A program made the translations under genes and the position numbers. DNA of 64,000 nt, taken from NCBI RefSeq assembly GCF_014204715.1, contig NZ_JACHLY010000001.1, positions 186,001 through 250,000 of the forward strand, read 5' to 3'. This document shows positions 1 through 64,000 of this stretch, piece by piece. The notes under the pieces were generated by a model. It saw nothing but the letters and a program-made list of their open reading frames with translations. It had not been told where the DNA came from and ran no database searches. The stretch comes from Streptomonospora salina. GTDB lineage: Bacteria; Actinomycetota; Actinomycetes; Streptosporangiales; Streptosporangiaceae. Position 1 is the first letter of the stretch. Each line of letters begins with the position of its first letter.

Positions 1-245
1 AGCACCGACGCATACAGCAGCACCGCGAAGACGAAGGCCACGACGTAGGAGAGCGGCCCCAGGTGGAGGGTGCGCTCGACCACGGGCTCGTAGATCAGCG
101 TGATCACGGCCGCGATGATCAGCCACGAGGGTGTCACGTAGACGGGGATGCCGAAGGGCCGCGCCATGAGCCAGCCCGATCCGTCGCGGGTGCTGCGGGC
201 GGTACTCGGGCTCTCGGGCGGAGTGCTGCTGCCGGAATGGGTCAC
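1..245 (-). CDS. Site-2 protease family protein (M50), N-terminal fragment
   Basis: This is the amino-terminal part of a membrane-embedded M50 metalloprotease; the rest lies beyond the left edge. From a GTG at 245 it reads a short hydrophilic tail and then the family-typical start GSGWLMARPFGIPVYVTPSW, followed by a first hydrophobic helix and a second one at the window edge. The HExxH catalytic motif is not in view. An ATG at 167 is an alternative start, but it would cut off the conserved GSGWL lead-in. The gene is divergent from the RecB-like nuclease at 346, so the two probably share a control region. In related actinobacteria this protease and the nuclease sit together near the tRNA methyltransferase and proteasome cluster, which is knowledge of the clade rather than something visible here. 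Confidence 0.8.
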   Translation of the reverse strand, partial: MTHSGSSTPPESPSTARSTRDGSGWLMARPFGIPVYVTPSWLIIAAVITLIYEPVVERTLHLGPLSYVVAFVFAVLLYASV

Positions 246-345
246 GGCCCCAGCCTATGCAACCTGCCTGCGCGCGCCGGGACGGTGCGGGCGGGCTGTG
301 GACGGCCCGCCCGCCGGTACCCACGCGAAGCCGTACGGTTGGGCC

Positions 346-1170
346 ATGGACTCGCCCGACGACGCCCCCGTGATCGGCGCCCTGTCGCCGTCGCGGGCCG
401 CCGACTTCCTGCAGTGCCCGCTGTTGTTCCGCTTCCGGGCCATCGACCGGATTCCCGAGCGCCCCAGCGCCGCCGCGCTGCGCGGCACCCTGGTGCACGC
501 GGTGCTGGAGCGGCTCTTCGAGCTGCCTTCCGGGACCCGCACTCCGCGCACGGCGCTGTCGCTGATCGGTCCGCAGTGGGAGCTGTTGCGCGCATCGCAG
601 GCCGAGGCGGTCGCCGAACTGTTCGCGACCGAGCAGGAGGTCGACGACTGGCTGGCCCAGGCGCGCGCACTCGTGGAGCGCTACTTCGAAATGGAGCAGC
701 CCCAGCGGCTGGAACCGCGCGAGCGCGAAAAGCGCCTGGACGTCACGCTGCAGTCGGGGTTGCGGCTGCGCGGCTATCTCGACCGCCTCGACGTCGCCCC
801 CGCCGGCCAGATCCGCATCGTCGACTACAAGACCGGCAAGTCGCCCCGCCCCCGGTTCGAGGACAAGGCGCGCTTCCAGATCTTCTTCTACGCCGTGATG
901 CTCTGGCGCGAACTCGGCGAGGTCCCGGCCCGGCTGCAGCTGATGTATCTGGGCGACGGCGGAGTGCGCTGGTACGACCCCACCGAGCAGGAGCTGCGGG
1001 CGGCCGAGTCGGAGATCCTGGGCATCTGGCGCGACATCGAGGACACCGCCCGGTCGGGCACCTGGCACCCGCGCCCCAGCAAGCTGTGCGGCTGGTGCGA
1101 CCACCAGGCGCTGTGCCCGGAGTTCGGCGGCACCCCTCCCCCGCTGCCCGATCCCGCACCGGCACGGTGA
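346..1170 (+). CDS. RecB-family PD-(D/E)XK nuclease with Fe-S cluster cysteines
   Basis: Predicted stand-alone nuclease of 274 residues, related to the nuclease domain of RecB/AddB (PDDEXK_1). The start ATG at 346 gives MDSPDDAPVIGALSPSRAAD; translation upstream of it looks non-coding. The first cluster cysteine is in FLQCPLLFRFR near residue 24. Three more lie near the C-terminus in LCGWCDHQALCPEF, the usual arrangement of an iron-sulfur staple closing the nuclease fold. The catalytic core is the acidic stretch ending in RIVDYKTGK near residue 165, with D and K as metal and catalytic residues. A likely role is DNA end processing, but the biological substrate is not shown by sequence. It stands alone, divergent from the protease gene and followed by an unrelated two-component pair. 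Confidence 0.88.
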   Translation: MDSPDDAPVIGALSPSRAADFLQCPLLFRFRAIDRIPERPSAAALRGTLVHAVLERLFELPSGTRTPRTALSLIGPQWELLRASQAEAVAELFATEQEVDDWLAQARALVERYFEMEQPQRLEPREREKRLDVTLQSGLRLRGYLDRLDVAPAGQIRIVDYKTGKSPRPRFEDKARFQIFFYAVMLWRELGEVPARLQLMYLGDGGVRWYDPTEQELRAAESEILGIWRDIEDTARSGTWHPRPSKLCGWCDHQALCPEFGGTPPPLPDPAPAR

Positions 1171-1255
1171 CCGGCGCCGCCCCGGACGCGTCCTACCGGC
1201 GGAGGAGACGGGATCGGCCGGGCGAAGGGCGGCGTGTGCGGCACGCGCCCCTAGC

Positions 1256-2584
1256 GTGGAGCAGGTGACCGCCGCACCAGCCCCACCCGAAGCCGACACC
1301 GCCGCCGCGCCCCGAGACGCCGGGTCCTCCCCGCTGCGCGGGGGCCGGTGGCCGTGGACGGGCGACGCGGCCGTCGTGGCCGCGCTGGCGGCGGCCAACT
1401 CCGCGCTGGTCACGCTCAGCCGCGAAACCCCCGCCATGGCAGCCGTGTGGCATGACCACACGGCCGGCTACATCGCCGGGATCCTGCTGTCGCTGGTGCT
1501 GTTCGCGCGGCGCTACCTTCCGTTCACCGTGCTCATGCTGGTCACACTCGGCGGGCTCGCCGGCGACTTCGCCGGAATCCTGGTGTGGGGCGCCGCGAGT
1601 CTGGGTATCGCGGCGGCGGCCTATTCGGTCGGCCGGTACCTGCCGCTGGTGCGTTCGCTGGCCGGGCTGGCCGCCGCGATGGCGGTCAACGTCGCCTCGA
1701 CCGCGCTGAGCCCGGCCACGACCGCGCCCGGCGGCGGCGAAACCGACGGCGCACCGTGGTGGATCAACCAGGCCTTCTATCTCGGCTGGATCGCGGGGTC
1801 CTGGTGGGTGGGGCGGCTGGTGCGCATGCGCTCCTTCCACATGATGGAACTGGCCGCCCGCGCCGAGCGCCTGGAGCGCGCCCGCGACGCCCACACCCGC
1901 GCGGTTCTGGCCGAGGAGCGCACGCGCATCGCCCGCGAGCTGCACGACGTCGTGGCCCACCACGTCAGCGTGATGACGGTGCAGGCCACCGCCGGGCGCC
2001 GGGTGATCGAGCGCTCCCCCGACCGGGCCCGCCAGACCCTCGTCGAGATCGAGGAGACCGGGCGCCAGGCGATGTCGGAAATGCGGCGGCTCGTGGACGT
2101 CCTGCGCGAAGCCGAAGCCGAAGGCGGGGGCGCCGACGGCGGCGACGCCGCCGAACGCGATCCGCAGCCGGGCCTGTCCGGACTGGGCGAACTGGTCCGC
2201 CAGATCCGCGAGACCGGGACGCCGGTGGAGCTGGTCGCCGAGGGCGTACCGGTGCGGCTTCCGCCGGGCCTGGAGCTGACCCTGTACCGGGTGGTGCAGG
2301 AGTCGCTGACCAACGTCCTCAAGCACGCCGGCCGCGACGCCCCCACCACCGTGTCGGTGCGCTACGGCCCGCGGGCGGTGGACGTGGCCGTCGTCGACGA
2401 GGGCGGCGCCGGAGGGCGCGGCGGCGGCACGGAGGGCGCACCGCCCTCCTCCGACGAGCCCGGGCACGGCCTGGTGGGCATGCGGGAACGCGTGTCCCTC
2501 TACGGCGGCGAATTCGACGCGGGGCCGCGCAGCGGCGGCGGGTTCGAGGTCCGTACCCGGATCCCGCTCCCGCACCGCGAATGA
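1256..2584 (+). CDS. Sensor histidine kinase, NarL/DesK type (HisKA_3)
   Basis: Membrane sensor kinase of 442 residues. The N-terminal 180 residues contain several hydrophobic segments (around 35-60, 75-130 and 165-185) with no extracellular sensor domain of note. The HisKA_3 dimerisation box follows, with the phosphoacceptor in RIARELHDVVAHHVSVM near residue 230. The HATPase domain is marked by ESLTNVLKHAG (N box) and GHGLVGMRERVSLYGG (G box). It phosphorylates the response regulator encoded about 110 bp downstream. A GTG at 1256 is used here; a second GTG at 1265 is possible. A Gly/Ala-rich insertion precedes the G box. The signal is unknown; neighbouring genes do not obviously form a regulon. 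Confidence 0.9.
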   Translation: MEQVTAAPAPPEADTAAAPRDAGSSPLRGGRWPWTGDAAVVAALAAANSALVTLSRETPAMAAVWHDHTAGYIAGILLSLVLFARRYLPFTVLMLVTLGGLAGDFAGILVWGAASLGIAAAAYSVGRYLPLVRSLAGLAAAMAVNVASTALSPATTAPGGGETDGAPWWINQAFYLGWIAGSWWVGRLVRMRSFHMMELAARAERLERARDAHTRAVLAEERTRIARELHDVVAHHVSVMTVQATAGRRVIERSPDRARQTLVEIEETGRQAMSEMRRLVDVLREAEAEGGGADGGDAAERDPQPGLSGLGELVRQIRETGTPVELVAEGVPVRLPPGLELTLYRVVQESLTNVLKHAGRDAPTTVSVRYGPRAVDVAVVDEGGAGGRGGGTEGAPPSSDEPGHGLVGMRERVSLYGGEFDAGPRSGGGFEVRTRIPLPHRE

Positions 2585-2694
2585 CCCCGAGCCGACGCGG
2601 GCCTGCGGCCGAGCCGACGCGGGCCCGGCCGCCGAACCGGCCGCTTCCGGCCGCGGTGGACGCGGCGGCGCCGCCGATCCCCGAGAATCGGCAC

Positions 2695-3378
2695 ATGACC
2701 ATCCGCGTCCTGCTCGTCGACGACCAGCCCCTGTTGCGTACCGGCTTCCGCCTGATCCTCGAGTCGGAACCGGAGTTCGCGGTCGTAGGCGAGGCCGCCG
2801 ACGGCCACGCCGCGCTCGCCGACACCCGCCGGCTGCTGCCCGACGTGGTGCTGATGGACATCCGCATGCCCGGTAAGGACGGTATCGACGCCACCCGCGA
2901 GATCCTGGACTGGTCCCGGACCAGCGGCCGGCACGTGCAGGTGCTGGTACTGACGACCTTCGACCTGGACGAGTACGTCGTCGAGGCGCTGCGGGCCGGG
3001 GCAAGCGGATTCCTGCTCAAGGACGTGCCCCCGGACGAGCTGGCGGGGGCGATCCGCGTGGTGGCCGACGGGGCGGCGATCGTGGCACCCACGGTCACGC
3101 GCCGGCTCCTGGACCGCTTCGCCGACAAGCTGCCCGCCACCCGGGAGCGGCCTGCGCACCAGCCGGACCACCTCACCGAGCGCGAGCGCGAGGTGCTGCG
3201 GCTGCTGGCGCGCGGGCTGTCCAACGCCGAGATCGCGCGCCGCCTGGTGGTCAGCGAGACCACGGTCAAGACCCACGTGGGAAACGTCCTGACCAAACTG
3301 GGGCTGCGCGACCGGGTGCAGGCGGTCGTGCACGCCTACGAGACCGGCGTCGTCCGCCCGGGCGAGGACGAGGAGTAG
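2695..3378 (+). CDS. NarL/FixJ-family response regulator
   Basis: Two-domain regulator of 227 residues and partner of the kinase just upstream. The receiver domain occupies residues 1-120: acidic pocket LLVDDQP, phosphorylated aspartate in VVLMDIRMPG near residue 54, switch threonine in VLTTFD and lysine in LLKDVPP. The C-terminal LuxR-type helix-turn-helix (from about residue 158) reads LTEREREVLRLLARGLSNAE followed by VSETTVKTHVGNVLTKL. The ATG at 2695 starts the conserved MTIRVLLVDDQ; the long upstream extension in this frame has no domain. It most likely activates or represses transcription as a dimer after phosphorylation. Target genes cannot be read from the window. Confidence 0.92.
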   Translation: MTIRVLLVDDQPLLRTGFRLILESEPEFAVVGEAADGHAALADTRRLLPDVVLMDIRMPGKDGIDATREILDWSRTSGRHVQVLVLTTFDLDEYVVEALRAGASGFLLKDVPPDELAGAIRVVADGAAIVAPTVTRRLLDRFADKLPATRERPAHQPDHLTEREREVLRLLARGLSNAEIARRLVVSETTVKTHVGNVLTKLGLRDRVQAVVHAYETGVVRPGEDEE

Positions 3379-3568
3379 ACCGGCGCCACACACGGCGGCC
3401 GCACTCGGCGATCGCGCACGCGACCTGCGACCATGGCCCGTGATCGACCTCACTGCCGCACCGGGGCGGGCACCGCCAACCGGCGCTGGGGACCGGGCGT
3501 CTCATCCCGTGGCCGCCAGTGCGGGCGGCAGTCGTTTCCGCACGTCGAGGAGGTATCGAGAACCGCTC

Positions 3569-4993
3569 ATGGCCGATGACCCCCAGCTTCCCGCATCGTC
3601 GGACGACGATTTCCTGCTGAGCCGGCTGCGGGATTGGCGTGCGTCCCGCGAGGCGGAGATGCACTCCGACCTCTTCGACGAAGCCGTGGAGATGCCCGAT
3701 CCGCGGGCGCTGGACCTCGTACTGCGCGTGGGCGAGCTGCTGCTGGCCAGCGGCGAGAGCACCGAGGTGGTCAGCGAGTCGATGCTGAGCCTGTCGGTGG
3801 CCTTCGAGCTGCCGCGTTCGGAGGCCTCGGTCACCTTCACCGCGATCACGCTGTCGACCCACCCCGGGGGCGACCACCCGCCGGTCACCGGTGAGCGCGT
3901 GGTGCGCCGCCGCACCCTGGACTACTTTCGCGTCAACGAACTGCACGCCCTGGTGCAGGACGCGGCGCTGGGGGCGGTGGAGCTGGAAGGCGCCATCGCG
4001 CGGCTGCGGGCGATCAAGCGTGCGCATCCGCCCTACCCCAGTTGGCTGATCGTGACGGGGTTCGGGCTGATCGCCTCCAGCGCCAGTCTCATGGTCGGCG
4101 GCCAGTGGCTCGTCGCCGCATTCGCTTTCGTGGCGACGGTGCTGGGCGACCGCACCTCGGCGTTCCTCGCGCGGCGCGGCGTGGCGGAGTTCTACCAGAT
4201 GGCCGCGGCGACGATGGTGGCCTCCTCCATCGGCGTGGCGCTGCTGTGGGGCAGCGACCAGCTGGACCTGGGGTTGCAGGCGGGCGCGATCATCACCGGC
4301 AACATCATGGCGCTGCTTCCGGGGCGTCCGCTGGTGGCCAGCCTGCAAGAGGGAATCAGCGGCAGCTACGTCTCGGGGATGGCGCGGCTGCTGGAGGTCT
4401 TCTTGACCCTGGGCGCGATCATCTCGGGGGTGGGCGCCGTCGCCTACACCGCGGTGCGCCTGGGCGTGGACGTCACGCTCGACAATCTGCCCACCGTCGG
4501 TACCGGCGTGGAGTTCCCGGTGCTGCTCGGCGCTGCCGGCATCGCCATGACCTTCGCGGTGTCGCTGACGGTTCCGCCGCGCATGCTGCCCTGGATCGGC
4601 ACGATGGGCGTGGTGATCTGGCTGATCTACGCGACCGTGCGCAGCCTGCTGGACGCGCCCCCGATCCTGGGTACCGCGGCCGGCGCCGTGGTCATCGGCG
4701 TGATGGGCCACGCGCTGGCGCGGCGCACCCGGCGGCCCGTGCTGCCCTATGTGATTCCGGCGATCGCGCCCCTGCTGCCCGGCAGCATCCTGTACCGCGG
4801 CCTGTTGGAGATCACCCTGAACCAGCCGGTGCAGGGGCTGCTGAGCCTGTCGGAGGCGGTGGCGATCGGCCTGGGCCTGGGTGCGGGGGTCAGCTTCGGC
4901 GGCGAACTGGTGCGCGCGTTCCAACGCGGGGGCCTGGCCGGAGCCGGCCGCCGCAGCCGCCCCGCGGCCCGCCGCAGCCGCGGCGCGGCCTGA
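3569..4993 (+). CDS. ThrE-type threonine/serine exporter family protein
   Basis: Integral membrane protein of 474 residues, close to the roughly 490 of Corynebacterium ThrE, which exports threonine and serine by proton antiport. The N-terminal cytoplasmic region (residues 1-170) carries the family's conserved G-E-S-T-E motif (LLLASGESTEVVSES) and THPGGDHPPVTGER. About ten hydrophobic segments follow, including the late LPYVIPAIAPLLPGSILYRG signature. The ATG at 3569 is preceded by an excellent Shine-Dalgarno sequence GAGGAGG at 3546-3552; the GTG at 3440 only adds an unconserved tail. The Arg/Ala-rich C-terminal tail is cytoplasmic. The gene stands alone, with decayed defence genes downstream on the other strand. 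Substrate preference is inferred from the family only. Confidence 0.87.
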   Translation: MADDPQLPASSDDDFLLSRLRDWRASREAEMHSDLFDEAVEMPDPRALDLVLRVGELLLASGESTEVVSESMLSLSVAFELPRSEASVTFTAITLSTHPGGDHPPVTGERVVRRRTLDYFRVNELHALVQDAALGAVELEGAIARLRAIKRAHPPYPSWLIVTGFGLIASSASLMVGGQWLVAAFAFVATVLGDRTSAFLARRGVAEFYQMAAATMVASSIGVALLWGSDQLDLGLQAGAIITGNIMALLPGRPLVASLQEGISGSYVSGMARLLEVFLTLGAIISGVGAVAYTAVRLGVDVTLDNLPTVGTGVEFPVLLGAAGIAMTFAVSLTVPPRMLPWIGTMGVVIWLIYATVRSLLDAPPILGTAAGAVVIGVMGHALARRTRRPVLPYVIPAIAPLLPGSILYRGLLEITLNQPVQGLLSLSEAVAIGLGLGAGVSFGGELVRAFQRGGLAGAGRRSRPAARRSRGAA

Positions 4994-5129
4994 GGCCGCC
5001 GTGCGGGCCGAGCCGCGGCGGGCGGGGCGGCGCCGGCCAGGCTCTTCGCCATGCGATCGGCCCGCCTCCACGACCGATGCGCCGGCAGGCGCGCCCGCAC
5101 GTCACCCGCGCGTGCGGAAACCGCCCCTC

Positions 5130-5690
5130 CTCGGCCCGGATCACGGCGCCGACGCCGGTGGCGGGAAGGGCGCCCCTGGACACCTCCCCGAGTTCGTCAG
5201 CACGCCGGCAGGCGTCCTGCACGTTCGCGGCGAAGTCCTCGTAGCGGGTGCCGCGACGGCGTTGTGCGTTCCACCCGCCCTTCTGCCAGTGCGCAAGGGC
5301 CTTTTCGAGCGTCTTCGCCGCGTCTCCCGTGGTGCAGCATTCTCTGACCTCAGCGGCCGTTCGATAGTGCAGCAGGAGCCACACTTCGAAGTCGGGATGG
5401 GACACAGCGGTGTCCACGGACACGTCCCGGGCCGTGCCGTTGAACTCTCGGACGCGCTCCTCGGCGCGGGCGGTGTCCTCCCCCTCGGTGTCGAAGACGG
5501 CCCACACCCGGTGGTGGCCATCGCCCGCGCGGGCGATCGCCTCGTCGACGATGCTCAGGGCGTCCGTGGTCTTCGCTGTCCGCACATCGACATGAACCCC
5601 GGAGAAACGCACCCGCAATCCCTTGAGGCAGGCCACCTCTGTTGCGCCCTCGCAGAGGACGAGAACGGTCTTACGTTCGCTCCGTAGCGG
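5130..5690 (-). pseudogene. RloB-like (AbiLii-type) TOPRIM nuclease remnant
   Basis: A continuous reading frame matches the RloB family, the putative nuclease partner of an AAA ATPase in RloAB/AbiL-type phage defence. It shows KTVLVLCEGATEV (family: VLCEGxxTE), an acidic VFDTEGED where a TOPRIM DxD is expected, and the hallmark HPDFEVWLLLHY. Near the end it has LPATGVGAVI, where the family has a PSTGV box. There is no acceptable start codon before the first conserved strand: the preceding bases encode, in another frame, the end of the ATPase remnant. The frame also runs on past the normal C-terminus to about 4890 without a family-like stop. Both features indicate loss of the 5' end by a deletion that fused it to the ATPase, so it is called a pseudogene. 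A functional in-frame fusion is unlikely because the ATPase part is itself frameshifted. Confidence 0.7.
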
Positions 5691-6150
5691 CCGGCCGGAC
5701 ACTTCCGGGCACGGGTTCCCTCGTCGGCGGCCTCGAAGCCGGACAGGGGGTAGATCTCGGTCGCGCCGGAGACGACCTTCTCGCAGAACCAGATCTGATC
5801 CCGCCCAAGCACCTCTGCACCCCGGATCCGCGGCCAAGAAGCGCAGCGTCGTGACTGGTGAAGATCAGTTGAGCGCCGTGGGGGCCTGCGCCGCGGTGCC
5901 GAAACACCCATCTGCAGGAGTCCCGCACTCCCCCGTCCTTCGTCTCCCGGGAGACGGCCTCGGTGGCGACCTCCCCGATCCCGGTATCCGCCGCGACGAG
6001 GAGTTCCCCGAGGCGCCGCTCGGCCTCTTCGCCGGGCGGCGCCATCGAGGTGAACCGCACTCGCGGTATTCCGGAAGGACGCGACCGGATCAGCAGCCCG
6101 TTGGCGAACCAGCGCAGCGCCGAGGGCGCCCCGGGGACGCCCTCGGCGTC
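5675..6150 (-). pseudogene. RloA-like AAA ATPase (AbiLi-type) remnant, frameshifted and deleted
   Basis: Only scattered pieces of an AAA_21-type ATPase survive. Reading leftwards on the minus strand, ALRWFANGLLI, then LLVAADTGIGE and VFRHRGA, are followed directly by HGAQLIFTSHDAALLG. In intact relatives a long segment with the ESxGT switch and Walker B lies between those last two blocks, so it has been deleted. After about 5825 the homology moves to another frame: GRDQIWFCEKVVSGATEIY, then PLSGFEAADEG and finally GRYGAN. The Walker A half is missing altogether; the frame is closed by a stop near 6151, beside the endonuclease V promoter. The order ATPase then RloB is the normal order of the two-gene system. 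Calling this AbiL/RloAB is inference from family motifs. Confidence 0.68.
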
Positions 6151-6177
6151 CTACCCCGCCCGGCTAGGGTTTGCGGT

Positions 6178-6891
6178 ATGGACGGGATCGACAGCGCCCG
6201 GGGGCGCACGGCTGCAGGGGGCATCGCCCAGCAGGAGCGGCCGACCGACGCCGCACAGGCACGGGCGGTGCAGGAGCGGTCGGCCCCGCTGGTGCGCCAC
6301 GAGGCCGTCGACGCCGGCGCCGTCTCCCTGGTCGCCGGCCTGGACGTGGCCTACTCGGCCGACGACGACCGGCTCGCGGCCGCGGCGGTCGTGCTCGCCG
6401 CGCCGGAGTGGCGACCGGTCGACTCCGCCACCGTCGTGTCGTGTCCGCGGTTTCCCTATGTGCCCGGGCTGTTCGCTTTCCGGGAGGCGCCGGCGCTGCT
6501 GGACGCCGTCGCGCAGTTGCGGACGGCGCCCGACGTGCTCGTCTGCGACGGTTTCGGCCTGGCCCATCCGCGCCGTTTCGGCCTGGCCTGCCACGTCGGG
6601 CTCGCACTGGAGGCGCCCGTGCTGGGCGTGGGCAAGACCCCGTTCGTCGGCCGCGCCGCCGAGCCCGCGTCCGAGCGGGGCTCCTGGACTCCGCTGGTGG
6701 ACGGCGGCGAGCCGGTCGGCCGGTGCCTGCGCACCCGCGCCGGGATCAAACCGGTCTACGTTTCGGTGGGCCACCGCATCGACCTGGATTCGGCCACCGA
6801 ACTGACACTGCGCGCGGCACCGCACTACCGGGTGCCCGAACCCGTCCGGCGCGCGGACCGGTTGTGCCGGGAGCGCCTGGCCGCCTGCTGA
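6178..6891 (+). CDS. nfi: Endonuclease V (deoxyinosine 3'-endonuclease)
   Basis: Repair nuclease that cleaves the second phosphodiester bond 3' to deoxyinosine, initiating removal of deaminated adenine. The protein is 237 residues. It carries the family landmarks in order: GLDVAYSADDDRLAAAAVV with the first catalytic aspartate, YVPGLFAFRE, the DGFGLAHPRRFGLACHVG box, GVGKTPFVG, and the C-terminal GIKPVYVSVGHRIDL. The first 40 residues are a non-conserved Ala/Gln-rich lead. The ATG at 6178 lies shortly after a TAGGGT element. The gene is transcribed away from the decayed defence pair and stands alone. Confidence 0.93.
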   Translation: MDGIDSARGRTAAGGIAQQERPTDAAQARAVQERSAPLVRHEAVDAGAVSLVAGLDVAYSADDDRLAAAAVVLAAPEWRPVDSATVVSCPRFPYVPGLFAFREAPALLDAVAQLRTAPDVLVCDGFGLAHPRRFGLACHVGLALEAPVLGVGKTPFVGRAAEPASERGSWTPLVDGGEPVGRCLRTRAGIKPVYVSVGHRIDLDSATELTLRAAPHYRVPEPVRRADRLCRERLAAC

Positions 6892-7158
6892 TCCGGCGCC
6901 GCCGCGAGTCCGCCCCGCGGCCGCAGCGCGACACGCCGAGGCTGCATGCGGTCTCGGCGCACAGGCGGAACCTGTTGCCCCGTTCGTCCGCGCTTTTCGG
7001 GATATTCCGAGCACGTCGCCTGACCGCATCCGGCCGATTCGCCGTGTCGCCGGACCGCCCCGGCGGCCTTCGGCGTCGAATCCCCGCAAAACCAGGTGCA
7101 CTGTGACTCGCGCCACTAAGCTCGGGGGAGCAGTGATCGAAACGACCGGAGGCGCAAG

Positions 7159-7356
7159 ATGTGCCCGCACCGACCCCAGTGCCCGTCCTGCGACGACGTC
7201 GACCGCGAAGCGGCCCGCGTCGTGGCCAGCCATCCCGAGCAGGGCTGGAGCCTGCTCTGCAACGGCGTCGTGAACTTCGAGGACACCGGCGAGCTACTGC
7301 CCGACGGCGACGTCGTCGCCCCGCACCGCCCGACCGATATCAGCGCCGTCGCCTGA
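7159..7356 (+). CDS. DUF5999 family small protein
   Basis: A 65-residue protein of unknown function that recurs in Streptomyces and relatives. The sequence MCPHRPQCPSCDDVDREAAR has a cysteine/histidine cluster (C2, H4, C8, C11) that could bind a metal, followed by the well conserved HPEQGWSLLCNGVVNFEDTG and ELLPDG...APHRP. The ATG at 7159 is preceded by GGAGG at about 7148-7152, a good ribosome binding site. No operon partner is evident. The function is unknown in the family; metal binding is only a suggestion from residue pattern. Confidence 0.85.
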   Translation: MCPHRPQCPSCDDVDREAARVVASHPEQGWSLLCNGVVNFEDTGELLPDGDVVAPHRPTDISAVA

Positions 7357-7408
7357 TCCCGCCCCGGCGGTTTCGATCCGGGCACGCCCGGCGCCGCCGG
7401 CGCTCGAC

Positions 7409-8014
7409 TCAGCCCAGCCGCTCGGTGAGCCATTCGGTGACCGCACCGGCCACGGCGCCGACGTCTCCGGCAAGGTCGTGCCGCTCTCCCGGACGCACCA
7501 CGAGCGACGCGGCGTCGGCCGCGTCGGGGACGCCGAAGGGGTCGCGGTCCCCGTTGACCACCAGAGTGGGCACCCCGGCGCCGCGCAGTTCCGGAGCCCG
7601 CGAGCGTTCCGGTTTGCCCGGCGGGTGCAGCGGGAACGCCAGCGCGACCACCGCCGCCGCGCCCAGTTCCGCAGCGGTGCGGCAGGCGACGCGGGCTCCG
7701 TTGCTGCGCCCGGCGAGCACGAGCGGTATCCCGTGCACGCGCGGGTCCGCGCACACGCCCCGCACTGCAGACGTCCACGCCTCGTCCTGGGGACGGGTCG
7801 CCGAACCCGGCATCTTCCGGCCGGCCACCCGGTAGGTCTGGGTGATGCGGGCGACGGCGCCGCCCGACGCCAGCACCGCCTCGCACACCGCGGTGATGTC
7901 GGGCGCGTCGACGCCGCCGCCGGCTCCGTGGGTGATGGCCAGCAGGTAGCGCGGTTCGCCGGACGGCAGGCCGAGATCGGCCAGCGCCGGGCCGCGGGGC
8001 GTATCGAGCTCCAT
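7409..8014 (-). CDS. Alpha/beta hydrolase, Tex30/KANL3-like
   Basis: Small cytoplasmic alpha/beta-hydrolase-fold protein of 201 residues. The first strand and oxyanion region read LLAITHGAGGGVDAPD; the nucleophile elbow is LAGRSNGARVA (G-R-S-N-G, serine near residue 113). The acid strand is TLVVNGDRDPFG and a late histidine lies in GERHDLAG. This combination matches the Tex30/KANL3 (YfdB-like) group, whose substrates are unknown. The start codon (ATG 8014) gives MELDTPRGPALADL. It is convergent with the DUF5999 gene and is followed upstream by the TPR gene on the same strand with a 60-bp gap. Confidence 0.82.
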   Translation of the reverse strand: MELDTPRGPALADLGLPSGEPRYLLAITHGAGGGVDAPDITAVCEAVLASGGAVARITQTYRVAGRKMPGSATRPQDEAWTSAVRGVCADPRVHGIPLVLAGRSNGARVACRTAAELGAAAVVALAFPLHPPGKPERSRAPELRGAGVPTLVVNGDRDPFGVPDAADAASLVVRPGERHDLAGDVGAVAGAVTEWLTERLG

Positions 8015-8077
8015 GCCACCAATCTAGGACCGCCGGGCGGGCGGCGCGCCGCCCGCAGGGCTCCCGCCGCACCGGCG

Positions 8078-9319
8078 TCAGTCGGCGGTTCCGGGCCACC
8101 CTTCGGGAAGGACCGGGGCCCGGGATCCCGCTGCCACGCGGAGCCGTTCGCGGAAGTCGTCGTCGAGTGCCGGCCCCCACACGTACTGTCCGGGGGTGCG
8201 AACCGCCTCCTGCACTGCGCGGCGCAGGGCCTCCGGGTCGCCTTCGCCCTGGGCCAGGGGCAGCGCGAGGCGGGTGTACATCCGGTCGAGGGCGACGAAC
8301 AGCTCTCCGGTGAGCATGGGGGCGCTGTTCTGCGCGGCGGCCGCCTCGACGTAGGGCTCCCACCAGTCGGCGCCCTCGTCCTGCTCCGGGGCCCGGTCGT
8401 CGGAGGCCGGTCCGGGTTCGGGCGCCAGGAAACCGCGGCGCAACCGGGCGCGGACCTCGCCGGCGGTGGCGGGGTCGCGGTGGGCCAACCCGTCGGCCCA
8501 CACCCGCTCGGCGGTCTCGCCGTCGCCGCGCACCGCGAGCAGGCGGGCCAGCAGCTCGACGGCGCCGCCGGCGACCTCGGGCGCCACCGCGGGCCCGGAG
8601 ACCGCCGTGGCCGCATCGGCCTCCGTGCCGGCTTCGGCCTCCGCCTCGCCGACGACGGCGCCGAACGCGCTGATCGCGTACTCGACGTGCACGGCGCCCA
8701 GCAGCAGCCGCAGTCCGGCGTGCTCGCCGGCCTCCAGGCCGCGGTCGACGACATCGGCGGCGGCGTCGGGGCGGCCCTGGGCCAGCAGCCGGGCCGCGTA
8801 GTCGTGTGCGGCCTCGGGTGCGACCTCCGCCGAGCCGCTCTGCAGCACCTGCTCCCAGTGCTCTTCGGCGGCCCGGGTGTCGCCGCGCTCTTCGGCCAGG
8901 CGCGCCAGCCCGTAGTGGGCGGCCGGCCGGTAGCGGTTGTTGCCCGAGTCCATGACCTCGTTCCAGGCCTCGCGGGCCCGGTCGTCTTCGCCGGCGGATT
9001 CCAGGGACAGGGCCAGGTGGTAAGCGGCGCGCGGCGCGAATTCGGGGTGGCCGGTGGCGATCGCGGTGCGCGCGGCCGCGTGCGCCGCCGCGACGTCGCC
9101 CATGTCGTGGCGGACGACGGCCAGCCCGAGGGCGGCCCGCGGGAGGTAGCGCGGCGATCCGCCCTCCACCACGCGTTCGTAGACCTGGGCTGCGCGGTCG
9201 AGGTGGCCGTTCTCGGCGAGGTCGCGCGCCTGCTCCAGCAGGCTCGCGAGCTCCGGCTCGTCTCCGGAGGCGTGTGCGGAGGATCCGGCGGACGCTGTCA
9301 TCTCAGGCGTACTTTCCAC
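8078..9319 (-). CDS. Tetratricopeptide-repeat protein
   Basis: Soluble 413-residue protein built mostly of TPR-like helical pairs. Clear units start around residues 24 (LASLLEQARDLAENGHLDRA), 60 (RAALGLAVVRHDMGDVAAA), 95 (AAYHLALSLESAGEDDRAREA), 131 (PAAHYGLARLAEERGDTRAA) and 165. A less regular Ala/Glu-rich middle and a final acidic segment follow. TPR arrays act as protein-binding scaffolds; no catalytic motif is visible. The ORF begins at 9319 with MESTPEM; the second methionine at 9301 (MTASAGSS) is an equally possible start. No operon partner points to a process. Confidence 0.8.
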   Translation of the reverse strand: MESTPEMTASAGSSAHASGDEPELASLLEQARDLAENGHLDRAAQVYERVVEGGSPRYLPRAALGLAVVRHDMGDVAAAHAAARTAIATGHPEFAPRAAYHLALSLESAGEDDRAREAWNEVMDSGNNRYRPAAHYGLARLAEERGDTRAAEEHWEQVLQSGSAEVAPEAAHDYAARLLAQGRPDAAADVVDRGLEAGEHAGLRLLLGAVHVEYAISAFGAVVGEAEAEAGTEADAATAVSGPAVAPEVAGGAVELLARLLAVRGDGETAERVWADGLAHRDPATAGEVRARLRRGFLAPEPGPASDDRAPEQDEGADWWEPYVEAAAAQNSAPMLTGELFVALDRMYTRLALPLAQGEGDPEALRRAVQEAVRTPGQYVWGPALDDDFRERLRVAAGSRAPVLPEGWPGTAD

Positions 9320-9585
9320 GCGGGGGGGGCGGGGCGGTGCAGGGCGGCGACCGACCGCCCCGACGTCTCGTTCGGACCCTAGCCCGTCGGCGGGAACCCG
9401 GCGGGCAGGCGCGGCCGCATCGGCCGGATCCGGCTGTCGGCGGGCGCCTGTTCCGGGATGCGGGACCCGCCACCACCTCCTTTACGATGTAGATTTCTTG
9501 GGGTGTTCGGGCTCCCGGTGCGCACGACAGCGGCCGCCGGCCCGCATCCGCGCTGCGGAACCGGCGGCCGCCCGCCGCGTGTGCG

Positions 9586-9615
9586 GGGTCCGCGCCGCCC
9601 GGGCGGCGCGGACCC
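9586..9615 (-). terminator. Perfect 30-nt palindromic hairpin after gcvP
   Basis: A perfect inverted repeat, GGGTCCGCGCCGCC with its mirror arm, lies seven bases beyond the gcvP stop. It would form a 13-14 bp, nearly all G/C stem. No U-run follows, which is usual for actinobacterial terminators. Confidence 0.6.
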
Positions 9616-9622
9616 GGCGGCC

Positions 9623-12547
<2,925 letters not shown>

Positions 12548-12649
12548 GGAGACCTCCTGGTCGCTGTGCCGCTATGCGGCTGCTCCTGTCTGGTCTCCCC
12601 CTCTGTCGCTCACGGCCCGTGGGCCGAGGCGGCACGTCTCGCCTACCGC

Positions 12650-12742
12650 TCCAGAGTGGCCTCCTCCACGCGGTCCTTGGTGCCTGAGAGGTTACTGGGG
12701 AGTGTTGCCCCGTCGGCGCCCCGCTGTGGGGGTCTCTCCCGC
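12650..12742 (-). promoter_or_regulatory. Glycine riboswitch (single aptamer) in the gcvP leader
   Basis: Read on the minus strand from 12742, the leader shows the glycine aptamer in order. It starts GCGGGAGAGACC, has a variable C/G-rich P2 arm (CCCCCACAGCGGGG), then GCCGACGGGGCAAC. The diagnostic CTCTCAGGCACCAAGGACCG and ACTCTGGAG, which pairs with the initial GGAGAG, complete it. Only one aptamer is recognisable; the sequence between 12645 and the start codon lacks a second CUCUCAGGCA block. A small hairpin CGGCCC/GGGCCG (12613-12626) follows and may be part of the expression platform. The remaining upstream stretch, 12743-13026, contains the promoter region and the MerR gene's downstream end; nothing else is recognisable in it. 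Confidence 0.88.
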
Positions 12743-13026
12743 GTGGTATCGACGGCCGGATGTGGTGTCGACTCCGGTGTTCAGTTGTGGGTGGCCCATT
12801 ATCTACGGCACTTGCGGACCGTCGGCGGCGGGGGGCACTCCTGCGGGCGCCGCATCGCCTCCCCGCACGTCCCGACGCTACTGGATCGCGGCGCCGACGT
12901 GGAGTGGCCGCGACCGGACACGTGTCACACCCCCGGCGCGCGGCGGGGGTCGGCACGCGCGGATGGACGCGTGCCGATCAGGCGGAGGGCGCGTTCGGGG
13001 CCGCGGGGCCCGGGCGGGCGGGCGGT

Positions 13027-13623
13027 TCAGCCGGTCTTGCGTTCGCGGCGGCGCCGCGCCAGCTCGTCGGCGGGCGGGGCCTGCGGGCTCAGCGAGCCTT
13101 CCAGGTCCTCGCCGGGCACCTCGCCCAGGGCGCTCTCCAGTTCGCGCCAGACGCGTCCCAGCGCGATACCGAACACCCCCTGACCGCCTTGCATGAGGTC
13201 GACCACCTCGTCGGGCGAGGTGCACTCGTAGACACTGACTCCGTCGCTCATCAGGGTGATCTGGGCGAGGTCGGCGGTCCCGCGGTAGCGCAGGTGGTCC
13301 ACGGCCGGGCGGATCTGCTGCAGGGAGATGCCGGTGTCGAGCAGGCGCTTGACGACCTTGAGGAGCAGGACGTCGCGGGAGTCGTACAGCGCGGGCCGGC
13401 CGTCGGCGGACTGCACGCTGGGGTTCACCAGGCCGGTGCGGGCCCAGTAGTCGAGTTGCCGATAGGTGATGTCAGCGGCCGCACACGCCGTGGGACCGCG
13501 ATAACCGACGTCCATAGGCAGCGCCACCACGTCCTCTTCGCACAGCAGGCCCTGCTCCCCAGCTCGCCGTATCGCTGTATGCCCGAGAGCGGAGGTTTGC
13601 TGCTCACCGCTAGTAACCGCCAC
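13027..13623 (-). CDS. MerR-family transcriptional regulator (Rv1830-like)
   Basis: DNA-binding regulator of 198 residues. After a 40-residue lead the winged-helix MerR domain reads GYRGPTACAAADITYRQLDY, then WARTGLV, DSRDVLLLKVVKRLLDTG and SLQQIR, the signature of the second MerR gene of the mycobacterial garA-Rv1828-Rv1829-Rv1830 cluster. The GTG at 13623 follows GGAGG with 7-nt spacing. The C-terminal half is a dimerisation or effector domain; no cysteine-based metal site is present. In actinobacteria this protein lies close to gcvP, as here. The other MerR gene of the cluster (Rv1828/FtsR type), normally between the FHA and DUF151 genes, is absent from the window. A cell-division role has been proposed for homologues; it is not visible in sequence. 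Confidence 0.88.
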   Translation of the reverse strand: MAVTSGEQQTSALGHTAIRRAGEQGLLCEEDVVALPMDVGYRGPTACAAADITYRQLDYWARTGLVNPSVQSADGRPALYDSRDVLLLKVVKRLLDTGISLQQIRPAVDHLRYRGTADLAQITLMSDGVSVYECTSPDEVVDLMQGGQGVFGIALGRVWRELESALGEVPGEDLEGSLSPQAPPADELARRRRERKTG

Positions 13624-14082
13624 GCCGAACCTCCGGCTCCTCGGCCCACGGCGGTTTGACAGGGGGCATGAAGGGTGCGCCGCGGGTTCCTTCGACAATG
13701 AAGGTAAGCCGGTCGCACGGACAGCGTCAACGACACCCTTCGGCGCGTCGCGGAACCTGTTCCATCGCCGCCGCACCCTCATGCCGTCCATCCGCAAGCA
13801 TACGCCCCTCCGGGCCCGCGAGCGACTTCCGTGCGACCGTGACCTGCGCCGGAACCGGAACTCCGCCCCCGCGGCGTACTGAACACGCTCCGGGTACGCG
13901 GCCGCGGGCGACGCGCGGGACCGACCGACACGCCGGGCCGCCCATCCATCCGGGCCGCGGCCCGAACCCGCCCGCCCGGTCCCGCACGGCGGCGCCGGCG
14001 GCCGCGTCTGGTATCTGTGGTGGCTGCCTACCGCGGGCGGCCCCGACCGTCCGATCCATCCACCCCTGGGAAGGGGCCGAAG
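13624..14082. other. 459-bp divergent intergenic region
   Basis: Spacer between the MerR gene (leftwards) and the FAD oxidase (rightwards). Apart from the two ribosome-binding sites no conserved protein, RNA or clear palindrome was found. Reading frames across it are Arg/Pro/Ala-rich and look non-coding. It must hold both promoters. Confidence 0.5.
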
Positions 14083-15357
14083 GTGAACCGGCGCACCACG
14101 AACTGGGCGGGCAACATCGGCTTCACCGCCGAACGCCTCCACCACCCCTCCACCGTCGCCGAACTGCAGGCGGTCATCGCCCGCGCCGAGCGGGCGCGCG
14201 CCCTCGGCAGCGGGCACTCCTTCAACGCCGTCGCCGACACCCCCGGCGCGCTGGTCTCGCTGGCGCACCTGCCGCGCACCATGGAGCTGGACACCGCCGC
14301 CGGAACGGTGCAGGCGGGTGCGGGCGTGCGCTACGCCGAGCTGGCCCAATGGCTCCACGAGCGCGGCCGCTCCCTGCACAATCTGGGATCGCTCCCCCAC
14401 ATCTCGGTGGCGGGCTCGTGCGCCACCGCCACCCACGGCTCCGGCGACGCCAACGGCAGCCTCGCCACCGCCGTGGAAGGGCTGGAGCTGGTCACGGCCG
14501 AAGGCGACCTGGTGGCCCTCAGCCGGGCCGAGCACGGCACCGACTTCGACGGCATGGTGGTCGCCCTGGGCGCGCTGGGCGTGGTGACGTCGATGACGCT
14601 GCGCACCGCACCCACCTTCGACGTCGCCCAACGGGTCTATGACGACCTGCCGCTGGAGGCGCTGGAGGACGGCTTCGACGCGATCACCGGCGCCGCCTAC
14701 AGCGTCAGCCTGTTCACCGCCTGGCGCGAACCCGTGATCGACCAGGTGTGGGTCAAGCACCGCGTCGGGGACACGCTCCACGAGGACGCCGCGTCCGGTT
14801 TCTTCGGCGCGCGGCCGGCCGACGGGCCGCGCCACCCCGTTCCCGGGATGGCCGCCCAGCACTGCACCGAGCAGCTGGGGGCGGCGGGCCCGTGGTCGGA
14901 GCGCCTGCCGCACTTCCGCCCGGGGTCGCCGCCCAGCAGCGCCGGCGCGGAACTGCAGGCGGAGTACCTGCTGCCGCGCCATGCGGCCGTGGCGGCGCTA
15001 CGGGCGCTGGAACCGCTGCGCGAGCGCATCGCCCGCGTCGTGCAGATCAACGAGATCCGTACCGTCGCCGCCGACGAGCAGTGGCTGAGCCCCAGCTACC
15101 GCCAGGACACCGCGGCCTTCCACTTCACCCTGGTTCCCGACACCGCCGCGGTACTTCCGGTGCTGGAGCTCATCGAGGAGCGGCTGGCCCCCTTCGGCGC
15201 CGTGCCCCACTGGGGCAAGCTGTTCACCGTCCCGCCCGCGGCGCTGCGCGAGCGCTACAGCCGCCTGCCCGATTTCGCGGCCCTGGCCCGCCGGTTCGAC
15301 CCCGCCGGCAAGTTCGCCAACGCGTTCCTTCGCGAGCACGTCCTCGGCGACGGGTAA
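14083..15357 (+). CDS. FAD-binding alditol/xylitol oxidase-like protein
   Basis: Flavoprotein oxidase of 424 residues in the VAO family, closest in layout to Streptomyces alditol oxidase (about 420 residues), which oxidises the C1 hydroxyl of xylitol or sorbitol to the aldose and makes hydrogen peroxide. The FAD_binding_4 domain shows NWAGNIGFTAERLHHPSTV, the flavin-linked histidine in ALGSGHSFNAVAD, and SLPHISVAGSCATATHGSGD. The C-terminal ALO domain ends with HWGKLFTV, then RFDPAGKFANAFL. Start GTG 14083 follows GGAAGGGG; upstream sequence lacks homology. No signal peptide is seen, so it is cytoplasmic. Substrate is assigned by family only. It sits between the MerR and NHEJ genes with no obvious pathway partner. 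Confidence 0.87.
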   Translation: MNRRTTNWAGNIGFTAERLHHPSTVAELQAVIARAERARALGSGHSFNAVADTPGALVSLAHLPRTMELDTAAGTVQAGAGVRYAELAQWLHERGRSLHNLGSLPHISVAGSCATATHGSGDANGSLATAVEGLELVTAEGDLVALSRAEHGTDFDGMVVALGALGVVTSMTLRTAPTFDVAQRVYDDLPLEALEDGFDAITGAAYSVSLFTAWREPVIDQVWVKHRVGDTLHEDAASGFFGARPADGPRHPVPGMAAQHCTEQLGAAGPWSERLPHFRPGSPPSSAGAELQAEYLLPRHAAVAALRALEPLRERIARVVQINEIRTVAADEQWLSPSYRQDTAAFHFTLVPDTAAVLPVLELIEERLAPFGAVPHWGKLFTVPPAALRERYSRLPDFAALARRFDPAGKFANAFLREHVLGDG

Positions 15358-15392
15358 GGGCCGCCCACCGGCGGGCGCTCGCACAGCGCGGC

Positions 15393-16295
15393 CTACAACC
15401 GGTCGATGGCCCGGCGGGGCGAGCGGGCGCGGCGCCCGATGCCGCGCCAGGGGTCGGTGTCGGCGCGCCCGGCGAAGGTGCGCACGGTCCAGTGCCGGGC
15501 CGAGTCGATGTGCTCCAGTTCGTCCCAGGTCATCGGGGTCGCCACGGGGGCGCTCGGCAGCGCCCGCACCGAGTAGGGCGCCACCGCCAGCTGGGCGTAG
15601 CCGTTGCGCAGGTAGTCCAGGAAGAGCCGCCCTCCCCTGCGCTGTTTGCGCAGCGCAGTGGTGAGCTCGTCGGGCCGCCGGCGGGCGGCCAGCTCGGCGA
15701 TCACACGGGCGAAGTCGCGGGCCTGGCCGGCGCGGATCTCGGGCCGGATGGGCGCCACCACGTGCACCCCGCGCGACCCGGTCGTCATCGGGTAGGCCGC
15801 CAGCCCCAGGCTCTCCAGCACCTCCCGGACGTCGTGGGCCGCCCGGCGCACCGCGGCGAAGTCGTCGCCGGGCGGATCCAGGTCGATGACCAGCCGGTCG
15901 GGGGTGTCCACGCGGGGCGCCCGACTCAGCCACGGGTGCAGCGTGACGGCGGCCTGGTCGGCCAGCCACACCAGGGTGGCGGCGTCGTCGCAGACGAGCA
16001 TCTCGCGCCGGGCCCCGCCGTCGGCGGGTACGCCGACCGCCCCGGCCCAGGCGGGCGCGTGCGAAGGCCGGTTCTTGACGTAGAAACCGCCTTGGGGGTC
16101 GCCGATCCCGTGCGGGTAGCGCTGCACGGCCAGCGGCCGCCCGCGCAGATGGCGCACCATCGGCCCGGCGACGGTGCGGTAGTACTCGGCGAGTTCGCGT
16201 TTGGTGACCCCGCCCGGCTCGAACAGCTCCTTGTCGGGCTTGTGGATGCGGACCCGGCGCCCGCCCACCCGCCATCCCGGTGCCTGCTCGGTCAC
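15393..16295 (-). CDS. Non-homologous end-joining DNA polymerase (LigD Pol domain)
   Basis: Stand-alone polymerase/primase domain of the LigD type, 300 residues, an archaeo-eukaryotic-primase-fold enzyme that adds nucleotides at broken ends held by Ku. Conserved pieces: KELFEPGGVTKRELAEYY, RPLAVQRYPHGI, FYVKNRPSHAP, the catalytic DLDPPGDDF (two aspartates for metal), YPMTTGSRGVHVVAPI and LFLDYLRNGYAQLAVAPYSV. GTG 16295 has GGGGGAG upstream. It is divergent from ku with 98 bp between them, and the ligase gene lies on the far side of ku. So the three activities of a fused LigD are here separate genes, without the phosphoesterase domain. Confidence 0.93.
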   Translation of the reverse strand: MTEQAPGWRVGGRRVRIHKPDKELFEPGGVTKRELAEYYRTVAGPMVRHLRGRPLAVQRYPHGIGDPQGGFYVKNRPSHAPAWAGAVGVPADGGARREMLVCDDAATLVWLADQAAVTLHPWLSRAPRVDTPDRLVIDLDPPGDDFAAVRRAAHDVREVLESLGLAAYPMTTGSRGVHVVAPIRPEIRAGQARDFARVIAELAARRRPDELTTALRKQRRGGRLFLDYLRNGYAQLAVAPYSVRALPSAPVATPMTWDELEHIDSARHWTVRTFAGRADTDPWRGIGRRARSPRRAIDRL

Positions 16296-16393
16296 CGCGC
16301 TCCCCCGTTCGTGTGTGTCTTTACCCGCAGTCTGCGGCGTTTTACCTGCAAAGGGGCACTATGGGAGATAGGTCGGGGGAAGGAGGCACGCCG

Positions 16394-17479
16394 ATGGCCT
16401 CTCCGGTGTGGAAAGGGACGTTGAGTTTCGGGCTGGTGAGCCTGCCGGTGCGGCTGTTCACCGCCCGCGAGCGCCACGGAACGCGCTTCCACCAGTTCCA
16501 GCGCGGTACCTCCGACCGGATCCGCTACCGGCGGATCAACGAGCGCACCGGAACGGAGGTGGACTCCTCCGAGATCGTGCGCGGCGCCAGGGCCGACGAG
16601 TCGGGCTCGGACGAGTACGTCATCGTCGAGCCCGCCGAGCTGGAGGAGATCGCGCCAGGGCGGTCCCGGTCGCTGGAGATCGGCGCGTTCGTACCGGCCG
16701 GCGACGTCGAGGCGCTGTGGTACGACTCCGCTTACTACGTCGCTCCCGACTCCGCGGGATCGGCCAAGCCCTACCGGCTGCTGTGCCGTGCCCTGGAGCG
16801 GTCGGGGCGCCTGGGACTGACCAGGCTGGTGATGCGGGAGCGCCAGCACTTGGCGGTAGTGGGCCCGCAGCAGGGGGTCCTGACACTGAGCACGCTGTGG
16901 TGGGCCGACGAGGTCCGCGACCCCGCGGAGACCCTGCCCGCGATCCCCGGCGCCGAGCTGGGCGACCGCGATCTGGAGCTGGCCGAGCAGCTGATCGGCG
17001 CGATGGCCGACGAGTGGCGGCCCGCCGACTACACCGACGACTACCAGGAGCGCATCGACGAGCTGATCCGCGCCAAGAGCGCGGGCGAGCGGGTGCGCTA
17101 CGCCGAGGAGGGGGCGCCGGAGGAGACCAACGTCGTGGAGCTGACCGAGGCGCTGCGCGCCAGCCTGCGCAGCGGCGACGAGAACGCCGCCCGGGGCGGG
17201 GGACCGGGCTCCGGGCGGCGCCGCTCGGGCGCGGGCGGCCGCTCGGGCGCGGGCGGCCGCTCGGGACCGGGATCGGGTTCCGGGGGCGGCGGCCGCGGCC
17301 GGGACTCCGGCGCTGCGCCGCCCGAGCCGCGCCAAGCGCCGGTCGCCGAGCTGTCCAAACGCGACCTCGCGCGCCTGGCCTCCGAGCTGGACGTCCCGGG
17401 CCGGTCGAAGATGGATCGCCGGCAGCTGGCGGAGGCGGTCGAGCGAGCCCGTGCCGAGGCCGCGGCGCACTCGGCGTGA
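16394..17479 (+). CDS. ku: Ku DNA end-binding protein
   Basis: Bacterial Ku homodimer that rings DNA ends and recruits LigD for non-homologous end joining. The protein is 361 residues. The Ku core begins with WKGTLSFGLVSLPVRLF and contains RIRYRRINERTGTEV, then IVRGARADES, the beta-barrel and ELAEQLIGAMADEWRPADYTD. After residue 270 comes a low-complexity Gly/Ser/Arg linker with two GRSGAG repeats. A C-terminal SAP-like helix-extended-helix (LSKRDLARLASELDVPGRSK) is likely to add DNA affinity. ATG 16394 follows AAGGAGG. The 5' region is shared with the divergent polymerase gene, implying coordinated expression. The C-terminus is convergent with the ligase gene. Confidence 0.96.
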   Translation: MASPVWKGTLSFGLVSLPVRLFTARERHGTRFHQFQRGTSDRIRYRRINERTGTEVDSSEIVRGARADESGSDEYVIVEPAELEEIAPGRSRSLEIGAFVPAGDVEALWYDSAYYVAPDSAGSAKPYRLLCRALERSGRLGLTRLVMRERQHLAVVGPQQGVLTLSTLWWADEVRDPAETLPAIPGAELGDRDLELAEQLIGAMADEWRPADYTDDYQERIDELIRAKSAGERVRYAEEGAPEETNVVELTEALRASLRSGDENAARGGGPGSGRRRSGAGGRSGAGGRSGPGSGSGGGGRGRDSGAAPPEPRQAPVAELSKRDLARLASELDVPGRSKMDRRQLAEAVERARAEAAAHSA

Positions 17480-17543
17480 CCGGCGGCGCAGCCGGACGGC
17501 GGGCGCCGCCGGGCTCCCCCGGCGCCGGCGCCCGGGCGCCATC

Positions 17544-18500
17544 TCAGCCCTCGACGGACAGGTCGGTGGGCACGTCGGCGGGCGCGAGATCGCTGCGGCA
17601 GCGCACGTAGCCCACGGCGTGGCGCCAGCGCCCCGCCGAGGCGGCCGCGTCCGGCGCGATCTCCACGACGACCTCCGGTACCACCCGCGCGTAGTCCCCG
17701 CGGGCCGAGCCCCACCGCGCGGGCAGCCGCCGGGGCCAGGGGTGATCGCCACCGGACGGGCGCAGGAGTGCCGCCAGTTCCCCCCGGTGCGCGGGGGCGA
17801 TCTCGCCGGTACGCCCGGCCACGCGCAACGCCCCCGTCTGGGAGTCGCGCCGGCCCACGACGAGTTCGCGGGGATCGCCGGGCTCGCCGATCACCCCGCC
17901 CACGATCGCTTCGGTCGTGACCCGGTGCTTGTACTTCAGCCAGTCGCGGCGGCCCGGCCGGTAGCGGCCGCGGCCGTCTTTGGCGACCAGGCCCTCCACA
18001 CCCACGCGCCGCATCTGCTCGAACCACTGCCGGGCGACGTCGGGCGCGCCGGTCTGCCAGCCGAGCATGACGGCCGGTTCGCTCACGCGCAGCATCAGCT
18101 CCTCCAGGAACCGGCGGCGTTCGTCCAGCGGCCGGTCGGCCAGCTCGGCGCCGTCGGCGCGCAGCAGGTCGAAGGCGATGTAGTGGCAGGGCTCGGTGCC
18201 GGCCGCCCGCCGGGCCGCCGCCGAGGCGCGGCCACGGCGCTGCAGCGCGGAGAAGTCGAGGCGGCCCTCGGTCGACCAGCGCACGATCTCGCCGTCGACG
18301 GCGGTGCCCGGGGGCAGGACCGCCTCCACGGCGGCGGCGACGTCGGGAAAGGCGGGGGCGAGCGGCCGGCCCGAGCGCGAGGTCAGGTGCACCCCGCCGT
18401 CGCGCTCGGCGATGGCGCGATAACCGTCCCATTTGGGTTCGTAGCGCCAATGCGGCCCTTCGGGGAAGGTGCCGACCGCGCGCGCGAGCATCGGTTCCAC
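17544..18500 (-). CDS. ATP-dependent DNA ligase (LigD ligase domain)
   Basis: Ligase of about 318 residues that seals nicks after end joining. The adenylated lysine is in YEPKWDGYRAI (KWDG, about residue 23). Further nucleotidyltransferase motifs are VDGEIVRW, YIAFDLL, VEGLVAKD and WLKYKHR. The OB-fold follows, with GAL and YARVVPEVVVEI. A GTG at 18500 (VEPMLARAV) is used because homology starts there; ATG 18491 and a GTG at 18572 also fit, the latter adding 24 unconserved residues. It lacks polymerase and phosphoesterase domains, which is consistent with the separate polymerase gene. It is convergent with ku and follows the DUF151 gene on the same strand after 117 bp. Confidence 0.9.
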   Translation of the reverse strand: MEPMLARAVGTFPEGPHWRYEPKWDGYRAIAERDGGVHLTSRSGRPLAPAFPDVAAAVEAVLPPGTAVDGEIVRWSTEGRLDFSALQRRGRASAAARRAAGTEPCHYIAFDLLRADGAELADRPLDERRRFLEELMLRVSEPAVMLGWQTGAPDVARQWFEQMRRVGVEGLVAKDGRGRYRPGRRDWLKYKHRVTTEAIVGGVIGEPGDPRELVVGRRDSQTGALRVAGRTGEIAPAHRGELAALLRPSGGDHPWPRRLPARWGSARGDYARVVPEVVVEIAPDAAASAGRWRHAVGYVRCRSDLAPADVPTDLSVEG

Positions 18501-18617
18501 GCTGCGGGAATGCCCGCTGCGCGACCGCGGCAGCTGCGTGCCGGGGCGATCGTGGGACGATGTTGACCGCACCTTGGCCCGCCCGGACGCCGCCGCGCGG
18601 TGGCCGGGCGGCCGGCT

Positions 18618-19088
18618 TCAGGTGGTGCGGCCGAAGTCCTCGGGCGAGATCTGGTCGAGGAACTCCCGGAACTTCTCGACCTCGTCCTCCTGCTCGTCGG
18701 GTATGGGCACCCCGGCTTCCTCCACCACGTCCTCATGGGCGTAGATGGGCGCGCCGGTGCGCAGCGCCAGCGCGATGGAGTCGGAGGGCCGGGCGCTGAC
18801 TTCGACGCCGTTGGAGAAGACCAGTTCGGCGTAGAAGATGCCGTCGCTGAGCGCGGTGATGTTGACCGTCGTCAGGTCGGCGTCCAGCGCTTCGAGCACG
18901 TCGCGGAAGAGATCGTGGGTAAGCGGACGAGCGGGCGTCACGCCCTGCTGGGCGAGGGCGATCGCGGTCGCCTCGACCGCGCCGATCCAGATCGGCAGGT
19001 ACTGTTCGCCGTCGGTTTCCTTGAGCAGGACGATCGGCTGGTTCGAGGGCATCTCGACTCGGACGCCGACAACCTCCATGTACTTCAC
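18618..19088 (-). CDS. Bifunctional nuclease family protein (DUF151)
   Basis: Small soluble protein of 156 residues, a full-length match to the DUF151/BFN family, for which combined RNase and DNase activity was reported in plant homologues. Hallmarks are VVGVRVEMPSNQPIVLLKE, YLPIWIGAVEATAIALAQQG, ARPLTHDLFRDVLEAL, FYAELVFSNGVEVSARPSDS, IALALRTGAPIYAHEDV and the acidic tail DEQEDEVEKFREFLDQISPE. ATG 19088 or 19079 may serve as start. It is the Rv1829 equivalent of the garA cluster and lies downstream of the FHA gene on the same strand, 277 bp away. That gap is where a second MerR gene sits in mycobacteria; here it carries no recognisable gene. Confidence 0.93.
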   Translation of the reverse strand: MKYMEVVGVRVEMPSNQPIVLLKETDGEQYLPIWIGAVEATAIALAQQGVTPARPLTHDLFRDVLEALDADLTTVNITALSDGIFYAELVFSNGVEVSARPSDSIALALRTGAPIYAHEDVVEEAGVPIPDEQEDEVEKFREFLDQISPEDFGRTT

Positions 19089-19340
19089 TGCGGCTCCGTC
19101 CCACGACTCGTCGTGCCGGAGGGGGCACTCGCCAAGGTGTGCTCTGCTCCGTCTTCTTCACGGTACACCGCCACGCCGACAGGCCTCCGAGGCAGGTCCC
19201 AGACGCCGACGCCCGGACCGGACTCCGGCACCCCTCCCCGACGCCGCATCCGACGACATGACCGCGATGTCCCCGATCGCGCCATCGGTGGCGGTCTTCC
19301 CTAAAGGTTCTCCGGTGCGGGGGGCGGGCAAACCTGGTCG

Positions 19341-19362
19341 GCGCGGTCGGAGCGGACCGCGC
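19341..19362 (-). terminator. Hairpin after FHA gene
   Basis: Inverted repeat GCGCGGTC/GACCGCGC with a six-base loop, three bases beyond the FHA stop codon. Intrinsic-type hairpin without a U-run. Confidence 0.5.
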
Positions 19363-19365
19363 CGC

Positions 19366-19908
19366 TCAGCGGCGCGGCTTGGTCAACAGCACCAGCCGGA
19401 ACTTGCCGATCTGCACTTCGTCGCCGCCGCCGATCTCGGCCTCGTCTATACGTTCGCGGTTGACGTAGGTGCCGTTGAGGCTGCCGACGTCGCGGACGCC
19501 GAACCCGTTTCCGCGCCGGAAGAACTCCACGTGGCGCCGGGAGACGGTGACGTCGTCGAGGAAGATGTCGCTGTTGGGGTGGCGGCCCACGGTCGTGACA
19601 TCGCTGTCGAGGAGGAACCGGCTGCCGGCGTTGGGGCCCCGCTTGACCACCAGCAGCGCCGTGCCCGGGGGCAGGGCGTCGACGTTGGTGGGCTCGCCGG
19701 GCAGGTCCTCACCCTCGGCTTCGGCCTCCAGCGCCTGGATGCCGGCGATGGAGATGGTGGAGGTGGTCTCGCCGACGGAGTCGCGGTTGCCGCCGGATCC
19801 CGGGGCGGCATCCTGCTCGGCCGTCCGGATGGGGGAACCGCAGTTGGAGCAGAAACGGGCATCATCCGCAACGGCGTGACCGCACTGCGTGCAGTAAACG
19901 CTCGACAT
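19366..19908 (-). CDS. Zinc-ribbon FHA-domain protein (GarA/OdhI-like)
   Basis: Phosphothreonine-binding signalling protein of 180 residues. The N-terminus MSSVYCTQCGHAVADDARFC ends in a four-cysteine zinc ribbon (CxxC...CxxC). Next comes an acidic linker with GETTSTISI, which resembles the ETTS phospho-motif that Ser/Thr kinases PknB/PknG modify in GarA and OdhI. The FHA domain from about residue 90 has VGRHPNSDIFLDDVTVSRRH and VRDVGSLNGTYVNRERI, with the phosphopeptide-binding R, S and N residues intact. In mycobacteria and corynebacteria such proteins switch TCA/glutamate flux. GarA/OdhI themselves lack a zinc ribbon, so this is the streptomycete-type variant. Start ATG 19908. A strong hairpin follows the stop. 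Confidence 0.9.
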   Translation of the reverse strand: MSSVYCTQCGHAVADDARFCSNCGSPIRTAEQDAAPGSGGNRDSVGETTSTISIAGIQALEAEAEGEDLPGEPTNVDALPPGTALLVVKRGPNAGSRFLLDSDVTTVGRHPNSDIFLDDVTVSRRHVEFFRRGNGFGVRDVGSLNGTYVNRERIDEAEIGGGDEVQIGKFRLVLLTKPRR

Positions 19909-20192
19909 GGGTCGGCTCGGCCTCCTACCGCACGGGGCGGTGCTTGATCGGCTGGTGGTCGTTCGTACATGGGTGGGGACGGCTCGCGCACCCACTCGGG
20001 AAACGGGACGGGCCGGTGCTGTGTTCCCCGGCTCACCTCGGATTCTCACATGGGGTCCTCCCCTGCCGTGCTCTGATCGTGAACAGCTCCGCGTTCCCTC
20101 TCGAATCCGGCCGTGCTCGGGGAGGCCTGCCGGTGGGGAACACCCGACTCTAAACCATATCGGCGCCGCACAGGCGGCGGTGCCGTGCGGCG

Positions 20193-20238
20193 GGGCCCGC
20201 GGGCGGGCGGCCGGATTTGGCCGCCCGCCCGCGGGCCC
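20193..20238. terminator. 20-bp perfect hairpin downstream of the nucleotidyltransferase gene
   Basis: Two perfectly complementary 20-nt arms (20193-20212 and 20219-20238, starting GGGCCCGCGGGC) around a GGATTT loop. It begins 25 bases past the stop at 20264. It is symmetrical, so it could stop transcription from either side. Confidence 0.65.
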
Positions 20239-20263
20239 GCGCGGGCCGTGCGTATCCGGCGGG

Positions 20264-22762
20264 TCAGCCTTCGGCCTGCTCGACCACCCGGGCCCACTCC
20301 TCCACCAGCCGCTGGGCGGTGTCGGAGTCGGGACCCTCGGACCAGAGGTGGGTGACCGCCTCGGAGGTGTCGGGCAGGATCAGCGCCCAGGCGCCGTTGG
20401 GTTCGACCACGCGCACACCGTCGGTGGTGTCGACCTCGCGGCCTTCGGCGGCCTCGACCACCGCCCGCATCACGCTGCCCTTGACCGCCCACGGGGTGGG
20501 CACCGAGCGGCGCAGCAGGTGGGACTGCGGGATGCGCCGGTCGATCTCGCTGAAGGACATGCGGGTGCGCGCGACCAGGCCCAGCAGCCGCACGAACGCG
20601 GCGATGCCGTCGCTGGTGCGGGAGAACTCGGGTACCACGTAGCCGCCGCGGCCGTCGGAGGCGAACACGATGTCCTCGGCCTGGGCGGCCTTGGCGAGTT
20701 CGTCGACGGCCGTGGGGGTCCACTGCACCCGGGCCCCGTGGTAACCGGCGACCTGGCCCGCCACCCGCGTGGTGGTCACCGGCAGGGCGATCCGGCCGCC
20801 CTGGCGCTCGGCGGCGATCAGATCCAGTATCACCAGCAGCGCGCGCTCGTTGTCGACCACCCGGCCGGTCTCGTCGACGACCGACAGGCGCTCGGCCACC
20901 GGGTCGAAGCGCACCCCGAAATCGGCGCGCGACGAGGAGACCAGCTCGCCCAGGTGCTGCAGGTCGCGCATCTGCTTGGCGAGCGTGTCGGTGGGCGAGT
21001 CCTCGTCGAGCTTGTTGTTGACGGTGAGGACCTCGACCCCGATCCGGCCCAGCAGCGAGGGCAGGATGAGCGATCCCGTGCCGCCGGCGCAGTCGACCAC
21101 CACCTTCAGCCCGGCCTCGCCGATCCCCGAGGTGTCCACGGTGCGCAACAGTTCGTGGGCGTAGTTCTCCACCCCGCGCGACGGGAAGGACAGCTCGGCG
21201 ATCTCGCCGGGGAACGCGCGGCGGTACTCCGCGCGGGCGAACACCCGCTCCAGCTTGCGCTGCGCCGCCGGGGACAGGTCGGCGCCGCGCTCGTCGAAGA
21301 ACATGATGTCCACCGACTGGGGGTCGCCGGGCGACGTGCGCAGGCTGATGCCGCCGGCGACGCCGCCCTGGGAGGTGTGGAAGCGGGCCGCCGGAAGCGG
21401 CACCACCTCCAGGTCGCGCACGTCGATGGCGCTGGCGGTGAGTGCGCTGATGACCGCCCGCTTGAGGGCGCGCGCCGCCCGGGAGACGTCGCGCGAGGTG
21501 GTCACCACCGAGCCCTTCTTCAGCGTGGTGGCGAACGCGCTGGCCAGCCGCACCGCGAGCTCGGGCGTGATCTCGACGTTGATCAGCCCGGAGACCCCGC
21601 GTTGACCGAACAGGGAGCGCTGGCCGCGCGACTCCCAGATGACGTTGCTGTTGACGACCGCGCCGGCCTCGATGGTCTTGAAGGGGTAGACCTTGACCTC
21701 GTTGGAGAGATAGGCCTCGGACTCGACGACGCACTCTTCGCCGACGATCGCCCCCTCCTCCACGCGGGCGCGCGACATCACGTCGGTGTTCTTGCCGATG
21801 ACGCAGCCGCGCAGGTTGGTGCTGGCACCGATGTAGACGTTGGCGTGCACCACGGCGCGGTGCAGGAACGCCTCCGAGCGCACCACGGCGTTGCTGCCCA
21901 GGACGCTGAACTCGCGCAGCTCGGCTCCGGCCTCGACCTTGGCGTAGTCGCCGATGTAGAGCGGACCCTTGAGCACGGCCTCGGAATCGACTTCGGCGCC
22001 TTCGGCCATCCAGACCCCGGGCGAGACCTCGAAGCCGTCGATCTCGACGTCGACCTTGCCGGAGAGCACGTCGGCCTGGGCGCGCAGGTAGCTCTCGTGG
22101 GTACCGACGTCCTCCCAGTAGCCGTCGGCGATATACCCGTAGATGGGCTCGCCGTCCTTGAGCAGTTTGGGGAACACGTCGCCCGACCAGTCGACCACTT
22201 CGCCCTCGGCGACCTCGTCGAGGACCTCGGGCTCCATGATGTAGATACCGGTGTTGACGGTGTCGGAAAAGACCTGCCCCCAGGTGGGCTTCTCCAGGAA
22301 GCGCTGGACCCGCCCCTGTTCGTCGACGATGATGATGCCGAACTCCAGCGGATTCTCGACCCGCTTGAGCCCGATGGTGACCTTGGCGCCGTTCTCGCGG
22401 TGGAAACGCACCATGTCGGTCAGGTCGATGTCGGTCAGCGCGTCACCGGAGATCACGATGAACGGCTCGCCGCGCAGGTACTCCTCGGCGTTCTTGACGC
22501 TTCCGGCTGTGCCCAGGGGCACCTCCTCGGCGACATAGTGGAGGTTCATGCCGAGTTCTTCGCCGTCGCCGAAGTAGTTGCGGATCAGCGTGGCCAGGAA
22601 CTGGACGGTCACGACGGTGTCGTCGAAGCCGTGCCGGTTGAGCAGCCGCAGGACGTGCTCCATGATCGGCCGGTTGACGACGGGCAGGAGTGGCTTGGGC
22701 TGGTTGGCGGTCATCGGGCGGAGGCGGGTTCCTTCCCCTCCGGCCATGACTACGGCCTTCAT
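20264..22762 (-). CDS. Mannose-1-phosphate guanylyltransferase/phosphomannomutase-like fusion
   Basis: Large soluble protein of 832 residues. Residues 1-235 form a nucleotidyltransferase: MKAVVMAGGEGTRLRPMTAN, KPLLPVVNRPIMEHV, FIVISGDALTDID, FLEKPTWGQV and YWEDVGTHESYLRAQ. Residues 240-375 are a left-handed beta-helix of hexapeptide repeats. The rest resembles alpha-D-phosphohexomutases, but the usual TASHNP serine loop is replaced by VVTTSRDVSRAARALKRAV. The metal loop DGDADR is replaced by FDPVAERL, so mutase activity is doubtful. Expected role: GDP-mannose or a related nucleotide-sugar supply for glycans and lipids. ATG 22762 gives the conserved start; GTG 22771 is possible. It follows the phosphatidyltransferase on the same strand by 55 bp, probably one operon. 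Confidence 0.88.
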   Translation of the reverse strand: MKAVVMAGGEGTRLRPMTANQPKPLLPVVNRPIMEHVLRLLNRHGFDDTVVTVQFLATLIRNYFGDGEELGMNLHYVAEEVPLGTAGSVKNAEEYLRGEPFIVISGDALTDIDLTDMVRFHRENGAKVTIGLKRVENPLEFGIIIVDEQGRVQRFLEKPTWGQVFSDTVNTGIYIMEPEVLDEVAEGEVVDWSGDVFPKLLKDGEPIYGYIADGYWEDVGTHESYLRAQADVLSGKVDVEIDGFEVSPGVWMAEGAEVDSEAVLKGPLYIGDYAKVEAGAELREFSVLGSNAVVRSEAFLHRAVVHANVYIGASTNLRGCVIGKNTDVMSRARVEEGAIVGEECVVESEAYLSNEVKVYPFKTIEAGAVVNSNVIWESRGQRSLFGQRGVSGLINVEITPELAVRLASAFATTLKKGSVVTTSRDVSRAARALKRAVISALTASAIDVRDLEVVPLPAARFHTSQGGVAGGISLRTSPGDPQSVDIMFFDERGADLSPAAQRKLERVFARAEYRRAFPGEIAELSFPSRGVENYAHELLRTVDTSGIGEAGLKVVVDCAGGTGSLILPSLLGRIGVEVLTVNNKLDEDSPTDTLAKQMRDLQHLGELVSSSRADFGVRFDPVAERLSVVDETGRVVDNERALLVILDLIAAERQGGRIALPVTTTRVAGQVAGYHGARVQWTPTAVDELAKAAQAEDIVFASDGRGGYVVPEFSRTSDGIAAFVRLLGLVARTRMSFSEIDRRIPQSHLLRRSVPTPWAVKGSVMRAVVEAAEGREVDTTDGVRVVEPNGAWALILPDTSEAVTHLWSEGPDSDTAQRLVEEWARVVEQAEG

Positions 22763-22817
22763 CGGGGCCACCCCCAGACCCCGTGGTATGGACGGCCGGA
22801 CGCCCTCGGGCGTGTTC

Positions 22818-23594
22818 TCATGGTGGGGACGTCGCTCCCTTCCTATCGGTCGTGCCGCTGGACGGTGGCCCGCAGCCGCGGCCGGGAGCCGTCTGCTCCG
22901 GCTGCCCCGGTTCCGCGCCCGCACGGCTGTCGCCGCCGGATGTGGCCGCTACCCCCGGCACGGGGTCGTCACCCGTGCCGGACGGACGGTCGGCCCGTCG
23001 GGACTGCGCGATCAATCGCCGCCCCTGCACCGCGTACAACAGCCCGGCCCACCAATAGATAGCCGTTCCCCAGAGAGCGAACGCCCAACCCACAATCCGC
23101 GCCCCATCGCCGACTATTCCGGCGTATCCGGCGAGGAACAACAATGGGAAGGAATAGAGCAGGCAGAGTGTAGCCGCCTTACCGGCGAAATTCACCGGAA
23201 GGGTTCCGTAGCCGTAGTGGCGCAGCACCGGAAGCGACAGCAGCATCAACCCGTCGCGCAGCACCAGCACCGCCATCAGCCACCACGGCACGATGCCGCG
23301 CACCACCAGGCCCAGCAGCGCGGCGAAGATGTAGAGGCGGTCGGCCATAGGGTCCAGGAGCGCGCCCAGGCGGCTCGCCTGGTCCCAGATCCGGGCGATC
23401 TTGCCGTCCAGCCAGTCGGAGATCCCCGCGAACGCCAGCAGACCCAGCGCCCACCAGTCGGCCTGGGGCACCAGCACCAGCCACAGGAACACCGGCACAC
23501 CCGCCAGGCGCAGCATGCTCAGCAGGTTCGGCACGGTCCAGACGCGGTCGCCTGCGACACGGCCCCCTGCGCGCGGAGTCAGTCGGCTCGCCAC
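22818..23594 (-). CDS. CDP-alcohol phosphatidyltransferase family membrane protein
   Basis: Integral membrane enzyme of about 258 residues that transfers a phosphatidyl group from CDP-diacylglycerol to an alcohol. The signature D-x2-D-G-x2-A-R-x8-G-x3-D-x3-D is complete in DWLDGKIARIWDQASRLGAL plus LDPMADR. About five or six transmembrane helices follow (WTVPNLLSMLRLAGVPVFLW to WWAGLLYAVQG). The last 60 residues are a Gly/Pro-rich cytoplasmic tail. Start GTG 23594 follows GGGAGG; a GTG at 23606 is in frame. The alcohol is not predictable; glycerol-3-phosphate (PgsA) or inositol phosphate are options. Pairing with a GDP-mannose-type gene suggests glycolipid synthesis. Confidence 0.88.
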   Translation of the reverse strand: MASRLTPRAGGRVAGDRVWTVPNLLSMLRLAGVPVFLWLVLVPQADWWALGLLAFAGISDWLDGKIARIWDQASRLGALLDPMADRLYIFAALLGLVVRGIVPWWLMAVLVLRDGLMLLSLPVLRHYGYGTLPVNFAGKAATLCLLYSFPLLFLAGYAGIVGDGARIVGWAFALWGTAIYWWAGLLYAVQGRRLIAQSRRADRPSGTGDDPVPGVAATSGGDSRAGAEPGQPEQTAPGRGCGPPSSGTTDRKGATSPP

Positions 23595-23656
23595 CCCACC
23601 TCCCACGTTTCGGTTAGCGAGCTTACCCGGCGAAGGGGCGCATTACAGCGGCGCGG

Positions 23657-24619
23657 TCACAGCCGCTCCAGCGCGATCCCGCGCAGCCGATCGACCCCGG
23701 TGGGCTCCTGCTCGCTCAGCGCGCAGCGGCGGATCCCGCATGCGCCGAAGCGGCGGCGCACCGCCTCCACCACCGCGGCGTCGGGACGCTCGGGCACCTG
23801 GTTGAGCACGACCGGACCCAGGTGGAAGCCGGCCCCGGCCAGCTCGTCGGCGGCCCGCTCGGTTTCGGCCAGCACCATCCGCCGCGGCAGCAGCACCAGG
23901 TGCACCGCGGCGTCCTCGCGCAACCGGCGGGCGGCGCGCTCCAGCCGCCGCCGGCGGGCGTTGAGCGTGCCCAGCAGCGGGTCGGGCTCGGGCTCGGCGG
24001 AGCCGCCGACCACGCCGGCGGCGAAGCGATCGGCGTCGACGGCCTTCTCGCGCTGGCGCGCCAGCCCCTGCAGCCACGGGGTCATCAGCGCGGGCATGTG
24101 CAGCATCTTCAGCAGGTGGCCGGTGGGCGCGCTGTCGACCACCAGGCGGTCCCATTCGCCGGGCACCCGGTCCATCGTGTCGATCAACAGGTCGTTGAGC
24201 GCGGACTCGGCCATCCCCGGACCGGCCGCGGCGTGGCCGAGGTGGCGCTGGACGGCGGGCATGATCTCGCGCGGCAGCGCGGCGTAAGCGTCGTCGGTGA
24301 CCTGCTTGACGCGCCGGCGCACGGCGGCGTCGGCGTCGGGCTCGGCCGCCCACAGGTTCGGTGCGACGCGGCGCGGAGCGTCGCCCAACCGCATCAGGAG
24401 CGCATCGCCGAGCGAATGGGCCGGGTCGGTGGAGACCACCAGGGTCCGCCGGCCCTCCTCCGCCAGGGCGAGGGCGGTGGCGGCGGCCAGGGTCGTCTTC
24501 CCGACGCCCCCCTTGCCGCCGAAGAAGACCAGCGGGCGCCCGTCGTCGCCGATCCCGCCGCCCGCATCGGCGGCCGCGCCCGCGCCCCTGGCATCGTTCC
24601 GGTCGGTGCTCAGCAGCAC
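23657..24619 (-). CDS. ArsA-family ATPase
   Basis: Soluble deviant-Walker-A ATPase of about 320 residues. It shows FFGGKGGVGKTTLAAATALA, VVSTDPAHSLGDAL (switch I), and VVDSAPTGHLLKMLHMP (Walker B/switch II), followed by the family's helical insert and VVLNQVPERPD. It resembles ArsA/Get3 but lacks recognisable arsenic-binding cysteines, so arsenite pumping is unlikely. The GTG at 24619 overlaps the 3' end of the upstream small Cys-Cys gene by 10 bases, implying translational coupling. Together with cstA these form a three-gene operon. The role may be membrane-protein insertion or energising, which is inference from ArsA/Get3 biology. A longer start upstream (24664) would overlap the small gene by 55 bases. 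Confidence 0.85.
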   Translation of the reverse strand: MLLSTDRNDARGAGAAADAGGGIGDDGRPLVFFGGKGGVGKTTLAAATALALAEEGRRTLVVSTDPAHSLGDALLMRLGDAPRRVAPNLWAAEPDADAAVRRRVKQVTDDAYAALPREIMPAVQRHLGHAAAGPGMAESALNDLLIDTMDRVPGEWDRLVVDSAPTGHLLKMLHMPALMTPWLQGLARQREKAVDADRFAAGVVGGSAEPEPDPLLGTLNARRRRLERAARRLREDAAVHLVLLPRRMVLAETERAADELAGAGFHLGPVVLNQVPERPDAAVVEAVRRRFGACGIRRCALSEQEPTGVDRLRGIALERL

Positions 24620-24885
24620 ACTCCCTCGTCGCCGAACGTCTCCCGCCCCATGCGCTGATGCCATTCGTGCAGGTCAGCAACCATGTACGGGATCAGATCG
24701 AGGGTCTCATAGGCGGCGGGATCCTCCACACCCAGTGTCTGCAGCAGCAGCATGGCCCGCAGCGTGTCGTGCTGGGTGCGGGCTTCGCGGCGCAGCACGT
24801 GGCGCCAACGGGAGGCGAACCACTCCTCGTGGACCCTCTCGATCCGGCGCCACGCGCTGCGCAGCCGCTGCCACGCGCCGGTCAT
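24610..24885 (-). CDS. Small protein ending in Cys-Cys (cory-CC-star type)
   Basis: A 91-residue soluble protein with an invariant-looking Cys-Cys directly before the stop (FGDEGVCC). Conserved features are IERVHEEWFASRWRHVLRRE, LLLQTLGVEDPAAYETLDL, IPYMVADLHEWHQRMG. This is the layout I know from actinobacterial proteins called cory-CC-star, which accompany ArsA-like ATPases. The position directly after cstA (one base gap) is where YbdD/YjiX, another small protein ending in Cys-Cys, usually lies, though the sequence differs. The terminal Cys pair may bind metal or be modified. The stop overlaps the ArsA-like start. Confidence 0.78.
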   Translation of the reverse strand: MTGAWQRLRSAWRRIERVHEEWFASRWRHVLRREARTQHDTLRAMLLLQTLGVEDPAAYETLDLIPYMVADLHEWHQRMGRETFGDEGVCC

Positions 24886-24886
24886 G

Positions 24887-26626
24887 TCACTGCGCCTCGT
24901 CGGTTCCCGCGGCCTCCTCGGCCGCGGCTCCGGAGTCGGCCGGGTCGCCGCGGTGGGCGAAGGCCCGGCGCAGCGCGATCGCGGCCTCGACGATCAGCCA
25001 GATCGCCAGCACGAAGATCGCCAGATCCAGCGGGGCGAGCAGGAACATCTGCATGGGCTCGCCGGAAGCGATGAAGTCCTGCAGGTTCACGATCAGCGCC
25101 CAGGAGGTCATGACCACCAGGAACACCAGCGGCACCAGCACCGCGAGCGGGTTGCGGCGGTTCTTGGTCACCCACACCGCGATCACCGACAGCGCCAGGC
25201 CGGCGGTGAGCTGGTTGGTGGTGCCGAACAGCTGCCACAGCGTCCCGAAGGCGAAGTTGCCCGGGATCAGCGCCAGGCCCAGCGGGATCAGCACCGCCAT
25301 CGCCGTAGCCGCCGTCAGGTTGCGGGCCAGCGGCCGGAGACCGGTGATCTCGGCGATCTCCTGGATGATGTAGCGCTGCAGCCGCACGCCGGTGTCCAAG
25401 GAGGTGGCGGCGAAACTGATCACGACGATCGAGGCGAAGACCGCGCCCACGGTCAGGGGCACGCCGAGGTTGCCGGCGAACCCGGCCACACCGTCGACGA
25501 AGTTGCCCACCGCGCCGTCGGAGGCGGTGCCGAAGTCGACGTAGAGCTCGTCCCACTGGCCGGCGGTGGCGACCACGCCGGCCGTGCAGGCCAGGATCGA
25601 GCACAGCGCCAGCGCACCCTCGCCGGAGGAGGCCAGGTAGCCCACGTAGCGGGCGTCGGTCTCCTTGTCCAGCTGCTTGGCGGTCGTCCCGGAGGCGACC
25701 AGGCTGTGGAACCCGGAGACCGCGCCGCAGGCGATGGTGACGAACAGCAGCGGGAACCACGGAGGCGAACCGGCCGGCACGTCGTTGACCACCGGGGCGA
25801 CGATGGTGTCCCAGCCCACGACCACGCCGACGAAGATGACCGCCAGCGCCAGCACCATCTGCAGCTGGTTCACGTAGTCCCGGGGCTGCAGCAGCAGCCA
25901 CACCGGAAGGCGCGACGCGAAGAACGCGTAGACGAAGATCAGCACGACCCACAGGGTCTGCGCCGACATGCCCACCGCCGCGGCGACCGGCTCCAGCGAC
26001 ACCGGCACCGCGATGCCCAGCGGGATGAAGGCGTAGACGACCACCAGGCAGATGATCGAGGGCAGCAGCGCGGCGGTGCGGCGGCGGTAGACGAGCTGGC
26101 CCAGGGCGATGGCCATCGGGATGGTGACCAGCACCGGCAGCACGGCTTTGGGGTTGCCGTCCAGCAGGTTGCCGATGACCACCGCGAAGACCGCGTTGAC
26201 CATGGTCAGCAGGAAGAACAGGATCAGCAGGAACAGCACGCGCGAGCGGGCGCTGATCACCTCGCCCGCCAGCGTCCCGATACTCTTGGCCTTGTGGCGC
26301 ACGGATACCGCCAGGGCACCGAAGTCGTGCACGCCGGCGGCGAAGACCGTGCCCAGCACGACCCACAGCAGGGCCGGGCCCCATCCCCAGAAGACGGCGA
26401 CGGCCGGCCCCACGATCGGGGCGGCGCCGGCCACCGAGATGAAATGGTGGCTGAAGACGATGTGCTTGTTGGTGGGGACGAAATCGATACCGTCGCGTTG
26501 GGTGTGGGCCGGTGTCACGTACGCCGGGTCGAGCGCATAGACGCGCTTGGCCAGATACGCCGAGTAGTACCGGTAGCCCAGGGCGAAGATCGCGAGGACC
26601 ACGACCATGACTACGGCTGCTGGCAT
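24887..26626 (-). CDS. cstA: Carbon starvation protein A, pyruvate/peptide transporter family
   Basis: Polytopic membrane protein of 579 residues; CstA/BtsT proteins take up pyruvate or peptides when carbon is scarce. Family hallmarks: YALDPAYVTPAHTQRDGIDF, NKHIVFSHHFISVAGAAPIV, GPAVAVFWGWGPALLWV, the FHSLVASGTTAKQL loop, and SFAATSLDTGVRLQRYI near residue 400. There are roughly 15 hydrophobic helices and a charged Ala/Glu C-terminal tail. ATG 26626 follows AAGGACTGCC. It heads an operon with the Cys-Cys protein and ArsA-like ATPase. The leader contains GTGCACGTGTGC near 26640, a weak palindrome; carbon-catabolite control through it is only a guess. Confidence 0.93.
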   Translation of the reverse strand: MPAAVVMVVVLAIFALGYRYYSAYLAKRVYALDPAYVTPAHTQRDGIDFVPTNKHIVFSHHFISVAGAAPIVGPAVAVFWGWGPALLWVVLGTVFAAGVHDFGALAVSVRHKAKSIGTLAGEVISARSRVLFLLILFFLLTMVNAVFAVVIGNLLDGNPKAVLPVLVTIPMAIALGQLVYRRRTAALLPSIICLVVVYAFIPLGIAVPVSLEPVAAAVGMSAQTLWVVLIFVYAFFASRLPVWLLLQPRDYVNQLQMVLALAVIFVGVVVGWDTIVAPVVNDVPAGSPPWFPLLFVTIACGAVSGFHSLVASGTTAKQLDKETDARYVGYLASSGEGALALCSILACTAGVVATAGQWDELYVDFGTASDGAVGNFVDGVAGFAGNLGVPLTVGAVFASIVVISFAATSLDTGVRLQRYIIQEIAEITGLRPLARNLTAATAMAVLIPLGLALIPGNFAFGTLWQLFGTTNQLTAGLALSVIAVWVTKNRRNPLAVLVPLVFLVVMTSWALIVNLQDFIASGEPMQMFLLAPLDLAIFVLAIWLIVEAAIALRRAFAHRGDPADSGAAAEEAAGTDEAQ

Positions 26627-26816
26627 TGGCAGTCCTTACGTCGCACACGTGCACAAACGGCCTGCACCCCGCCCGATCCGCTCCTCGGACCGGCATCGGT
26701 AGAGCGGCCGATCGCCGAAGGCGCCGCGGTTCGGGACGCAAACCATCGAAGATCGCTTAAAGTCATCAGAAATTAACACGCACTTCTTCGCAGACAAAGG
26801 GCCCACCTTGCTGGAC

Positions 26817-27623
26817 ATGGTCACGGTTTGGCGGCGATCGACGGCCGCGGAAATGTGCTGGACCGGGTCGTCGGGACCCGCGGGGATCCCGGTGGTACCG
26901 CTGGTGTGGCAGGACCTGCCGTGCGTGGCGTTGCCCTTGGCCCACCTCGACGCGGTCGACACCATGACCTCGGGGCGCGCCGCCTTCGCCGTGACCGGCC
27001 CGGGCGACGACGAACCCGGCGCCGACGGCCTCGTGGCCACCGGGCCGGTCGACATCCGCTTCGATCTCGAAGGCACCCGCTTCGTCGACCACCTGCTGGA
27101 GCAGGAGATCGTCAAGCACCCGCCGACCCGGCTGCGCGCCGACGGGATCATGGCCCGCCGGGAGAACTGGTGGTGGGTACCGCGGGTGCTGATCACGCTG
27201 ACCGCCGAGGAGGAGGTACGCGAGGTCCCGGCACGCCGGCGCGGCGCGGACGCGCTCCTGGTGCGCACCGCCGACGCGGGCGGGGCACCCCGGGTGGACA
27301 CGGTCACCGCCCCCGCCTGGCCCGACCGCACCGGTGCCGAAACCGAGCTGTGGCGCCGCGACGGCGCCGCGCTGCAGGGGGCGGGCGAACCGGCGTTCGC
27401 GTTCGGCCACCGGCACAGCCCCGACTTCGAGCGCTGGGAGCGCTGGTACCGCTCCGGCCGCACCGAGAGCGAGGCCCTCACGGTCGCCGAGGCCACCGGC
27501 GCGCCCGAGCCGGAGCCGTTGCAGCCCTACTCGTTCTTCGCGCGCTACCGCAACCACCGCGACGTGGTCCGCGCCTGCCGCCGGGGCGTCGCCGAAGCGG
27601 AAGCCCGCGCAGGCCGGGGCTGA
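26817..27623 (+). CDS. Pyridoxamine 5'-phosphate oxidase-like protein
   Basis: Soluble protein of 268 residues resembling a streptomycete group annotated as PNPOx-like (split beta-barrel). Visible features are MVTVWRRSTAAEMCWTGSSG at the start, a central LVATGPVDIRFDLEGTRFVD, VKHPPTRLRADGIMARRENWWWVPRVLI, and a C-terminal SPDFERWERWYRSGR. No residues clearly bind FMN, so an enzyme activity is not claimed. ATG 26817 is preferred; a TTG at 26808 is in frame. It is divergent from cstA, sharing about 190 bp that contain an AT-rich patch (around 26755-26780) likely to be promoter sequence. I am moderately sure of the family and unsure of the function. Confidence 0.6.
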   Translation: MVTVWRRSTAAEMCWTGSSGPAGIPVVPLVWQDLPCVALPLAHLDAVDTMTSGRAAFAVTGPGDDEPGADGLVATGPVDIRFDLEGTRFVDHLLEQEIVKHPPTRLRADGIMARRENWWWVPRVLITLTAEEEVREVPARRRGADALLVRTADAGGAPRVDTVTAPAWPDRTGAETELWRRDGAALQGAGEPAFAFGHRHSPDFERWERWYRSGRTESEALTVAEATGAPEPEPLQPYSFFARYRNHRDVVRACRRGVAEAEARAGRG

Positions 27624-27756
27624 ACCGGCTCTGCGGTGAGGGGCGGACCGCCCCCGCAGCGGCCCGTTTCGCGGCATACTCGTAGGCCTCGGCCCACCGG
27701 CCCGACGGCTCTTCCCGGCGCACGGGGCCCTCGGGCCGCCGACAGGGGAGAATGCG

Positions 27757-28515
27757 ATGCGGTTCCGGATTGACGGCCAGGATTTCGACCTCGACGCGGC
27801 CCGTGTGCGCGAACGCCTGCGGGGCCGCTCCCCCGAGTCGCTGAACCGGCACTGGGTCGAGGTCGACGGGCGGCGCTGGCCTCCCAAGCAGGTGCTGGAG
27901 GCGGCGCTGCGCGTCGATCGGACGCGGTTCACGTCGCAGACCGCTCTGCGTCAGCTGCGCCGCCTGGAGTTCTCCACCAGCGCCGGTACCTGGGCTTCCG
28001 GCGGTGCCGCTCCCCCGCCTCCCGCCGCGCCCGAGCCCCCGCCGACGCAGGCGGCCGCCCCGTCCCGGCGCCGCTCGCAAGCGGCGCCGGAAGCGGGGAT
28101 GCCGGAGGCGACCGCCCAAGGGCTCCTGGTCTCCCATCTGGTCACCCGAGGCTGGACCATCCATCGCGTCGCCGACACCGGAACGCGCGAACGCGGAATC
28201 GACGTCCTGGCCGGCCGTGCCGACCGGACCCTGGCCGTGGAGGTCAAGGGGTATCCGGGGCGCGCCTACGCGGACCCGCGCCGCGCCGATGAGCCGAAGG
28301 CGACGGCGCCCGCCACTCAGGCGCGGCACTGGTACGCTCAAGCGGTCCTGAAGGCCATGCTCACCCGCGAGGAGCATCCGGACTACGACCTCGCGATCGC
28401 CCTCCCCGACAGGGCCACCTACCGCAGGCTGCACGAGAACACCCGCGCCAGCCTGGAGGCGCTCGCGATCACCGTCTACCTCATCGCCGACAGCGGAGCC
28501 GTCGACCTCCTCTGA
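27757..28515 (+). CDS. Predicted PD-(D/E)XK nuclease-like protein with N-terminal KQVL domain
   Basis: Two-part protein of 252 residues. Residues 1-72 (MRFRIDGQDFDLDAARVRER, then HWVEVDGRRWPPKQVLEAAL, FTSQTALRQLRRLEF) match a small domain that recurs beside restriction and nuclease domains in actinobacteria and looks nucleic-acid binding. A Pro/Ala linker follows (residues 78-112). The C-terminal part has the order expected for a PD-(D/E)XK core: LVSHLVTRGWTIHRVADT, the aspartate in RERGIDVLAG, and TLAVEVKGYPG (E-x-K). I infer a DNA nuclease, possibly defensive. It stands at the left edge of the accessory island, upstream of the YgjP and hsdR genes. No methyltransferase or specificity subunit is adjacent. 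Confidence 0.68.
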   Translation: MRFRIDGQDFDLDAARVRERLRGRSPESLNRHWVEVDGRRWPPKQVLEAALRVDRTRFTSQTALRQLRRLEFSTSAGTWASGGAAPPPPAAPEPPPTQAAAPSRRRSQAAPEAGMPEATAQGLLVSHLVTRGWTIHRVADTGTRERGIDVLAGRADRTLAVEVKGYPGRAYADPRRADEPKATAPATQARHWYAQAVLKAMLTREEHPDYDLAIALPDRATYRRLHENTRASLEALAITVYLIADSGAVDLL

Positions 28516-28664
28516 GACTGCGCGGACCGGGTCGATGCCGGAGGCCGCCACCGCGGCCACCGTGCCGCCCACGATGCACCTGTAGTCGTCAGCGACGGGT
28601 GACCACAGGTTGCCCATACAGCAGCGCTTCGGCGAGCGGCGCGACCAGGCGTAGCCTGGTCGGC

Positions 28665-29384
28665 GTGTCTGCCGCCGACTCTTTGCCCGACCAGCTGCGC
28701 CTGGACGACCTGACGTTTCGCGTGCTGCGCTCCCCCAAGCGCTCGACCGTGGGGATCACCGTGGAGCGCGACGGCTCGCTCCTGCTGCGGGTGCCGGAGC
28801 ATGCGCCGCGTCCCCACGTGGAGGCGTGGGTGCGGCGCAAGCGGCCCTGGGTCCTGGACAAACTCGCCAAGAAGGATCTGCTGCTCGCACGCCAGCCCGA
28901 CCGCAGTTTCGTCTCCGGCGAGGGATTCGACTACCTGGGGCGCCGCTACCGGCTGAAGATCGCCGACGACGTCGAGAGCGTGCACTTCGCCGGCGGTCGC
29001 ATCAGGATGAACCCGTCCGTGGCCCAAGGCCCCGACCCGGCGGCGGCGCTGATCGGCTGGTACACCGGACGCGCCCACCGCCGGCTGCCCCGGCGCCTGC
29101 GCTCCTGGCAGGAGGCCACCGGTCTGCACCCCGGCAGCCTGCACGTGCGCGACCTGGGCTACCGCTGGGGTTCGCTGGGCAAGAACCGGCGGCTGAACCT
29201 GCACTGGGCGATCATGCAGCTGCCGCTCACCGTCATCGACTACGTACTGGTCCACGAGCTCGCGCACCTGGCCGTGGCCGACCACTCCCCCGCCTTCTGG
29301 GACCAGGTCCGCGCGGTCGTGCCCGACTATGAGAAGCGCAAGGAGCGGCTGGCCGTGCTGGGGGCGCAGCTGTGGCTCGGGTGA
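28665..29384 (+). CDS. YgjP-like zinc metallopeptidase (DUF45)
   Basis: Soluble SprT/YgjP-type protein of 239 residues. The zinc site is VHELAHLAVADHSPAFWDQV: HExxH near residue 193 plus a distal histidine. The family's N-terminal block is also present: FRVLRSPKRSTVGITVERDG, then LLLRVPEHAP and VRRKRPWVLDKL, plus YRWGSLGKNRRLNLHWAIM. GTG 28665 is chosen because conservation begins there. YgjP-like genes often sit beside type I restriction subunits, and this one is convergent with hsdR over a 15-bp gap, so a functional link is plausible. The substrate is unknown. Confidence 0.88.
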   Translation: MSAADSLPDQLRLDDLTFRVLRSPKRSTVGITVERDGSLLLRVPEHAPRPHVEAWVRRKRPWVLDKLAKKDLLLARQPDRSFVSGEGFDYLGRRYRLKIADDVESVHFAGGRIRMNPSVAQGPDPAAALIGWYTGRAHRRLPRRLRSWQEATGLHPGSLHVRDLGYRWGSLGKNRRLNLHWAIMQLPLTVIDYVLVHELAHLAVADHSPAFWDQVRAVVPDYEKRKERLAVLGAQLWLG

Positions 29385-29399
29385 GCCGCAAAGCGGCTC
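29383..29399. terminator. Bidirectional hairpin between ygjP-like gene and hsdR
   Basis: GAGCCGC-AAA-GCGGCTC, a perfect seven-pair stem filling the whole gap between the two convergent stops. The first arm overlaps the YgjP stop codon. Confidence 0.5.
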
Positions 29400-32300
29400 T
29401 CAGCGCGGCGGAGTGAACTTGCGCTCGGCGAGGTCGACCAGGCGGGGCGCCAGATTCTTGGCGTGTTCCATGTCGATGACCACGACGCCGTTCACCTGGC
29501 ACCCGGCGAGTGCGCGCGTCACCTGGTTGCGCAGCTTCCGCCCTTGGTACGCGCTGTAGCCGGCGAGCTCGATCTTGCCGCGCATCATGCCGCTCACCTC
29601 CGTAGTTTTCTCCACCAGGCGTCGCTTCAGCTCATCGGAGGGCGGGGAGGCGCCGTCGCCGGCGAGCTCGCTCACGAGCAGATCGTAGAACGGCGCCTCG
29701 GTCTCGGGGTCGAGCCCGGTGCCGCCGTCGTCCCGGCGACCGGCCAGGACGTCCTCCTTGAGCTTGCTCAAGGCCTCGACCTGTGCGGGCCAGTTCTCGC
29801 CGAGGCTCTCCAGCACCTGCTCCGGCCGCTCGGAGAACTTGGCGTAGAACTCGGGGTCGGAGTCGATGTTCTCGTTGATGTGGTGGCGCAGCGCGTGCTG
29901 CATCTCGGAGGCCTTGGCCCGATCCGAGGGCAGTTCCGCGACCTTGGCGTCGAAGCCGGAGTCGGTGATGGACTGCGGCGGGATCTTCGTGCGGATGTCG
30001 TGCACCCGCACGTAGTCGTCGATGAGCTTGCGTACCTTGCCGCCGTACAGCGAGGCGTCGAACCCGTCGTCGGCGCGGTAGCGGCGGCGTGCCGCCTCCC
30101 CGATGGCGCCGAACGCTTTGGCGTCGGCGCCGAACTCGCGGGCCTCCGGTCGGGGCAGCACCGTCTCCAGACTGCGGGTGAACTCCTTGAAGGCGTTGAA
30201 GAACTCCATGCGGACACGGTCGTCCTCCAATACCTGGACGCACTCCTCGCGCTCGGCGTCGGTGGTGAAGCGCTCCAGGCCGCGGATGGTGAACACGCGC
30301 CGCACCCGCTCGTGCCGCTCGCGCAGCAGCGGAACCTCGTCCTTGACGCTGGTGAGTACGCCCTCCACGTCCTCGGCGGCGTAGGCGGCGAGGGCGGTCT
30401 TCAGGTGCTCGGCGACGCCGTAGTAGTCGATGACGTAGCCGGCGCGCTTGGCGCGTGCGGTGCGGTTGACGCGTGCGACGGCCTGCAGCAGCTCGGCCTG
30501 CTTGATGTGGCGGTCGAGGTAGAGCACCTGCTCGTTGGGTGCGTCGAATCCGGTGAGCAGCATGGACTTGACGGCGAGGAACGCCAGCGGGCTGGTCTCG
30601 GCGGGATCGGCATCGGGACCGCTCGGCAGCGGCTTGAGGAACTCGGCGATGTTGGCGTCCTGGCGGGACTTGTCGGTCCACTCCTTCCAGTCTTTGCCGT
30701 CGTTGTGCGCCCCGGAGACGACGGCGGCGGCGCCGAGCCGGGCGATGGTGTCGCGGTAGGGCAAGGCGCCGATCCGTCGCGCCGTGGCGGGGTCGTACTC
30801 GTGGTCCGTCTCGGCGGCCTGCGGGGTGCGCAGTTCGGCGGGCAGCGCGTCGAGCTCGGCGACCAGGACGTCGCGGGCCTCGGTCAGCGCCTGTTGGTAA
30901 CGCACCGCGGCGACCCGAGACACGGCCACGACCTGGGCCTTGAACCCGTTGGGCAGGACCACGCCGACATAGTGCCGCAGCATGCTCTCGGCCTTGGCGC
31001 GGATCATCTGCTCGGCTACGAGCACGTGGTTCTTGGTAGCGTAGCGGCGTTTGAGCTCGTCGAGCTGGGCGGGGGTGGCGTCGAACAGGTCCTCGAAGAT
31101 CTCGTCGAGGTCGTTGCCGTCGCGCACGTGGGCCATGGCGGTGCGGCCCTCGTACAGGATGGGCACGGTCGCACCGTCGGCCTCGGACTGCTTGATGGTG
31201 TAGGAGTCGATGAACTCGCCGAAGATCTTGCCGGTGAAGCGCTCCTTGTCGCCCATGATGATGGGCGTGCCGGTGAAGCCGATCCGCGCGGCGTTGGGCA
31301 GCGCCGCCATGAGGTTGGCGTGCAGCTGCGAGGTCTGCGACCGGTGCGCCTCGTCGACCAGGATGAGGACGTTCTCGGACTCGTCGACGGCCTCCAGCTG
31401 CGGCGCGATCTCTGCGCGGCGGGGACGGCGCTGGGCGGCGCGGGCCGGTCGAGGGTGTTCGGCCGGGTCTGCAGCGCCGTCGACGGAGGCCGCCTCGTTC
31501 TCGTCGGCGGGGACGGCGTCCGCGGCGTCGCCGTCCTCCTCGGTCTCCTCGACGTCCTCGTCTTCGCCACGGGCTCCCTCACCGCTACCGCCGCCGGATT
31601 CACCCAGGTACTTCTGGATCATCGCGAAGTACAGGCCCTTGCCGGGCACGGCCAGTCGCTCCTCGATCTCGGCGACCCTGGTGACGGTGTCGCTGCTCTC
31701 CCCGGTGAGCGCCATCGTCGCTGCGAGCTGGTCCTGCAGCTGCGTGCGGTCGGTGACCACGACGACCTTGAAGCCGGTCAGCTGCGGGTGCGAGCGCATC
31801 GCGCGCACGAGGAACACCATGGTGAGGCTCTTGCCGGAGCCCTGGGTGTGCCAGATGATGCCGCCGCGCCGGTCGAGTTCGCCGTCCTGGCGCCGGGTCG
31901 GCTTCGTGAGCATCCGCTCGATCGCGCGGCGCACGGCGCGGTACTGCTGGTAACGGGCGACCACCTTGACCTTGCGGGGGCCGCGCTCCATGAACAGGGT
32001 GAAGTGGCGCACGAGGTCCAGCAGCACGCCTGGGCGCAGCATTCCCGCGACCTGCCGGTGCCGGTTGTTGAGATCCTCCGGGCCGGCCGCGCCGATCTCG
32101 GCGGCGACCTGGTCCTCCGCGACCGGATCGGTGGTCTTCCACTCGGCGTAGTGCTCGGGCTCGGCCGTGAATCCGGCGGCGCGGGCGGTCTCGCCCGCGG
32201 CGGCCACCACGAACTGGTTGGTGTGGAAAAGCCGCTCGTTGCCCTCGGCGGGGACATCGGTGCGCTGGTTGGCGTAGCGGCGCAGCTGGTCGGCTGCTGC

Positions 32301-32978
32301 AGCGATCGGGGCGGCCGTGTTGGGGCTCTTGGCCTCGATGACCACGAGGGGGATACCGTTCACGAACAGCACGAGGTCGGGCACGATCCGGTCGGCGCCC
32401 ACCGCGCCCGGGCCGTCGACGGCGAACTGGTTGACGACCAGGAACTCGTTGTTGGCGGGCTCGTCGAAGTCGATGAAGCGCACCGTCTGGGTGCGGCCCT
32501 GGTGCCAGCCTTCGACACCGTCGACCTCGGTGCCGACGATCAGTTTGGCGGTCAGCTCCTCGTTGACCTCGACGAGGGTGCGCGCCTGCGGCCGGGTCAG
32601 AGCGCTGAGGGCCTGTTCCAGACGTCCCTCGTCCAGCCACTCGCCCCCGCCGTCGTCGAGGTTGATGCGGCGCATGACCGCCTTCAGCCGATCCTGCAGA
32701 ATCGTCTCGCGGAAGGAGGCACGCCCTGTCGCGGCGGAGCTCTGCCGCGAGCCGGGCAGGTGGGTCCAACCCATAGCGGTGAGCTGGTCGATCACGGGCT
32801 TCTCGACGAGGTGCCATTCCGGTCCGGAAGGCGCAGCGGCTCCGGAGGAGGGACCGTGGGCGAAGTGGGGGGGGCGGTCAACAAGGCACCTCTCGTCGCC
32901 GGCGGCGTGGGAGCGATCCGGCGTCCAGCGTTCGCTTTCACTGCTGGTTCTCGGACGTCTCAGTCTGCCAGCAGGCAC
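29400..32978 (-). CDS. hsdR: Type I restriction enzyme R subunit (HsdR), no M or S gene nearby
   Basis: ATP-dependent translocase and nuclease of a type I restriction system, up to 1192 residues. The nuclease domain has PDLVLFVNGIPLVVIEAKSP near residue 210 (D...E-x-K). Helicase motifs follow: Walker A HTQGSGKSLTMVFLV (about 380), VVVTDRTQL, LVDEAHRSQ (about 540), IGFTGTP, and LLQAVARVNRTARAK. Between the first motifs and DEAH is an unusually acidic insert (EDEDVEETEEDGDA and on, about residues 455-515). The C-terminus binds the MTase core. No hsdM or hsdS is visible in this window. Start choice is unsettled: the only in-frame start before the conserved EWHLVEKPVIDQL is GTG 32978 with a poor ribosome site. 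A well-placed GAGAGG plus TTG at 32881 is out of frame by one base at a C8 run. Confidence 0.88.
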   Translation of the reverse strand: MPAGRLRRPRTSSESERWTPDRSHAAGDERCLVDRPPHFAHGPSSGAAAPSGPEWHLVEKPVIDQLTAMGWTHLPGSRQSSAATGRASFRETILQDRLKAVMRRINLDDGGGEWLDEGRLEQALSALTRPQARTLVEVNEELTAKLIVGTEVDGVEGWHQGRTQTVRFIDFDEPANNEFLVVNQFAVDGPGAVGADRIVPDLVLFVNGIPLVVIEAKSPNTAAPIAAAADQLRRYANQRTDVPAEGNERLFHTNQFVVAAAGETARAAGFTAEPEHYAEWKTTDPVAEDQVAAEIGAAGPEDLNNRHRQVAGMLRPGVLLDLVRHFTLFMERGPRKVKVVARYQQYRAVRRAIERMLTKPTRRQDGELDRRGGIIWHTQGSGKSLTMVFLVRAMRSHPQLTGFKVVVVTDRTQLQDQLAATMALTGESSDTVTRVAEIEERLAVPGKGLYFAMIQKYLGESGGGSGEGARGEDEDVEETEEDGDAADAVPADENEAASVDGAADPAEHPRPARAAQRRPRRAEIAPQLEAVDESENVLILVDEAHRSQTSQLHANLMAALPNAARIGFTGTPIIMGDKERFTGKIFGEFIDSYTIKQSEADGATVPILYEGRTAMAHVRDGNDLDEIFEDLFDATPAQLDELKRRYATKNHVLVAEQMIRAKAESMLRHYVGVVLPNGFKAQVVAVSRVAAVRYQQALTEARDVLVAELDALPAELRTPQAAETDHEYDPATARRIGALPYRDTIARLGAAAVVSGAHNDGKDWKEWTDKSRQDANIAEFLKPLPSGPDADPAETSPLAFLAVKSMLLTGFDAPNEQVLYLDRHIKQAELLQAVARVNRTARAKRAGYVIDYYGVAEHLKTALAAYAAEDVEGVLTSVKDEVPLLRERHERVRRVFTIRGLERFTTDAEREECVQVLEDDRVRMEFFNAFKEFTRSLETVLPRPEAREFGADAKAFGAIGEAARRRYRADDGFDASLYGGKVRKLIDDYVRVHDIRTKIPPQSITDSGFDAKVAELPSDRAKASEMQHALRHHINENIDSDPEFYAKFSERPEQVLESLGENWPAQVEALSKLKEDVLAGRRDDGGTGLDPETEAPFYDLLVSELAGDGASPPSDELKRRLVEKTTEVSGMMRGKIELAGYSAYQGRKLRNQVTRALAGCQVNGVVVIDMEHAKNLAPRLVDLAERKFTPPR
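32867..32874 (-). repeat. hsdR: Eight-base G/C homopolymer in the hsdR 5' region
   Basis: A run of eight G on the plus strand (C8 in the hsdR sense). It lies between a good Shine-Dalgarno/TTG start (32894-32879) and the conserved HsdR body. One additional C would put that start in frame and give MTAPPHFAHGPSSG. The run could be a contingency tract or a sequencing error. Confidence 0.55.
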
Positions 32979-33082
32979 CGACCGAAACGGGGCGATTCGC
33001 TGCCTGGAGGGTTGCCGGGTCCGGCCGCCTGCGGCGCTCGGGTGAACGCTGTCAAGGGTGTCCTTGTGGTCACTCTCGACGA

Positions 33083-33811
33083 CTACGACCTCGGGATCCG
33101 AGCCAACGCCTTCTTCGCGATCGCCGCGCTGCCTGCACCGAGGGAGATCCAGAGCAGAGGCGTGATCCGGCGGCGCAGGCGATGACGGGCGGAGGGCTCG
33201 CGGTGATCCTGCGGCGGGTCCGGGTTGGGGATCGGCAGGTGCGCGACGTTCCGGTACGCCTCGTCGAGCACCTCGTGGAAGCGGCGGGCGCGCCTGTTCT
33301 CCGAGGTGGCCATCCGGATCTCGCGGGTGTCCTCCCAGAACCTGCGGCCGACCCGGCCGAGGAACATCTCCTCGGCAATCGCGCGCAGCCGCTTGTCGCC
33401 CAGCGCACCCGTCTCATAGGACGTCTGCCACTGGGAGAGGACCATGTTGACGTACATGTGCTGCCGCTGGTCCTTGAACGGTTCGTCGAGCCCCGTCGGC
33501 CCCCAGCACTCGTTGAAGTCCGGGTCCTCCATCGCCATCTTCAGCAGGTCGCCGATCGCGCTGCGGCGCGCTTCCTCCCGGGCTACCTTGACCTCGCGCG
33601 CCTGGTACACCAGCGTCGCGGTCACCCCGATGATGGCGAACACCGACAGCAGCGCCGAGGCGGCCCCGTAGGTCTGTCCGATGAAGCTGAGCCGCTCCCA
33701 GTAGCTGTTCCCGCCTCGGAAGACGTCCAGTACCAGCGGTGACAGTCCGACCAGGGAAGCGGCCACCGCCACGAGCAGCACGACGATGACGGCCAGGGAT
33801 GTTCGGCTCAC
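33083..33811 (-). CDS. DUF6082-like membrane protein
   Basis: Protein of 242 residues with two N-terminal transmembrane segments (TSLAVIVVLLVAVAASLVGL and SALLSVFAIIGVTATLVYQA). A charged helix AREVKVAREEARRSAIGDLL and a soluble domain with MEDPDFNECWGP, MYVNMVLSQWQTSYETG and MFLGRVGRRFWEDTREIRM follow. These match a Streptomyces group of unknown function (DUF6082). A third hydrophobic patch lies near the C-terminus (ITPLLWISLGAGSAAIA). GTG 33811 is preferred; a GTG at 33829 is in frame. It is upstream of hsdR on the same strand with about 105 bp between the stop and the earliest hsdR start. A defence role is only suggested by place. Confidence 0.7.
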   Translation of the reverse strand: MSRTSLAVIVVLLVAVAASLVGLSPLVLDVFRGGNSYWERLSFIGQTYGAASALLSVFAIIGVTATLVYQAREVKVAREEARRSAIGDLLKMAMEDPDFNECWGPTGLDEPFKDQRQHMYVNMVLSQWQTSYETGALGDKRLRAIAEEMFLGRVGRRFWEDTREIRMATSENRRARRFHEVLDEAYRNVAHLPIPNPDPPQDHREPSARHRLRRRITPLLWISLGAGSAAIAKKALARIPRS

Positions 33812-33847
33812 GCCTCGTCTACCACGCACGTCGCCGCCGGCCGTGGG

Positions 33848-34468
33848 TCATGTGGTTACGGTCGGGGCGGGCAGCGGCGCGATCTCGCGGTGGAAGTACT
33901 CCAGGACGGGCTCCGCTTGGTCGAAGAGCGACTCCATCGCGCGGCGCACCCCCGCGATGCTTTCGGGGTCGTCGATGCGCCGGGCTCCCGCGGGCGTTCC
34001 GTCGGGCTCTTGGACGATGTGGTACAGCACGCGCTCACCGAGGAGATTCAGGTCCGGTAGCGGACCGGAACGCTCGTGTTCGGCGATGCGGTCGGCTTCC
34101 AGGACCCGCAGCGGGAAGCCCTCCTCGGCCAGGATGCGGAAGTACTGCATCTCCCACTGCACGTAGGGCGTGACCGGCTTCTCGACGATGCGCAACCGCC
34201 GGAGCTCCACGCCCTGCTCGCGCAGGGACGCCGCTTCGGCGCGGGCGCCGTCGCGTTCCCGGTCGTTGAGCACGAGCGAGCGCTCCCAGTCGCCGGCGAC
34301 GAACGCCTCCCAGCTCGCGTCGCCGTGCTCCTGGTACGTCTGGCCGCGTTCCAGCTTCCAGAGGATGCCGGTGAGCTCGGTGAACTCGGCGGCGAAGTCC
34401 CGGTGGTAGGCGGGGCGGGCCAGCTTCGGACCGGGGAGGGCGGGGATCGCGGAGATTCGTTCAAGCAT
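33848..34468 (-). CDS. DUF6879 family protein
   Basis: Soluble protein of 206 residues resembling DUF6879, common beside actinobacterial XRE/DUF397 regulators. Conserved stretches: FAAEFTELTGILWKLERGQT, WEAFVAGDWERSLVLNDRER, VEKPVTPYVQWEMQYFRILA, GERVLYHIVQEPDGTPAGAR. The ATG at 34468 overlaps the previous gene's stop by eight bases (ATGCTTGA), so the two are translationally coupled. No catalytic motif is evident. Homologues are often annotated simply as hypothetical. The local order suggests it works with the 93-residue partner. Confidence 0.75.
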   Translation of the reverse strand: MLERISAIPALPGPKLARPAYHRDFAAEFTELTGILWKLERGQTYQEHGDASWEAFVAGDWERSLVLNDRERDGARAEAASLREQGVELRRLRIVEKPVTPYVQWEMQYFRILAEEGFPLRVLEADRIAEHERSGPLPDLNLLGERVLYHIVQEPDGTPAGARRIDDPESIAGVRRAMESLFDQAEPVLEYFHREIAPLPAPTVTT

Positions 34469-34742
34469 CGCGGATGTCCGGCTTGGCCGCGCTGAGCATG
34501 TCGCCCGGGATGACCACCAGCCGCTCGTCAGCCCCGATCCGCACGTCGGCGGGAAGGCGGTCGGCGAAGGCGTCGGTGAGGTCGCGGCCGATGACCGCGA
34601 TGTCCCCGCTGTCCAGCTCCCAGATGTCGGGGCAGTCCTGAGTGGACTTGCTGTCGCCCAGTTCGGCGGCGGTCTTGCCCAACCGCCGCACGAACCGCGC
34701 GTCGTGATCCGCTTCCCAGGCACGCGCCACGGGGGCCTCCAC
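34461..34742 (-). CDS. Hypothetical protein coupled to the DUF6879 gene
   Basis: A 93-residue protein from GTG 34742 (a TTG at 34793 would add 17 residues). It reads VEAPVARAWEADHDARFVRR, LGKTAAELG, CPDIWELDSGDIAVIGRDLT, RLPADVRIGADERLVVIPGD. The pattern is conserved in proteins that precede DUF6879 genes in Streptomyces and Nocardiopsis; function is unknown. It overlaps the downstream gene by eight bases and lies about 120 bp after the DUF397 gene on the same strand. Confidence 0.65.
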   Translation of the reverse strand: MEAPVARAWEADHDARFVRRLGKTAAELGDSKSTQDCPDIWELDSGDIAVIGRDLTDAFADRLPADVRIGADERLVVIPGDMLSAAKPDIRDA

Positions 34743-34863
34743 ATCCGCTGACTGACGGGAGTTCAGTCTTTCAGGGGCGAGTTGGGCCGACAAGCGACCG
34801 ACAGCTCATTGTCCCTATTCGGTCACGGTGTGCGAGACGGTACGGGAGGTGGGAGGGCGCCGG

Positions 34864-35163
34864 TCACAGCTCCTCGGCCTTGAGGGTAGCGAGGAAGGCC
34901 TGCCAGGAGGAGGCGGAGAAGGTGAGGCGGCCCTGTTCGCGGTGCTGGGAGTCGCGGACGTGGATCTGGCGGGGAGTGTCGGCGACCTCGACGCACTCAC
35001 CGCTTGCTTTGGAATAGCTGCTCTTGCGCCAGCCGGAAACTTCTACGCAATTGCCGCCGTGGGCACCGCTGTAGCTGGACTTGTACCACTCAGCGACTTC
35101 AACACAGTCGCCACCACTGGCTCCGCTGTAGCTGGACTTATGCCAGATGTTCCTGTCAATCAT
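34864..35163 (-). CDS. DUF397 protein with three repeat units
   Basis: A 99-residue protein made of three successive DUF397 cores. They are IWHKSSYSGASGGDCVEVAE, WYKSSYSGAHGGNCVEVSG and WRKSSYSKASGECVEVAD; the third continues into the usual PRQIHVRDS...LTFSASSWQAFL end. Ordinary family members have one core, sometimes two. ATG 35163 overlaps the stop of the XRE regulator by eight bases (ATGATTGA), the typical coupling of DUF397 with its DUF5753 partner. In Streptomyces such small proteins modulate the paired regulator (BldB/WhiJ/AbaA-type systems). Confidence 0.85.
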   Translation of the reverse strand: MIDRNIWHKSSYSGASGGDCVEVAEWYKSSYSGAHGGNCVEVSGWRKSSYSKASGECVEVADTPRQIHVRDSQHREQGRLTFSASSWQAFLATLKAEEL

Positions 35164-35971
35164 CCAGTGCTCCTTCAACTTCACGAATCAGGTCGGCAGA
35201 GGCTCTTGGGGATAGCGCCTCGGCCTGCAACGCACCAAAGATAGTGCTGCAATGCCGGACATCATCCGGTTGATCTACAAGTTCTCCCCCCAGCATGTGT
35301 TCGACGTAGGCAACAGTCGGCTTGTCGTGGAACGACATCAGCCGAAAAGGTCCTGACAGTCCAGGGTGGCCGAGAGGCTTCTCGGGGATGATCTGCAGTC
35401 GGCTCTGTTGACTGTCGGTGAGCTTCAGCAGCTGAGCGAGTTGCTCGTGCATCATTCCTGGAGTTCCCACTGCGCGGCGCACCACCACCTCGTCAACCAC
35501 CGTCCACAGCAAGGGCCGATCCTCTTTGGCAAGTACCTCCTGCCGCTCCATGCGTGACTTTACAAGGCGCTCAATGGCGTCCTCGCAGTCCCAGGGGCGC
35601 CCGTAGCGCAGGACCGTACGAGCGTAGTCAGCCGTCTGCAGAAGCCCTGGGACAAGCGACGTGTGGTACATCCGAAGCTCGCTCGCCTGGTGCTCAAGCG
35701 CTACGACATGCTGAAACCAATCGGGCACCGATTCTTGCTTGACAAGGTTCTCCCAAAGACGAGTGAGACGGCCGTCTGTAGCGAGAGCCGCATCGAGGGA
35801 CTCCGCTTGGTCCCGCTTTGTCGATCGTGTCCCTCGCTCGATCGCACTCACCATCGACGAGGAAACATTGCTGGTTCTGGCAAGTTGATCTTGAGATGCG
35901 CCTGCGTTCACGCGCAGGCGCCGAACTTCAGCACCAAACCGGCCCCACACGGGATGCGCCTTCTCAGCCAT
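35156..35971 (-). CDS. XRE-family regulator with DUF5753 domain
   Basis: DNA-binding regulator of 271 residues. The helix-turn-helix is residues 10-65: FGAEVRRLRVNAGASQDQLA and SSSMVSAIERGTR. The DUF5753 domain follows: WFQHVVALEHQASELRMYHT, SLVPGLLQTADYAR, VVDEVVVRRAVGTPGMMHEQ, LGHPGLSGPFRLMSF, DKPTVAYVEHMLGG. This is the WhiJ/AbaA-ORF class that acts with a DUF397 protein, here encoded immediately downstream with overlap. It is divergent from the HATPase gene at 36196, also standard for this class. Start ATG 35971. Codon use is noticeably less GC-biased than in the flanks, hinting at horizontal origin. Confidence 0.9.
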   Translation of the reverse strand: MAEKAHPVWGRFGAEVRRLRVNAGASQDQLARTSNVSSSMVSAIERGTRSTKRDQAESLDAALATDGRLTRLWENLVKQESVPDWFQHVVALEHQASELRMYHTSLVPGLLQTADYARTVLRYGRPWDCEDAIERLVKSRMERQEVLAKEDRPLLWTVVDEVVVRRAVGTPGMMHEQLAQLLKLTDSQQSRLQIIPEKPLGHPGLSGPFRLMSFHDKPTVAYVEHMLGGELVDQPDDVRHCSTIFGALQAEALSPRASADLIREVEGALDD

Positions 35972-36195
35972 GCGCTCCAGTTCACCACAACTCCACCACA
36001 GGCAGCCACCAGTATCGACGAATCTCCTCGAATCTGTGGAGATGGTGGCGCACACGTGGGTGTGGCGGGACTGTGGAGACAGGTCGACCCAGCGAAATAG
36101 GCGGACGGGCTCGACCGCCACAAGACGGCCCTGGCCGGTGATGGCACACCGAACCAGGGCCTTAGCCCACAACCTGAAACAGCAGGTGAGGACTC

Positions 36196-36684
36196 ATGTC
36201 TAACGCTATCGCCCCCGCATCCGCGCCCTCGCGGCGGTTCCGGCTGCGGCGGTGTTCCTTCCGGTTCGACGGCCGACAGCAGAGCGTCAAGGCCGCTCGG
36301 GACTGGCTCGACGTCCGGATGAACGTCACCGACGTCCCCGAGGACACCGCCGACGCCGCGCGGTTGCTGCTCTCCGAACTCGCCACCAACGCCCTCGCCC
36401 ATACCGCCGGCGACGACGGCGGAGCCTTTTACGTGCGGGCGTTCTTCTCCCCCGGCCGGCTCCGCGTCGAGGTCCGCGGCGCTGGAGGTGCTGCCCCCGC
36501 CTTCCCTGTCCCCGCACCCGATCCCGACTCCGAATCCGGGCGCGGGCTACTGCTCGTCAACGCCCTCGCGGCTCGGTGGGGCGGCTTCGAGAGCGGGCGC
36601 GGGCCGGGGATGTACGTCGAACTGCTCTGGGCACAGCCGGGCCGCAAGGCCACGCCCCGGCTCTCGTCCGAGATCGCCCGGTGA
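36196..36684 (+). CDS. ATP-binding protein, anti-sigma-factor-kinase-like (HATPase_c_2)
   Basis: A 162-residue GHKL-fold protein of the RsbW/SpoIIAB-like type that typically flanks XRE-DUF5753/DUF397 loci. N box: LLLSELATNALAHTAGD near residue 66. G-box region: DSESGRGLLLVNALAARWG. The N-terminal 20 residues are basic. It probably binds a sigma factor, anti-anti-sigma factor or the regulator, and may phosphorylate it; the target is not shown. Start ATG 36196 follows AGGTGAGGACTC. It heads a tight operon: its stop overlaps the next gene by four bases. Confidence 0.85.
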   Translation: MSNAIAPASAPSRRFRLRRCSFRFDGRQQSVKAARDWLDVRMNVTDVPEDTADAARLLLSELATNALAHTAGDDGGAFYVRAFFSPGRLRVEVRGAGGAAPAFPVPAPDPDSESGRGLLLVNALAARWGGFESGRGPGMYVELLWAQPGRKATPRLSSEIAR

Positions 36685-36935
36685 TCGCCATGCCGGGATA
36701 CAACCTCTGGCCCAGCGACGAGCTGCGGCAACTGCGCGCCGACTTCCCCGACTACCTCGTCTTCGAACGCCAAGACGAGCAGGGACGGCCCCGCTTCATC
36801 GCCACCCGCACGCCCCCGAATGCACCGGGAGCGGCCGACCTGGTCATCACGGCGGACGCGGCAGAGATGCGCGACAAGCTGTCGAGGCAGCCGACCACTC
36901 CCCCGCTTCCGCGCCGAGGGGGTGAGCGCTCATGA
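36681..36935 (+). CDS. Small hypothetical protein in HATPase operon
   Basis: An 84-residue protein whose GTG overlaps the HATPase stop (GTGA); ATG 36690 is an alternative start. It reads MPGYNLWPSDELRQLRADFP and DYLVFERQDEQGRPRFIATR from that ATG, then AADLVITADAAEMRDKL. No domain is recognised. Its own stop overlaps the next start by four bases (ATGA). The chained overlaps make it very likely a real gene. Confidence 0.7.
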   Translation: MIAMPGYNLWPSDELRQLRADFPDYLVFERQDEQGRPRFIATRTPPNAPGAADLVITADAAEMRDKLSRQPTTPPLPRRGGERS

Positions 36936-37213
36936 CAGGAGCTCTCACCGCGACCGAACCTGCGGCGATCGGCTGGGAGCTGGCCCGGCTGCGCCGTACC
37001 TACCGCCCGCACGGCTGGACCGTCTGGCACGGCAAGGCCACCGGCCAGTACTGGGCCGCGCACACCCGCGCCATGGTTCTGCTGTGCGGCGAGAGTGAGG
37101 CCGACCTCGCCGCGGCGATCAACCGGTTCGTCCCCATTCCGCATCCGCCCGTTCCGGCTCCGCGCCGACCTTCCCTGAATCTCCCACGACGCCCACGCCC
37201 GCGCAGGGCCTGA
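36932..37213 (+). CDS. Small hypothetical protein, end of HATPase operon
   Basis: A 93-residue protein starting in the ATGA overlap. It contains WELARLRRTYRPHGWTVWHG, KATGQYWAAHTRAMVLLCG and ESEADLAAAINRF, then a Pro/Arg-rich basic tail that could bind nucleic acid or be disordered. Similar short proteins accompany XRE/DUF397 loci in Nocardiopsaceae and Streptomyces; no function is known. Confidence 0.7.
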   Translation: MTGALTATEPAAIGWELARLRRTYRPHGWTVWHGKATGQYWAAHTRAMVLLCGESEADLAAAINRFVPIPHPPVPAPRRPSLNLPRRPRPRRA

Positions 37214-37224
37214 TCGTCGCTGTG

Positions 37225-37247
37225 GCCCGGGAGCTGCACTCCCGGGC
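37225..37247 (+). terminator. Hairpin after the HATPase operon
   Basis: GCCCGGGAG-CTGCA-CTCCCGGGC, a perfect nine-pair stem 11 bases after the last stop of the three-gene operon. No U-run follows. The sequence onward to the thyX stop at 37447 shows no gene. Confidence 0.5.
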
Positions 37248-37446
37248 TGCACCGGCTTGCGTCTATTTCTGGAAGTCGTTCTGGTGGGGGTACCGGGCGT
37301 CGACGTCGTCGCTGCCGTGACGACTGACCGGAAACGGGCAGTCGTCTGTCGCGGACGCGACGTGCGGCTTCTGCGACGTCCCGACGGAGGAGGCCGACCC
37401 GTCGCGCTGAGCCGCCCCCTCCACCGGGGACGCCCGGCTCAGTCCC

Positions 37447-38244
37447 TCATACCTTGCGCCACTTGGGGACCCAGGCGCCGTCGTCGATCTCGTAGTCGCT
37501 GAACAGCGCCGGTGCCTCCGCGCGCATGGTCTCGCCGATCTTGCCGAAGAGCAGGCGGATCTCCTCCTCGGCGCCCGGTGCGGTGCGGGCCTCCAGGGTG
37601 TGGCGCAGGGTGCGGACGTTGGCGGTCCACACCAGGCCGGTGGCGACACCCTCGGGGGCGAAGCGGCGCATGAAGGAGGTGCGGTGCTTCTTCTCGGCGA
37701 ACTTGACGTCCTCCTCGTCGAGGCCGAAGTGCTCGGCCATCCACAGCTGGAAGCGCTCCATCTGGTCCAGCATCTCGGTGGCGCGCTTCATCAGCTCGGG
37801 ATCCTCGCGCGCCCACTCGGGGAACCAGAACGGCAGGTCGTCCAACCGGACGAACCGCATCGACTCCTGGGAGATCGCAGTGCCGGGCCGGTGCCGCACC
37901 AGTTCGTGGGTCATCACGCGGCTCACGTTGTGCAGCACGAAGCTGAAGCTGACGTGCTCCAGAACCGAGCCGTGCATGCTCGCCAGCAGGTTGCTCAGGT
38001 ACTGGTCCTGGTCGGTGCGCACGCGGGTGACATTGGGGTTGAGGCCGGGCTCCCACGAGCGGTAGCACAGGCGGCCGGCGAACTCCGCGAGGTTCTGCGG
38101 GTCGTTGAGGGCGGAGTCGAGGTCGCCGCGGTCGAGGCGCTCCAGCCAGCTGTCGCCGCCCACGTCGGCGAGGTAACGGGCGACCTCGTCGTAGTCCAAC
38201 TGCGGACGGGCGATCAGATGGACCTCGGGCTCGACGCTCTTCAC
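37447..38244 (-). CDS. thyX: FAD-dependent thymidylate synthase (ThyX), variant motif
   Basis: Flavin-dependent enzyme that methylates dUMP to dTMP using methylene-tetrahydrofolate and NADPH. The protein is 265 residues. Conserved regions: FAGRLCYRSWEPGLNPNVTR, NLLASMHGSVLEHVSFSFVL, HNVSRVMTHELVRHRPGTAI, and the C-terminal FAPEGVATGLVWTANVRTLRH. The ThyX motif reads RHRPGTAISQESMRF, eight residues between RHR and S rather than the seven of the classical RHRX7S, with Gln in place of Asn. This looks like a distinct subgroup. No thyA is in view. Start ATG 38244 (MKSVEPEVHLIARPQ). It is convergent with the HATPase operon. Confidence 0.9.
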   Translation of the reverse strand: MKSVEPEVHLIARPQLDYDEVARYLADVGGDSWLERLDRGDLDSALNDPQNLAEFAGRLCYRSWEPGLNPNVTRVRTDQDQYLSNLLASMHGSVLEHVSFSFVLHNVSRVMTHELVRHRPGTAISQESMRFVRLDDLPFWFPEWAREDPELMKRATEMLDQMERFQLWMAEHFGLDEEDVKFAEKKHRTSFMRRFAPEGVATGLVWTANVRTLRHTLEARTAPGAEEEIRLLFGKIGETMRAEAPALFSDYEIDDGAWVPKWRKV

Positions 38245-38560
38245 CGTGCTCTACTCCCCCATCGAACGGGCCGACGGCCCGGCGCTCATGCTGCGGTTTC
38301 CACCGCGCCGGAGGAGGGCAGCGGCCGCTGCGGGGCGGCGCCGGCGGTCGTCCGGACGGCGGTGTCCGTCCGAACCTAGCAAAACGCAGGTCCCGGCGAC
38401 GCCCGAGGGCATCGACGGGACCTGCGAGGACGGGCGTGAAGGGGAAGGTGAACGGGGTTTCACCGCTTGCGGGGGGCATACCGGCTCCGTCCGGCGCCCC
38501 GGCGGGGATCCGGGGCAGTTCCCGGTTTCGAATGCGGCGCGACGTGTGCAGCCGCGGGCG
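38245..38560. other. 316-bp intergenic region upstream of thyX
   Basis: Contains the thyX promoter region. Frames here give only Arg/Pro/Gly-rich translations. Nothing else is recognised. Confidence 0.4.
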
Positions 38561-38701
38561 TCAACCCAAATAGGAGATCCCCGGCGCCACGACGAGGCCG
38601 ACGACGATGAGCACGACGCCCCACAGCATCTGGCGGCGCACCAGGGCGGCGATGCCGGCGACGATGAGCACGATCCCCAGTATCAGCATGAGAATACCCA
38701 T
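38561..38701 (-). CDS. 46-residue membrane protein (GPGG-motif-like)
   Basis: A very short gene from ATG 38701 to the TGA at 38561-38563. The protein has two hydrophobic helices, MGILMLILGIVLIVAGIAAL and MLWGVVLIVVGLVVAPG, joined by the basic loop VRRQ. It ends APGISYLG. It matches the pattern of tiny actinobacterial proteins annotated as GPGG-motif small membrane proteins, with APG in place of GPGG. Codon use is consistent with coding (nearly every third position G/C). Function is unknown. Confidence 0.75.
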   Translation of the reverse strand: MGILMLILGIVLIVAGIAALVRRQMLWGVVLIVVGLVVAPGISYLG

Positions 38702-38766
38702 GCCCCCGCTACTAACCCCGGCGGAGCTCGCCTAACCCCGCAGAGCCGCACGGCGCCGCGGGCGGC

Positions 38767-39573
38767 TCACTCGCCCAGGTGGGGCAGCAGCGCCTGGGGC
38801 CCGGCGAAGTCGCCGCCCTGGGGGCCGCCGTGCCAGAAGGGGTCGTCGTCGGGGAACTCGGCGGCGTAGGCCGAGGCGTCGTCGACGGGCCGGTAGCCCA
38901 GGTCGCCGTCGCCGACGCTGAGGTCCCAGAACCGGCGGGCGTTGCCGGAGACGGCGTAGGCGGCGACGAAGTTCACGTTGGGCGCGGTGAGGGCGGCGCG
39001 CACGAAGCCGACGCAGTCGCGCGGGCTCAGCCACGTCGCCAGGTGCCGGGTCTCGGTGGGCCGCTGTTCGAACGACCCCGCGCGCAGCGCGACCACCTGC
39101 AGGCCGAAGGTGTCGGCGTAGAGCTGGCCCAGGGCCTCCTCGGCCACCTTGCTGACGCCGTAGAACCCGTCGGGGCGCGGCGGCTCGTCGGGGAAGACGT
39201 GGTGGTGGATGGGATAGTTGCCGGTGACGCGGTTGCTGGAGAACAGCACGATGCGCTCCACCCCGGCCTGGCGCGCGGCTTCCAGGACATTGAGGCTGCC
39301 GCGCACGTTGGCGTCGAGCAGGTCGTCGAGGGGCCCTTCCTCGGCGATCCCGGCGAGGTGGACGATCGCATCGGCACCGCTGAAGGCCTCGCGCAGGGCG
39401 GCGCGGTCGGCGATGTCGGCGTTGACGGCGGTTTCGGCACCGCCGTCGGGTTCGATGTCGGCGGTGTCGACCAGTACGAGGTGGTCGGCTTCCTCGCGGA
39501 GTCCTTCGCGCACGGTGGGGCCGATCTTGCCCGCAGCTCCGGTGATCACGACCCTGCCAAGTTTCACGTCCAT
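38767..39573 (-). CDS. NAD-dependent epimerase/dehydratase, uronate-dehydrogenase-like
   Basis: Extended short-chain dehydrogenase of 268 residues. NAD-binding VVITGAAGKIGPTVREGL, then ADIADRAALREAF, DAIVHLAGIAEEGPLDDLLD, the serine of FSSNRVTGNYPIHHHVFPDE, and the catalytic Y-x3-K in YGVSKVAEEALG. This order and the C-terminal SPRDCVGFVRAALTAPN, FPDDDPFWHGG fit bacterial uronate dehydrogenases, which oxidise glucuronate or galacturonate to the aldarolactone. ATG 39573 starts the conserved part. The gene stands alone; substrate is inferred. Confidence 0.85.
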   Translation of the reverse strand: MDVKLGRVVITGAAGKIGPTVREGLREEADHLVLVDTADIEPDGGAETAVNADIADRAALREAFSGADAIVHLAGIAEEGPLDDLLDANVRGSLNVLEAARQAGVERIVLFSSNRVTGNYPIHHHVFPDEPPRPDGFYGVSKVAEEALGQLYADTFGLQVVALRAGSFEQRPTETRHLATWLSPRDCVGFVRAALTAPNVNFVAAYAVSGNARRFWDLSVGDGDLGYRPVDDASAYAAEFPDDDPFWHGGPQGGDFAGPQALLPHLGE

Positions 39574-39708
39574 GCTGCCGAGCCTATGCGTCAGGGGCGG
39601 TGCCAGGCACATTCGCGCTCGTGCTGCCGTTTCCGGCCGTCCCTCCTGGCGGGCGGGGGCGGGGCGGCGCCCGGTGGCCGGCGCCGCCCCGCCCCCGCGA
39701 GGCCGGAC

Positions 39709-41946
39709 TCAGCGCGCCAAGCGCAGGACCCGTTCGACGATGCGCTCGCCGACCCCGGCGGTGAGGATCGACTCCGGGTGGAACTGCACCGCCCATTTGC
39801 GGGCGTCGGCGTCTTCGACGGCCATGACCACCGGCTCGGCGCCGTCGTCGTGCACGGCGGCGGTGACGGTGAAGCCCTTCACACGCTCGGGTGTGGTGTA
39901 GGTGGAGTGGTAGCGGGCGGCGGTGAACCCGTCGCCTCCGAGCTCCGACAGCAGATCGCCGCCGCTGACGCGCACGCGGCCGGGCTTGCCGTGCACGGGT
40001 TCGTCGAGGGTGCGGAGTTCCCCGCCGGCGTGCTCGACCATGGCCTGCAGGCCCAGGCAGACGCCGAAGACCGGTAGGCCGCGGGCGTCGAGCTCGTCCA
40101 GCAGCGCGGCGGCGCCGAAGTCGGCGGGCAGGCCCGGCCCGGGGGAGAGCACGACCAGGTCGGGGGCGGTTTCGTCCAGCAGTGCGGGGTCGAATCCGTG
40201 CCGCACGGTGGTGACCTCGGCACCGTGGCGGCGCACGTAGTCGGCGAGGGTGTGCACGAAGGAGTCCTCGTAGTCGACCAGCAGCACCCGCATCCCGGCG
40301 CCGGCGGGCTCGGCGGCCGGTTCCGGCCGTGCGGCGGGCTCGGCGGCCGGGGTGTCGGCGGCCTCGTCGAGGGCGAGGGTCTCCAGCAGCGCGCGGGCCT
40401 TGAGGAAGGTCTCGCGCTCTTCGGCGTCGGGGTCGGAGTCGTGCAGCAGGGTGGCACCCACGCGCACGGTGGCCACGCCGTCGCGGATGTGGGCGGTGCG
40501 CAGCGTCAAGCCGGTGTTCATGGAGCCGTCGAAGCCGATGGCGCCGACGGCGCCGCCGTACCAGCGGCGCGGGGTGGCTTCGTGCTGTTCGATGAAGCGC
40601 ATCGCCCAGGTCTTGGGCGCGCCGGTGACGGTGACCGCCCACATGTGGGTGAGGAAGGCGTCCAGGGCGTCGAATTCGGGGCGCAGCCGGCCTTCGATGT
40701 GGTCGACGGTGTGGATTAGCCTGCTGTACATCTCGATCTGCCGGCGGCCGATGACGCGGACGCTGCCGGGTTCGCACACCCGCGACTTGTCGTTGCGGTC
40801 GACGTCGGTGCACATGGTCAGCTCGGACTCCTCCTTGGCGGAGGTGAGCAGGGACCGGATGTTCTCGGCGTCGCCGAGGGCGTCGTCGCCGCGGCGGACG
40901 GTTCCGGAGATGGGGCAGGTCTCGATGCGCCGGCCCTGGTCGGGGTCGCCGCTGACGCGCACGAACATCTCCGGGGAAGCGCCGACGAGGTATTCGCCGT
41001 CGCCGAGGTTGAAGAAGAACTCATACGGCGCGGGGTTGCGGGTGCGCAGGTGCTCGTAGAAGCGGGCCGGGGAGTCGCAGGCGCCGTAGGTGCGGTGGCC
41101 GGGCACGACTTCGAACAGGTCGCCGCGGGCGAAGCGCTTCTTGGCTTCGGCGACGATGCGGGCGTAGCTGCCGGGTTCGGGCGGCGGGGGGACGTCGGCG
41201 GTGCGCACGGCGGGGGTGGGCGCGGTGGTGCGCTCCAGGCCGCGGGTGGTGCGCGGGGCCGCCCCGGTGTCGGCGTCGGCGGGCACGGTGAACTCGTAGG
41301 TGTAGCGCAGGCAGGTCTCGCGCTTGCGGTCGTGCACGATGACGGCGTCGGGCAGGTGCAGTACCAGGTCGCGGTCGTCGGGGTCGCGTTCCAGGACGGG
41401 GGCGACGGGCTCGAACTGGAAGGCGAGATCGTAGCCGAAAGCGCCGTAGAGGCCCAGATGGCGGTCGTCGGGTGCGTAGAACAGGGCCACCGTCGAGCGC
41501 AGGACGGAGAAGACGCTGGGGCGGCGGCTGCGCTGCTCTTCGGTGAAGAACTCCCCGGGTGCGGGTTCGGGGACGGTGACGTCGACGGCCTCGCCGGGGC
41601 GGTGGTCGGCGTCGCCGTGCTCGGCGAAGGCCGCGGCCACCAGGGGCAGCAGCACCCGGCCGCGGTCGTTGAGCGCGGTGGCGCTGACGCGGCGGCCGCG
41701 TGCGGCGATCTCCAGGCAGGGGTCGACGTAGCCCATGTGCCAGCGGCTGTAGCGGCCGGGGTACTCCATGCCCGAGGACAGCACGCCGCCGCGGCGGTGC
41801 TCGACGGAGGCCACCAGGGCGGTGAGAGTCGCGGGGTCGCAGGGTGCGGCGGTGCGGTCGACGGTGACGCCGCCGGAGGTGCGGTAGGTGGTGTGGGCGT
41901 CCGCGGGCGTGCCGCCCGGGGTGTCGGTGCCTGTCGGTGTGGTCAC
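39709..41946 (-). CDS. trpE: Anthranilate synthase, fused TrpE-TrpG
   Basis: Single-chain anthranilate synthase of 745 residues, the first step from chorismate to tryptophan. Residues 1-510 are the chorismate-binding TrpE part: YGAFGYDLAFQFEPV, GDLFEVVPGHRTYG, EFFFNLGDGEYLVGASPEMF, ETCPISGTVRRGDDA, CTDVDRNDKSRVCEPGSV, MWAVTVTGAPKTWAMRF. A Glu/Ala-rich linker leads to the glutaminase: VLLVDYEDSFVHTLADYVRR, nucleophile FGVCLGLQAMVEHAGG and AVQFHPESIL. GTG 41946 follows AAAGGA. The leader has a short Trp-codon peptide and a strong attenuator, so transcription should rise when charged tRNA-Trp is scarce. PhzE-like enzymes are also fused, but the trp leader favours Trp biosynthesis. Confidence 0.94.
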   Translation of the reverse strand: MTTPTGTDTPGGTPADAHTTYRTSGGVTVDRTAAPCDPATLTALVASVEHRRGGVLSSGMEYPGRYSRWHMGYVDPCLEIAARGRRVSATALNDRGRVLLPLVAAAFAEHGDADHRPGEAVDVTVPEPAPGEFFTEEQRSRRPSVFSVLRSTVALFYAPDDRHLGLYGAFGYDLAFQFEPVAPVLERDPDDRDLVLHLPDAVIVHDRKRETCLRYTYEFTVPADADTGAAPRTTRGLERTTAPTPAVRTADVPPPPEPGSYARIVAEAKKRFARGDLFEVVPGHRTYGACDSPARFYEHLRTRNPAPYEFFFNLGDGEYLVGASPEMFVRVSGDPDQGRRIETCPISGTVRRGDDALGDAENIRSLLTSAKEESELTMCTDVDRNDKSRVCEPGSVRVIGRRQIEMYSRLIHTVDHIEGRLRPEFDALDAFLTHMWAVTVTGAPKTWAMRFIEQHEATPRRWYGGAVGAIGFDGSMNTGLTLRTAHIRDGVATVRVGATLLHDSDPDAEERETFLKARALLETLALDEAADTPAAEPAARPEPAAEPAGAGMRVLLVDYEDSFVHTLADYVRRHGAEVTTVRHGFDPALLDETAPDLVVLSPGPGLPADFGAAALLDELDARGLPVFGVCLGLQAMVEHAGGELRTLDEPVHGKPGRVRVSGGDLLSELGGDGFTAARYHSTYTTPERVKGFTVTAAVHDDGAEPVVMAVEDADARKWAVQFHPESILTAGVGERIVERVLRLAR

Positions 41947-42005
41947 GGCCGGTCCTTTGCGCTGGGCTGGGCGGTTGCACGTGGAGCGGCACCGGACCGG
42001 GGCCG

Positions 42006-42042
42006 GAAAAGGCGAAAGCGGCCGCCGGTACGGGCGGCCGCT
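42006..42042 (-). terminator. Transcription attenuator in the trpE leader
   Basis: Perfect ten-pair hairpin AGCGGCCGCC-CGTACC-GGCGGCCGCT (42042-42017), followed on the minus strand by TTTCGCCTTTT. This is a true U-rich intrinsic terminator, rare in so GC-rich a sequence, placed between the leader peptide and trpE. Confidence 0.8.
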
Positions 42043-42080
42043 GGGCTGATCCGGGGGAATCGCGTACCTGCAGGCGCCGC

Positions 42081-42125
42081 CTAGGAGCGGCGCCACCACT
42101 GTTGCCGAGCGGACGCGATTCGCAT
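42081..42125 (-). CDS. trpL: trp operon leader peptide with tandem Trp codons
   Basis: Fourteen codons, MRIASARQQWWRRS and TAG, with two adjacent TGG codons (42098-42093). Ribosome stalling at these codons under tryptophan limitation would prevent formation of the attenuator hairpin 39 bases downstream. A TATGCT element ends seven bases before the ATG, so the message may begin at or near the A of the ATG and be leaderless. Streptomyces trp genes have comparable short leaders with consecutive Trp codons. Confidence 0.8.
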   Translation of the reverse strand: MRIASARQQWWRRS

Positions 42126-42132
42126 GCTGCCG

Positions 42133-42138
42133 AGCATA
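42133..42138 (-). promoter_or_regulatory. -10 element of trpL-trpE promoter
   Basis: TATGCT on the minus strand, seven bases before the leader ATG. No convincing -35 hexamer is seen at 16-19 bases upstream. Confidence 0.45.
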
Positions 42139-42221
42139 GCGCATGCTTCCCGCGGTGCGGGAGGGGATTCGCCCAGGACGCCCTCCACCCGCACAGACGG
42201 GGCGCGCGAAAACCGCCGTGC

Positions 42222-42227
42222 TATACT
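42222..42227 (+). promoter_or_regulatory. -10 element upstream of helR
   Basis: TATACT, a strong match to the SigA-type -10, about 58 bases before the helR ATG and followed by an unusually AT-rich leader. A -35 box is not clear. I do not see an obvious rifamycin-associated inverted repeat. Confidence 0.45.
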
Positions 42228-42284
42228 GGAGAGCTACCCAAATCAATCACAGAGCACAGGCTTCACTAGAAGTATATCAGGAGC

Positions 42285-44726
42285 ATGCACGAAGTTCAAC
42301 ACAGCGGTCGGAGCGAGGACCGCGAGCAGGGGCGCGCCGCGGCCGTGCGCGCCGAACAGGGCTACGTCGACCTGCTCTACGCGCGCCTGGACGTGCTGCG
42401 GACGCGCACCTCGCAGTCGCTGTCGGAGGCGTTGGGCCGCGGCGGGGGCGGGGGCTACGCCATTCGGACCGAGCGGGAGGCCCAGGCCCACGAGAACGGG
42501 CGGCGACTGGCCCAGCTCAACTCCGTCGAGAACGGCCTGTGCTTCGGCCGCATCGACGCCGGCGACCGGGGTGCGGCCGCCGAGATCCGCTACATCGGCC
42601 GCATCGGCCTGCGGGACGAGGACCACGAGACGATCCTGATCGACTGGCGCGCTCCCGCCGCACGCCCCTTCTACGCGGCCTCGCCCTCCTCCCCCGAGGG
42701 CCTGGTGCGCCGCCGCCACCTGCACCTGCGCGACCGCACCGTCGTCGACATCGACGACGAGGTGTTCGACCTCGACGGCCTCACCGAGGACGACCGCCGC
42801 CACCTGGTCGGCGAAGCCGCGCTGCTGGCGACCCTGAACCGCGGACGCACCGGGCGCATGGGCGACATCGTCGCCACCATCCAGGCCGAGCAGGACCGCG
42901 TCATCCGCGCCGCCCTGGCCGGCGCCCTGGTGGTCCAGGGCGGCCCGGGCACCGGCAAGACCGTCGCGGCGCTGCACCGCGCCGCCTACCTGCTCTACAC
43001 GCACAGGCGGACCCTGGAGCGCCGCGGCGTTCTCGTCGTGGGCCCCAACCCGACGTTCCTGCGCTACATCGGGCGGGTCCTGCCCTCCCTCGGCGAGACC
43101 GACGTCGTGGTGCAGACCGTCGGGCAGCTGTATCCGGGGGTGGCGGCCGGCACCGAGGACGCCCCCGAGGCGGCGGCCCTCAAGGGATCGGCGCGTATGG
43201 CCGCCGTCGTGGAAGCCGCGGTGGCCGACCGCCAGCGCGTCCCGGAGGGCGATCTGGTGGTCGAGACCGACGGGACCGAGTTGCGCGTGCCCCACGAGAT
43301 CTGCCGGCACCTGCGTGACCGGGCCCGCGAGCTCGGGTTGGCGCACAACCGGGCCCGCAAGCTGTTCGCCACTGAGATGCTGTGGGAACTGGCCCGGGCG
43401 CAGGACGAATGGCTGGAGGCATCGCTGCGCGACGCCGAGGCGCTGCTGGAGGAGGCCGGACAGGCCGGCCGGGCCGGGCTTTCCGAGCTGGAGGACCCCG
43501 ACGCGCGGCTGCGCAGCGAGGACGACACCGCCCATGCGCGCGAGACGCTGTGGGCCGACCCCGGGGTACGCGCGGCCGTGGACGCGCTGTGGCCGCTGCT
43601 CACCCCCGAGCGGCTCGTCGGCGACCTGCTGAACGATCCCGGACGGCTCGCCGCGGCGGCCGCGGGGGCCGAACGGATCAGCGCCGGTCAGGGCTTGGCC
43701 GACGGCGAGATGCGGCTGCTGTCGCGCCCGCCCGGGGCGCCGTGGACCGTCGGCGACGTCCCGCTGCTGGACGAGGCCGCCGAACTGCTGGGCACCGACG
43801 GCGGCGAAGAGCAGGACCGCGACCGCGAGGCCCGGCAGCGCCGGGAGCAGGCCGAGCTCTCCGCCCAGGATGTGGTGGAATACCTCGGCACGTATGAGAC
43901 CGGGATGATGGTCGACTCCGCCGCCCTGCTCGCCGACCGGCAGGAGGAATCCTCGGCGCTGACCACGGCCGACCGCGCCGCTGCCGACCGCACCTGGGCC
44001 TACGGCCACGTGATCGTGGACGAGGCGCAGGAACTGTCGGAGATGGCCTGGCGCACGGTGATGCGCCGGGTTCCGGCGAAGTCGCTGACCGTGGTGGGCG
44101 ACCTCGCCCAGACCGGCAGCGCGGCGGGTGCACGCTCCTGGCAGGAGGTGCTGGAACCCTACGTCGGCGACCGGCTGCACGAGGAGCGCCTGCTGGTGAA
44201 CTACCGGACCCCGGCCGAGATCATGGCGGTGGCGGCCGACGTGCTGGCCGAGATCGCGCCGGAGCAGCAGGTTCCGGAATCGGTTCGCGAGGGCGGCGAC
44301 GCACCTCGGGCGGTGCGGGTCGACGGCGCCGGCGGCCTGGCGGAACGGCTGGCCGAAGTGGTCGCGGCCGAACTGGCCGCGATCGGCGAGGGCCGGGTGG
44401 GCGTCCTCACCCCCGCGGCGCGCATCGCCGCCGTCGCCGCCGCCCTTCCCGACGCCGCAGCGCAGGCCGATCCCACCGCACTGGACTCCCCCGTGGCCGT
44501 GCTCACTCCCACCCAGAGCAAGGGTCTGGAGTTCGACGCGGTCGTGATCGTCGACCCGGGCGGCATTCTCGCCGCCTCGCCCTCGGGGGGCCGCGACCTC
44601 TACGTCGCCGTCACCCGCGCCACCCGCCGCCTCACCGTGGTCCACGAGGGCGGGCTGCCCGCGATGCTGTCGCGCCTCGGCGACGGCGGCCCCGTACCTG
44701 CGGCCACGGTGGGCGACCACGGCTGA
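42285..44726 (+). CDS. helR: HelR-type RNA polymerase recycling motor ATPase (HelD family)
   Basis: UvrD/Rep-like superfamily-1 ATPase of 813 residues. HelD/HelR proteins free stalled or rifampicin-bound RNA polymerase instead of unwinding DNA. Opening coiled coil: EQGYVDLLYARLDVLRTRTS; then YIGRIGLRDEDHETILIDWR and AARPFYAAS. Walker A is VVQGGPGTGKTVAALHRAAY (near 218), Walker B IVDEAQELSEMAWR, SF1 motifs GDLAQTGSAAGARSW and VNYRTPAEI, and the C-terminal LTPTQSKGLEFDAVVIVDPG. The presence of GPGTGKT and length agree with HelR of Streptomyces. The only Shine-Dalgarno candidate (AGGAG) is a single base from the ATG. The leader is AT-rich. Confidence 0.88.
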   Translation: MHEVQHSGRSEDREQGRAAAVRAEQGYVDLLYARLDVLRTRTSQSLSEALGRGGGGGYAIRTEREAQAHENGRRLAQLNSVENGLCFGRIDAGDRGAAAEIRYIGRIGLRDEDHETILIDWRAPAARPFYAASPSSPEGLVRRRHLHLRDRTVVDIDDEVFDLDGLTEDDRRHLVGEAALLATLNRGRTGRMGDIVATIQAEQDRVIRAALAGALVVQGGPGTGKTVAALHRAAYLLYTHRRTLERRGVLVVGPNPTFLRYIGRVLPSLGETDVVVQTVGQLYPGVAAGTEDAPEAAALKGSARMAAVVEAAVADRQRVPEGDLVVETDGTELRVPHEICRHLRDRARELGLAHNRARKLFATEMLWELARAQDEWLEASLRDAEALLEEAGQAGRAGLSELEDPDARLRSEDDTAHARETLWADPGVRAAVDALWPLLTPERLVGDLLNDPGRLAAAAAGAERISAGQGLADGEMRLLSRPPGAPWTVGDVPLLDEAAELLGTDGGEEQDRDREARQRREQAELSAQDVVEYLGTYETGMMVDSAALLADRQEESSALTTADRAAADRTWAYGHVIVDEAQELSEMAWRTVMRRVPAKSLTVVGDLAQTGSAAGARSWQEVLEPYVGDRLHEERLLVNYRTPAEIMAVAADVLAEIAPEQQVPESVREGGDAPRAVRVDGAGGLAERLAEVVAAELAAIGEGRVGVLTPAARIAAVAAALPDAAAQADPTALDSPVAVLTPTQSKGLEFDAVVIVDPGGILAASPSGGRDLYVAVTRATRRLTVVHEGGLPAMLSRLGDGGPVPAATVGDHG

Positions 44727-44749
44727 GCGGGGGCGCGAGCGGCGGGACG

Positions 44750-44792
44750 GGGCCGGTGCGAGAGGGAGGTGCCCGCGGACCGCACCGGCCCG
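44750..44792. terminator. Hairpin between convergent helR and winged-helix gene
   Basis: GGGCCGGTGCG (44750-44760) pairs with CGCACCGGCCC (44781-44791) across a 20-base loop, filling most of the gap between two convergent stops. Likely bidirectional. Confidence 0.5.
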
Positions 44793-45653
44793 TCAGTCGA
44801 AGCTCACCGTCGCGCGGGAGGCCTTGCGGAGTGGTGCGACGGCTCGGGCCTCCTGTTCGATCGCCTCGCGATCCTTCGCCCCGAGGGACTCGAACGCGCT
44901 CACGGTCACGTTCAGCTGCGCGCCCTGTTTGCGGACGTTCCAGGCACCGACGATCCGGCCGTCGAGCAGGACGGCGCCGGGTGCACCGACCGAACGCCAG
45001 GTTCTGCGGTGCAGGGAGGTGTCCGCCAGGATCGTTTCGCGGTCCCGCTGCTGGGTGTAGGGGTCACCGGTGGGCAGCAGGCGCACACCGCGCACCGTCG
45101 CGGGCGACTCCAGCGCGTCCCGGTCTGCGTCCAGGATCCACAACGCCCGCCCGTTGTAGTCCACCTCCGCGAGCTCCTCCTCCAGCTCCTTGCCCAGTTC
45201 GTTGATCGCCAGCTCCCGGCCCGTCAGCACGCCCGGGAGCTTCTCCTCGGTCCGCTGCACCGCCTCGGTCAGGCTCATGTCCAGCTTCTTCAGGGCCGGT
45301 TCCACCCCGAAGACGAACGCGACGGTGTCCTGCTCCGTACGGGGAAGCAGACCGGTGGTGAAGACCGCGGTGTCGGCAGCGGGGAAGAAGAACGGCGAAC
45401 CGCGCATGCACCACGTCTGCAGAAGTGTCTTGTCGTCCTCCACCGCCTGGTCGAACGCCTGCAGGGTCAGGTCGGCCACCCGGGCGTGCAGAGCCACAGC
45501 CGCGGAACCCGGCGGGCTGTTCTGCACGGCGCAGGCGCCCGCCACGTCGACCAGTTCCGAGAGTGAACGGCGCCGGTGCAGGTTGTGCCGCGCCAACCGG
45601 AAGGACCGCACCTGGTCGCCACCGACCCGCGGGACGGATCCGCCCTGTCCCAT
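44793..45653 (-). CDS. Winged-helix DNA-binding protein, AlkZ-like (HTH_42)
   Basis: Protein of 286 residues in the superfamily that includes the DNA glycosylases AlkZ and YcaQ, which remove alkylated or crosslinked bases. Visible: RSFRLARHNLHRRRSLSELV, AGACAVQNSPPGSAAVALHA (the glutamine region), LQTWCMRGSPFFFPAADTAV (family W-x-MRG-T-x-H-x-x-P; here S and F replace T and H), ILADTSLHRRTWRSVGAPGA, VLLDGRIVGAWNVRKQGAQL. The changes in the MRG box mean glycosylase activity should not be assumed. ATG 45653 is chosen with GGAG upstream. Confidence 0.78.
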   Translation of the reverse strand: MGQGGSVPRVGGDQVRSFRLARHNLHRRRSLSELVDVAGACAVQNSPPGSAAVALHARVADLTLQAFDQAVEDDKTLLQTWCMRGSPFFFPAADTAVFTTGLLPRTEQDTVAFVFGVEPALKKLDMSLTEAVQRTEEKLPGVLTGRELAINELGKELEEELAEVDYNGRALWILDADRDALESPATVRGVRLLPTGDPYTQQRDRETILADTSLHRRTWRSVGAPGAVLLDGRIVGAWNVRKQGAQLNVTVSAFESLGAKDREAIEQEARAVAPLRKASRATVSFD

Positions 45654-45948
45654 TCCACACTCCAATGCTGTCGTCGCCGGGGATAGGATTCCACTGGCTC
45701 CCGTGTCCGGCCACCTTCGAAGGAACCCTCGAACGGGCGTGTCACGAAAGGCGGTCGAGCGGCGGGAACGGGCACGAGCGGATCCACATGGAGAACGACG
45801 GCGGCGTGCCCTGCAGTGCGCGATCCGAAACGCTCGCACCGACCGCCGCGTGCCGGATCGATCGCCCGGGCGGCGCGCGTCCGGCCGTGGAGGCGGGCAG
45901 GGCGTCAAACGCGTTGCCGAAGCCGGTCATCGCCGATAGTCCTGGAGT

Positions 45949-46845
45949 ATGAACGTCAACCACATCACCGCCGAACCCGACCCCGAGACGGCCGTCGCGG
46001 CCTACACGTCGCAGGCAGCGAAGCTGGGTGATCCTCCCACGCTTCCCGGCGACGCCGAGGTCGGGCCGGCGCTGCCCGGGGCGGCCGATCTGCCCGCGGT
46101 CCGGGTTTCGGCGGGCGGGGCCGCACCCGTTGCGGACGGGGCGGTGATCTACGTCCACGGAGGCGGGTTCGAGCACCGGATGCCGAAGGTGATCAACCTC
46201 GTCGCCCACCGTTTCAGCCGGACCGTCCGGTGTCCGGTGCTGTCCGTGCACTACCGGCTGGCGCCTGAGAATCCGTACCCGGCGCCGCTGGAGGACGTGC
46301 TGACGGTGTACCGCACGGCGCTCGAGCAGGGCGTGCCCGCCGAGCGCATCGTCCTGCTCGGAGAGTCGGCCGGCGCCGCGCTCGTACTGTCGGCCCTGCT
46401 CAAGCTCCGGGACTCGGATACGCCCCTGCCCGCGGGCGCGGTGACGTTCTCCGCGATGACGGACATGACCGCCTCCAGCTCCTCCGTCGACGCCGACACA
46501 CCCGACGACCCCGTCGACCGGGCCATGCTCACCCGGATCATCGGCCGGTACCTGGGCGACGCGCGAGCGGACGAGGCCCCGCAGTCGCCCCTCCACGGGT
46601 CGCTGGAAGACCTGCCGCCCCTGCTCATGGCGGTCGGCGGGGCCGAGGCCCTGATCGACGACACCCTCCGTTTCGCCGAGTCGGCCCGGGCCGCGGGCAG
46701 CGCCGTGGAGGTGGACGTCTACGAGGCGATGCCGCACGTCTTCCACATCACGAGCATCGACGAGGACGATCCGACGGGCAGGAAGGTGCTGGAGCGCACC
46801 GGGGCCTGGATCGCCTCGCGGATCGGCAGCGCGGGCAGCGCCTGA
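45949..46845 (+). CDS. Alpha/beta hydrolase, hormone-sensitive-lipase type
   Basis: Cytoplasmic esterase of 298 residues. The oxyanion motif HGGG is in VIYVHGGGFEHRMP; the nucleophile elbow is LLGESAGAALVLSALL (serine near 145). The acid lies in LLMAVGGAEALIDDTLRFAE, and the histidine in VYEAMPHVFHI. YRLAPENPYPAPLEDV is typical for family IV (HSL) carboxylesterases acting on short-chain esters. ATG 45949 lies in a GGAGT context. The next gene, an MFS pump, follows after 156 bp that contain a perfect palindrome. Confidence 0.9.
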   Translation: MNVNHITAEPDPETAVAAYTSQAAKLGDPPTLPGDAEVGPALPGAADLPAVRVSAGGAAPVADGAVIYVHGGGFEHRMPKVINLVAHRFSRTVRCPVLSVHYRLAPENPYPAPLEDVLTVYRTALEQGVPAERIVLLGESAGAALVLSALLKLRDSDTPLPAGAVTFSAMTDMTASSSSVDADTPDDPVDRAMLTRIIGRYLGDARADEAPQSPLHGSLEDLPPLLMAVGGAEALIDDTLRFAESARAAGSAVEVDVYEAMPHVFHITSIDEDDPTGRKVLERTGAWIASRIGSAGSA

Positions 46846-46930
46846 GTAAGGCGCGGACGGCGGCGGGCCGTCCCCGCCCTCCGCTGCGCTTGCCGGTCGG
46901 CGCAGGGGTGTGCGAATCTGCCCGCACGGG

Positions 46931-46946
46931 AGTACTACGTAGTACT
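46931..46946. promoter_or_regulatory. 16-bp perfect palindrome upstream of MFS gene
   Basis: AGTACTACGTAGTACT, fully self-complementary and AT-richer than its surroundings, 55 bases before the MFS start. Likely an operator for a dimeric repressor; the cognate regulator is unknown. The LacI and TetR genes nearby are candidates. Confidence 0.55.
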
Positions 46947-47001
46947 TCCCGCTTTCCCGCTCGCTTCCGCCCCTCCCCGACCCGGCGACGAAGGACCGCA
47001 C

Positions 47002-48234
47002 GTGCTGCAGCCGTATCTCGCCCTGCTCCGCAAACCGCATGTCTTCGCGGCCCTGGCGACCAACATCGCGGGCCGGCTGCCCAACGGCATGGCGGTCCTC
47101 GCGCTCACCCTGCTGTTCCGGCACGAGGGCGTGGACTTCGGCGCCGTCGGCATACTGATCGCGGTCTACGGCGTGGGAACCGCGGTGGGCGGACCCGTGC
47201 TGGGCCGGATCGTCGACTTCTACGGCCAGCCGCTCGTCCTCGTCACCAGCGGCGCGGTCTCGGCCGGCGCCTTCCTCGCGCTCGCGCTGGCTCCGGGAGC
47301 GCCGCTGGCGGCGACGCTGCCGCTGACGGCCGTCGCCGGGGCGCTGACCCCGCCGCTGGAGTCGTGCCTGCGGTCGGTGTGGCCCACGCTCGTGACCGGC
47401 GAGCAGGAGCGCGAGACCGCCTACTCGCTGGACGCCGCGCTGCAGGAGCTCATCTTCGTGGCCGCTCCCCTGCTGGTGAGCGCGGTGGCGGCGCTGTTCC
47501 TGCCGATGCACGCGGTCGTCGCCACCGCGCTGATCACCCTGGCCGGCGCCGCCGTCTTCGCCGCTCTGCGGCCGGTGCGCCGGTGGCGGCCGGTCCCGCG
47601 CACGGCCAACTGGCTGGGCCCGCTGATGGAACCGCAGGTGCGCCGCGTTCTGGTGTGCTTCGTGTTCGTCGGGGCGGCCTTGGGGGCGCTCGCGGTGGGC
47701 GCCGTGGCCTATTCCGAACAGGCCGGCGACCGCGACGTCTCCGGGTTGCTGCTCAGCGCCAACGGCTTCGGCGCACTGGTGGGCGGGCTGACCTACGGCA
47801 CCGTGCGCATCCCCCTGCCGCCGGCGCGGCGCTTCCGCGTGCTGCTGGCGGGGTTGGCGCTGGGCTACCTGCCGCTGCTGCTGATGCCCGGTCCGGCGCT
47901 GATGACGGTGCTGGCGGCACTGTCGGGCCTGTTCCTGGCGCCCGCCCTGGCCTGCACGTTCCTGCTGCTGGGCCGGCTTGCTCCGCAGGGCACCACGACC
48001 GAGGCGTTCTCCTGGCTGATCTCGGTGTTCATGTGCGGCAGCGCCCTGGGCACCGCGGCCGCCGGCGCGGCCGCCGACGCGGCGGGGGCGCTGGGCGTCT
48101 TCGCGGTCACGGGTGCGGTGACGGTGACCGCGGCGCTGCTGTCGCTGCGCGTCAGGGGCGATGCGGCGGCCGGAGGCGCGGCGGAGGCCGCCGAGGTCAG
48201 CGGCGCGGCTCCGGATCGGCCGGCGGAGCCGTAG
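47002..48234 (+). CDS. MFS transporter
   Basis: Integral membrane protein of 410 residues with about 12 hydrophobic helices (for example VLALTLLFRHEGVDFGAVGI, LILAVYGVGTAVGGPVLG). The loop GGPVLGRIVDFYGQPLVLV is the MFS motif-A region. A central cytoplasmic loop contains RPVRRWRPVPRTANW. Topology suggests a drug-efflux-type 12-TM exporter; substrate is unknown. GTG 47002 follows AAGGA. The last 38 bases overlap the convergent LacI gene. Confidence 0.87.
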   Translation: MLQPYLALLRKPHVFAALATNIAGRLPNGMAVLALTLLFRHEGVDFGAVGILIAVYGVGTAVGGPVLGRIVDFYGQPLVLVTSGAVSAGAFLALALAPGAPLAATLPLTAVAGALTPPLESCLRSVWPTLVTGEQERETAYSLDAALQELIFVAAPLLVSAVAALFLPMHAVVATALITLAGAAVFAALRPVRRWRPVPRTANWLGPLMEPQVRRVLVCFVFVGAALGALAVGAVAYSEQAGDRDVSGLLLSANGFGALVGGLTYGTVRIPLPPARRFRVLLAGLALGYLPLLLMPGPALMTVLAALSGLFLAPALACTFLLLGRLAPQGTTTEAFSWLISVFMCGSALGTAAAGAAADAAGALGVFAVTGAVTVTAALLSLRVRGDAAAGGAAEAAEVSGAAPDRPAEP

Positions 48235-49228
48235 AGCCGCGGACGACCAACCGCGCGGGCAGGCGTACGCACGCGCCGGCGCCGTCCGGCGCTCCGCCGT
48301 CCGGCGCCAGGCGGGCGATGAGCCGGCGCATGCCCGTCGCCCCGAGCTCTTCGCCGGGCAGGTCGACGGTGGTCAGTTCCGGCGTGACGGCGGTCGCGAG
48401 GTCGACGTCGTCGATCCCGGTGACCGACAGGTCGCGGGGAACGCACAGCCCGCGCGCCTGGGCGGCTTTGTAGACGCCGACCGACAGGAGGTCGTCGTCG
48501 CAGACCACTGCGGTGAAGGGGGGCCGGCCGCCGGAGTCGGCCGGCGGCAGCAGCGCGTCCGCCGCCGCGCGTGCGCGGTCGAGGTCCAGTGCGGAGTCGG
48601 CCTGCACGCGGTCCATGCCGCGTTGCGCGCAGGCGGCGTCGACGGCTTCGCTGCGCTCGCGGAAGGTCGCGGTACGCACCTCGGAGCGCAGGTGGGCGAT
48701 GGAGCGGTGCCCGAGCCGGTGCAGGTGGTCGACGAGCTCCGTCAGCGCCGGCGCGATGTCGAACCGGACCGCCCCCTGCCCCTGCGGCGGTTCGGCGTCG
48801 AGCACGACCGCGGGGACGGGGGCCTCCAGCGGCGGGCCGCCGTCCTGCAGGGAGCACGCGAGCACGGCGTCGATCCGCTGGCCCGCCACGTCGGCGGCGA
48901 CCGAGTCGAGGTCGCGCTGAACGGAGAGCACCACCTGGAATCCGGCATCGCGGGCCGCGGCGCGCGCGCCGGTGAAAACCCGCGCGAAGAACGGGTTCAC
49001 GATGTCGGGGACGGCGATGAGCACCATCGGCGGCCCGCCCACGCGCAGCCGGCGGGCGTCGGCGTTGGGCCGGAAGCCGAGCCGGCGGGCGGCGTCGACC
49101 ACGGCGTGCTGGGTGCGCTCGCCGACGCGGCCGCTGGCGGCCCCGCGGAACACCAGTGAAACGGTCGACTGCGACACTCCGGCCATCCGGGCGACGTCGT
49201 GGCTGGTGGGGGCTTTGCCGTTGCTCAC
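48197..49228 (-). CDS. LacI-family transcriptional regulator
   Basis: Repressor of 343 residues. The N-terminal helix-turn-helix and hinge: TSHDVARMAGVSQSTVSLVF, RTQHAVVDAARRLGFRPNAD, ARRLRVG. The periplasmic-binding-protein-like effector domain follows: VLIAVPDIVNPFFARVFTGA, VDHLHRLGHRSIAHLRSEV, AVVCDDDLLSVGVYKAA, VTGIDDVDLATAVTPELTTV. GTG 49228 is chosen over 49237. No sugar operon is adjacent; the closest candidate target is the convergent MFS gene or its own promoter. Confidence 0.9.
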   Translation of the reverse strand: MSNGKAPTSHDVARMAGVSQSTVSLVFRGAASGRVGERTQHAVVDAARRLGFRPNADARRLRVGGPPMVLIAVPDIVNPFFARVFTGARAAARDAGFQVVLSVQRDLDSVAADVAGQRIDAVLACSLQDGGPPLEAPVPAVVLDAEPPQGQGAVRFDIAPALTELVDHLHRLGHRSIAHLRSEVRTATFRERSEAVDAACAQRGMDRVQADSALDLDRARAAADALLPPADSGGRPPFTAVVCDDDLLSVGVYKAAQARGLCVPRDLSVTGIDDVDLATAVTPELTTVDLPGEELGATGMRRLIARLAPDGGAPDGAGACVRLPARLVVRGSTAPPADPEPRR

Positions 49229-49487
49229 GGACACCACCCTAGACGGGTAGGGCGGCAGGCGGGAGCTCGGCGCCGAGCGGGCTCACCCTAGTCCGGAACG
49301 ACGCCTTCGGACGGGCCGACGGTGCCGGCCTCGGGCCCGAACCTGGCGGTGTAGGCGTCCTCGGTTCCCGGAAGCGGCCGCCGATCCGCGGCGGCTCGCC
49401 CTCCAGGTGGGCGGCCAGGACATCCAGACAGACGTGCCGGCCGGCGGTGCCGGGACGCCGATTCCGAAGTCCGGCACGTCCCGCTGG

Positions 49488-50132
49488 TCAAACCCTTTTC
49501 TGCGCACCGGGCTCCTGTGCCGGGCGGTGACCGGTGATCGCGCCGACGACGGCCGAGGTCAGGTCGTCCACGACCGCCTCCGCGGCGACCTCGGGGTGCT
49601 CCAGCCACCACTCCCCCGCCGCCTGGACCATGCCCACCACCGCGTGGGCGGTGATCTGGGCGCGCACCGGGTCGGCGACGCGCAGGTCGTCACGCAGCAC
49701 CCCGGCCAGCTCCTCGCCGAGGCGGCGCACCATCATGCCCAAGTCGCCGCGGGTGCGCGGGTCCTCGGACGTGGCCCGGTCCATGAGGAACCGGTACAGG
49801 TTCAGATTGCCGCGGATCATGCCGAGGTAGGCGCCCACGGTCGCGCGGGTGCGCACGCGCAGCGAGGATCCGGCGTGCAGTTCGCCGCGGACTCGCTCCA
49901 TCAGGGGGTCGACGTGGCGCTGCGCGAGAGCGCGGTACAGGCCGCTCTTGTCGCCGAAGTGGCGGTAGAGGATCGGCTTGCTGATGCCGGCCTCGGCGGC
50001 GATGGCCGACATCGAGGCGTCGGGGCCGTCGCGCTGGATGACGCGGTCGGCGGCGTCGAGGATGGCGCGGCGGCGCGCGGGGCTGCGGCCGCGGCCGGCG
50101 GGGGCGGTCTGCGGTACGGGTCGGGAAGCCAC
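49488..50132 (-). CDS. TetR-family regulator
   Basis: Regulator of 214 residues. HTH: RRRAILDAADRVIQRDGPDA, SMSAIAAEAGISKPILYRHF, GDKSGLYRALAQRHVDPLME. The C-terminal ligand domain is all helical (LYRFLMDRATSEDPRTRGDL, VVGMVQAAGEWWLEHPE). Start at 50132. It is followed downstream (49238-49487) by about 250 bp without a clear gene. The target is unknown; the adjacent upstream operon is on the same strand. Confidence 0.9.
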   Translation of the reverse strand: MASRPVPQTAPAGRGRSPARRRAILDAADRVIQRDGPDASMSAIAAEAGISKPILYRHFGDKSGLYRALAQRHVDPLMERVRGELHAGSSLRVRTRATVGAYLGMIRGNLNLYRFLMDRATSEDPRTRGDLGMMVRRLGEELAGVLRDDLRVADPVRAQITAHAVVGMVQAAGEWWLEHPEVAAEAVVDDLTSAVVGAITGHRPAQEPGAQKRV

Positions 50133-50193
50133 GCCTCAGACGGTAGCGCCCGGCCGCCCGCTGCGCAGGATCAGGGCCGCGAGGGCCGCTCCG

Positions 50194-51492
50194 CTACGGG
50201 TACTCGCGGTCGACGGCCGGGCGGGCGGGCCCGGGCAGGCGCCGGGGACCGGCGCCGAAGGCGTCGGCGGCGAGCTGCGCGAAGCCCGCCACCCCCGGAA
50301 GGCCGATCGCCCAGCCGCACAGCGCCCAGCCCAGGTGGATGTGCTCCATGGCGCGGGCGAGCGCGGCCACGCCGCTCGCGCGCACCCCCGCGGCGCTGGC
50401 GTAGGTGAGCCGGCGGGGCCGGCCGGGGTGCGTCTCGGCGGGCAGCAGGCGCAGCGCCACCGGGGCGCGGGCGGCGAGCCACCCGCCCAGTCCCGAGCAC
50501 ATGGAGCAGCTCCCGGCGATGTACAGGGTGGCGGGTGTGCGACCCGGCCAGGGGGGCAGGCGGGGCAGCCACGCGCGCACGGCGGTGCGGTAGACGAGCC
50601 ACCGCTCGCCGTGGGCCCGGCGGAGCTGCGCGTCTTCATGCCACGCGGCCAGCCCCGCCGAATAGGCGGCTGCCACGACCGCGCCCAGCAGCAGCCGCGG
50701 GTCGGCGAACAGCGCGGCGCATCCGAGGTAGCCGAGCACGGCGGAGAGCTGCATGGGGTTGCGGACATAGGCGTAGGGTCCGCCGGTGACCAGGCGGCGG
50801 GGCGGATCGTAGGGCAGCGGGGTGCCGCGGCCGGCGGTCGCGAACTCCCGGGCGGCGGCCAGGCCCGGCAGCAGCGCCGGCGCGAGCAGCTGGACGCCCG
50901 CGGCGGTCCAGACCGGAGGCCACGGCGGGAGCGCTCCGAGAACGTACAGCGGAAGGGCGAACATGAGCGCGGCGGCGAGCCCGGCCTAGGCCGCGGCGCG
51001 GACCGGGCGGTGCCGGTCCAGCCGGGTCCAGCGCGCCAGGGCGACGGCCGGGACGAGGCAGGCGGCGATCCCGGCGCCCTCCCCCAGCAGCCAGGCTCCG
51101 CCGAGCCGGACGACGGGCTCGGCCGGCGGCATCAGGATCAGGTCCAGCCACGCCAGTACCGCCACCACGAGCGTGGCCGGCAGCGTGCGGATCAGGACCG
51201 CCGGAAGCGCGCCCCACAGCAGCGACCAGCCCAGCCACAGGTCCGCCGGGACGCCGCGCACGACGGCCCCGTGGGCGTCGAAGGTCCACCAGCCCAGCCG
51301 CAGCGCGGCGATGTTGAGAGCGAAGACGGTGGCGGCGCTCCAGGCGGTGGCCACGACGGCCGCGGCGGTGTCGGCCGCGGTGGGGCGCCGCAGCGCGAGC
51401 GCCGCCACCAGGGCCAAGGCGGGGGCGAACAGGGCCGCGGCGCGGATCAGGGCGGGGTCGGCCGCCGCCGCGGCGGGTGTCAGCGGTGGCAC
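50194..51492 (-). pseudogene. Membrane methyltransferase-like (ICMT/PEMT) with DCC-like tail, interrupted by an in-frame TAG
   Basis: From GTG 51492 a 168-residue hydrophobic part (ALFAPALALVAALALRRPTA, GWWTFDAHGAVVRGVPADLW, LGWSLLWGALPAV) ends at a TAG, 50988-50986. The same frame resumes and, after seven sense codons, reads MFALPLYVLGALPPWPPVW (ATG 50964) to 50194. The second part is an isoprenylcysteine-methyltransferase/PEMT-like domain (LVTGGPYAYVRNPMQLSAVL and HEDAQLRRAHGERW). It ends with a DCC (DUF393)-like stretch, TLYIAGSCSMCSGLGGWLA. As I recall, related proteins carry both parts in one chain, so this looks like one gene with a nonsense mutation. Two separate coding genes (50986-51492 and 50194-50964) remain possible. 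The GTG overlaps the SRPBCC stop by 13 bases. Confidence 0.62.
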
Positions 51493-52316
51493 CGGGCAGC
51501 GCTGCCGGAGAGGGGCTCCGCCGGGTCGGCGGGTGCGGCCGCGCAGGCGAAGGTGTCGGCGAGGTAGCCGGCCGCGCGGTCCATTCCGTAGGACTGCAGG
51601 GGGCCCCAGTACCACGAGGGGTCGAAGGTGCGTTCGTAGTGCAGCGTCCATGCGAGGCGGGTGCCGCCCTGAGGCGTCGCGTGCCACTGGGCTTGGGCCC
51701 GGTCCAGGCGCAGCCACCGGGCGAGGGTGGTGTCGTCGGCGACGGTGAACACCGCCCGCCCCCCGTCCGGCCCGGTCCGGGCCTCGGTGACGCGCAGCAC
51801 CATGCGGGTGGGGCGGTGCCCGCCGGTGAACCGCACGGTCCGCTCGTCGCCCGCCTGCAGGCCGGTCCCCTCGGCCCGCTCGGGTCGGGGGAAGGGCACC
51901 AGGCGCAGGAAGGCCGATCGGGGGGCGCTGTAGTCGGGGGCGCCGGCCAGGGAGGCGATGAGCCCGAACAGCACGGCGACCAGGTAGAACAGCGGGGCCG
52001 CCATGACGAGGCAGACCACGCCTTCGTCGAGCAGGGGGCCGGCCAGCAGCAGCCCGATCGTCGTGACGGCGACGGCGGTGCCGGCGGCGCTGCGCGGGCG
52101 GGCGCTGGACACCACGACGAGAGCGATCAGCGCCGGCAGGCCGACGTAGAACAGCGCGCTCTGTTCCAGGCCGCCCGCGCGCAGCACCTTGTAGCCCAGC
52201 ATCGCCCCGAACAGGGCGAGGAGCGTGCCCGCGAGCAGCAGGCGCGCCCGCCCGGTCGCGGGGGGCTCGGGCGGCTCCTGATCGGGCGGTCGTCCGGGGT
52301 CCGCGTCTGCGGTCAT
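51480..52316 (-). CDS. Membrane-anchored SRPBCC-like protein
   Basis: Protein of 278 residues. Residues 20-120 form about four helices (RLLLAGTLLALFGAMLGY, ALFYVGLPALIALVVVSS, VAVTTIGLLLAGPLLDEGVV, LVMAAPLFYLVAVLFGLIAS). The C-terminal half resembles a SRPBCC fold, with LTWRLR-like strands VRFTGGHRPTRMVLRVTEAR, LRLDRAQAQWHATPQGGTRL and AWTLHYERTFDPSWYWGPLQ. This pairing occurs with TetR regulators and methyltransferase-like genes in actinobacteria; function is unknown. ATG 52316 follows GGAGGAG. It is divergent from the TetR gene at 52435 across an operator-like repeat. Confidence 0.75.
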   Translation of the reverse strand: MTADADPGRPPDQEPPEPPATGRARLLLAGTLLALFGAMLGYKVLRAGGLEQSALFYVGLPALIALVVVSSARPRSAAGTAVAVTTIGLLLAGPLLDEGVVCLVMAAPLFYLVAVLFGLIASLAGAPDYSAPRSAFLRLVPFPRPERAEGTGLQAGDERTVRFTGGHRPTRMVLRVTEARTGPDGGRAVFTVADDTTLARWLRLDRAQAQWHATPQGGTRLAWTLHYERTFDPSWYWGPLQSYGMDRAAGYLADTFACAAAPADPAEPLSGSAARCHR

Positions 52317-52350
52317 ACGTTCTCCTCCGCCGACTCTCTTCATCGGTCGT

Positions 52351-52368
52351 TTTAATCGGATGATTAAA
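52351..52368. promoter_or_regulatory. Operator-like inverted repeat between TetR and SRPBCC genes
   Basis: TTTAATC-GGAT-GATTAAA, perfect seven-base arms around four bases, AT-rich in an otherwise GC-rich region. It lies midway between two divergent genes, one of which encodes a TetR regulator. Probable autoregulatory site. Confidence 0.6.
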
Positions 52369-52434
52369 CCGTACGATGAAAGGGCCGGGTTGCACAGGGC
52401 CGCCCGGCGTCGGATTCGGGATGAGGGCAGGACC

Positions 52435-53082
52435 GTGGCACGAGGAACGGCACGGACACGCCAGTCCAGCGAAGAGACCCGCGAGCGGTTGATCACCGCG
52501 GCCGGGCGGGTGCTGCGGGAGGACGGCTACACCGCCGCATCGGCGCGCACCGTCGCGGCGACCGCCGGGGTGAACTCGGCACTGGTCTTCTACCATTTCG
52601 GTGGCGTCGACCCGCTCCTACTCGCGGCGCTGGACCGCTCTTCGGCCGAGCGCATGGCCATGCACCAGCCGGTGGCGGCACGCGCCGCGACACTGGAGGA
52701 GCTGGTCGAGGCGGCGATCGAGATCTACCGCACCGATCTGCGGCACGGCTACACGGCGGAGTTCTGCGAGCTGGCGGCCGCCGCGGTCACCAAGCCGCAA
52801 CTGCGCACGGAGATCAGCACCCGCGCCGACCCCTGGATCGCGTTCGTCGAGGAGCACTGGGAGCGCGTCGTCGGCGGCTCCCCGCTGGGCCGGCTGCTGC
52901 CCGCGCGCGAGGTCGCCCACGGGGCCATCACCTATTACCTCGGTGTCAACTTCTTCTCCGTGCTGGACGAGGACAGCAGCCGCACCGAGGCGGTCTTCGG
53001 CCTCGCCGAACGACTGGCCCCCCGGGCGCGGCTGCTGACCATGCGCCTGCCCCGCCGCTCCGCCCCCGCCGAGGATCCGTAG
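52435..53082 (+). CDS. TetR-family regulator
   Basis: Regulator of 215 residues. HTH: TRERLITAAGRVLREDGYTA, SARTVAATAGVNSALVFYHF, GVDPLLLAALDRSSAERM. The helical ligand domain follows (LEELVEAAIEIYRTDLRHGY, FCELAAAAVTKPQLRTEIS). GTG 52435 begins the conserved part after a weak GAGGGCAGGA; a longer start at 52360 lies inside the operator repeat. It is expected to repress the divergent SRPBCC/methyltransferase operon. Confidence 0.88.
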   Translation: MARGTARTRQSSEETRERLITAAGRVLREDGYTAASARTVAATAGVNSALVFYHFGGVDPLLLAALDRSSAERMAMHQPVAARAATLEELVEAAIEIYRTDLRHGYTAEFCELAAAAVTKPQLRTEISTRADPWIAFVEEHWERVVGGSPLGRLLPAREVAHGAITYYLGVNFFSVLDEDSSRTEAVFGLAERLAPRARLLTMRLPRRSAPAEDP

Positions 53083-53171
53083 CGCCGGGCGGGGCGGAGC
53101 GGAACTCCGCGAGCGCGCCGGCACTGCACCCGAGCGCCCCAGCGGCTCTCGGCCACCGAGAGGACGGCCCT

Positions 53172-53690
53172 GTGTTCACCATGCGCCCCGCCACCGGCGG
53201 CGACCCCGACGCCGTCGCGGCGATGATCCACGCGCGCTGCGACTGGATGGAGGCACGCGGCGTGCCGTCGTGGCGGGAGGACGCCGGGGATCTGGCCGGG
53301 CAGGCCGCGAGCGGCGCCATGTGGGTTCTCCACGCCGGCGGGCGCGTCGCCGGGTGCACCACGGTCCTGCCCCAAGCGCCGCCCGGGGACTGGACACCGG
53401 AGGAGACGGCCGACCCGTCCCTGTACCTGTTCACCATGGTGACCGACCCTGCCTACCGCCGGCACCGGCCCGGAACGCTCATCGCATCGTGGGCGGTCGA
53501 CCATGCGGCACGGCACGGCCGAACCCGGGTCAGGCTCGGCTGCTTCTCCCCCGATCTCGCGCGCTACTACGAGCGGCAGGGATTCACGCCGGTACGCAAG
53601 CAGCAGCGCGCGGGGGCCCTCCAGTACCTGCTCGCCCGCCGAGCGGAGCGCCTCGACCTCGGCGCGCTCGGGCTGAGCTGCGGCACGTAG
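53172..53690 (+). CDS. GNAT-family N-acetyltransferase
   Basis: Protein of 172 residues with GNAT secondary structure: FTMRPATGGDPDAVAAMIHA, GAMWVLHAGGRVAGCTTVL, LYLFTMVTDPAYRRHRPGTL (acetyl-CoA loop R-x-x-R-P-G-T), RVRLGCFSPDLARYYERQGF. Acceptor is unknown. GTG 53172 opens the conserved part. It stands alone after the TetR gene. Confidence 0.85.
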   Translation: MFTMRPATGGDPDAVAAMIHARCDWMEARGVPSWREDAGDLAGQAASGAMWVLHAGGRVAGCTTVLPQAPPGDWTPEETADPSLYLFTMVTDPAYRRHRPGTLIASWAVDHAARHGRTRVRLGCFSPDLARYYERQGFTPVRKQQRAGALQYLLARRAERLDLGALGLSCGT

Positions 53691-53949
53691 GGCCGGCCCC
53701 GGTCCGCTGAGCCCGGCCCCGCCTCGTTCACCGCGCAGCGCTCGGCGTAGACATCCGCCGAGCGCCGGCACGACCTGCGGCGCTCATCGGGGAGCGACCG
53801 GTGGGGCGCGGTGAAACCGCCCCGCGCACCGGCCCCACCCCGTCGACAGGGCGTACGCACCCCGCGGATGCGCTTCGTAGCGGATGGACCTCCCGCCGGA
53901 CCGGCCGCGGTGGTGCGGTCGGCCCGGCGCACGTTCGACCGCTGCGGAA

Positions 53950-54125
53950 TCAGGTCCCGTCTTCGGGCAGGGGCTCGATCGACTGGCGGTGCCGGAACAC
54001 GTTGTGCGGGTCCCAGCGCGTCTTGACCGTGCGCAACCCCGGATAGGCGTCCTTGTAGTACAGCTGCGCCCACGTCTGCTCGGAGTAGTTCCACTCGTCG
54101 GCGAGATCGGCATCGGGATGATCGA
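53950..54125 (-). pseudogene. C-terminal fragment of a berberine-bridge-type FAD oxidase
   Basis: Only the BBE end of an FAD-linked oxidase remains: IDHPDADLADEWNYSEQTW, AQLYYKDAYPGLRTVKTRWD, PHNVFRHRQSIEPL and stop at 53950. The whole flavin-binding part is missing; instead a TnpB-type element end abuts the fragment at 54126. Spacing is exact: the oxidase reading resumes with ATC GAT right after the element's GTCAA-like end. Confidence 0.8.
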
Positions 54126-54255
54126 TTTGACTTCCCGGCCTAAGGGCTCTCCTCAAACCCGGGGATTCCTACAGCGGCCGGGCGACCGCTTCGGTGGGTT
54201 CCTGCTTCATCGCGCTGCGCCCGACCAGGGTCCGGTCTTACCTGCGCTCCCTCCC
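54126..54255 (-). mobile_element. Right end/omega-RNA-like region of an IS605-type TnpB element
   Basis: After the tnpB remnant's stop, the minus strand reads GCAGGAACCCACCG, then GGAATCCCCGGG, a CTTAGGCCGGG stem-like segment and an end AAGTCAAA. From knowledge of streptomycete IS1341/IS605 elements this order (GGAACCC, GGAATCCCCGG hairpin, GTCAA terminus) is the 3' omega-RNA and right end. The repeat stem is imperfect here. The boundary at 54126 adjoins coding sequence of the BBE fragment. Confidence 0.65.
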
Positions 54256-54381
54256 CTACTGTGCGAGCTCCGCATATTCGCACAGCGGCGCCCAGGCTGA
54301 TGCCGCCGGCCCGGCGGCCGTGGCGACGTTGACCGCCGCATTGATGTCCCGGTCGAGGAAGGCCCCGCAGCCTTCGACTCG
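54256..54381 (-). pseudogene. TnpB C-terminal remnant
   Basis: Short frame EGCGAFLDRDINAAVNVA followed by ATAAGPAASAWAPL and ending ELAQ-stop at 54256. C-G-A-x-x-D-R-D-x-N-A-A-x-N is the hallmark of the TnpB zinc-finger/RuvC end, with the last RuvC aspartate in DRD. Upstream 54382-54549 holds only GC-rich sequence with no further TnpB, so the nuclease is inactive. Confidence 0.7.
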
Positions 54382-54549
54382 TCCTCGCCGCGGCTGTGCA
54401 GCCCGGCCCCGGCGCGGGACCGGCCGGCGACCGCGCTCGGCCCGCCCCGCGACGCGAAGCGGCGCCGCGCCCGTACCGGCGCGTCTCGGGCGCGGCGCCG
54501 CAGTCCGGGTGCTGCGTGCTCGCTTCGCACAGGAGCAACGGCCGAAGCG

Positions 54550-55788
54550 TCACCGCACCGGCAGCCCCGTGACCGCGCGGCCGATGATCAGGCGCTGGAT
54601 CTCGCTGGCGCCCTCGAAGATGGTGAAGATGGTGGCGTCGCGGTGCCAGCGCTCCACCGGGTATTCGCGGGTGTAGCCGTTGCCGCCGAGGATGCGCACG
54701 GCGTTCTGGGTGACCCAGGTGGCGGTCTCGCTGGCGTAGAGCTTGCTCATCGACCCTTCGGCTTGGGCGAAGTCCTTGTCGTTGCGCGCCATCCAGGCGG
54801 CCCGCCACACCAGCAGCCGGGCGGCGTCGATGCGGGTGGCCATGTCGGCGAGGGTGAAGGCGACGGACTGGTTGTCGGCGATGGGCTTGCCGAACTGCTC
54901 CCGCTGGACGGCGTAGTCGCGGGCGTACTCGTAGGCGGCGCGGGCGCAGCCCACCGCCATGGCGCCGACGCTGGGGCGCGAGGCCTCGAAGGTCTTCATC
55001 GCGGCCTGGCCCTTGGACGTGCGTCCTTCTCGGGCCCGGGCCAGCCGCTCGTCGAGGCGTTCCTTGCCGCCGAGCAGGCAGTGGCCGGGCACGCGGACGT
55101 CGTCGAGGACGACTTCGGCGGTGTGGGAGGCGCGGATGCCGTGCTTGGAGAACTTCTGGCCTTGGGACAGCCCGGGCGTGCGGGGCGGGACGACGAAGCT
55201 GGCCTGCCCGCGCGAGCCGAGTTCGGGGTCGACGGAGGCGACGACCACGTGGACGTCGGCGATACCGCCGTTGGTGGCCCAGGTCTTGGTCCCGTTGAGC
55301 ACCCACTCGTCCTTGGCCTCGTCGTAGACGGCGCGGGTGCGGATGGCGCCGACGTCGCTACCGGCGTCGGGTTCGGAGGAGCAGAAGGCGCCGAGCTTGA
55401 TGTCGTCGGTGCTGCCGAACATCTGCGGCGCCCATTCGAACAACTGCTCCTGGGTGCCGTTGCCGGCGACGGCGACGGCGGCCAGCGCGGTGCCGGTGAT
55501 GGACAGCGCGATGCCGGGGTCGCCCCAGTAGAGCTCCTCGAAGGAGGCGGGGATGCCCACGCCGCTGGGCTCCAGCCACTGGTTGGCGAAGAAGTCCAGC
55601 GAGTACAGCCCGATCTTGGAGGCCTCTTGCAGGACCGGCCAGGGGGTCTCTTCGCGCTCGTCCCATTCGGCCGCGGCCGGGCGGATGACGTCGCGGGCGA
55701 ATCCGTGCGCCCAGTCGCGGACGTCGCGGACGTCCTCGTCGAGTTCGAAGCCGAATCCGGTGGCGGGGGTGTCGGCGGTGTCGCTCAT
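54550..55788 (-). CDS. Acyl-CoA dehydrogenase family protein
   Basis: Flavoenzyme of 412 residues oxidising an acyl-CoA to the enoyl-CoA. Landmarks: [20 protein letters not shown] (flavin/substrate loop), [60 protein letters not shown], and [20 protein letters not shown] with [20 protein letters not shown]. The catalytic glutamate is taken to be in the FEGASE stretch. ATG 55788 with GGACGA upstream is preferred to the GTG at 55794. A palindrome at 55892 probably controls it. Exact substrate is not predictable. Confidence 0.93.
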
Positions 55789-55891
55789 CTGCACTCGTCC
55801 TAACTCGTCCTTGGGAGGGGTCTGGACCGGGAGGCCGCGGCGGCAGGGAGGCGGATCGCCGGTCCGGAGCCGGCGGGCGCGGCCGACTTAC

Positions 55892-55908
55892 TGTTACCAA
55901 CGGTAACA
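55892..55908. promoter_or_regulatory. Operator-like palindrome upstream of acyl-CoA dehydrogenase
   Basis: TGTTACC-AAC-GGTAACA, perfect seven-base arms, 104 bases before the ATG at 55788. The GTTACC/GGTAAC type resembles TetR operators of actinobacterial lipid and acyl-CoA genes; the matching regulator is not identified. Confidence 0.6.
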
Positions 55909-56043
55909 TTAGGATGGGATCCGGGGAAGCGCGCCCGCGCCGGGCGCCGCTCGCAGGAGCGGCCCCGGACACGACGCGGCCCCGGACCCCGCCCTGTGCG
56001 GCGGGTTCCGGGGCGCGGCGGCGTACAGCGGCACGGCCGGCGG

Positions 56044-57513
56044 CTACTCCTCGGCGTGGCGCTCCAGGAAGGTGTAGACGTCGGTCTCGTCCACGCCGGG
56101 GAAGGTGCCCGAGGGCAGGGCCGAGAGCACGTGGGAGTGGGCGCGCGCCGACGGCCAGACCTGGCCCTCCCAGCGCGCGGCCAGGTCGGCCGGCGGGCGC
56201 ACGCAGCACTCGCCGGTAGGGCAGTCGGACTGCGTGCGGTTGGTGGTCTCGCGGCCGCGGAACCAGCGCGAGTCCTTGTAGGGCACGCCCAGCGTTATGG
56301 CGAAGTTCTTCTCGCGGCTGGGGTCGACGTGGGCCACGCAGAAGTGGGTGCCGTTGGGCTTGTCGGTGTACTGATAGTAGATCGAGAACCGGTCGGGCGA
56401 GGCGAAGACCTGGCGGCCCGACCAGTAGCGGCACATCCGCTGGCCCTCGATCGCACCGGTGTCGTCGGTGGGGAAGGTCAGCCCGTCGTTCTCGTAGGCC
56501 TTGTAGATGATGCCGGTCTCGTCGTTGCGGATGAAGTGGCACACGAGGCCGAGGTGGCGGTTGGCCAGGTTGGTGAACCGGTGCGCCGCCATCTCGTAGG
56601 AGACCGAGAACACGTCGCGCAGGTCCTCCACCGACAGGTCGCGTGCCTGCTTGGCCTCCTGCAGGTAGGGCACCGCGCTGGACTCGGGGATGAGCACCGC
56701 CGCGGCGAAGTAGTTGGCCTCCACCCGCTGGCGCAGGAAGTCGGCGAAGTCGCGCGGTTGCCCGTGGCCGAGCACGAAGTGGCCCAGGGTCTGGAGCAGG
56801 ATCGTACGCGGGCTGTGCATGCCCAGCGACTCGCGCTTGAGGTAGAGGCGCCGGTTGCGGGTGTCGGTGACCGACCGCACCGAACGCGGCAGGTCCTGCA
56901 CGTAGCGCAGCGTGAAGCCGTGGTGGGTCACCATCGACAGGATCTGGCCCTGGGAGAGCGCACCGCTGCTGTAGCCCACCGCGTTCAGGGTCTCCTGGGC
57001 GGCCTTCTCGATGTGCTCGAAGTAGTTGCCGCGCTCGCGCATCTGCCGGCGCAGGTCGGCGTTGGCCCGCCGGGCCTCCTCCGGGGTGGCGGTCGGTTTG
57101 ACGCTGCGCCGCTTGAGCTCGTCGTAGAGGCCGACGATGTGCTCCAGGACGTCGTTGGGCACGCGCTTGCCGACTTTGAGGTGGGGCAGGTTGAGCGACT
57201 GGTAGACGGGATCGCGCTGGGCCTCCTCGACCGCGATCTCCAGTTGCGCGCGCCGGCTCGGGGGCTGGCGCGAGAGCAGTTCCTCGACCGAGACGCCCAG
57301 CGCCTGGGAGACCGAGGTCAGCAGCGACAGCTTGGGCTCGCGCTTGCCGTTCTCCAGCAGCGACAGCTGCGAAGGCGCACGGCCGACGCGTTCGCCCAGG
57401 TCGGACAGGGTCATGCCGCGTGTGCGGCGCAGGTGCCGCAGTCTCTGCCCAAAGGTGACGAGATCCAGGTCACTTGGCAAAGACGGTATTTCTTCAGTCC
57501 CGAAGTACGCCAT
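56044..57513 (-). CDS. ramB: RamB-type XRE regulator with short-chain-fatty-acyl domain
   Basis: Regulator of 489 residues; RamB represses acetate and glyoxylate-cycle genes in Corynebacterium and Mycobacterium. N-terminal HTH: FGQRLRHLRRTRGMTLSDLG, SQLSLLENGKREP. An IrrE/ImmA-like middle carries TILLQTLGHFVLGHGQPRDF and NYFAAAVLIPESSAVPYLQE. The C-terminal DUF2083-type domain has GQRMCRYWSGRQVFAS and DCPTGECCVRPP with a Cys cluster. It is divergent from aceA with 182 bp between them, the classical arrangement for its target. ATG 57513. Confidence 0.92.
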   Translation of the reverse strand: MAYFGTEEIPSLPSDLDLVTFGQRLRHLRRTRGMTLSDLGERVGRAPSQLSLLENGKREPKLSLLTSVSQALGVSVEELLSRQPPSRRAQLEIAVEEAQRDPVYQSLNLPHLKVGKRVPNDVLEHIVGLYDELKRRSVKPTATPEEARRANADLRRQMRERGNYFEHIEKAAQETLNAVGYSSGALSQGQILSMVTHHGFTLRYVQDLPRSVRSVTDTRNRRLYLKRESLGMHSPRTILLQTLGHFVLGHGQPRDFADFLRQRVEANYFAAAVLIPESSAVPYLQEAKQARDLSVEDLRDVFSVSYEMAAHRFTNLANRHLGLVCHFIRNDETGIIYKAYENDGLTFPTDDTGAIEGQRMCRYWSGRQVFASPDRFSIYYQYTDKPNGTHFCVAHVDPSREKNFAITLGVPYKDSRWFRGRETTNRTQSDCPTGECCVRPPADLAARWEGQVWPSARAHSHVLSALPSGTFPGVDETDVYTFLERHAEE

Positions 57514-57529
57514 GGGTTCATGGTAGGGA

Positions 57530-57545
57530 AAGATCTTAAGATCTT
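57530..57545. promoter_or_regulatory. 16-bp perfect palindrome in the ramB-aceA spacer
   Basis: AAGATCTTAAGATCTT, completely self-complementary, 17 bases upstream of ramB. A separate CTTTGCAGAA around 57577-57586 resembles half of the RamB consensus (TTTGCAAA). The palindrome may serve RamB or another regulator such as GlxR-like proteins. Confidence 0.55.
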
Positions 57546-57695
57546 CATCCCGATTGGGGTCGAAAAACCCTGGATCTTTGCAGAAGAATCGTTGTTACCG
57601 GCGGGGAACACGACCGCAGCAGGGCTCCGGCTCTGTCAGGCCCCGCTCCCGGCCGGCACGACTTCCAGGGGAAACACGTAAGGCGGTGACAGACC

Positions 57696-58994
<1,299 letters not shown>

Positions 58995-59019
58995 TACTGG
59001 TCCTCGTCCCCCGACGGAC

Positions 59020-59056
59020 GGCCCGCCCCGCTTTCGTGGCTGGGGCGCGGCGGGCC
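59020..59056 (+). terminator. Hairpin after aceA
   Basis: GGCCCGCC (59020-59027) pairs with GGCGGGCC (59049-59056), with further CCCC/GGGG pairing inside, starting 26 bases beyond the aceA stop. Confidence 0.5.
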
Positions 59057-59230
59057 GCCGTCCTACCGCCGGCCCCGCGGCTCCGTGTCACCCGCGGGGC
59101 CGGCGGATTCGTCCGCGGCCGGCCCGGCGCTTCACGAACGCGCCGGGCCGGCCGCCGCCGTATGTGCGGCCCGGGGATGCGCCGCCGCCGGAGTGCGGCC
59201 GGGCGCACCCGCCGTGCGATCATCGGGACC

Positions 59231-60118
59231 ATGCCCGACCCCGCCTCCTCCGACGCGCGCGAACGGCCCTCCGCAGACGGCTTCCCCGAGACGCCCCTGC
59301 GCGCCGGCAGGGCCCCGCGGCCCGAGAGCGCCGACCGGCTTCCCGCGGCGGCGCCGCTGACGCACCGGGGACTGGCCGGAGAGGTCCTGCTCGTCCTGTC
59401 CCTGTCGCTGGCCGCATCCGCGGTGGCGGCGGTGATCTCCTTCGTCGGCTCGCTGACGGCGCCCGAGTCGCTGTCGGAGCAGACCGCCGGCCTGGTCGGT
59501 TCGCAGGCGGCCGCCGAGCGCCCCTGGCTGGACCTCGCGCGCCAGATCGCGTCGCTGGTGTTCGCGATGGCGCCGGTGGCCCTGGTGGTCTACCTGCTGC
59601 ACCGCAGCCGGGAGTCGGCGCGCACCATCGGCTTCGACCTCGCCCGCCCCGGCCGCGATCTGCTCGGCGGCGCCGTGCTGGCGGCGGTGATCGGCGGCGG
59701 CGGACTCGCGGTCTACCTGGTCTCCCATCAGCTGGGCCTGTCGGTGACCGTGGCGCCCAGCGCCCTCAACGAGCACTGGTGGTCGGTTCCGGTGCTGCTC
59801 CTGCAGGCCGTCAAGAACGGGGTGCTGGAGGAGGTCGTCGTGGTCGGCTACCTGCTGCTGCGCCTGGAGCAGCTGGGGTGGTCGCCGCTGCGCGCGATCG
59901 CGGCCGGTTCGCTGCTGCGCGCGGTCTACCACCTGTACCAGGGAGTGGGCATGTTCGTCGGAAACCTGATCATGGGCCTGGTGTTCTGCTGGTTCTACCG
60001 CCGCTACGGCCGCGTGATGCCCCTGGTGGTCGCGCACTCGGTCATCGACATCGTCGCCTTCGTCGGCTCGGCCGCCCTGATCGGCCACGTCGGCTGGCTG
60101 CCGGGCGCGGACGGCTAG
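59231..60118 (+). CDS. CPBP-family intramembrane protein
   Basis: Membrane protein of 295 residues in the CPBP (Abi/Rce1-like) family. A 45-residue Pro/Arg-rich tail leads to about seven helices (LLVLSLSLAASAVAAVISFV, IASLVFAMAPVALVVYLLHR). The putative active segment is LQAVKNGVLEEVVVVGYLL, where the family has EExxxR; here V replaces R. Later motifs FVGNLIMGLVFCWFYRRYGR and VVAHSVIDIVAFVG (the H of motif 4) are present. Protease activity is therefore uncertain. ATG 59231. Confidence 0.85.
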   Translation: MPDPASSDARERPSADGFPETPLRAGRAPRPESADRLPAAAPLTHRGLAGEVLLVLSLSLAASAVAAVISFVGSLTAPESLSEQTAGLVGSQAAAERPWLDLARQIASLVFAMAPVALVVYLLHRSRESARTIGFDLARPGRDLLGGAVLAAVIGGGGLAVYLVSHQLGLSVTVAPSALNEHWWSVPVLLLQAVKNGVLEEVVVVGYLLLRLEQLGWSPLRAIAAGSLLRAVYHLYQGVGMFVGNLIMGLVFCWFYRRYGRVMPLVVAHSVIDIVAFVGSAALIGHVGWLPGADG

Positions 60119-60185
60119 GCGGTGCCGGGCCTGCCCCGGCGGAATGCGGACAGGATCCGGCCGCGTCGCTTCCTAGGCTGACGGC

Positions 60186-60716
60186 ATGGACACCACGCAG
60201 GCCGGGCCGCAGCCCGCAGGAGAACGCACCGTCAACCCGTTCGTCGTCGTGGACGGCGTGGACGGCTTCATCGCGTTCCTCGCCGACGTCTTCGGAGCGA
60301 CCGAACGGGCCGAGGCCCGCACCCCCGACATGTTCGCCGACGACGGCACCCTGATCCACGCCGAGGTGGCGATCGGCGACTCGCTCCTCATGATGGTCGA
60401 CCGCAAGCGGGGGTGGCCGTTCATCCCCGCCCTCACCCAGGTGTGGGTGGCCGACCCGGCCGCGACCCTGCGCCGCGCGACGGCCCGGGGCGCCCGGGTC
60501 GTCACCGAGGTGCTGCCGTTCTACGGCGGATCCGACATCGCCCGCTTCCAGGACCCCTGGGGAAACCTGTGGTGGCTGTTCTCCCCGGCCGCCGACGCCG
60601 ACGCCTCCGCGCAGGAATGGGACGAGGAGTCCTGGGAAGCGCCGAGCGAACCCGGCCCCGTCTACACCACGATCGTGGATGCGCTGCGCGACCTGGAAGA
60701 CCCGGGGGTGGGCTGA
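60186..60716 (+). CDS. VOC-family (glyoxalase-fold) protein
   Basis: Soluble protein of 176 residues with the VOC fold: VNPFVVVDGVDGFIAFLADV, HAEVAIGDSLLMMVDRKRGW, ALTQVWVADPAATLRRATAR, FYGGSDIARFQDPWGNLWWL (typical DPxGNxW). PhnB-like rather than a known enzyme; no catalytic claim. ATG 60186. Confidence 0.85.
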   Translation: MDTTQAGPQPAGERTVNPFVVVDGVDGFIAFLADVFGATERAEARTPDMFADDGTLIHAEVAIGDSLLMMVDRKRGWPFIPALTQVWVADPAATLRRATARGARVVTEVLPFYGGSDIARFQDPWGNLWWLFSPAADADASAQEWDEESWEAPSEPGPVYTTIVDALRDLEDPGVG

Positions 60717-60758
60717 CGGTTTCCGTCGGGCTCGCATCCGGCGAGGCCCGCGGTTCCG

Positions 60759-62006
60759 TCAGCGCGAGTCCAGGGAGTCCTCCAGGTAGCGGGGGCGGCC
60801 CAGGAAGAGGCCGGAGACGAAGTTGGCGGTGATCATGACGCCCACCAGGGCCAGCGGCGCGTGCCAACCGCCGGAGACCTCGTGCAGCATGCCGAACAGG
60901 AAGGGGCCGGCTCCGGCCATCAGGTAGCCGATGCTCTGTGTGGAGGCCGACATCGCCGCCGTTGCGCCGGAGGTGCGGGTGCGCACCGCGAAGAAGGTCA
61001 GGGCCAGCGTGAAGGCCGCCATGCCGATCCCGATCAGCGTGGTCCACACCCAGGTTCCCTGCAGCGGCCAGAGCCACAGGCCCGTCACGCCTGCGGCGTA
61101 GCAGGCGAAGAAGGCGGCCACGAAACCGCGGTGGTCGCGCACGCGGGCCATCAGGCTCGGCAGCACCAGCGACGTGGGCACCGCCAGCGCGGTCAGGTAC
61201 GACAGCATCAGTCCGGCCTCGGCGGCGCCCATGCCCTGGTCGCGCAGCATCTCGGCATACCAGCCGAACATGATGTAGGCGACCGCCGACTGGGTGCCGA
61301 AGAACAGCACACTCTGCCACCCCATAGCCGTGCGCAGGACCCGGCCCAGCGCGACCGGCGCCGATCCCGAGCCGCGCGGGGGCTCGTGGCGCAGCAGCGC
61401 CAGCCAGGGGATCAGTGCGATCAGCCCGAAGGCGCCGTAGAAGCCCAGTGCCAGCCGCCAGCTTCCGCCGGCCTGCTCGACGGGTACCGTGGCGGCGGCC
61501 GCCATGGTCGTGCCCAGCGCCAGGAAGGTGGTATAGACCGTGGTCATAGCGCCCACCCGGTCCGGGAAGTGCTGCTTGACCAGGGTGGGCAGGAGCACGT
61601 TGCCCACCGCGCCGCCCGACAGCGCCACGGCGCTCAGCGCGAGGAAGGGCAGCGGATGGTCGACCAGCGGCCGCGTACTCAACCCGAGCGTCAGCGCCAG
61701 CAGCGCCGCCGCCAGCAGGCGGTGCTCGCCCAGTGCGCGGATGAGCGCGGGGGTCAGCGACCCGAACAGCGCGAAGCACAGCACCGGCAGCGTGGTCAGC
61801 ACTCCGGCCAGCACCGCCGACATCTGCAGTCCGTCGCTGACCTCGGTCAGCAGCGGCCCGACGCTGGTGATACCCGTGCGCAGATTCAGCGCGGCCAGCG
61901 CCACACCCAGGACCAGCAGCCACACGACGTGGCGGGGACGCCGTCCGGTGGCGGGTCCGGTGCCGCCCGCGGACGGCGCGGGAGGATTGGTCGAGGCGCC
62001 CGGCAC
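60759..62006 (-). CDS. MFS transporter, CynX/NimT-type
   Basis: Membrane protein of 415 residues with 12 hydrophobic helices; family signature NLRTGITSVGPLLTEVSDGL in helix 1-2 and GAVGNVLLPTLVKQHFPDRV in the second pair. CynX-type permeases carry cyanate or small anions, some export nitroimidazole-type drugs; substrate is unknown here. GTG 62006 follows GGAGG. It is divergent from the GntR gene at 62174, which is a likely regulator. Confidence 0.88.
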   Translation of the reverse strand: MPGASTNPPAPSAGGTGPATGRRPRHVVWLLVLGVALAALNLRTGITSVGPLLTEVSDGLQMSAVLAGVLTTLPVLCFALFGSLTPALIRALGEHRLLAAALLALTLGLSTRPLVDHPLPFLALSAVALSGGAVGNVLLPTLVKQHFPDRVGAMTTVYTTFLALGTTMAAAATVPVEQAGGSWRLALGFYGAFGLIALIPWLALLRHEPPRGSGSAPVALGRVLRTAMGWQSVLFFGTQSAVAYIMFGWYAEMLRDQGMGAAEAGLMLSYLTALAVPTSLVLPSLMARVRDHRGFVAAFFACYAAGVTGLWLWPLQGTWVWTTLIGIGMAAFTLALTFFAVRTRTSGATAAMSASTQSIGYLMAGAGPFLFGMLHEVSGGWHAPLALVGVMITANFVSGLFLGRPRYLEDSLDSR

Positions 62007-62173
62007 GCTGGCCTCCGCATAGAAGAGATGGGATCACAGGATCTACATCATGACCGTAACGCATTCGGCGTCGGCACCGCCGTGAAGCCCGATGTGATCT
62101 AAGCTCCGCCCTGAACCGCCCGCACACCCGAACGGCCATTCCGAGCATGGCCGCCACCTGTAGGAGGTAACGC

Positions 62174-62866
62174 GTGCCTCTCGCTTCGACGCGCCGTACT
62201 GGCCTTGTCGACCAGGTCATCAGTCAATTGCGCGCCCAGATCGACTCCGGCGAGTGGGGCATCGGCGACCGCATCCCCACCGAATCGGAGCTCGCCGATC
62301 AACTGGAGGTGGGGCGCAACACCGTCAGGGAGGCGGTCCGCGCACTGGCGCATGCGGGACTGCTGGAGATCCGCCAGGGCGCCGGAACGTTCGTGCGCGC
62401 CTCCAGCGAACTCGGCGGGGCACTGCGCCGCCGGCTGGAGCGTTCCCGGCTGCGGGAGAACCTGGAGGTGCGGCGGGCCCTGGAGATGGAGGCGGCCCGC
62501 CTGGCCGCGCTGCGCCACACCGACGCCGACCTGGCCGACATCGACCACGCCATCGCGCTGCGCGATTCGGCCTGGCGGGACGGCGACATGGCCGACTTCG
62601 TCGAGGCCGACTTCTCCTTCCACCGCACGATCGTCAACGCCACGCACAACGCGCTGCTGATCGACCTCTACGACGACATCTCCCAGGCCGTCTACGACAG
62701 CATCGCCCACACGGCCTACGGCATCCCCGGCGACGACGGCGAGATCGACCACCGCGGCATCGACCACAAGGGCCTCGCCGAGGCCGTCCGGGCAGGCGAT
62801 GCGGACCGGTCCCTGCACGAGGCCGCCTGCTATCTCGACGAGCTGCTTTCGCTGGCGGGCGAGTGA
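62174..62866 (+). CDS. GntR-family regulator, FadR (FCD) subgroup
   Basis: Regulator of 230 residues. HTH: GLVDQVISQLRAQIDSGEWG, IGDRIPTESELADQLEVGRN and TVREAVRALAHAGLLEIRQG. The FCD effector domain has NLEVRRALEMEAARLAALRH, DFVEADFSFHRTIVNATHNA, and HKGLAEAVRAGDADRSLHEA with metal-binding D and H residues. GTG 62174 follows TAGGAGG. The divergent MFS spacer holds inverted GATCACA copies (around 62033 and 62092), possible operator halves. Its 3' end overlaps the convergent TetR gene by 37 bases. Confidence 0.9.
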   Translation: MPLASTRRTGLVDQVISQLRAQIDSGEWGIGDRIPTESELADQLEVGRNTVREAVRALAHAGLLEIRQGAGTFVRASSELGGALRRRLERSRLRENLEVRRALEMEAARLAALRHTDADLADIDHAIALRDSAWRDGDMADFVEADFSFHRTIVNATHNALLIDLYDDISQAVYDSIAHTAYGIPGDDGEIDHRGIDHKGLAEAVRAGDADRSLHEAACYLDELLSLAGE

Positions 62867-63504
62867 AGCAGCAGGCTGGAGCCCACGCGCCACATGGCCT
62901 CCAGCAGTTCGGCACGCGGCGGGTCGGCGTCGCCGCTGAGCGCCTCGGCCATGAGTTCGCGGAAGGCGCCCAGGGTGGCGGCCGCGGCGAACCGCGGTGA
63001 GAAGGAGCCGTCCAGCTCGCCCTCGCGCTGGGCCTTGGCGATGCTGCGCGCGGCGAGGTCGATCTGACCCGCCAGACGCTGGGCGTCGGTCTGGGCGGCG
63101 GCGCGCTCGCACAGCCGCCGGCCGATGACCATGCGTCCCAGCGGGGCGTCGCACAGGAAGTCGATCTCGCGGCGCAGGCGCGCGTGCTCGCGCTCGGGCC
63201 AGCTCAGCGCGCCGTCGAGGCGGGTGGCGAAGACTTCGCGGTCGTAGCCGTCGTAGAAGTCGTCGACGACGGCGGCCACGAGGCCGTCCTTGCCGGTGAA
63301 ATAGCGGTAGAGCAGCCCTGCCGAGACCCCGGCCCGGCGCGCGACGGCGGCCACCTCCACGGTGCCGTCGCCCTCCAGGATCGCGGTGCGGGCCGCGGCC
63401 AGTAACCGCGCCCGGGTGGCCCGGCCGCGCGCCGAGACGGATCCGCCCGCCCCGCTGGATCCGCCTGCGGCGGCGTCGCCGCACGCATCCGCTTCGTCGC
63501 TCAT
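62830..63504 (-). CDS. TetR-family regulator
   Basis: Regulator of 224 residues. A 30-residue Gly/Ser-rich lead precedes the HTH: TRARLLAAARTAILEGDGTV, EVAAVARRAGVSAGLLYRYF, TGKDGLVAAVVDDFYDGYDR. The helical ligand domain is typical. ATG 63504 (a GTG at 63513 is in frame). It overlaps the 3' end of the GntR gene. Target is unknown. Confidence 0.88.
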   Translation of the reverse strand: MSDEADACGDAAAGGSSGAGGSVSARGRATRARLLAAARTAILEGDGTVEVAAVARRAGVSAGLLYRYFTGKDGLVAAVVDDFYDGYDREVFATRLDGALSWPEREHARLRREIDFLCDAPLGRMVIGRRLCERAAAQTDAQRLAGQIDLAARSIAKAQREGELDGSFSPRFAAAATLGAFRELMAEALSGDADPPRAELLEAMWRVGSSLLLHSPASESSSSR

Positions 63505-63633
63505 CGTGGTCACCGGTTCCGAACCTGTTACCCGCGCTTGCCCGGGATCGCCTGGTACCAGTGTGCCGGGCGCGAGCGCTCCGCGGCGCCGCCTCTCCGG
63601 ATCCGGCGGCGCGGAGGCCGGGCGGCGCCGCGG

Positions 63634-64000
63634 TCAGGCGCGGCCGCGGAAGGCCTCCTCGATGTCGTCGGCGCGCACGGCCGGGCCGGGCAGCTCGGAC
63701 GGGCCTTCGGCCGCGAGTCCGTTGATGAATACGGCGATCTGGCGGCGTGCCATGCGGTCCCAGTCCGGGCCGTGTTCCAGCGGCTGGGTGATGAGCGCGC
63801 TGAAGGTGATGACGTCGGTGGCGTTGACGGGCGCGCGGACGGTGCCGTCGCTGCGTCCGGCCTCGATGAAGGCCTCCAGCCGCCGGTCGATCGATCGGCG
63901 CGCCTCCTGGGCCTCGGCGGTGACCAGCGGGGGCGCGCCGTGCAGAGGCAGGAACAGCCGGTCGCTGACGGCGCAGGTACCGGCCAGGAACGCCTCGATC
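63634..64000 (-). CDS. TetR-family regulator, C-terminal part (partial)
   Basis: Runs from the window edge to the TGA at 63634-63636. The visible 121 residues are the C-terminal ligand domain: AQEARRSIDRRLEAFIEAGR, SDGTVRAPVNATDVITFSAL, RMARRQIAVFINGLAAEGPS, DDIEEAFRGRA at the end. The DNA-binding half lies outside the window. Confidence 0.82.
   Translation of the reverse strand, partial: IEAFLAGTCAVSDRLFLPLHGAPPLVTAEAQEARRSIDRRLEAFIEAGRSDGTVRAPVNATDVITFSALITQPLEHGPDWDRMARRQIAVFINGLAAEGPSELPGPAVRADDIEEAFRGRA

Follow-up and report, generated by a model that had tools for sequence, protein, structure and literature searches.

A predicted leaderless tryptophan attenuator upstream of a fused trpE(G) gene in Streptomonospora salina, with a conserved helix at the start of its leader

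The stretch of the Streptomonospora salina genome analysed here (64,000 nucleotides, hereafter the window) carries on its minus strand trpE(G), a gene for a fused anthranilate synthase. Pfam recognised Chorismate_bind and GATase in the product, which scored 1063 bits with NCBIfam model NF010081 (cut-off 645) and 934 bits with TIGR01815 (TrpE clade 3, fused TrpE-TrpG anthranilate synthase; cut-off 739). The closest named relative is Streptomonospora alba, whose trpE(G) shares 91% identity, followed by other Streptomonospora, Nocardiopsis, Actinorugispora, and Thermobifida. A match of this strength over the fused protein was found in 12 of 148 sampled genomes of the class (that of the window included), 11 of the 12 within the family of the window, and no unfused trpE in the same genome matched above the family cut-off. 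Divergent from trpE(G) lies a gene for a UvrD-type helicase, possibly HelD-like (42285-44726, plus strand; Pfam UvrD-helicase). It starts 160 bases from the leader ATG described below, so the two promoters occupy the same short intergenic region. At the Rfam gathering threshold no family matched at the trp leader; the one match in the window was a glycine riboswitch (RF00504, 12661-12751, minus strand, 65.6 bits). The locus is therefore not filed under RF00513, the Rfam Trp leader family, though it appears to work like a Trp leader.

A preliminary description of this DNA had proposed a 14-codon ORF with tandem TGG codons, a perfect ten-pair hairpin with a U-tract, a fused trpE-trpG downstream, and a TATGCT ending seven bases from the ATG, all within a control unit of about 120 bases. 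Each of these was confirmed and every number proved right (Table 1): the fusion is borne out by the Pfam, NF010081, and TIGR01815 matches, and the terminated RNA is predicted at about 119 nt. The terminator stem, AGCGGCCGCC-CGTACC-GGCGGCCGCT, is perfect over its 10 pairs and is followed by TTCGCCTTTT, a U-tract that is interrupted here as in most relatives. No obvious -35 box was seen by eye upstream of TATGCT. We count the interrupted U-tract and the lack of a clear -35 box as evidence against the attenuator account given below. Absent from the preliminary description were the protector hairpin, the antiterminator pairing, and a helix, P0, in which leader codons 2-5 pair with the segment separating strand 2 from strand 3.

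Table 1. Features of the trp leader and trpE(G) in the window
Feature	Position	Strand	Remarks
-10 box TATGCT	42133..42138	-	7 nt upstream of ATG
Leader ORF trpL, ATG (42125-42123) to TAG, peptide MRIASARQQWWRRS	42081..42125	-	14 codons; predicted transcription start at A 42125
Tandem Trp codons of trpL	42098-42093	-	
Helix P0, 5' arm GAATCGCGTCC, codons 2-5	42111..42121	-	minimum-energy fold; swap and codon-permutation tests
Protector hairpin 1:2 (GGCGCCGCT / CCTA / GGCGGCGCC)	42073..42094	-	overlaps last Trp codon and stop codon
Helix P0, 3' arm GGTACGCGATTC	42057..42068	-	fold; swap and permutation tests in relatives
Antiterminator, strand 2 GGCGGC (42081-42076) with strand 3 GCCGCC (42038-42033)	42033..42081	-	minimum-energy fold
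Terminator 3:4 (42042-42017) and interrupted U-tract to 42007	42007..42042	-	
Shine-Dalgarno AAAGGA of trpE(G)	41953..41958	-	read from sequence; ends 6 nt before GTG
trpE(G), fused anthranilate synthase, GTG 41946 (start inferred)	39709..41946	-	Pfam, NCBIfam

A short ORF with tandem Trp codons lies upstream of a tryptophan biosynthesis gene, an intrinsic terminator with an imperfect U-tract stands between the two, and a mutually exclusive antiterminator is available whose competitor, strand 1, can be masked by a stalled ribosome. The helices predicted for protector, antiterminator, and terminator are those expected of classical attenuation by a translating ribosome. We consider it highly probable that the locus is such a trp transcription attenuator, with its leader peptide translated from a leaderless transcript, and the trpL leader very probably shuts off trpE(G) when tryptophan is plentiful. 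We infer both where transcription begins in this strain and how the leader reacts to tryptophan. RNA polymerase would take the A of the leader ATG as its first base, leaving the ribosome to bind a 5'-terminal AUG with no Shine-Dalgarno (SD) sequence. Strand 1 begins within the last Trp codon, so a ribosome stalled at UGG10-UGG11 when tryptophan is scarce would mask strand 1 and free strand 2, the 2:3 antiterminator would form, and trpE(G) would be transcribed. The stop codon lies at the protector loop, so a ribosome reaching UAG when tryptophan is plentiful would mask strand 2, leaving the 3:4 hairpin to form and terminate transcription. A chance WW ORF was rejected as an explanation: trpL is the single ORF in the 64-kb window that combines leaderless spacing, 6-30 codons, and WW, a whole-genome pattern search gave no second case with in-frame TGGTGG (frames read by eye), and the arrangement is kept in relatives.

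Conservation was followed in 66 actinobacterial loci with a leader, spanning Streptosporangiales, Glycomycetales-type genomes, and Actinopolymorpha. When the start was naively set at the nearest start codon downstream, a TANNNT box lay 6-8 nt before it in 57 of the 66 (background rate 0.0034 per position). Nearly all of the nine exceptions have an upstream in-frame ATG, and taking that ATG restores the spacing in most; one locus (L066) has a spacing of 9 nt and another (L046) an N in its start region. An SD-like tetramer was found upstream at none of the 66 loci, against about 16% expected by chance. The preliminary description had proposed searching relatives for WW codons, and every leader in the set encodes WW(W)R; the peptide keeps MR at its N-terminus and QWWRR near its C-terminus, with a variable middle. 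The terminator hairpin was present in all of the relatives' loci examined, and the equivalent of antiterminator 2:3 was found in 63 of 64 loci when strand 1 was taken out of play. RNAalifold, run on a plain MAFFT alignment, recovered hairpins 1:2 and 3:4, and in 8 aligned sequences one terminator pair changes from A-U to G-C on both sides. The same predicted leaderless trp leader, MRPALTFQQWWRRW, is carried by Thermobifida fusca (L021:1331-1440), while the regular-leader pattern was not found in L013. In Streptomonospora mangrovi (L017:1200-1420) the leader region is doubled in tandem, the first copy being garbled with G and C runs and the second lacking the TAG; the doubling is possibly an assembly fault at a strong hairpin, or it may be real. 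Among the outcomes that would speak against its reading, the preliminary description had named a lack of conservation of the leader ORF and hairpin in relatives. Both are conserved, and dozens of genomes keep the ORF with its tandem Trp codons together with the protector, the antiterminator, and the terminator, so the parts of the attenuator are established at the level of sequence and the attenuation reading is supported.

The leaderless start also has precedents. Streptomyces lividans TrpL1 is transcribed leaderless according to 5'-end RNA-seq (PMC8079986), and the trpL RNA of Sinorhizobium meliloti has its 5' end at its own ATG (PMC7298713). TrpL1-type leaders in 12 genomes of one genus, Streptomyces, show the same 7-nt distance between box and ATG that is seen in the window. 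A leaderless start is thus normal for this kind of attenuator, and neither of the terms used in the preliminary description, compact and leaderless, marks out anything unusual here. The trpL sequence carries both marks of leaderless mRNA that were looked for: its -10 box stands about 7 nt upstream of the start codon, and an SD is absent. The spacing of 6-8 nt, the missing SD, and the TrpL1 precedent together give strong support, by sequence and analogy, to leaderless initiation with a predicted start at the A of ATG 42125.

The E. coli trp leader, known from the work of Yanofsky, operates by a four-strand attenuation logic, with an SD-led leader preceded by a 5' UTR and with TrpR repression in addition. 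A distal RNA segment of the E. coli trp transcript reportedly blocks the leader ribosome-binding site in vitro, as described by Das and colleagues in 1983. That system shares with the present one the four-strand logic and a distal segment hiding the leader start region, and differs in the SD, the 5' UTR, and the additional repressor. The Streptomyces TrpL1-trpE attenuator (S. lividans MFAHSTRNWWWTAHPAAH, PMC8079986) likewise has a leaderless ORF with tandem Trp codons, a -10 box at the same 7-nt distance from its ATG, a protector, a terminator, and a monocistronic trpE gene; it differs in having three Trp codons, an unrelated peptide, and, in S. lividans, linkage to an unfused trpE. A trp attenuator in S. 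venezuelae is attributed to Lin et al. 1998 as referred to in PMC1262725. The S. meliloti trpL-trpE(G) system (PMC7298713, which cites Bae and Crawford 1990 for the attenuator) likewise has a fused trpE(G) and a 14-residue leader peptide, but it has WWW instead of WW and other hairpin sequences, and belongs to another phylum. The attenuators predicted by Seliverstov et al. 2005 (PMC1262725) show double or triple UGG, a GC-rich terminator, and an alternative antiterminator, as here. That survey, which had T. fusca among its genomes, reported trp attenuators in Corynebacterium and Streptomyces only and did not discuss leaderless starts, whereas we find a T. fusca leader. The mycobacterial leaderless polycysteine ORFs (Canestrari et al. 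2020, as summarised in PMC9031893 and PMC13236596) are likewise short leaderless ORFs that sense amino acid supply and attenuate an operon; according to these summaries, they respond to cysteine and act on downstream translation rather than through an intrinsic terminator.

Helix P0 differs in its details from lineage to lineage. In the minimum-energy fold of the window it leaves the AUG outside the pairing, as it does in this genus and some others. The commonest P0 in relatives pairs AUGCGAAC with GUUCGCAU, and the start codon itself is paired. Lineage-specific pairings join AUGCGCAG with CUGCGCAU (L067), AUGCGAAAC with GUUUCGCGU (L036), and AUGCGGA with UCCGCGU (L061), and GUG starts pair with GCGC or GCAC partners (L065, L052). 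RNAalifold on the plain MAFFT alignment did not return P0 because the 3' arm shifts register between lineages, and P0 was therefore tested alignment-free, by swapping and permuting. Over 60 distinct loci the mean P0 duplex energy was -12.8 kcal/mol with each locus's own partner, -10.4 with a swapped partner, and -7.1 after shuffling (Wilcoxon 7e-9; the loci are related, so this P overstates their independence and P values of the P0 tests should not be read literally). Five or more P0 pairs formed in 97% of whole-leader folds, compared with 53% after codon permutation. All 11 Rhizobiales leaders showed P0-like pairing, the control figure being 58%. Streptomyces leaders were modestly above control; folds of most TrpL1-type leaders contain a P0-like pairing, GU-CGCGCA with UGCGCGUAC, and P0 barely exceeds its control there. 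P0 recurs, then, in Nocardiopsaceae, Streptosporangiales, Streptomyces, and Rhizobiales, and its conservation and covariation are evident in the compared sequences. In the literature searched, no paper on start-codon sequestration in a trp leader was found, although key older papers could already show P0. The helix may be an undescribed element, and perhaps the sole new part of a leader that otherwise follows known attenuators.

Several other accounts of these features have to be weighed. The transcript might begin further upstream and place a short 5' UTR before the leader ORF; the 5' end in this genus is a predicted one, and no -35 box is apparent. The constancy of the 6-8 nt spacing across the groups sampled, the absence of an SD in all 66 loci, and the same spacing in Streptomyces TrpL1-type leaders, leaderless in S. 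lividans, make such an attenuator with an upstream start quite unlikely. We think it improbable that the terminated 119-nt RNA serves as a functional small RNA or as the source of a functional peptide, with P0 contributing to its stability or to action in trans. The architecture resembles that of S. meliloti trpL, for whose RNA, rnTrpL, and peptide, peTrpL, roles in trans have been proposed (PMC7298713), but the N-terminal half of the leader peptide varies between genera, which disfavours a conserved peptide function. The inverted repeat that forms P0 could also be read as a DNA operator for a repressor, since in many loci its two arms repeat each other almost perfectly in inverted orientation (ATGCGAAC ... 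GTTCGCAT). The spacing of the arms is variable (mostly 53 to 71 nt) and keeps no single fixed helical phase, the arms covary within loci while no common site sequence is kept, and one arm sits inside leader ORF codons; we hold an operator to be very unlikely.

What P0 does as an RNA helix is a closer question. Ribosomes can enter a leaderless message at its 5' end and nowhere else. This end is what P0 covers, which leads to a reading of P0 as a gate on initiation. We propose that P0 would let leaderless initiation take place once per transcript, early on, by shutting the initiation window when about 70 nt have been transcribed. It would also enclose and stabilise the protector hairpin and make termination the default for transcripts lacking a ribosome. 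It is possible, and we put it forward tentatively, that P0 is a kinetic gate in the leaderless trp attenuators found among Actinobacteria and Rhizobiales, where it would hide the 5'-terminal start codon after the protector has been transcribed. Possible too, though short of probable, is that P0 merely extends the protector to secure termination without a ribosome, with the hiding of the start codon incidental. In the folds P0 encloses hairpin 1:2, an arrangement that would work against the antiterminator, and in the window's genus and some others it falls on codons 2-5 and not on the AUG. Against this, 67% of relatives have all of the start codon paired, compared with 17% after codon permutation, which exceeds what a closing stem needs, although the closeness to the start may simply follow from how long the arms are. 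A gate admitting one early ribosome and a stabiliser making termination the default both fit the sequence data.

Leaderless trp attenuation, well supported by the comparison, is here extended to an actinobacterial branch comprising Nocardiopsaceae, Thermobifida, Actinomadura, and relatives, for which the literature examined contains no report of it. Attenuation hinges on the timing between the polymerase and the first ribosome. Since a leaderless message loads at its 5' end only, a conserved helix that hides this end allows initiation timing and a one-ribosome limit to be tested directly, and more than 60 natural variants of the leader are at hand. If P0 is indeed a kinetic gate, the ribosome would load in a short early window, and a single initiation event tied to transcription would decide the outcome.

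Follow-up and report, generated by a model that had tools for sequence, protein, structure and literature searches.

An IS605-type element scar adjoining a truncated berberine-bridge oxidase gene in Streptomonospora salina

Known IS605-type remnants and the S. salina locus

The closest described systems are the IS200/IS605 elements of the IS605 type and the remnants they leave in genomes. The target of IS608 is given as TTAC in PMC8612924. In Haloquadratum, IS605 remnants that have lost their core or consist of termini only, the so-called PATEs, are described in PMC3119063, which also describes small mobile repeats targeting IS605-type elements, and the IS605 copies of Halanaerobium are described as largely degraded in PMC7290912.

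The locus investigated here lies in a 64-kb stretch of the Streptomonospora salina genome, termed the window (G000:C1:186001-250000; host genome G000, 5.6 Mb in 3 contigs). It was compared in a set of six genomes, the host and G001-G005, of which Streptomonospora alba YIM 90003 (G002) and Streptomonospora sp. PA3 (G005) are of the same genus as the host. L-numbers denote loci or element copies, L047 and L048 being those to which the oxidase fragment was aligned as DNA. As in IS605-type elements, a TnpB with PF01385 and PF07282 and a Y1_Tnp on the opposite strand are present, both in the sister copy L003, together with insertion 3′ of TAC and no target duplication, a hairpin near the right end and a right end as omega-RNA scaffold. 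Unlike such elements, the window copy has neither left end nor tnpA and has lost most of tnpB; the window holds only a sub-threshold C-terminal TnpB piece, and it is in L003 that a TnpB of the IS605 type is found. Loss of coding parts with right ends kept, seen here in L006, L008 and L108, resembles the Haloquadratum PATEs as PMC3119063 describes them, although those keep both ends and the window copy has one only. The likeness to Halanaerobium, as far as PMC7290912 describes it, lies in the small number of intact genes against a large number of complete, partial or fragmented copies, one of them interrupted by another element, and the difference lies in another host and another element sequence. 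As characterised in these two sources, known IS605 remnants are in line with the scar, which is ordinary genome decay and by itself alters no general view. It is nevertheless a cleanly readable case of disruption by a TnpB element and subsequent decay, with the exact junction, target and ancestral gene visible in sister species, and for an IS605-type family of Streptomonospora it yields the (Y)TAC target motif and the element ends.

The truncated oxidase gene and its junction

The C-terminal 58 codons and stop of a BBE (berberine-bridge) FAD oxidase occupy 53950-54126 on the minus strand and are equivalent to residues 468-526 in the S. alba oxidase. The fragment matches PF08031 (BBE, E 3.4e-13) and is 91% identical over 56 residues to an open frame of G002; the intact S. 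alba oxidase carries PF01565 (FAD_binding_4) and PF08031, of which the window fragment keeps BBE only. Intact oxidase genes were sought in the relatives and found at the syntenic position in two, Streptomonospora sp. PA3 and S. alba, where each lies downstream of the acyl-CoA dehydrogenase that in the window, too, is the conserved upstream neighbour of the fragment (54550-55794, minus strand). In S. alba the oxidase stands between this dehydrogenase and the GNAT acetyltransferase that is also the downstream neighbour in the window (53172-53690, plus strand), and the TetR gene on the GNAT side is conserved too. The dehydrogenase is present in G001, G003 and G004, and no oxidase was found in the stretches compared there. 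When the full-length S. alba oxidase was used as query against G000, the only matches besides the window fragment were one paralogue at 42% identity and four partial relatives of weaker similarity. Paralogues apart (best 42% identical), the missing N-terminal part was not found elsewhere in G000, and it has therefore been lost and not moved, in agreement with the initial annotation, which had described the oxidase N-terminus as gone.

The right end of the element stops at GTCAA (54131-54127) and base 54126 opens an Ile codon of the oxidase. By comparison, GTCAA is followed by ATCGATCATCCCGAT in the window, GTTAC by ATCAACTATCCTGAT in S. alba and GCTAC by ATCAACTACCCCGAT in PA3, the uninterrupted site in both relatives being TAC/ATC. 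The initial annotation had the element ending with GTCAAA exactly where the oxidase fragment begins. The two do adjoin, but alignment with the two relatives places the boundary at GTCAA/ATCGAT, the third A (54126) belonging to the Ile codon and not to the element. Such a junction in the oxidase is what transposition would leave. All six left ends displayed (five of the window's family and the more distant L110) are preceded by GCTAC, and TAC is found at four of the seven readable empty sites, those of the window, L005, L007 and L002. The other three have CAC (L009), CAG in three relatives (L008) and TGC, TGC and TGT (L006); the CGCT before the L006 target is common to three relatives and is thus host DNA. 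Relatives need not keep the ancestral bases, yet (Y)TAC is not established as the target for all of the sites.

The window can be aligned to S. alba as far as position 54408 and then again from 54119 by BLAST, or from 54126 by eye. The 1756 bp of S. alba between the BLAST blocks contain the oxidase promoter region and residues 1-467, and where S. alba has these ~1.76 kb the window has ~0.28 kb (~281 bp) of element relic. In the left breakpoint region (54382-54408, minus strand) the S. alba intergenic homology ends at 54408 and TnpB homology starts near 54370-54381, leaving about 27-38 nt (starting at 54371 or 54382 and ending at 54408) that match neither parent clearly. Because up to ~38 nt there have no clear parent, filler DNA acquired with the deletion, or a second rearrangement, is possible at this point. 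Left ends are present in other copies, and the window copy has a right end only: the left end of the element was not found in the window, where the best among the matches listed was 13 bp (E 0.039), which agrees with its reported absence.

We see directly the right end and its precise junction, an intact gene in the relatives, the parts that are missing here and the TAC of the empty site, and the simplest history for them is the one proposed at the outset, insertion followed by deletion. Very probably an IS605-type element was inserted into the BBE oxidase gene, and a deletion then removed the left part of the element together with the upstream part of the oxidase. The element, with divergent Y1 tnpA and tnpB, would have inserted directly 3′ of (Y)TAC, at the codon boundary that in the S. 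alba protein falls between Tyr467 and Ile468. The later deletion would have run from within tnpB to a point just beyond the 3′ end of the acyl-CoA dehydrogenase gene. The element would thereby have lost tnpA, its left end and most of tnpB, and the oxidase its promoter and residues 1-467, and what would remain is the TnpB C-terminus, a palindromic repeat, the right end and 58 oxidase codons. We infer this sequence of events, and also that the deletion arose by illegitimate recombination.

The oxidase DNA could also have been lost in one step, if two copies, one in the oxidase and one 5′-truncated between dehydrogenase and oxidase, had recombined by homology. Truncated copies are indeed common, 13 of the 14 right-end loci of G000 being without a full TnpB frame. 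A second copy would however be required, of which there is no trace, and the alignment made with S. alba has no element in the dehydrogenase-oxidase interval, so that recombination between two copies is considered very unlikely. Alternatively, TnpB itself may have driven the deletion by cleavage close to the element or to its donor joint, followed by imprecise repair. TnpB is described in PMC8612924 as cutting 15-21 bp from its motif, and a loss of ~0.5 kb starts 20 nt to the right of the right end in copy L006. At the window locus, a cut would be expected in the right flank, which is intact, and the loss is on the other side, and the right flanks of L005, L007, L008 and L009 are contiguous, so that L006 is a single case; a deletion driven by TnpB is judged highly improbable here.

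Right end, TnpB relic and sister copies

The right end or omega-RNA scaffold of IS605 type spans 54127-54247 on the minus strand. A covariance model (R1) built from nine other copies, with the window copy left out, matched 54127-54247 with 87.9 bits (E 5.6e-15), and the remaining two matches in the 64-kb window had E-values of 0.19 and 0.98. The omega-RNA or right-end-like sequence of the initial annotation is confirmed by this leave-one-out model, which also settles in the affirmative whether 54126-54255 has similarity to TnpB right ends. Across the six genomes the right-end model had 14 matches in G000, three in G002, one each in G001 and G005 and none in G003 and G004. The folding energy of single-stranded right ends was no better than that of shuffles (z -0.68, -0.40 and -0.34), and structure alone is therefore no evidence; the similarity to other copies is. 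The terminal hairpin (GGAATCCCC...GTCAA, 54127-54169, minus strand) measures 43 nt against 37 in other copies, with a stem and loop unlike theirs, and the GAGCGG before the end is lost. Aligned with the other G000 copies, the window copy has the right end GGAATCCCCGGGTTTGAGGAGAGCCCTTAGGCCGGGAAGTCAA; most of the others end in GGAATCCCC..GGGGAGCGGAAGTCAA or near variants and then run into unrelated flanks. An Rfam scan of the window returned a glycine riboswitch only, and the right end is not covered by any Rfam family at gathering score. The riboswitch aptamer lies at 12661-12751 on the minus strand, with 65.6 bits, above its Rfam gathering score.

By position only, the 20 nt of oxidase sequence adjoining the right end (54107-54126, minus strand) are a putative omega-RNA guide. 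The relic lies on the same strand as the dehydrogenase, ~0.3 kb downstream of its stop, the scaffold is mostly conserved and the genome has one intact TnpB, and it might conceivably have been kept as a stand-alone omega-RNA that is transcribed by read-through from the dehydrogenase and serves the L003 TnpB in trans. Against this, the terminal hairpin next to the putative guide is altered, the relic is in none of the relatives examined, and a search of G000 with TAC plus guide at up to three mismatches found, besides itself, one place with TGC and none with the right motif. Little probability is given to such a role, and the relic of the insertion and deletion is presumably an inert scar or nearly so.

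The TnpB relic (54250-54381, minus strand) comprises the third RuvC Asp and part of the zinc ribbon, and its translation ends, in a tail encoded by the repeat, with ...EGCGAFLDRDINAAVNVATAAGPAASAWAPLCEYAELAQ and a stop. PF07282 matches it below threshold (E 0.0027, profile search), and its DNA matches other copies in G000 with E-values down to 1e-40, which substantiates the degenerate TnpB C-terminus read at first from the letters. Window DNA 54120-54381 (minus strand) has 16 matches in G000, itself included, while the parent element aligns to the window at 54370-54159 only. The complete RuvC domain of TnpB is absent at the window locus, where the C-terminal ~40 residues are all that is left, and the relic therefore cannot be a nuclease.

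Other IS605-type copies with matching ends, a search suggested by the initial annotation, were found in G000. L003 (C1:167 kb; locus L080) encodes the only full TnpB among the 14 right-end loci, an uninterrupted protein of 406 residues with OrfB_IS605 (PF01385), TNB (PF07282) and HTH domains, scoring 348 bits against the NCBIfam TnpB subfamily model NF040570 (cutoff 100). Upstream of its tnpB, on the opposite strand, is a Y1_Tnp remnant (PF01797, E 3.4e-12) matched at profile positions 2-88 of 121, with the C-terminal part unmatched in L080, the sole tnpA frame scanned; TnpB and Y1_Tnp on opposite strands constitute the IS605 layout. No tnpA is present in the window copy. The tnpB of L005 is frame-shifted and L004, L006 and L107 are truncated; in the window copy, L007, L008 and L009 the TnpB alignment is at or near the C-terminal end only, and L016, L108, L109 and L110 have no TnpB match. 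Locus L002 represents the right-end part of copy L081, whose tnpB is 3.8 kb away. The TnpB catalogue (tblastn) covered 18 loci, with L010, L012 and L085 representing another TnpB lineage.

L008 (C1:279.6 kb), L108 (C1:1931.8 kb) and L006 are internally deleted, like PATEs or MITEs, and keep terminal or tnpA/tnpB remnants and the right end. In L006 (L135, G000:C1:4810000-4814500) the right flank is contiguous with relatives for 20 nt, after which ~0.5 kb is missing; this deletion starts where TnpB would cut and is not seen in four other copies. A general rule by which deletions in the flank would begin ~20 nt from the right end, at the TnpB cut position, was rejected, as L005, L007, L008 and L009 are contiguous with a relative from +1; at L003, L004, L016 and L108 the match to a relative starts further out.

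The palindromic repeat at the tnpB/omega-RNA border

Between TnpB relic and right end lies a palindromic repeat of ~45 bp (54250-54294, minus strand) with the arms CTGTGCGA/TCGCACAG, which supplies the premature TnpB stop (TAG) in the window. Its presence in two divergent TnpB lineages is the less ordinary part of the scar. Six places in G000 match the repeat at E 3.9e-4 or better (four weaker matches, with E above 1, were dropped from the count), and in all six it stands between tnpB sequence and right end or directly before the right end. There is one unit each in the window, L002, L010 and L011, two in L012 and three in tandem in L007. L007 has the right-end type of the window and L012 is of a TnpB lineage ~38% identical, and a single 81-bp stretch of the query is matched by the two at 100% and 99%. 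Beyond it, by contrast, their right ends align over only 23 nt, and the best of 200 shuffles reached the same score. The repeat was not found in plasmids, nor as a 12-mer in the other-species loci compared. It appears to have passed from one TnpB lineage to another, either independently or through local recombination. Tentatively, and with considerable doubt, it may be a mobile repeat of small size, homing to the tnpB/omega-RNA border in unrelated TnpB lineages, where it ends the TnpB frame early and sometimes grows as tandem units, like the SMR-A repeats targeting IS605 elements in a haloarchaeon, but actinobacterial and exactly at the omega-RNA 5′ border.

A further insertion was seen in copy L081 (G000:C1:1362500-1370500). 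Two separate elements as the cause of its 3.8-kb gap between tnpB and right end were rejected in favour of one copy with an inserted resolvase-bearing element. The insert looks like a Tn3-type element whose presumed transposase frame has no Pfam match; it is ~3.76 kb long, has a resolvase (PF00239) and inverted ends of ~38 bp, and is inserted in the repeat that separates tnpB from the right end.
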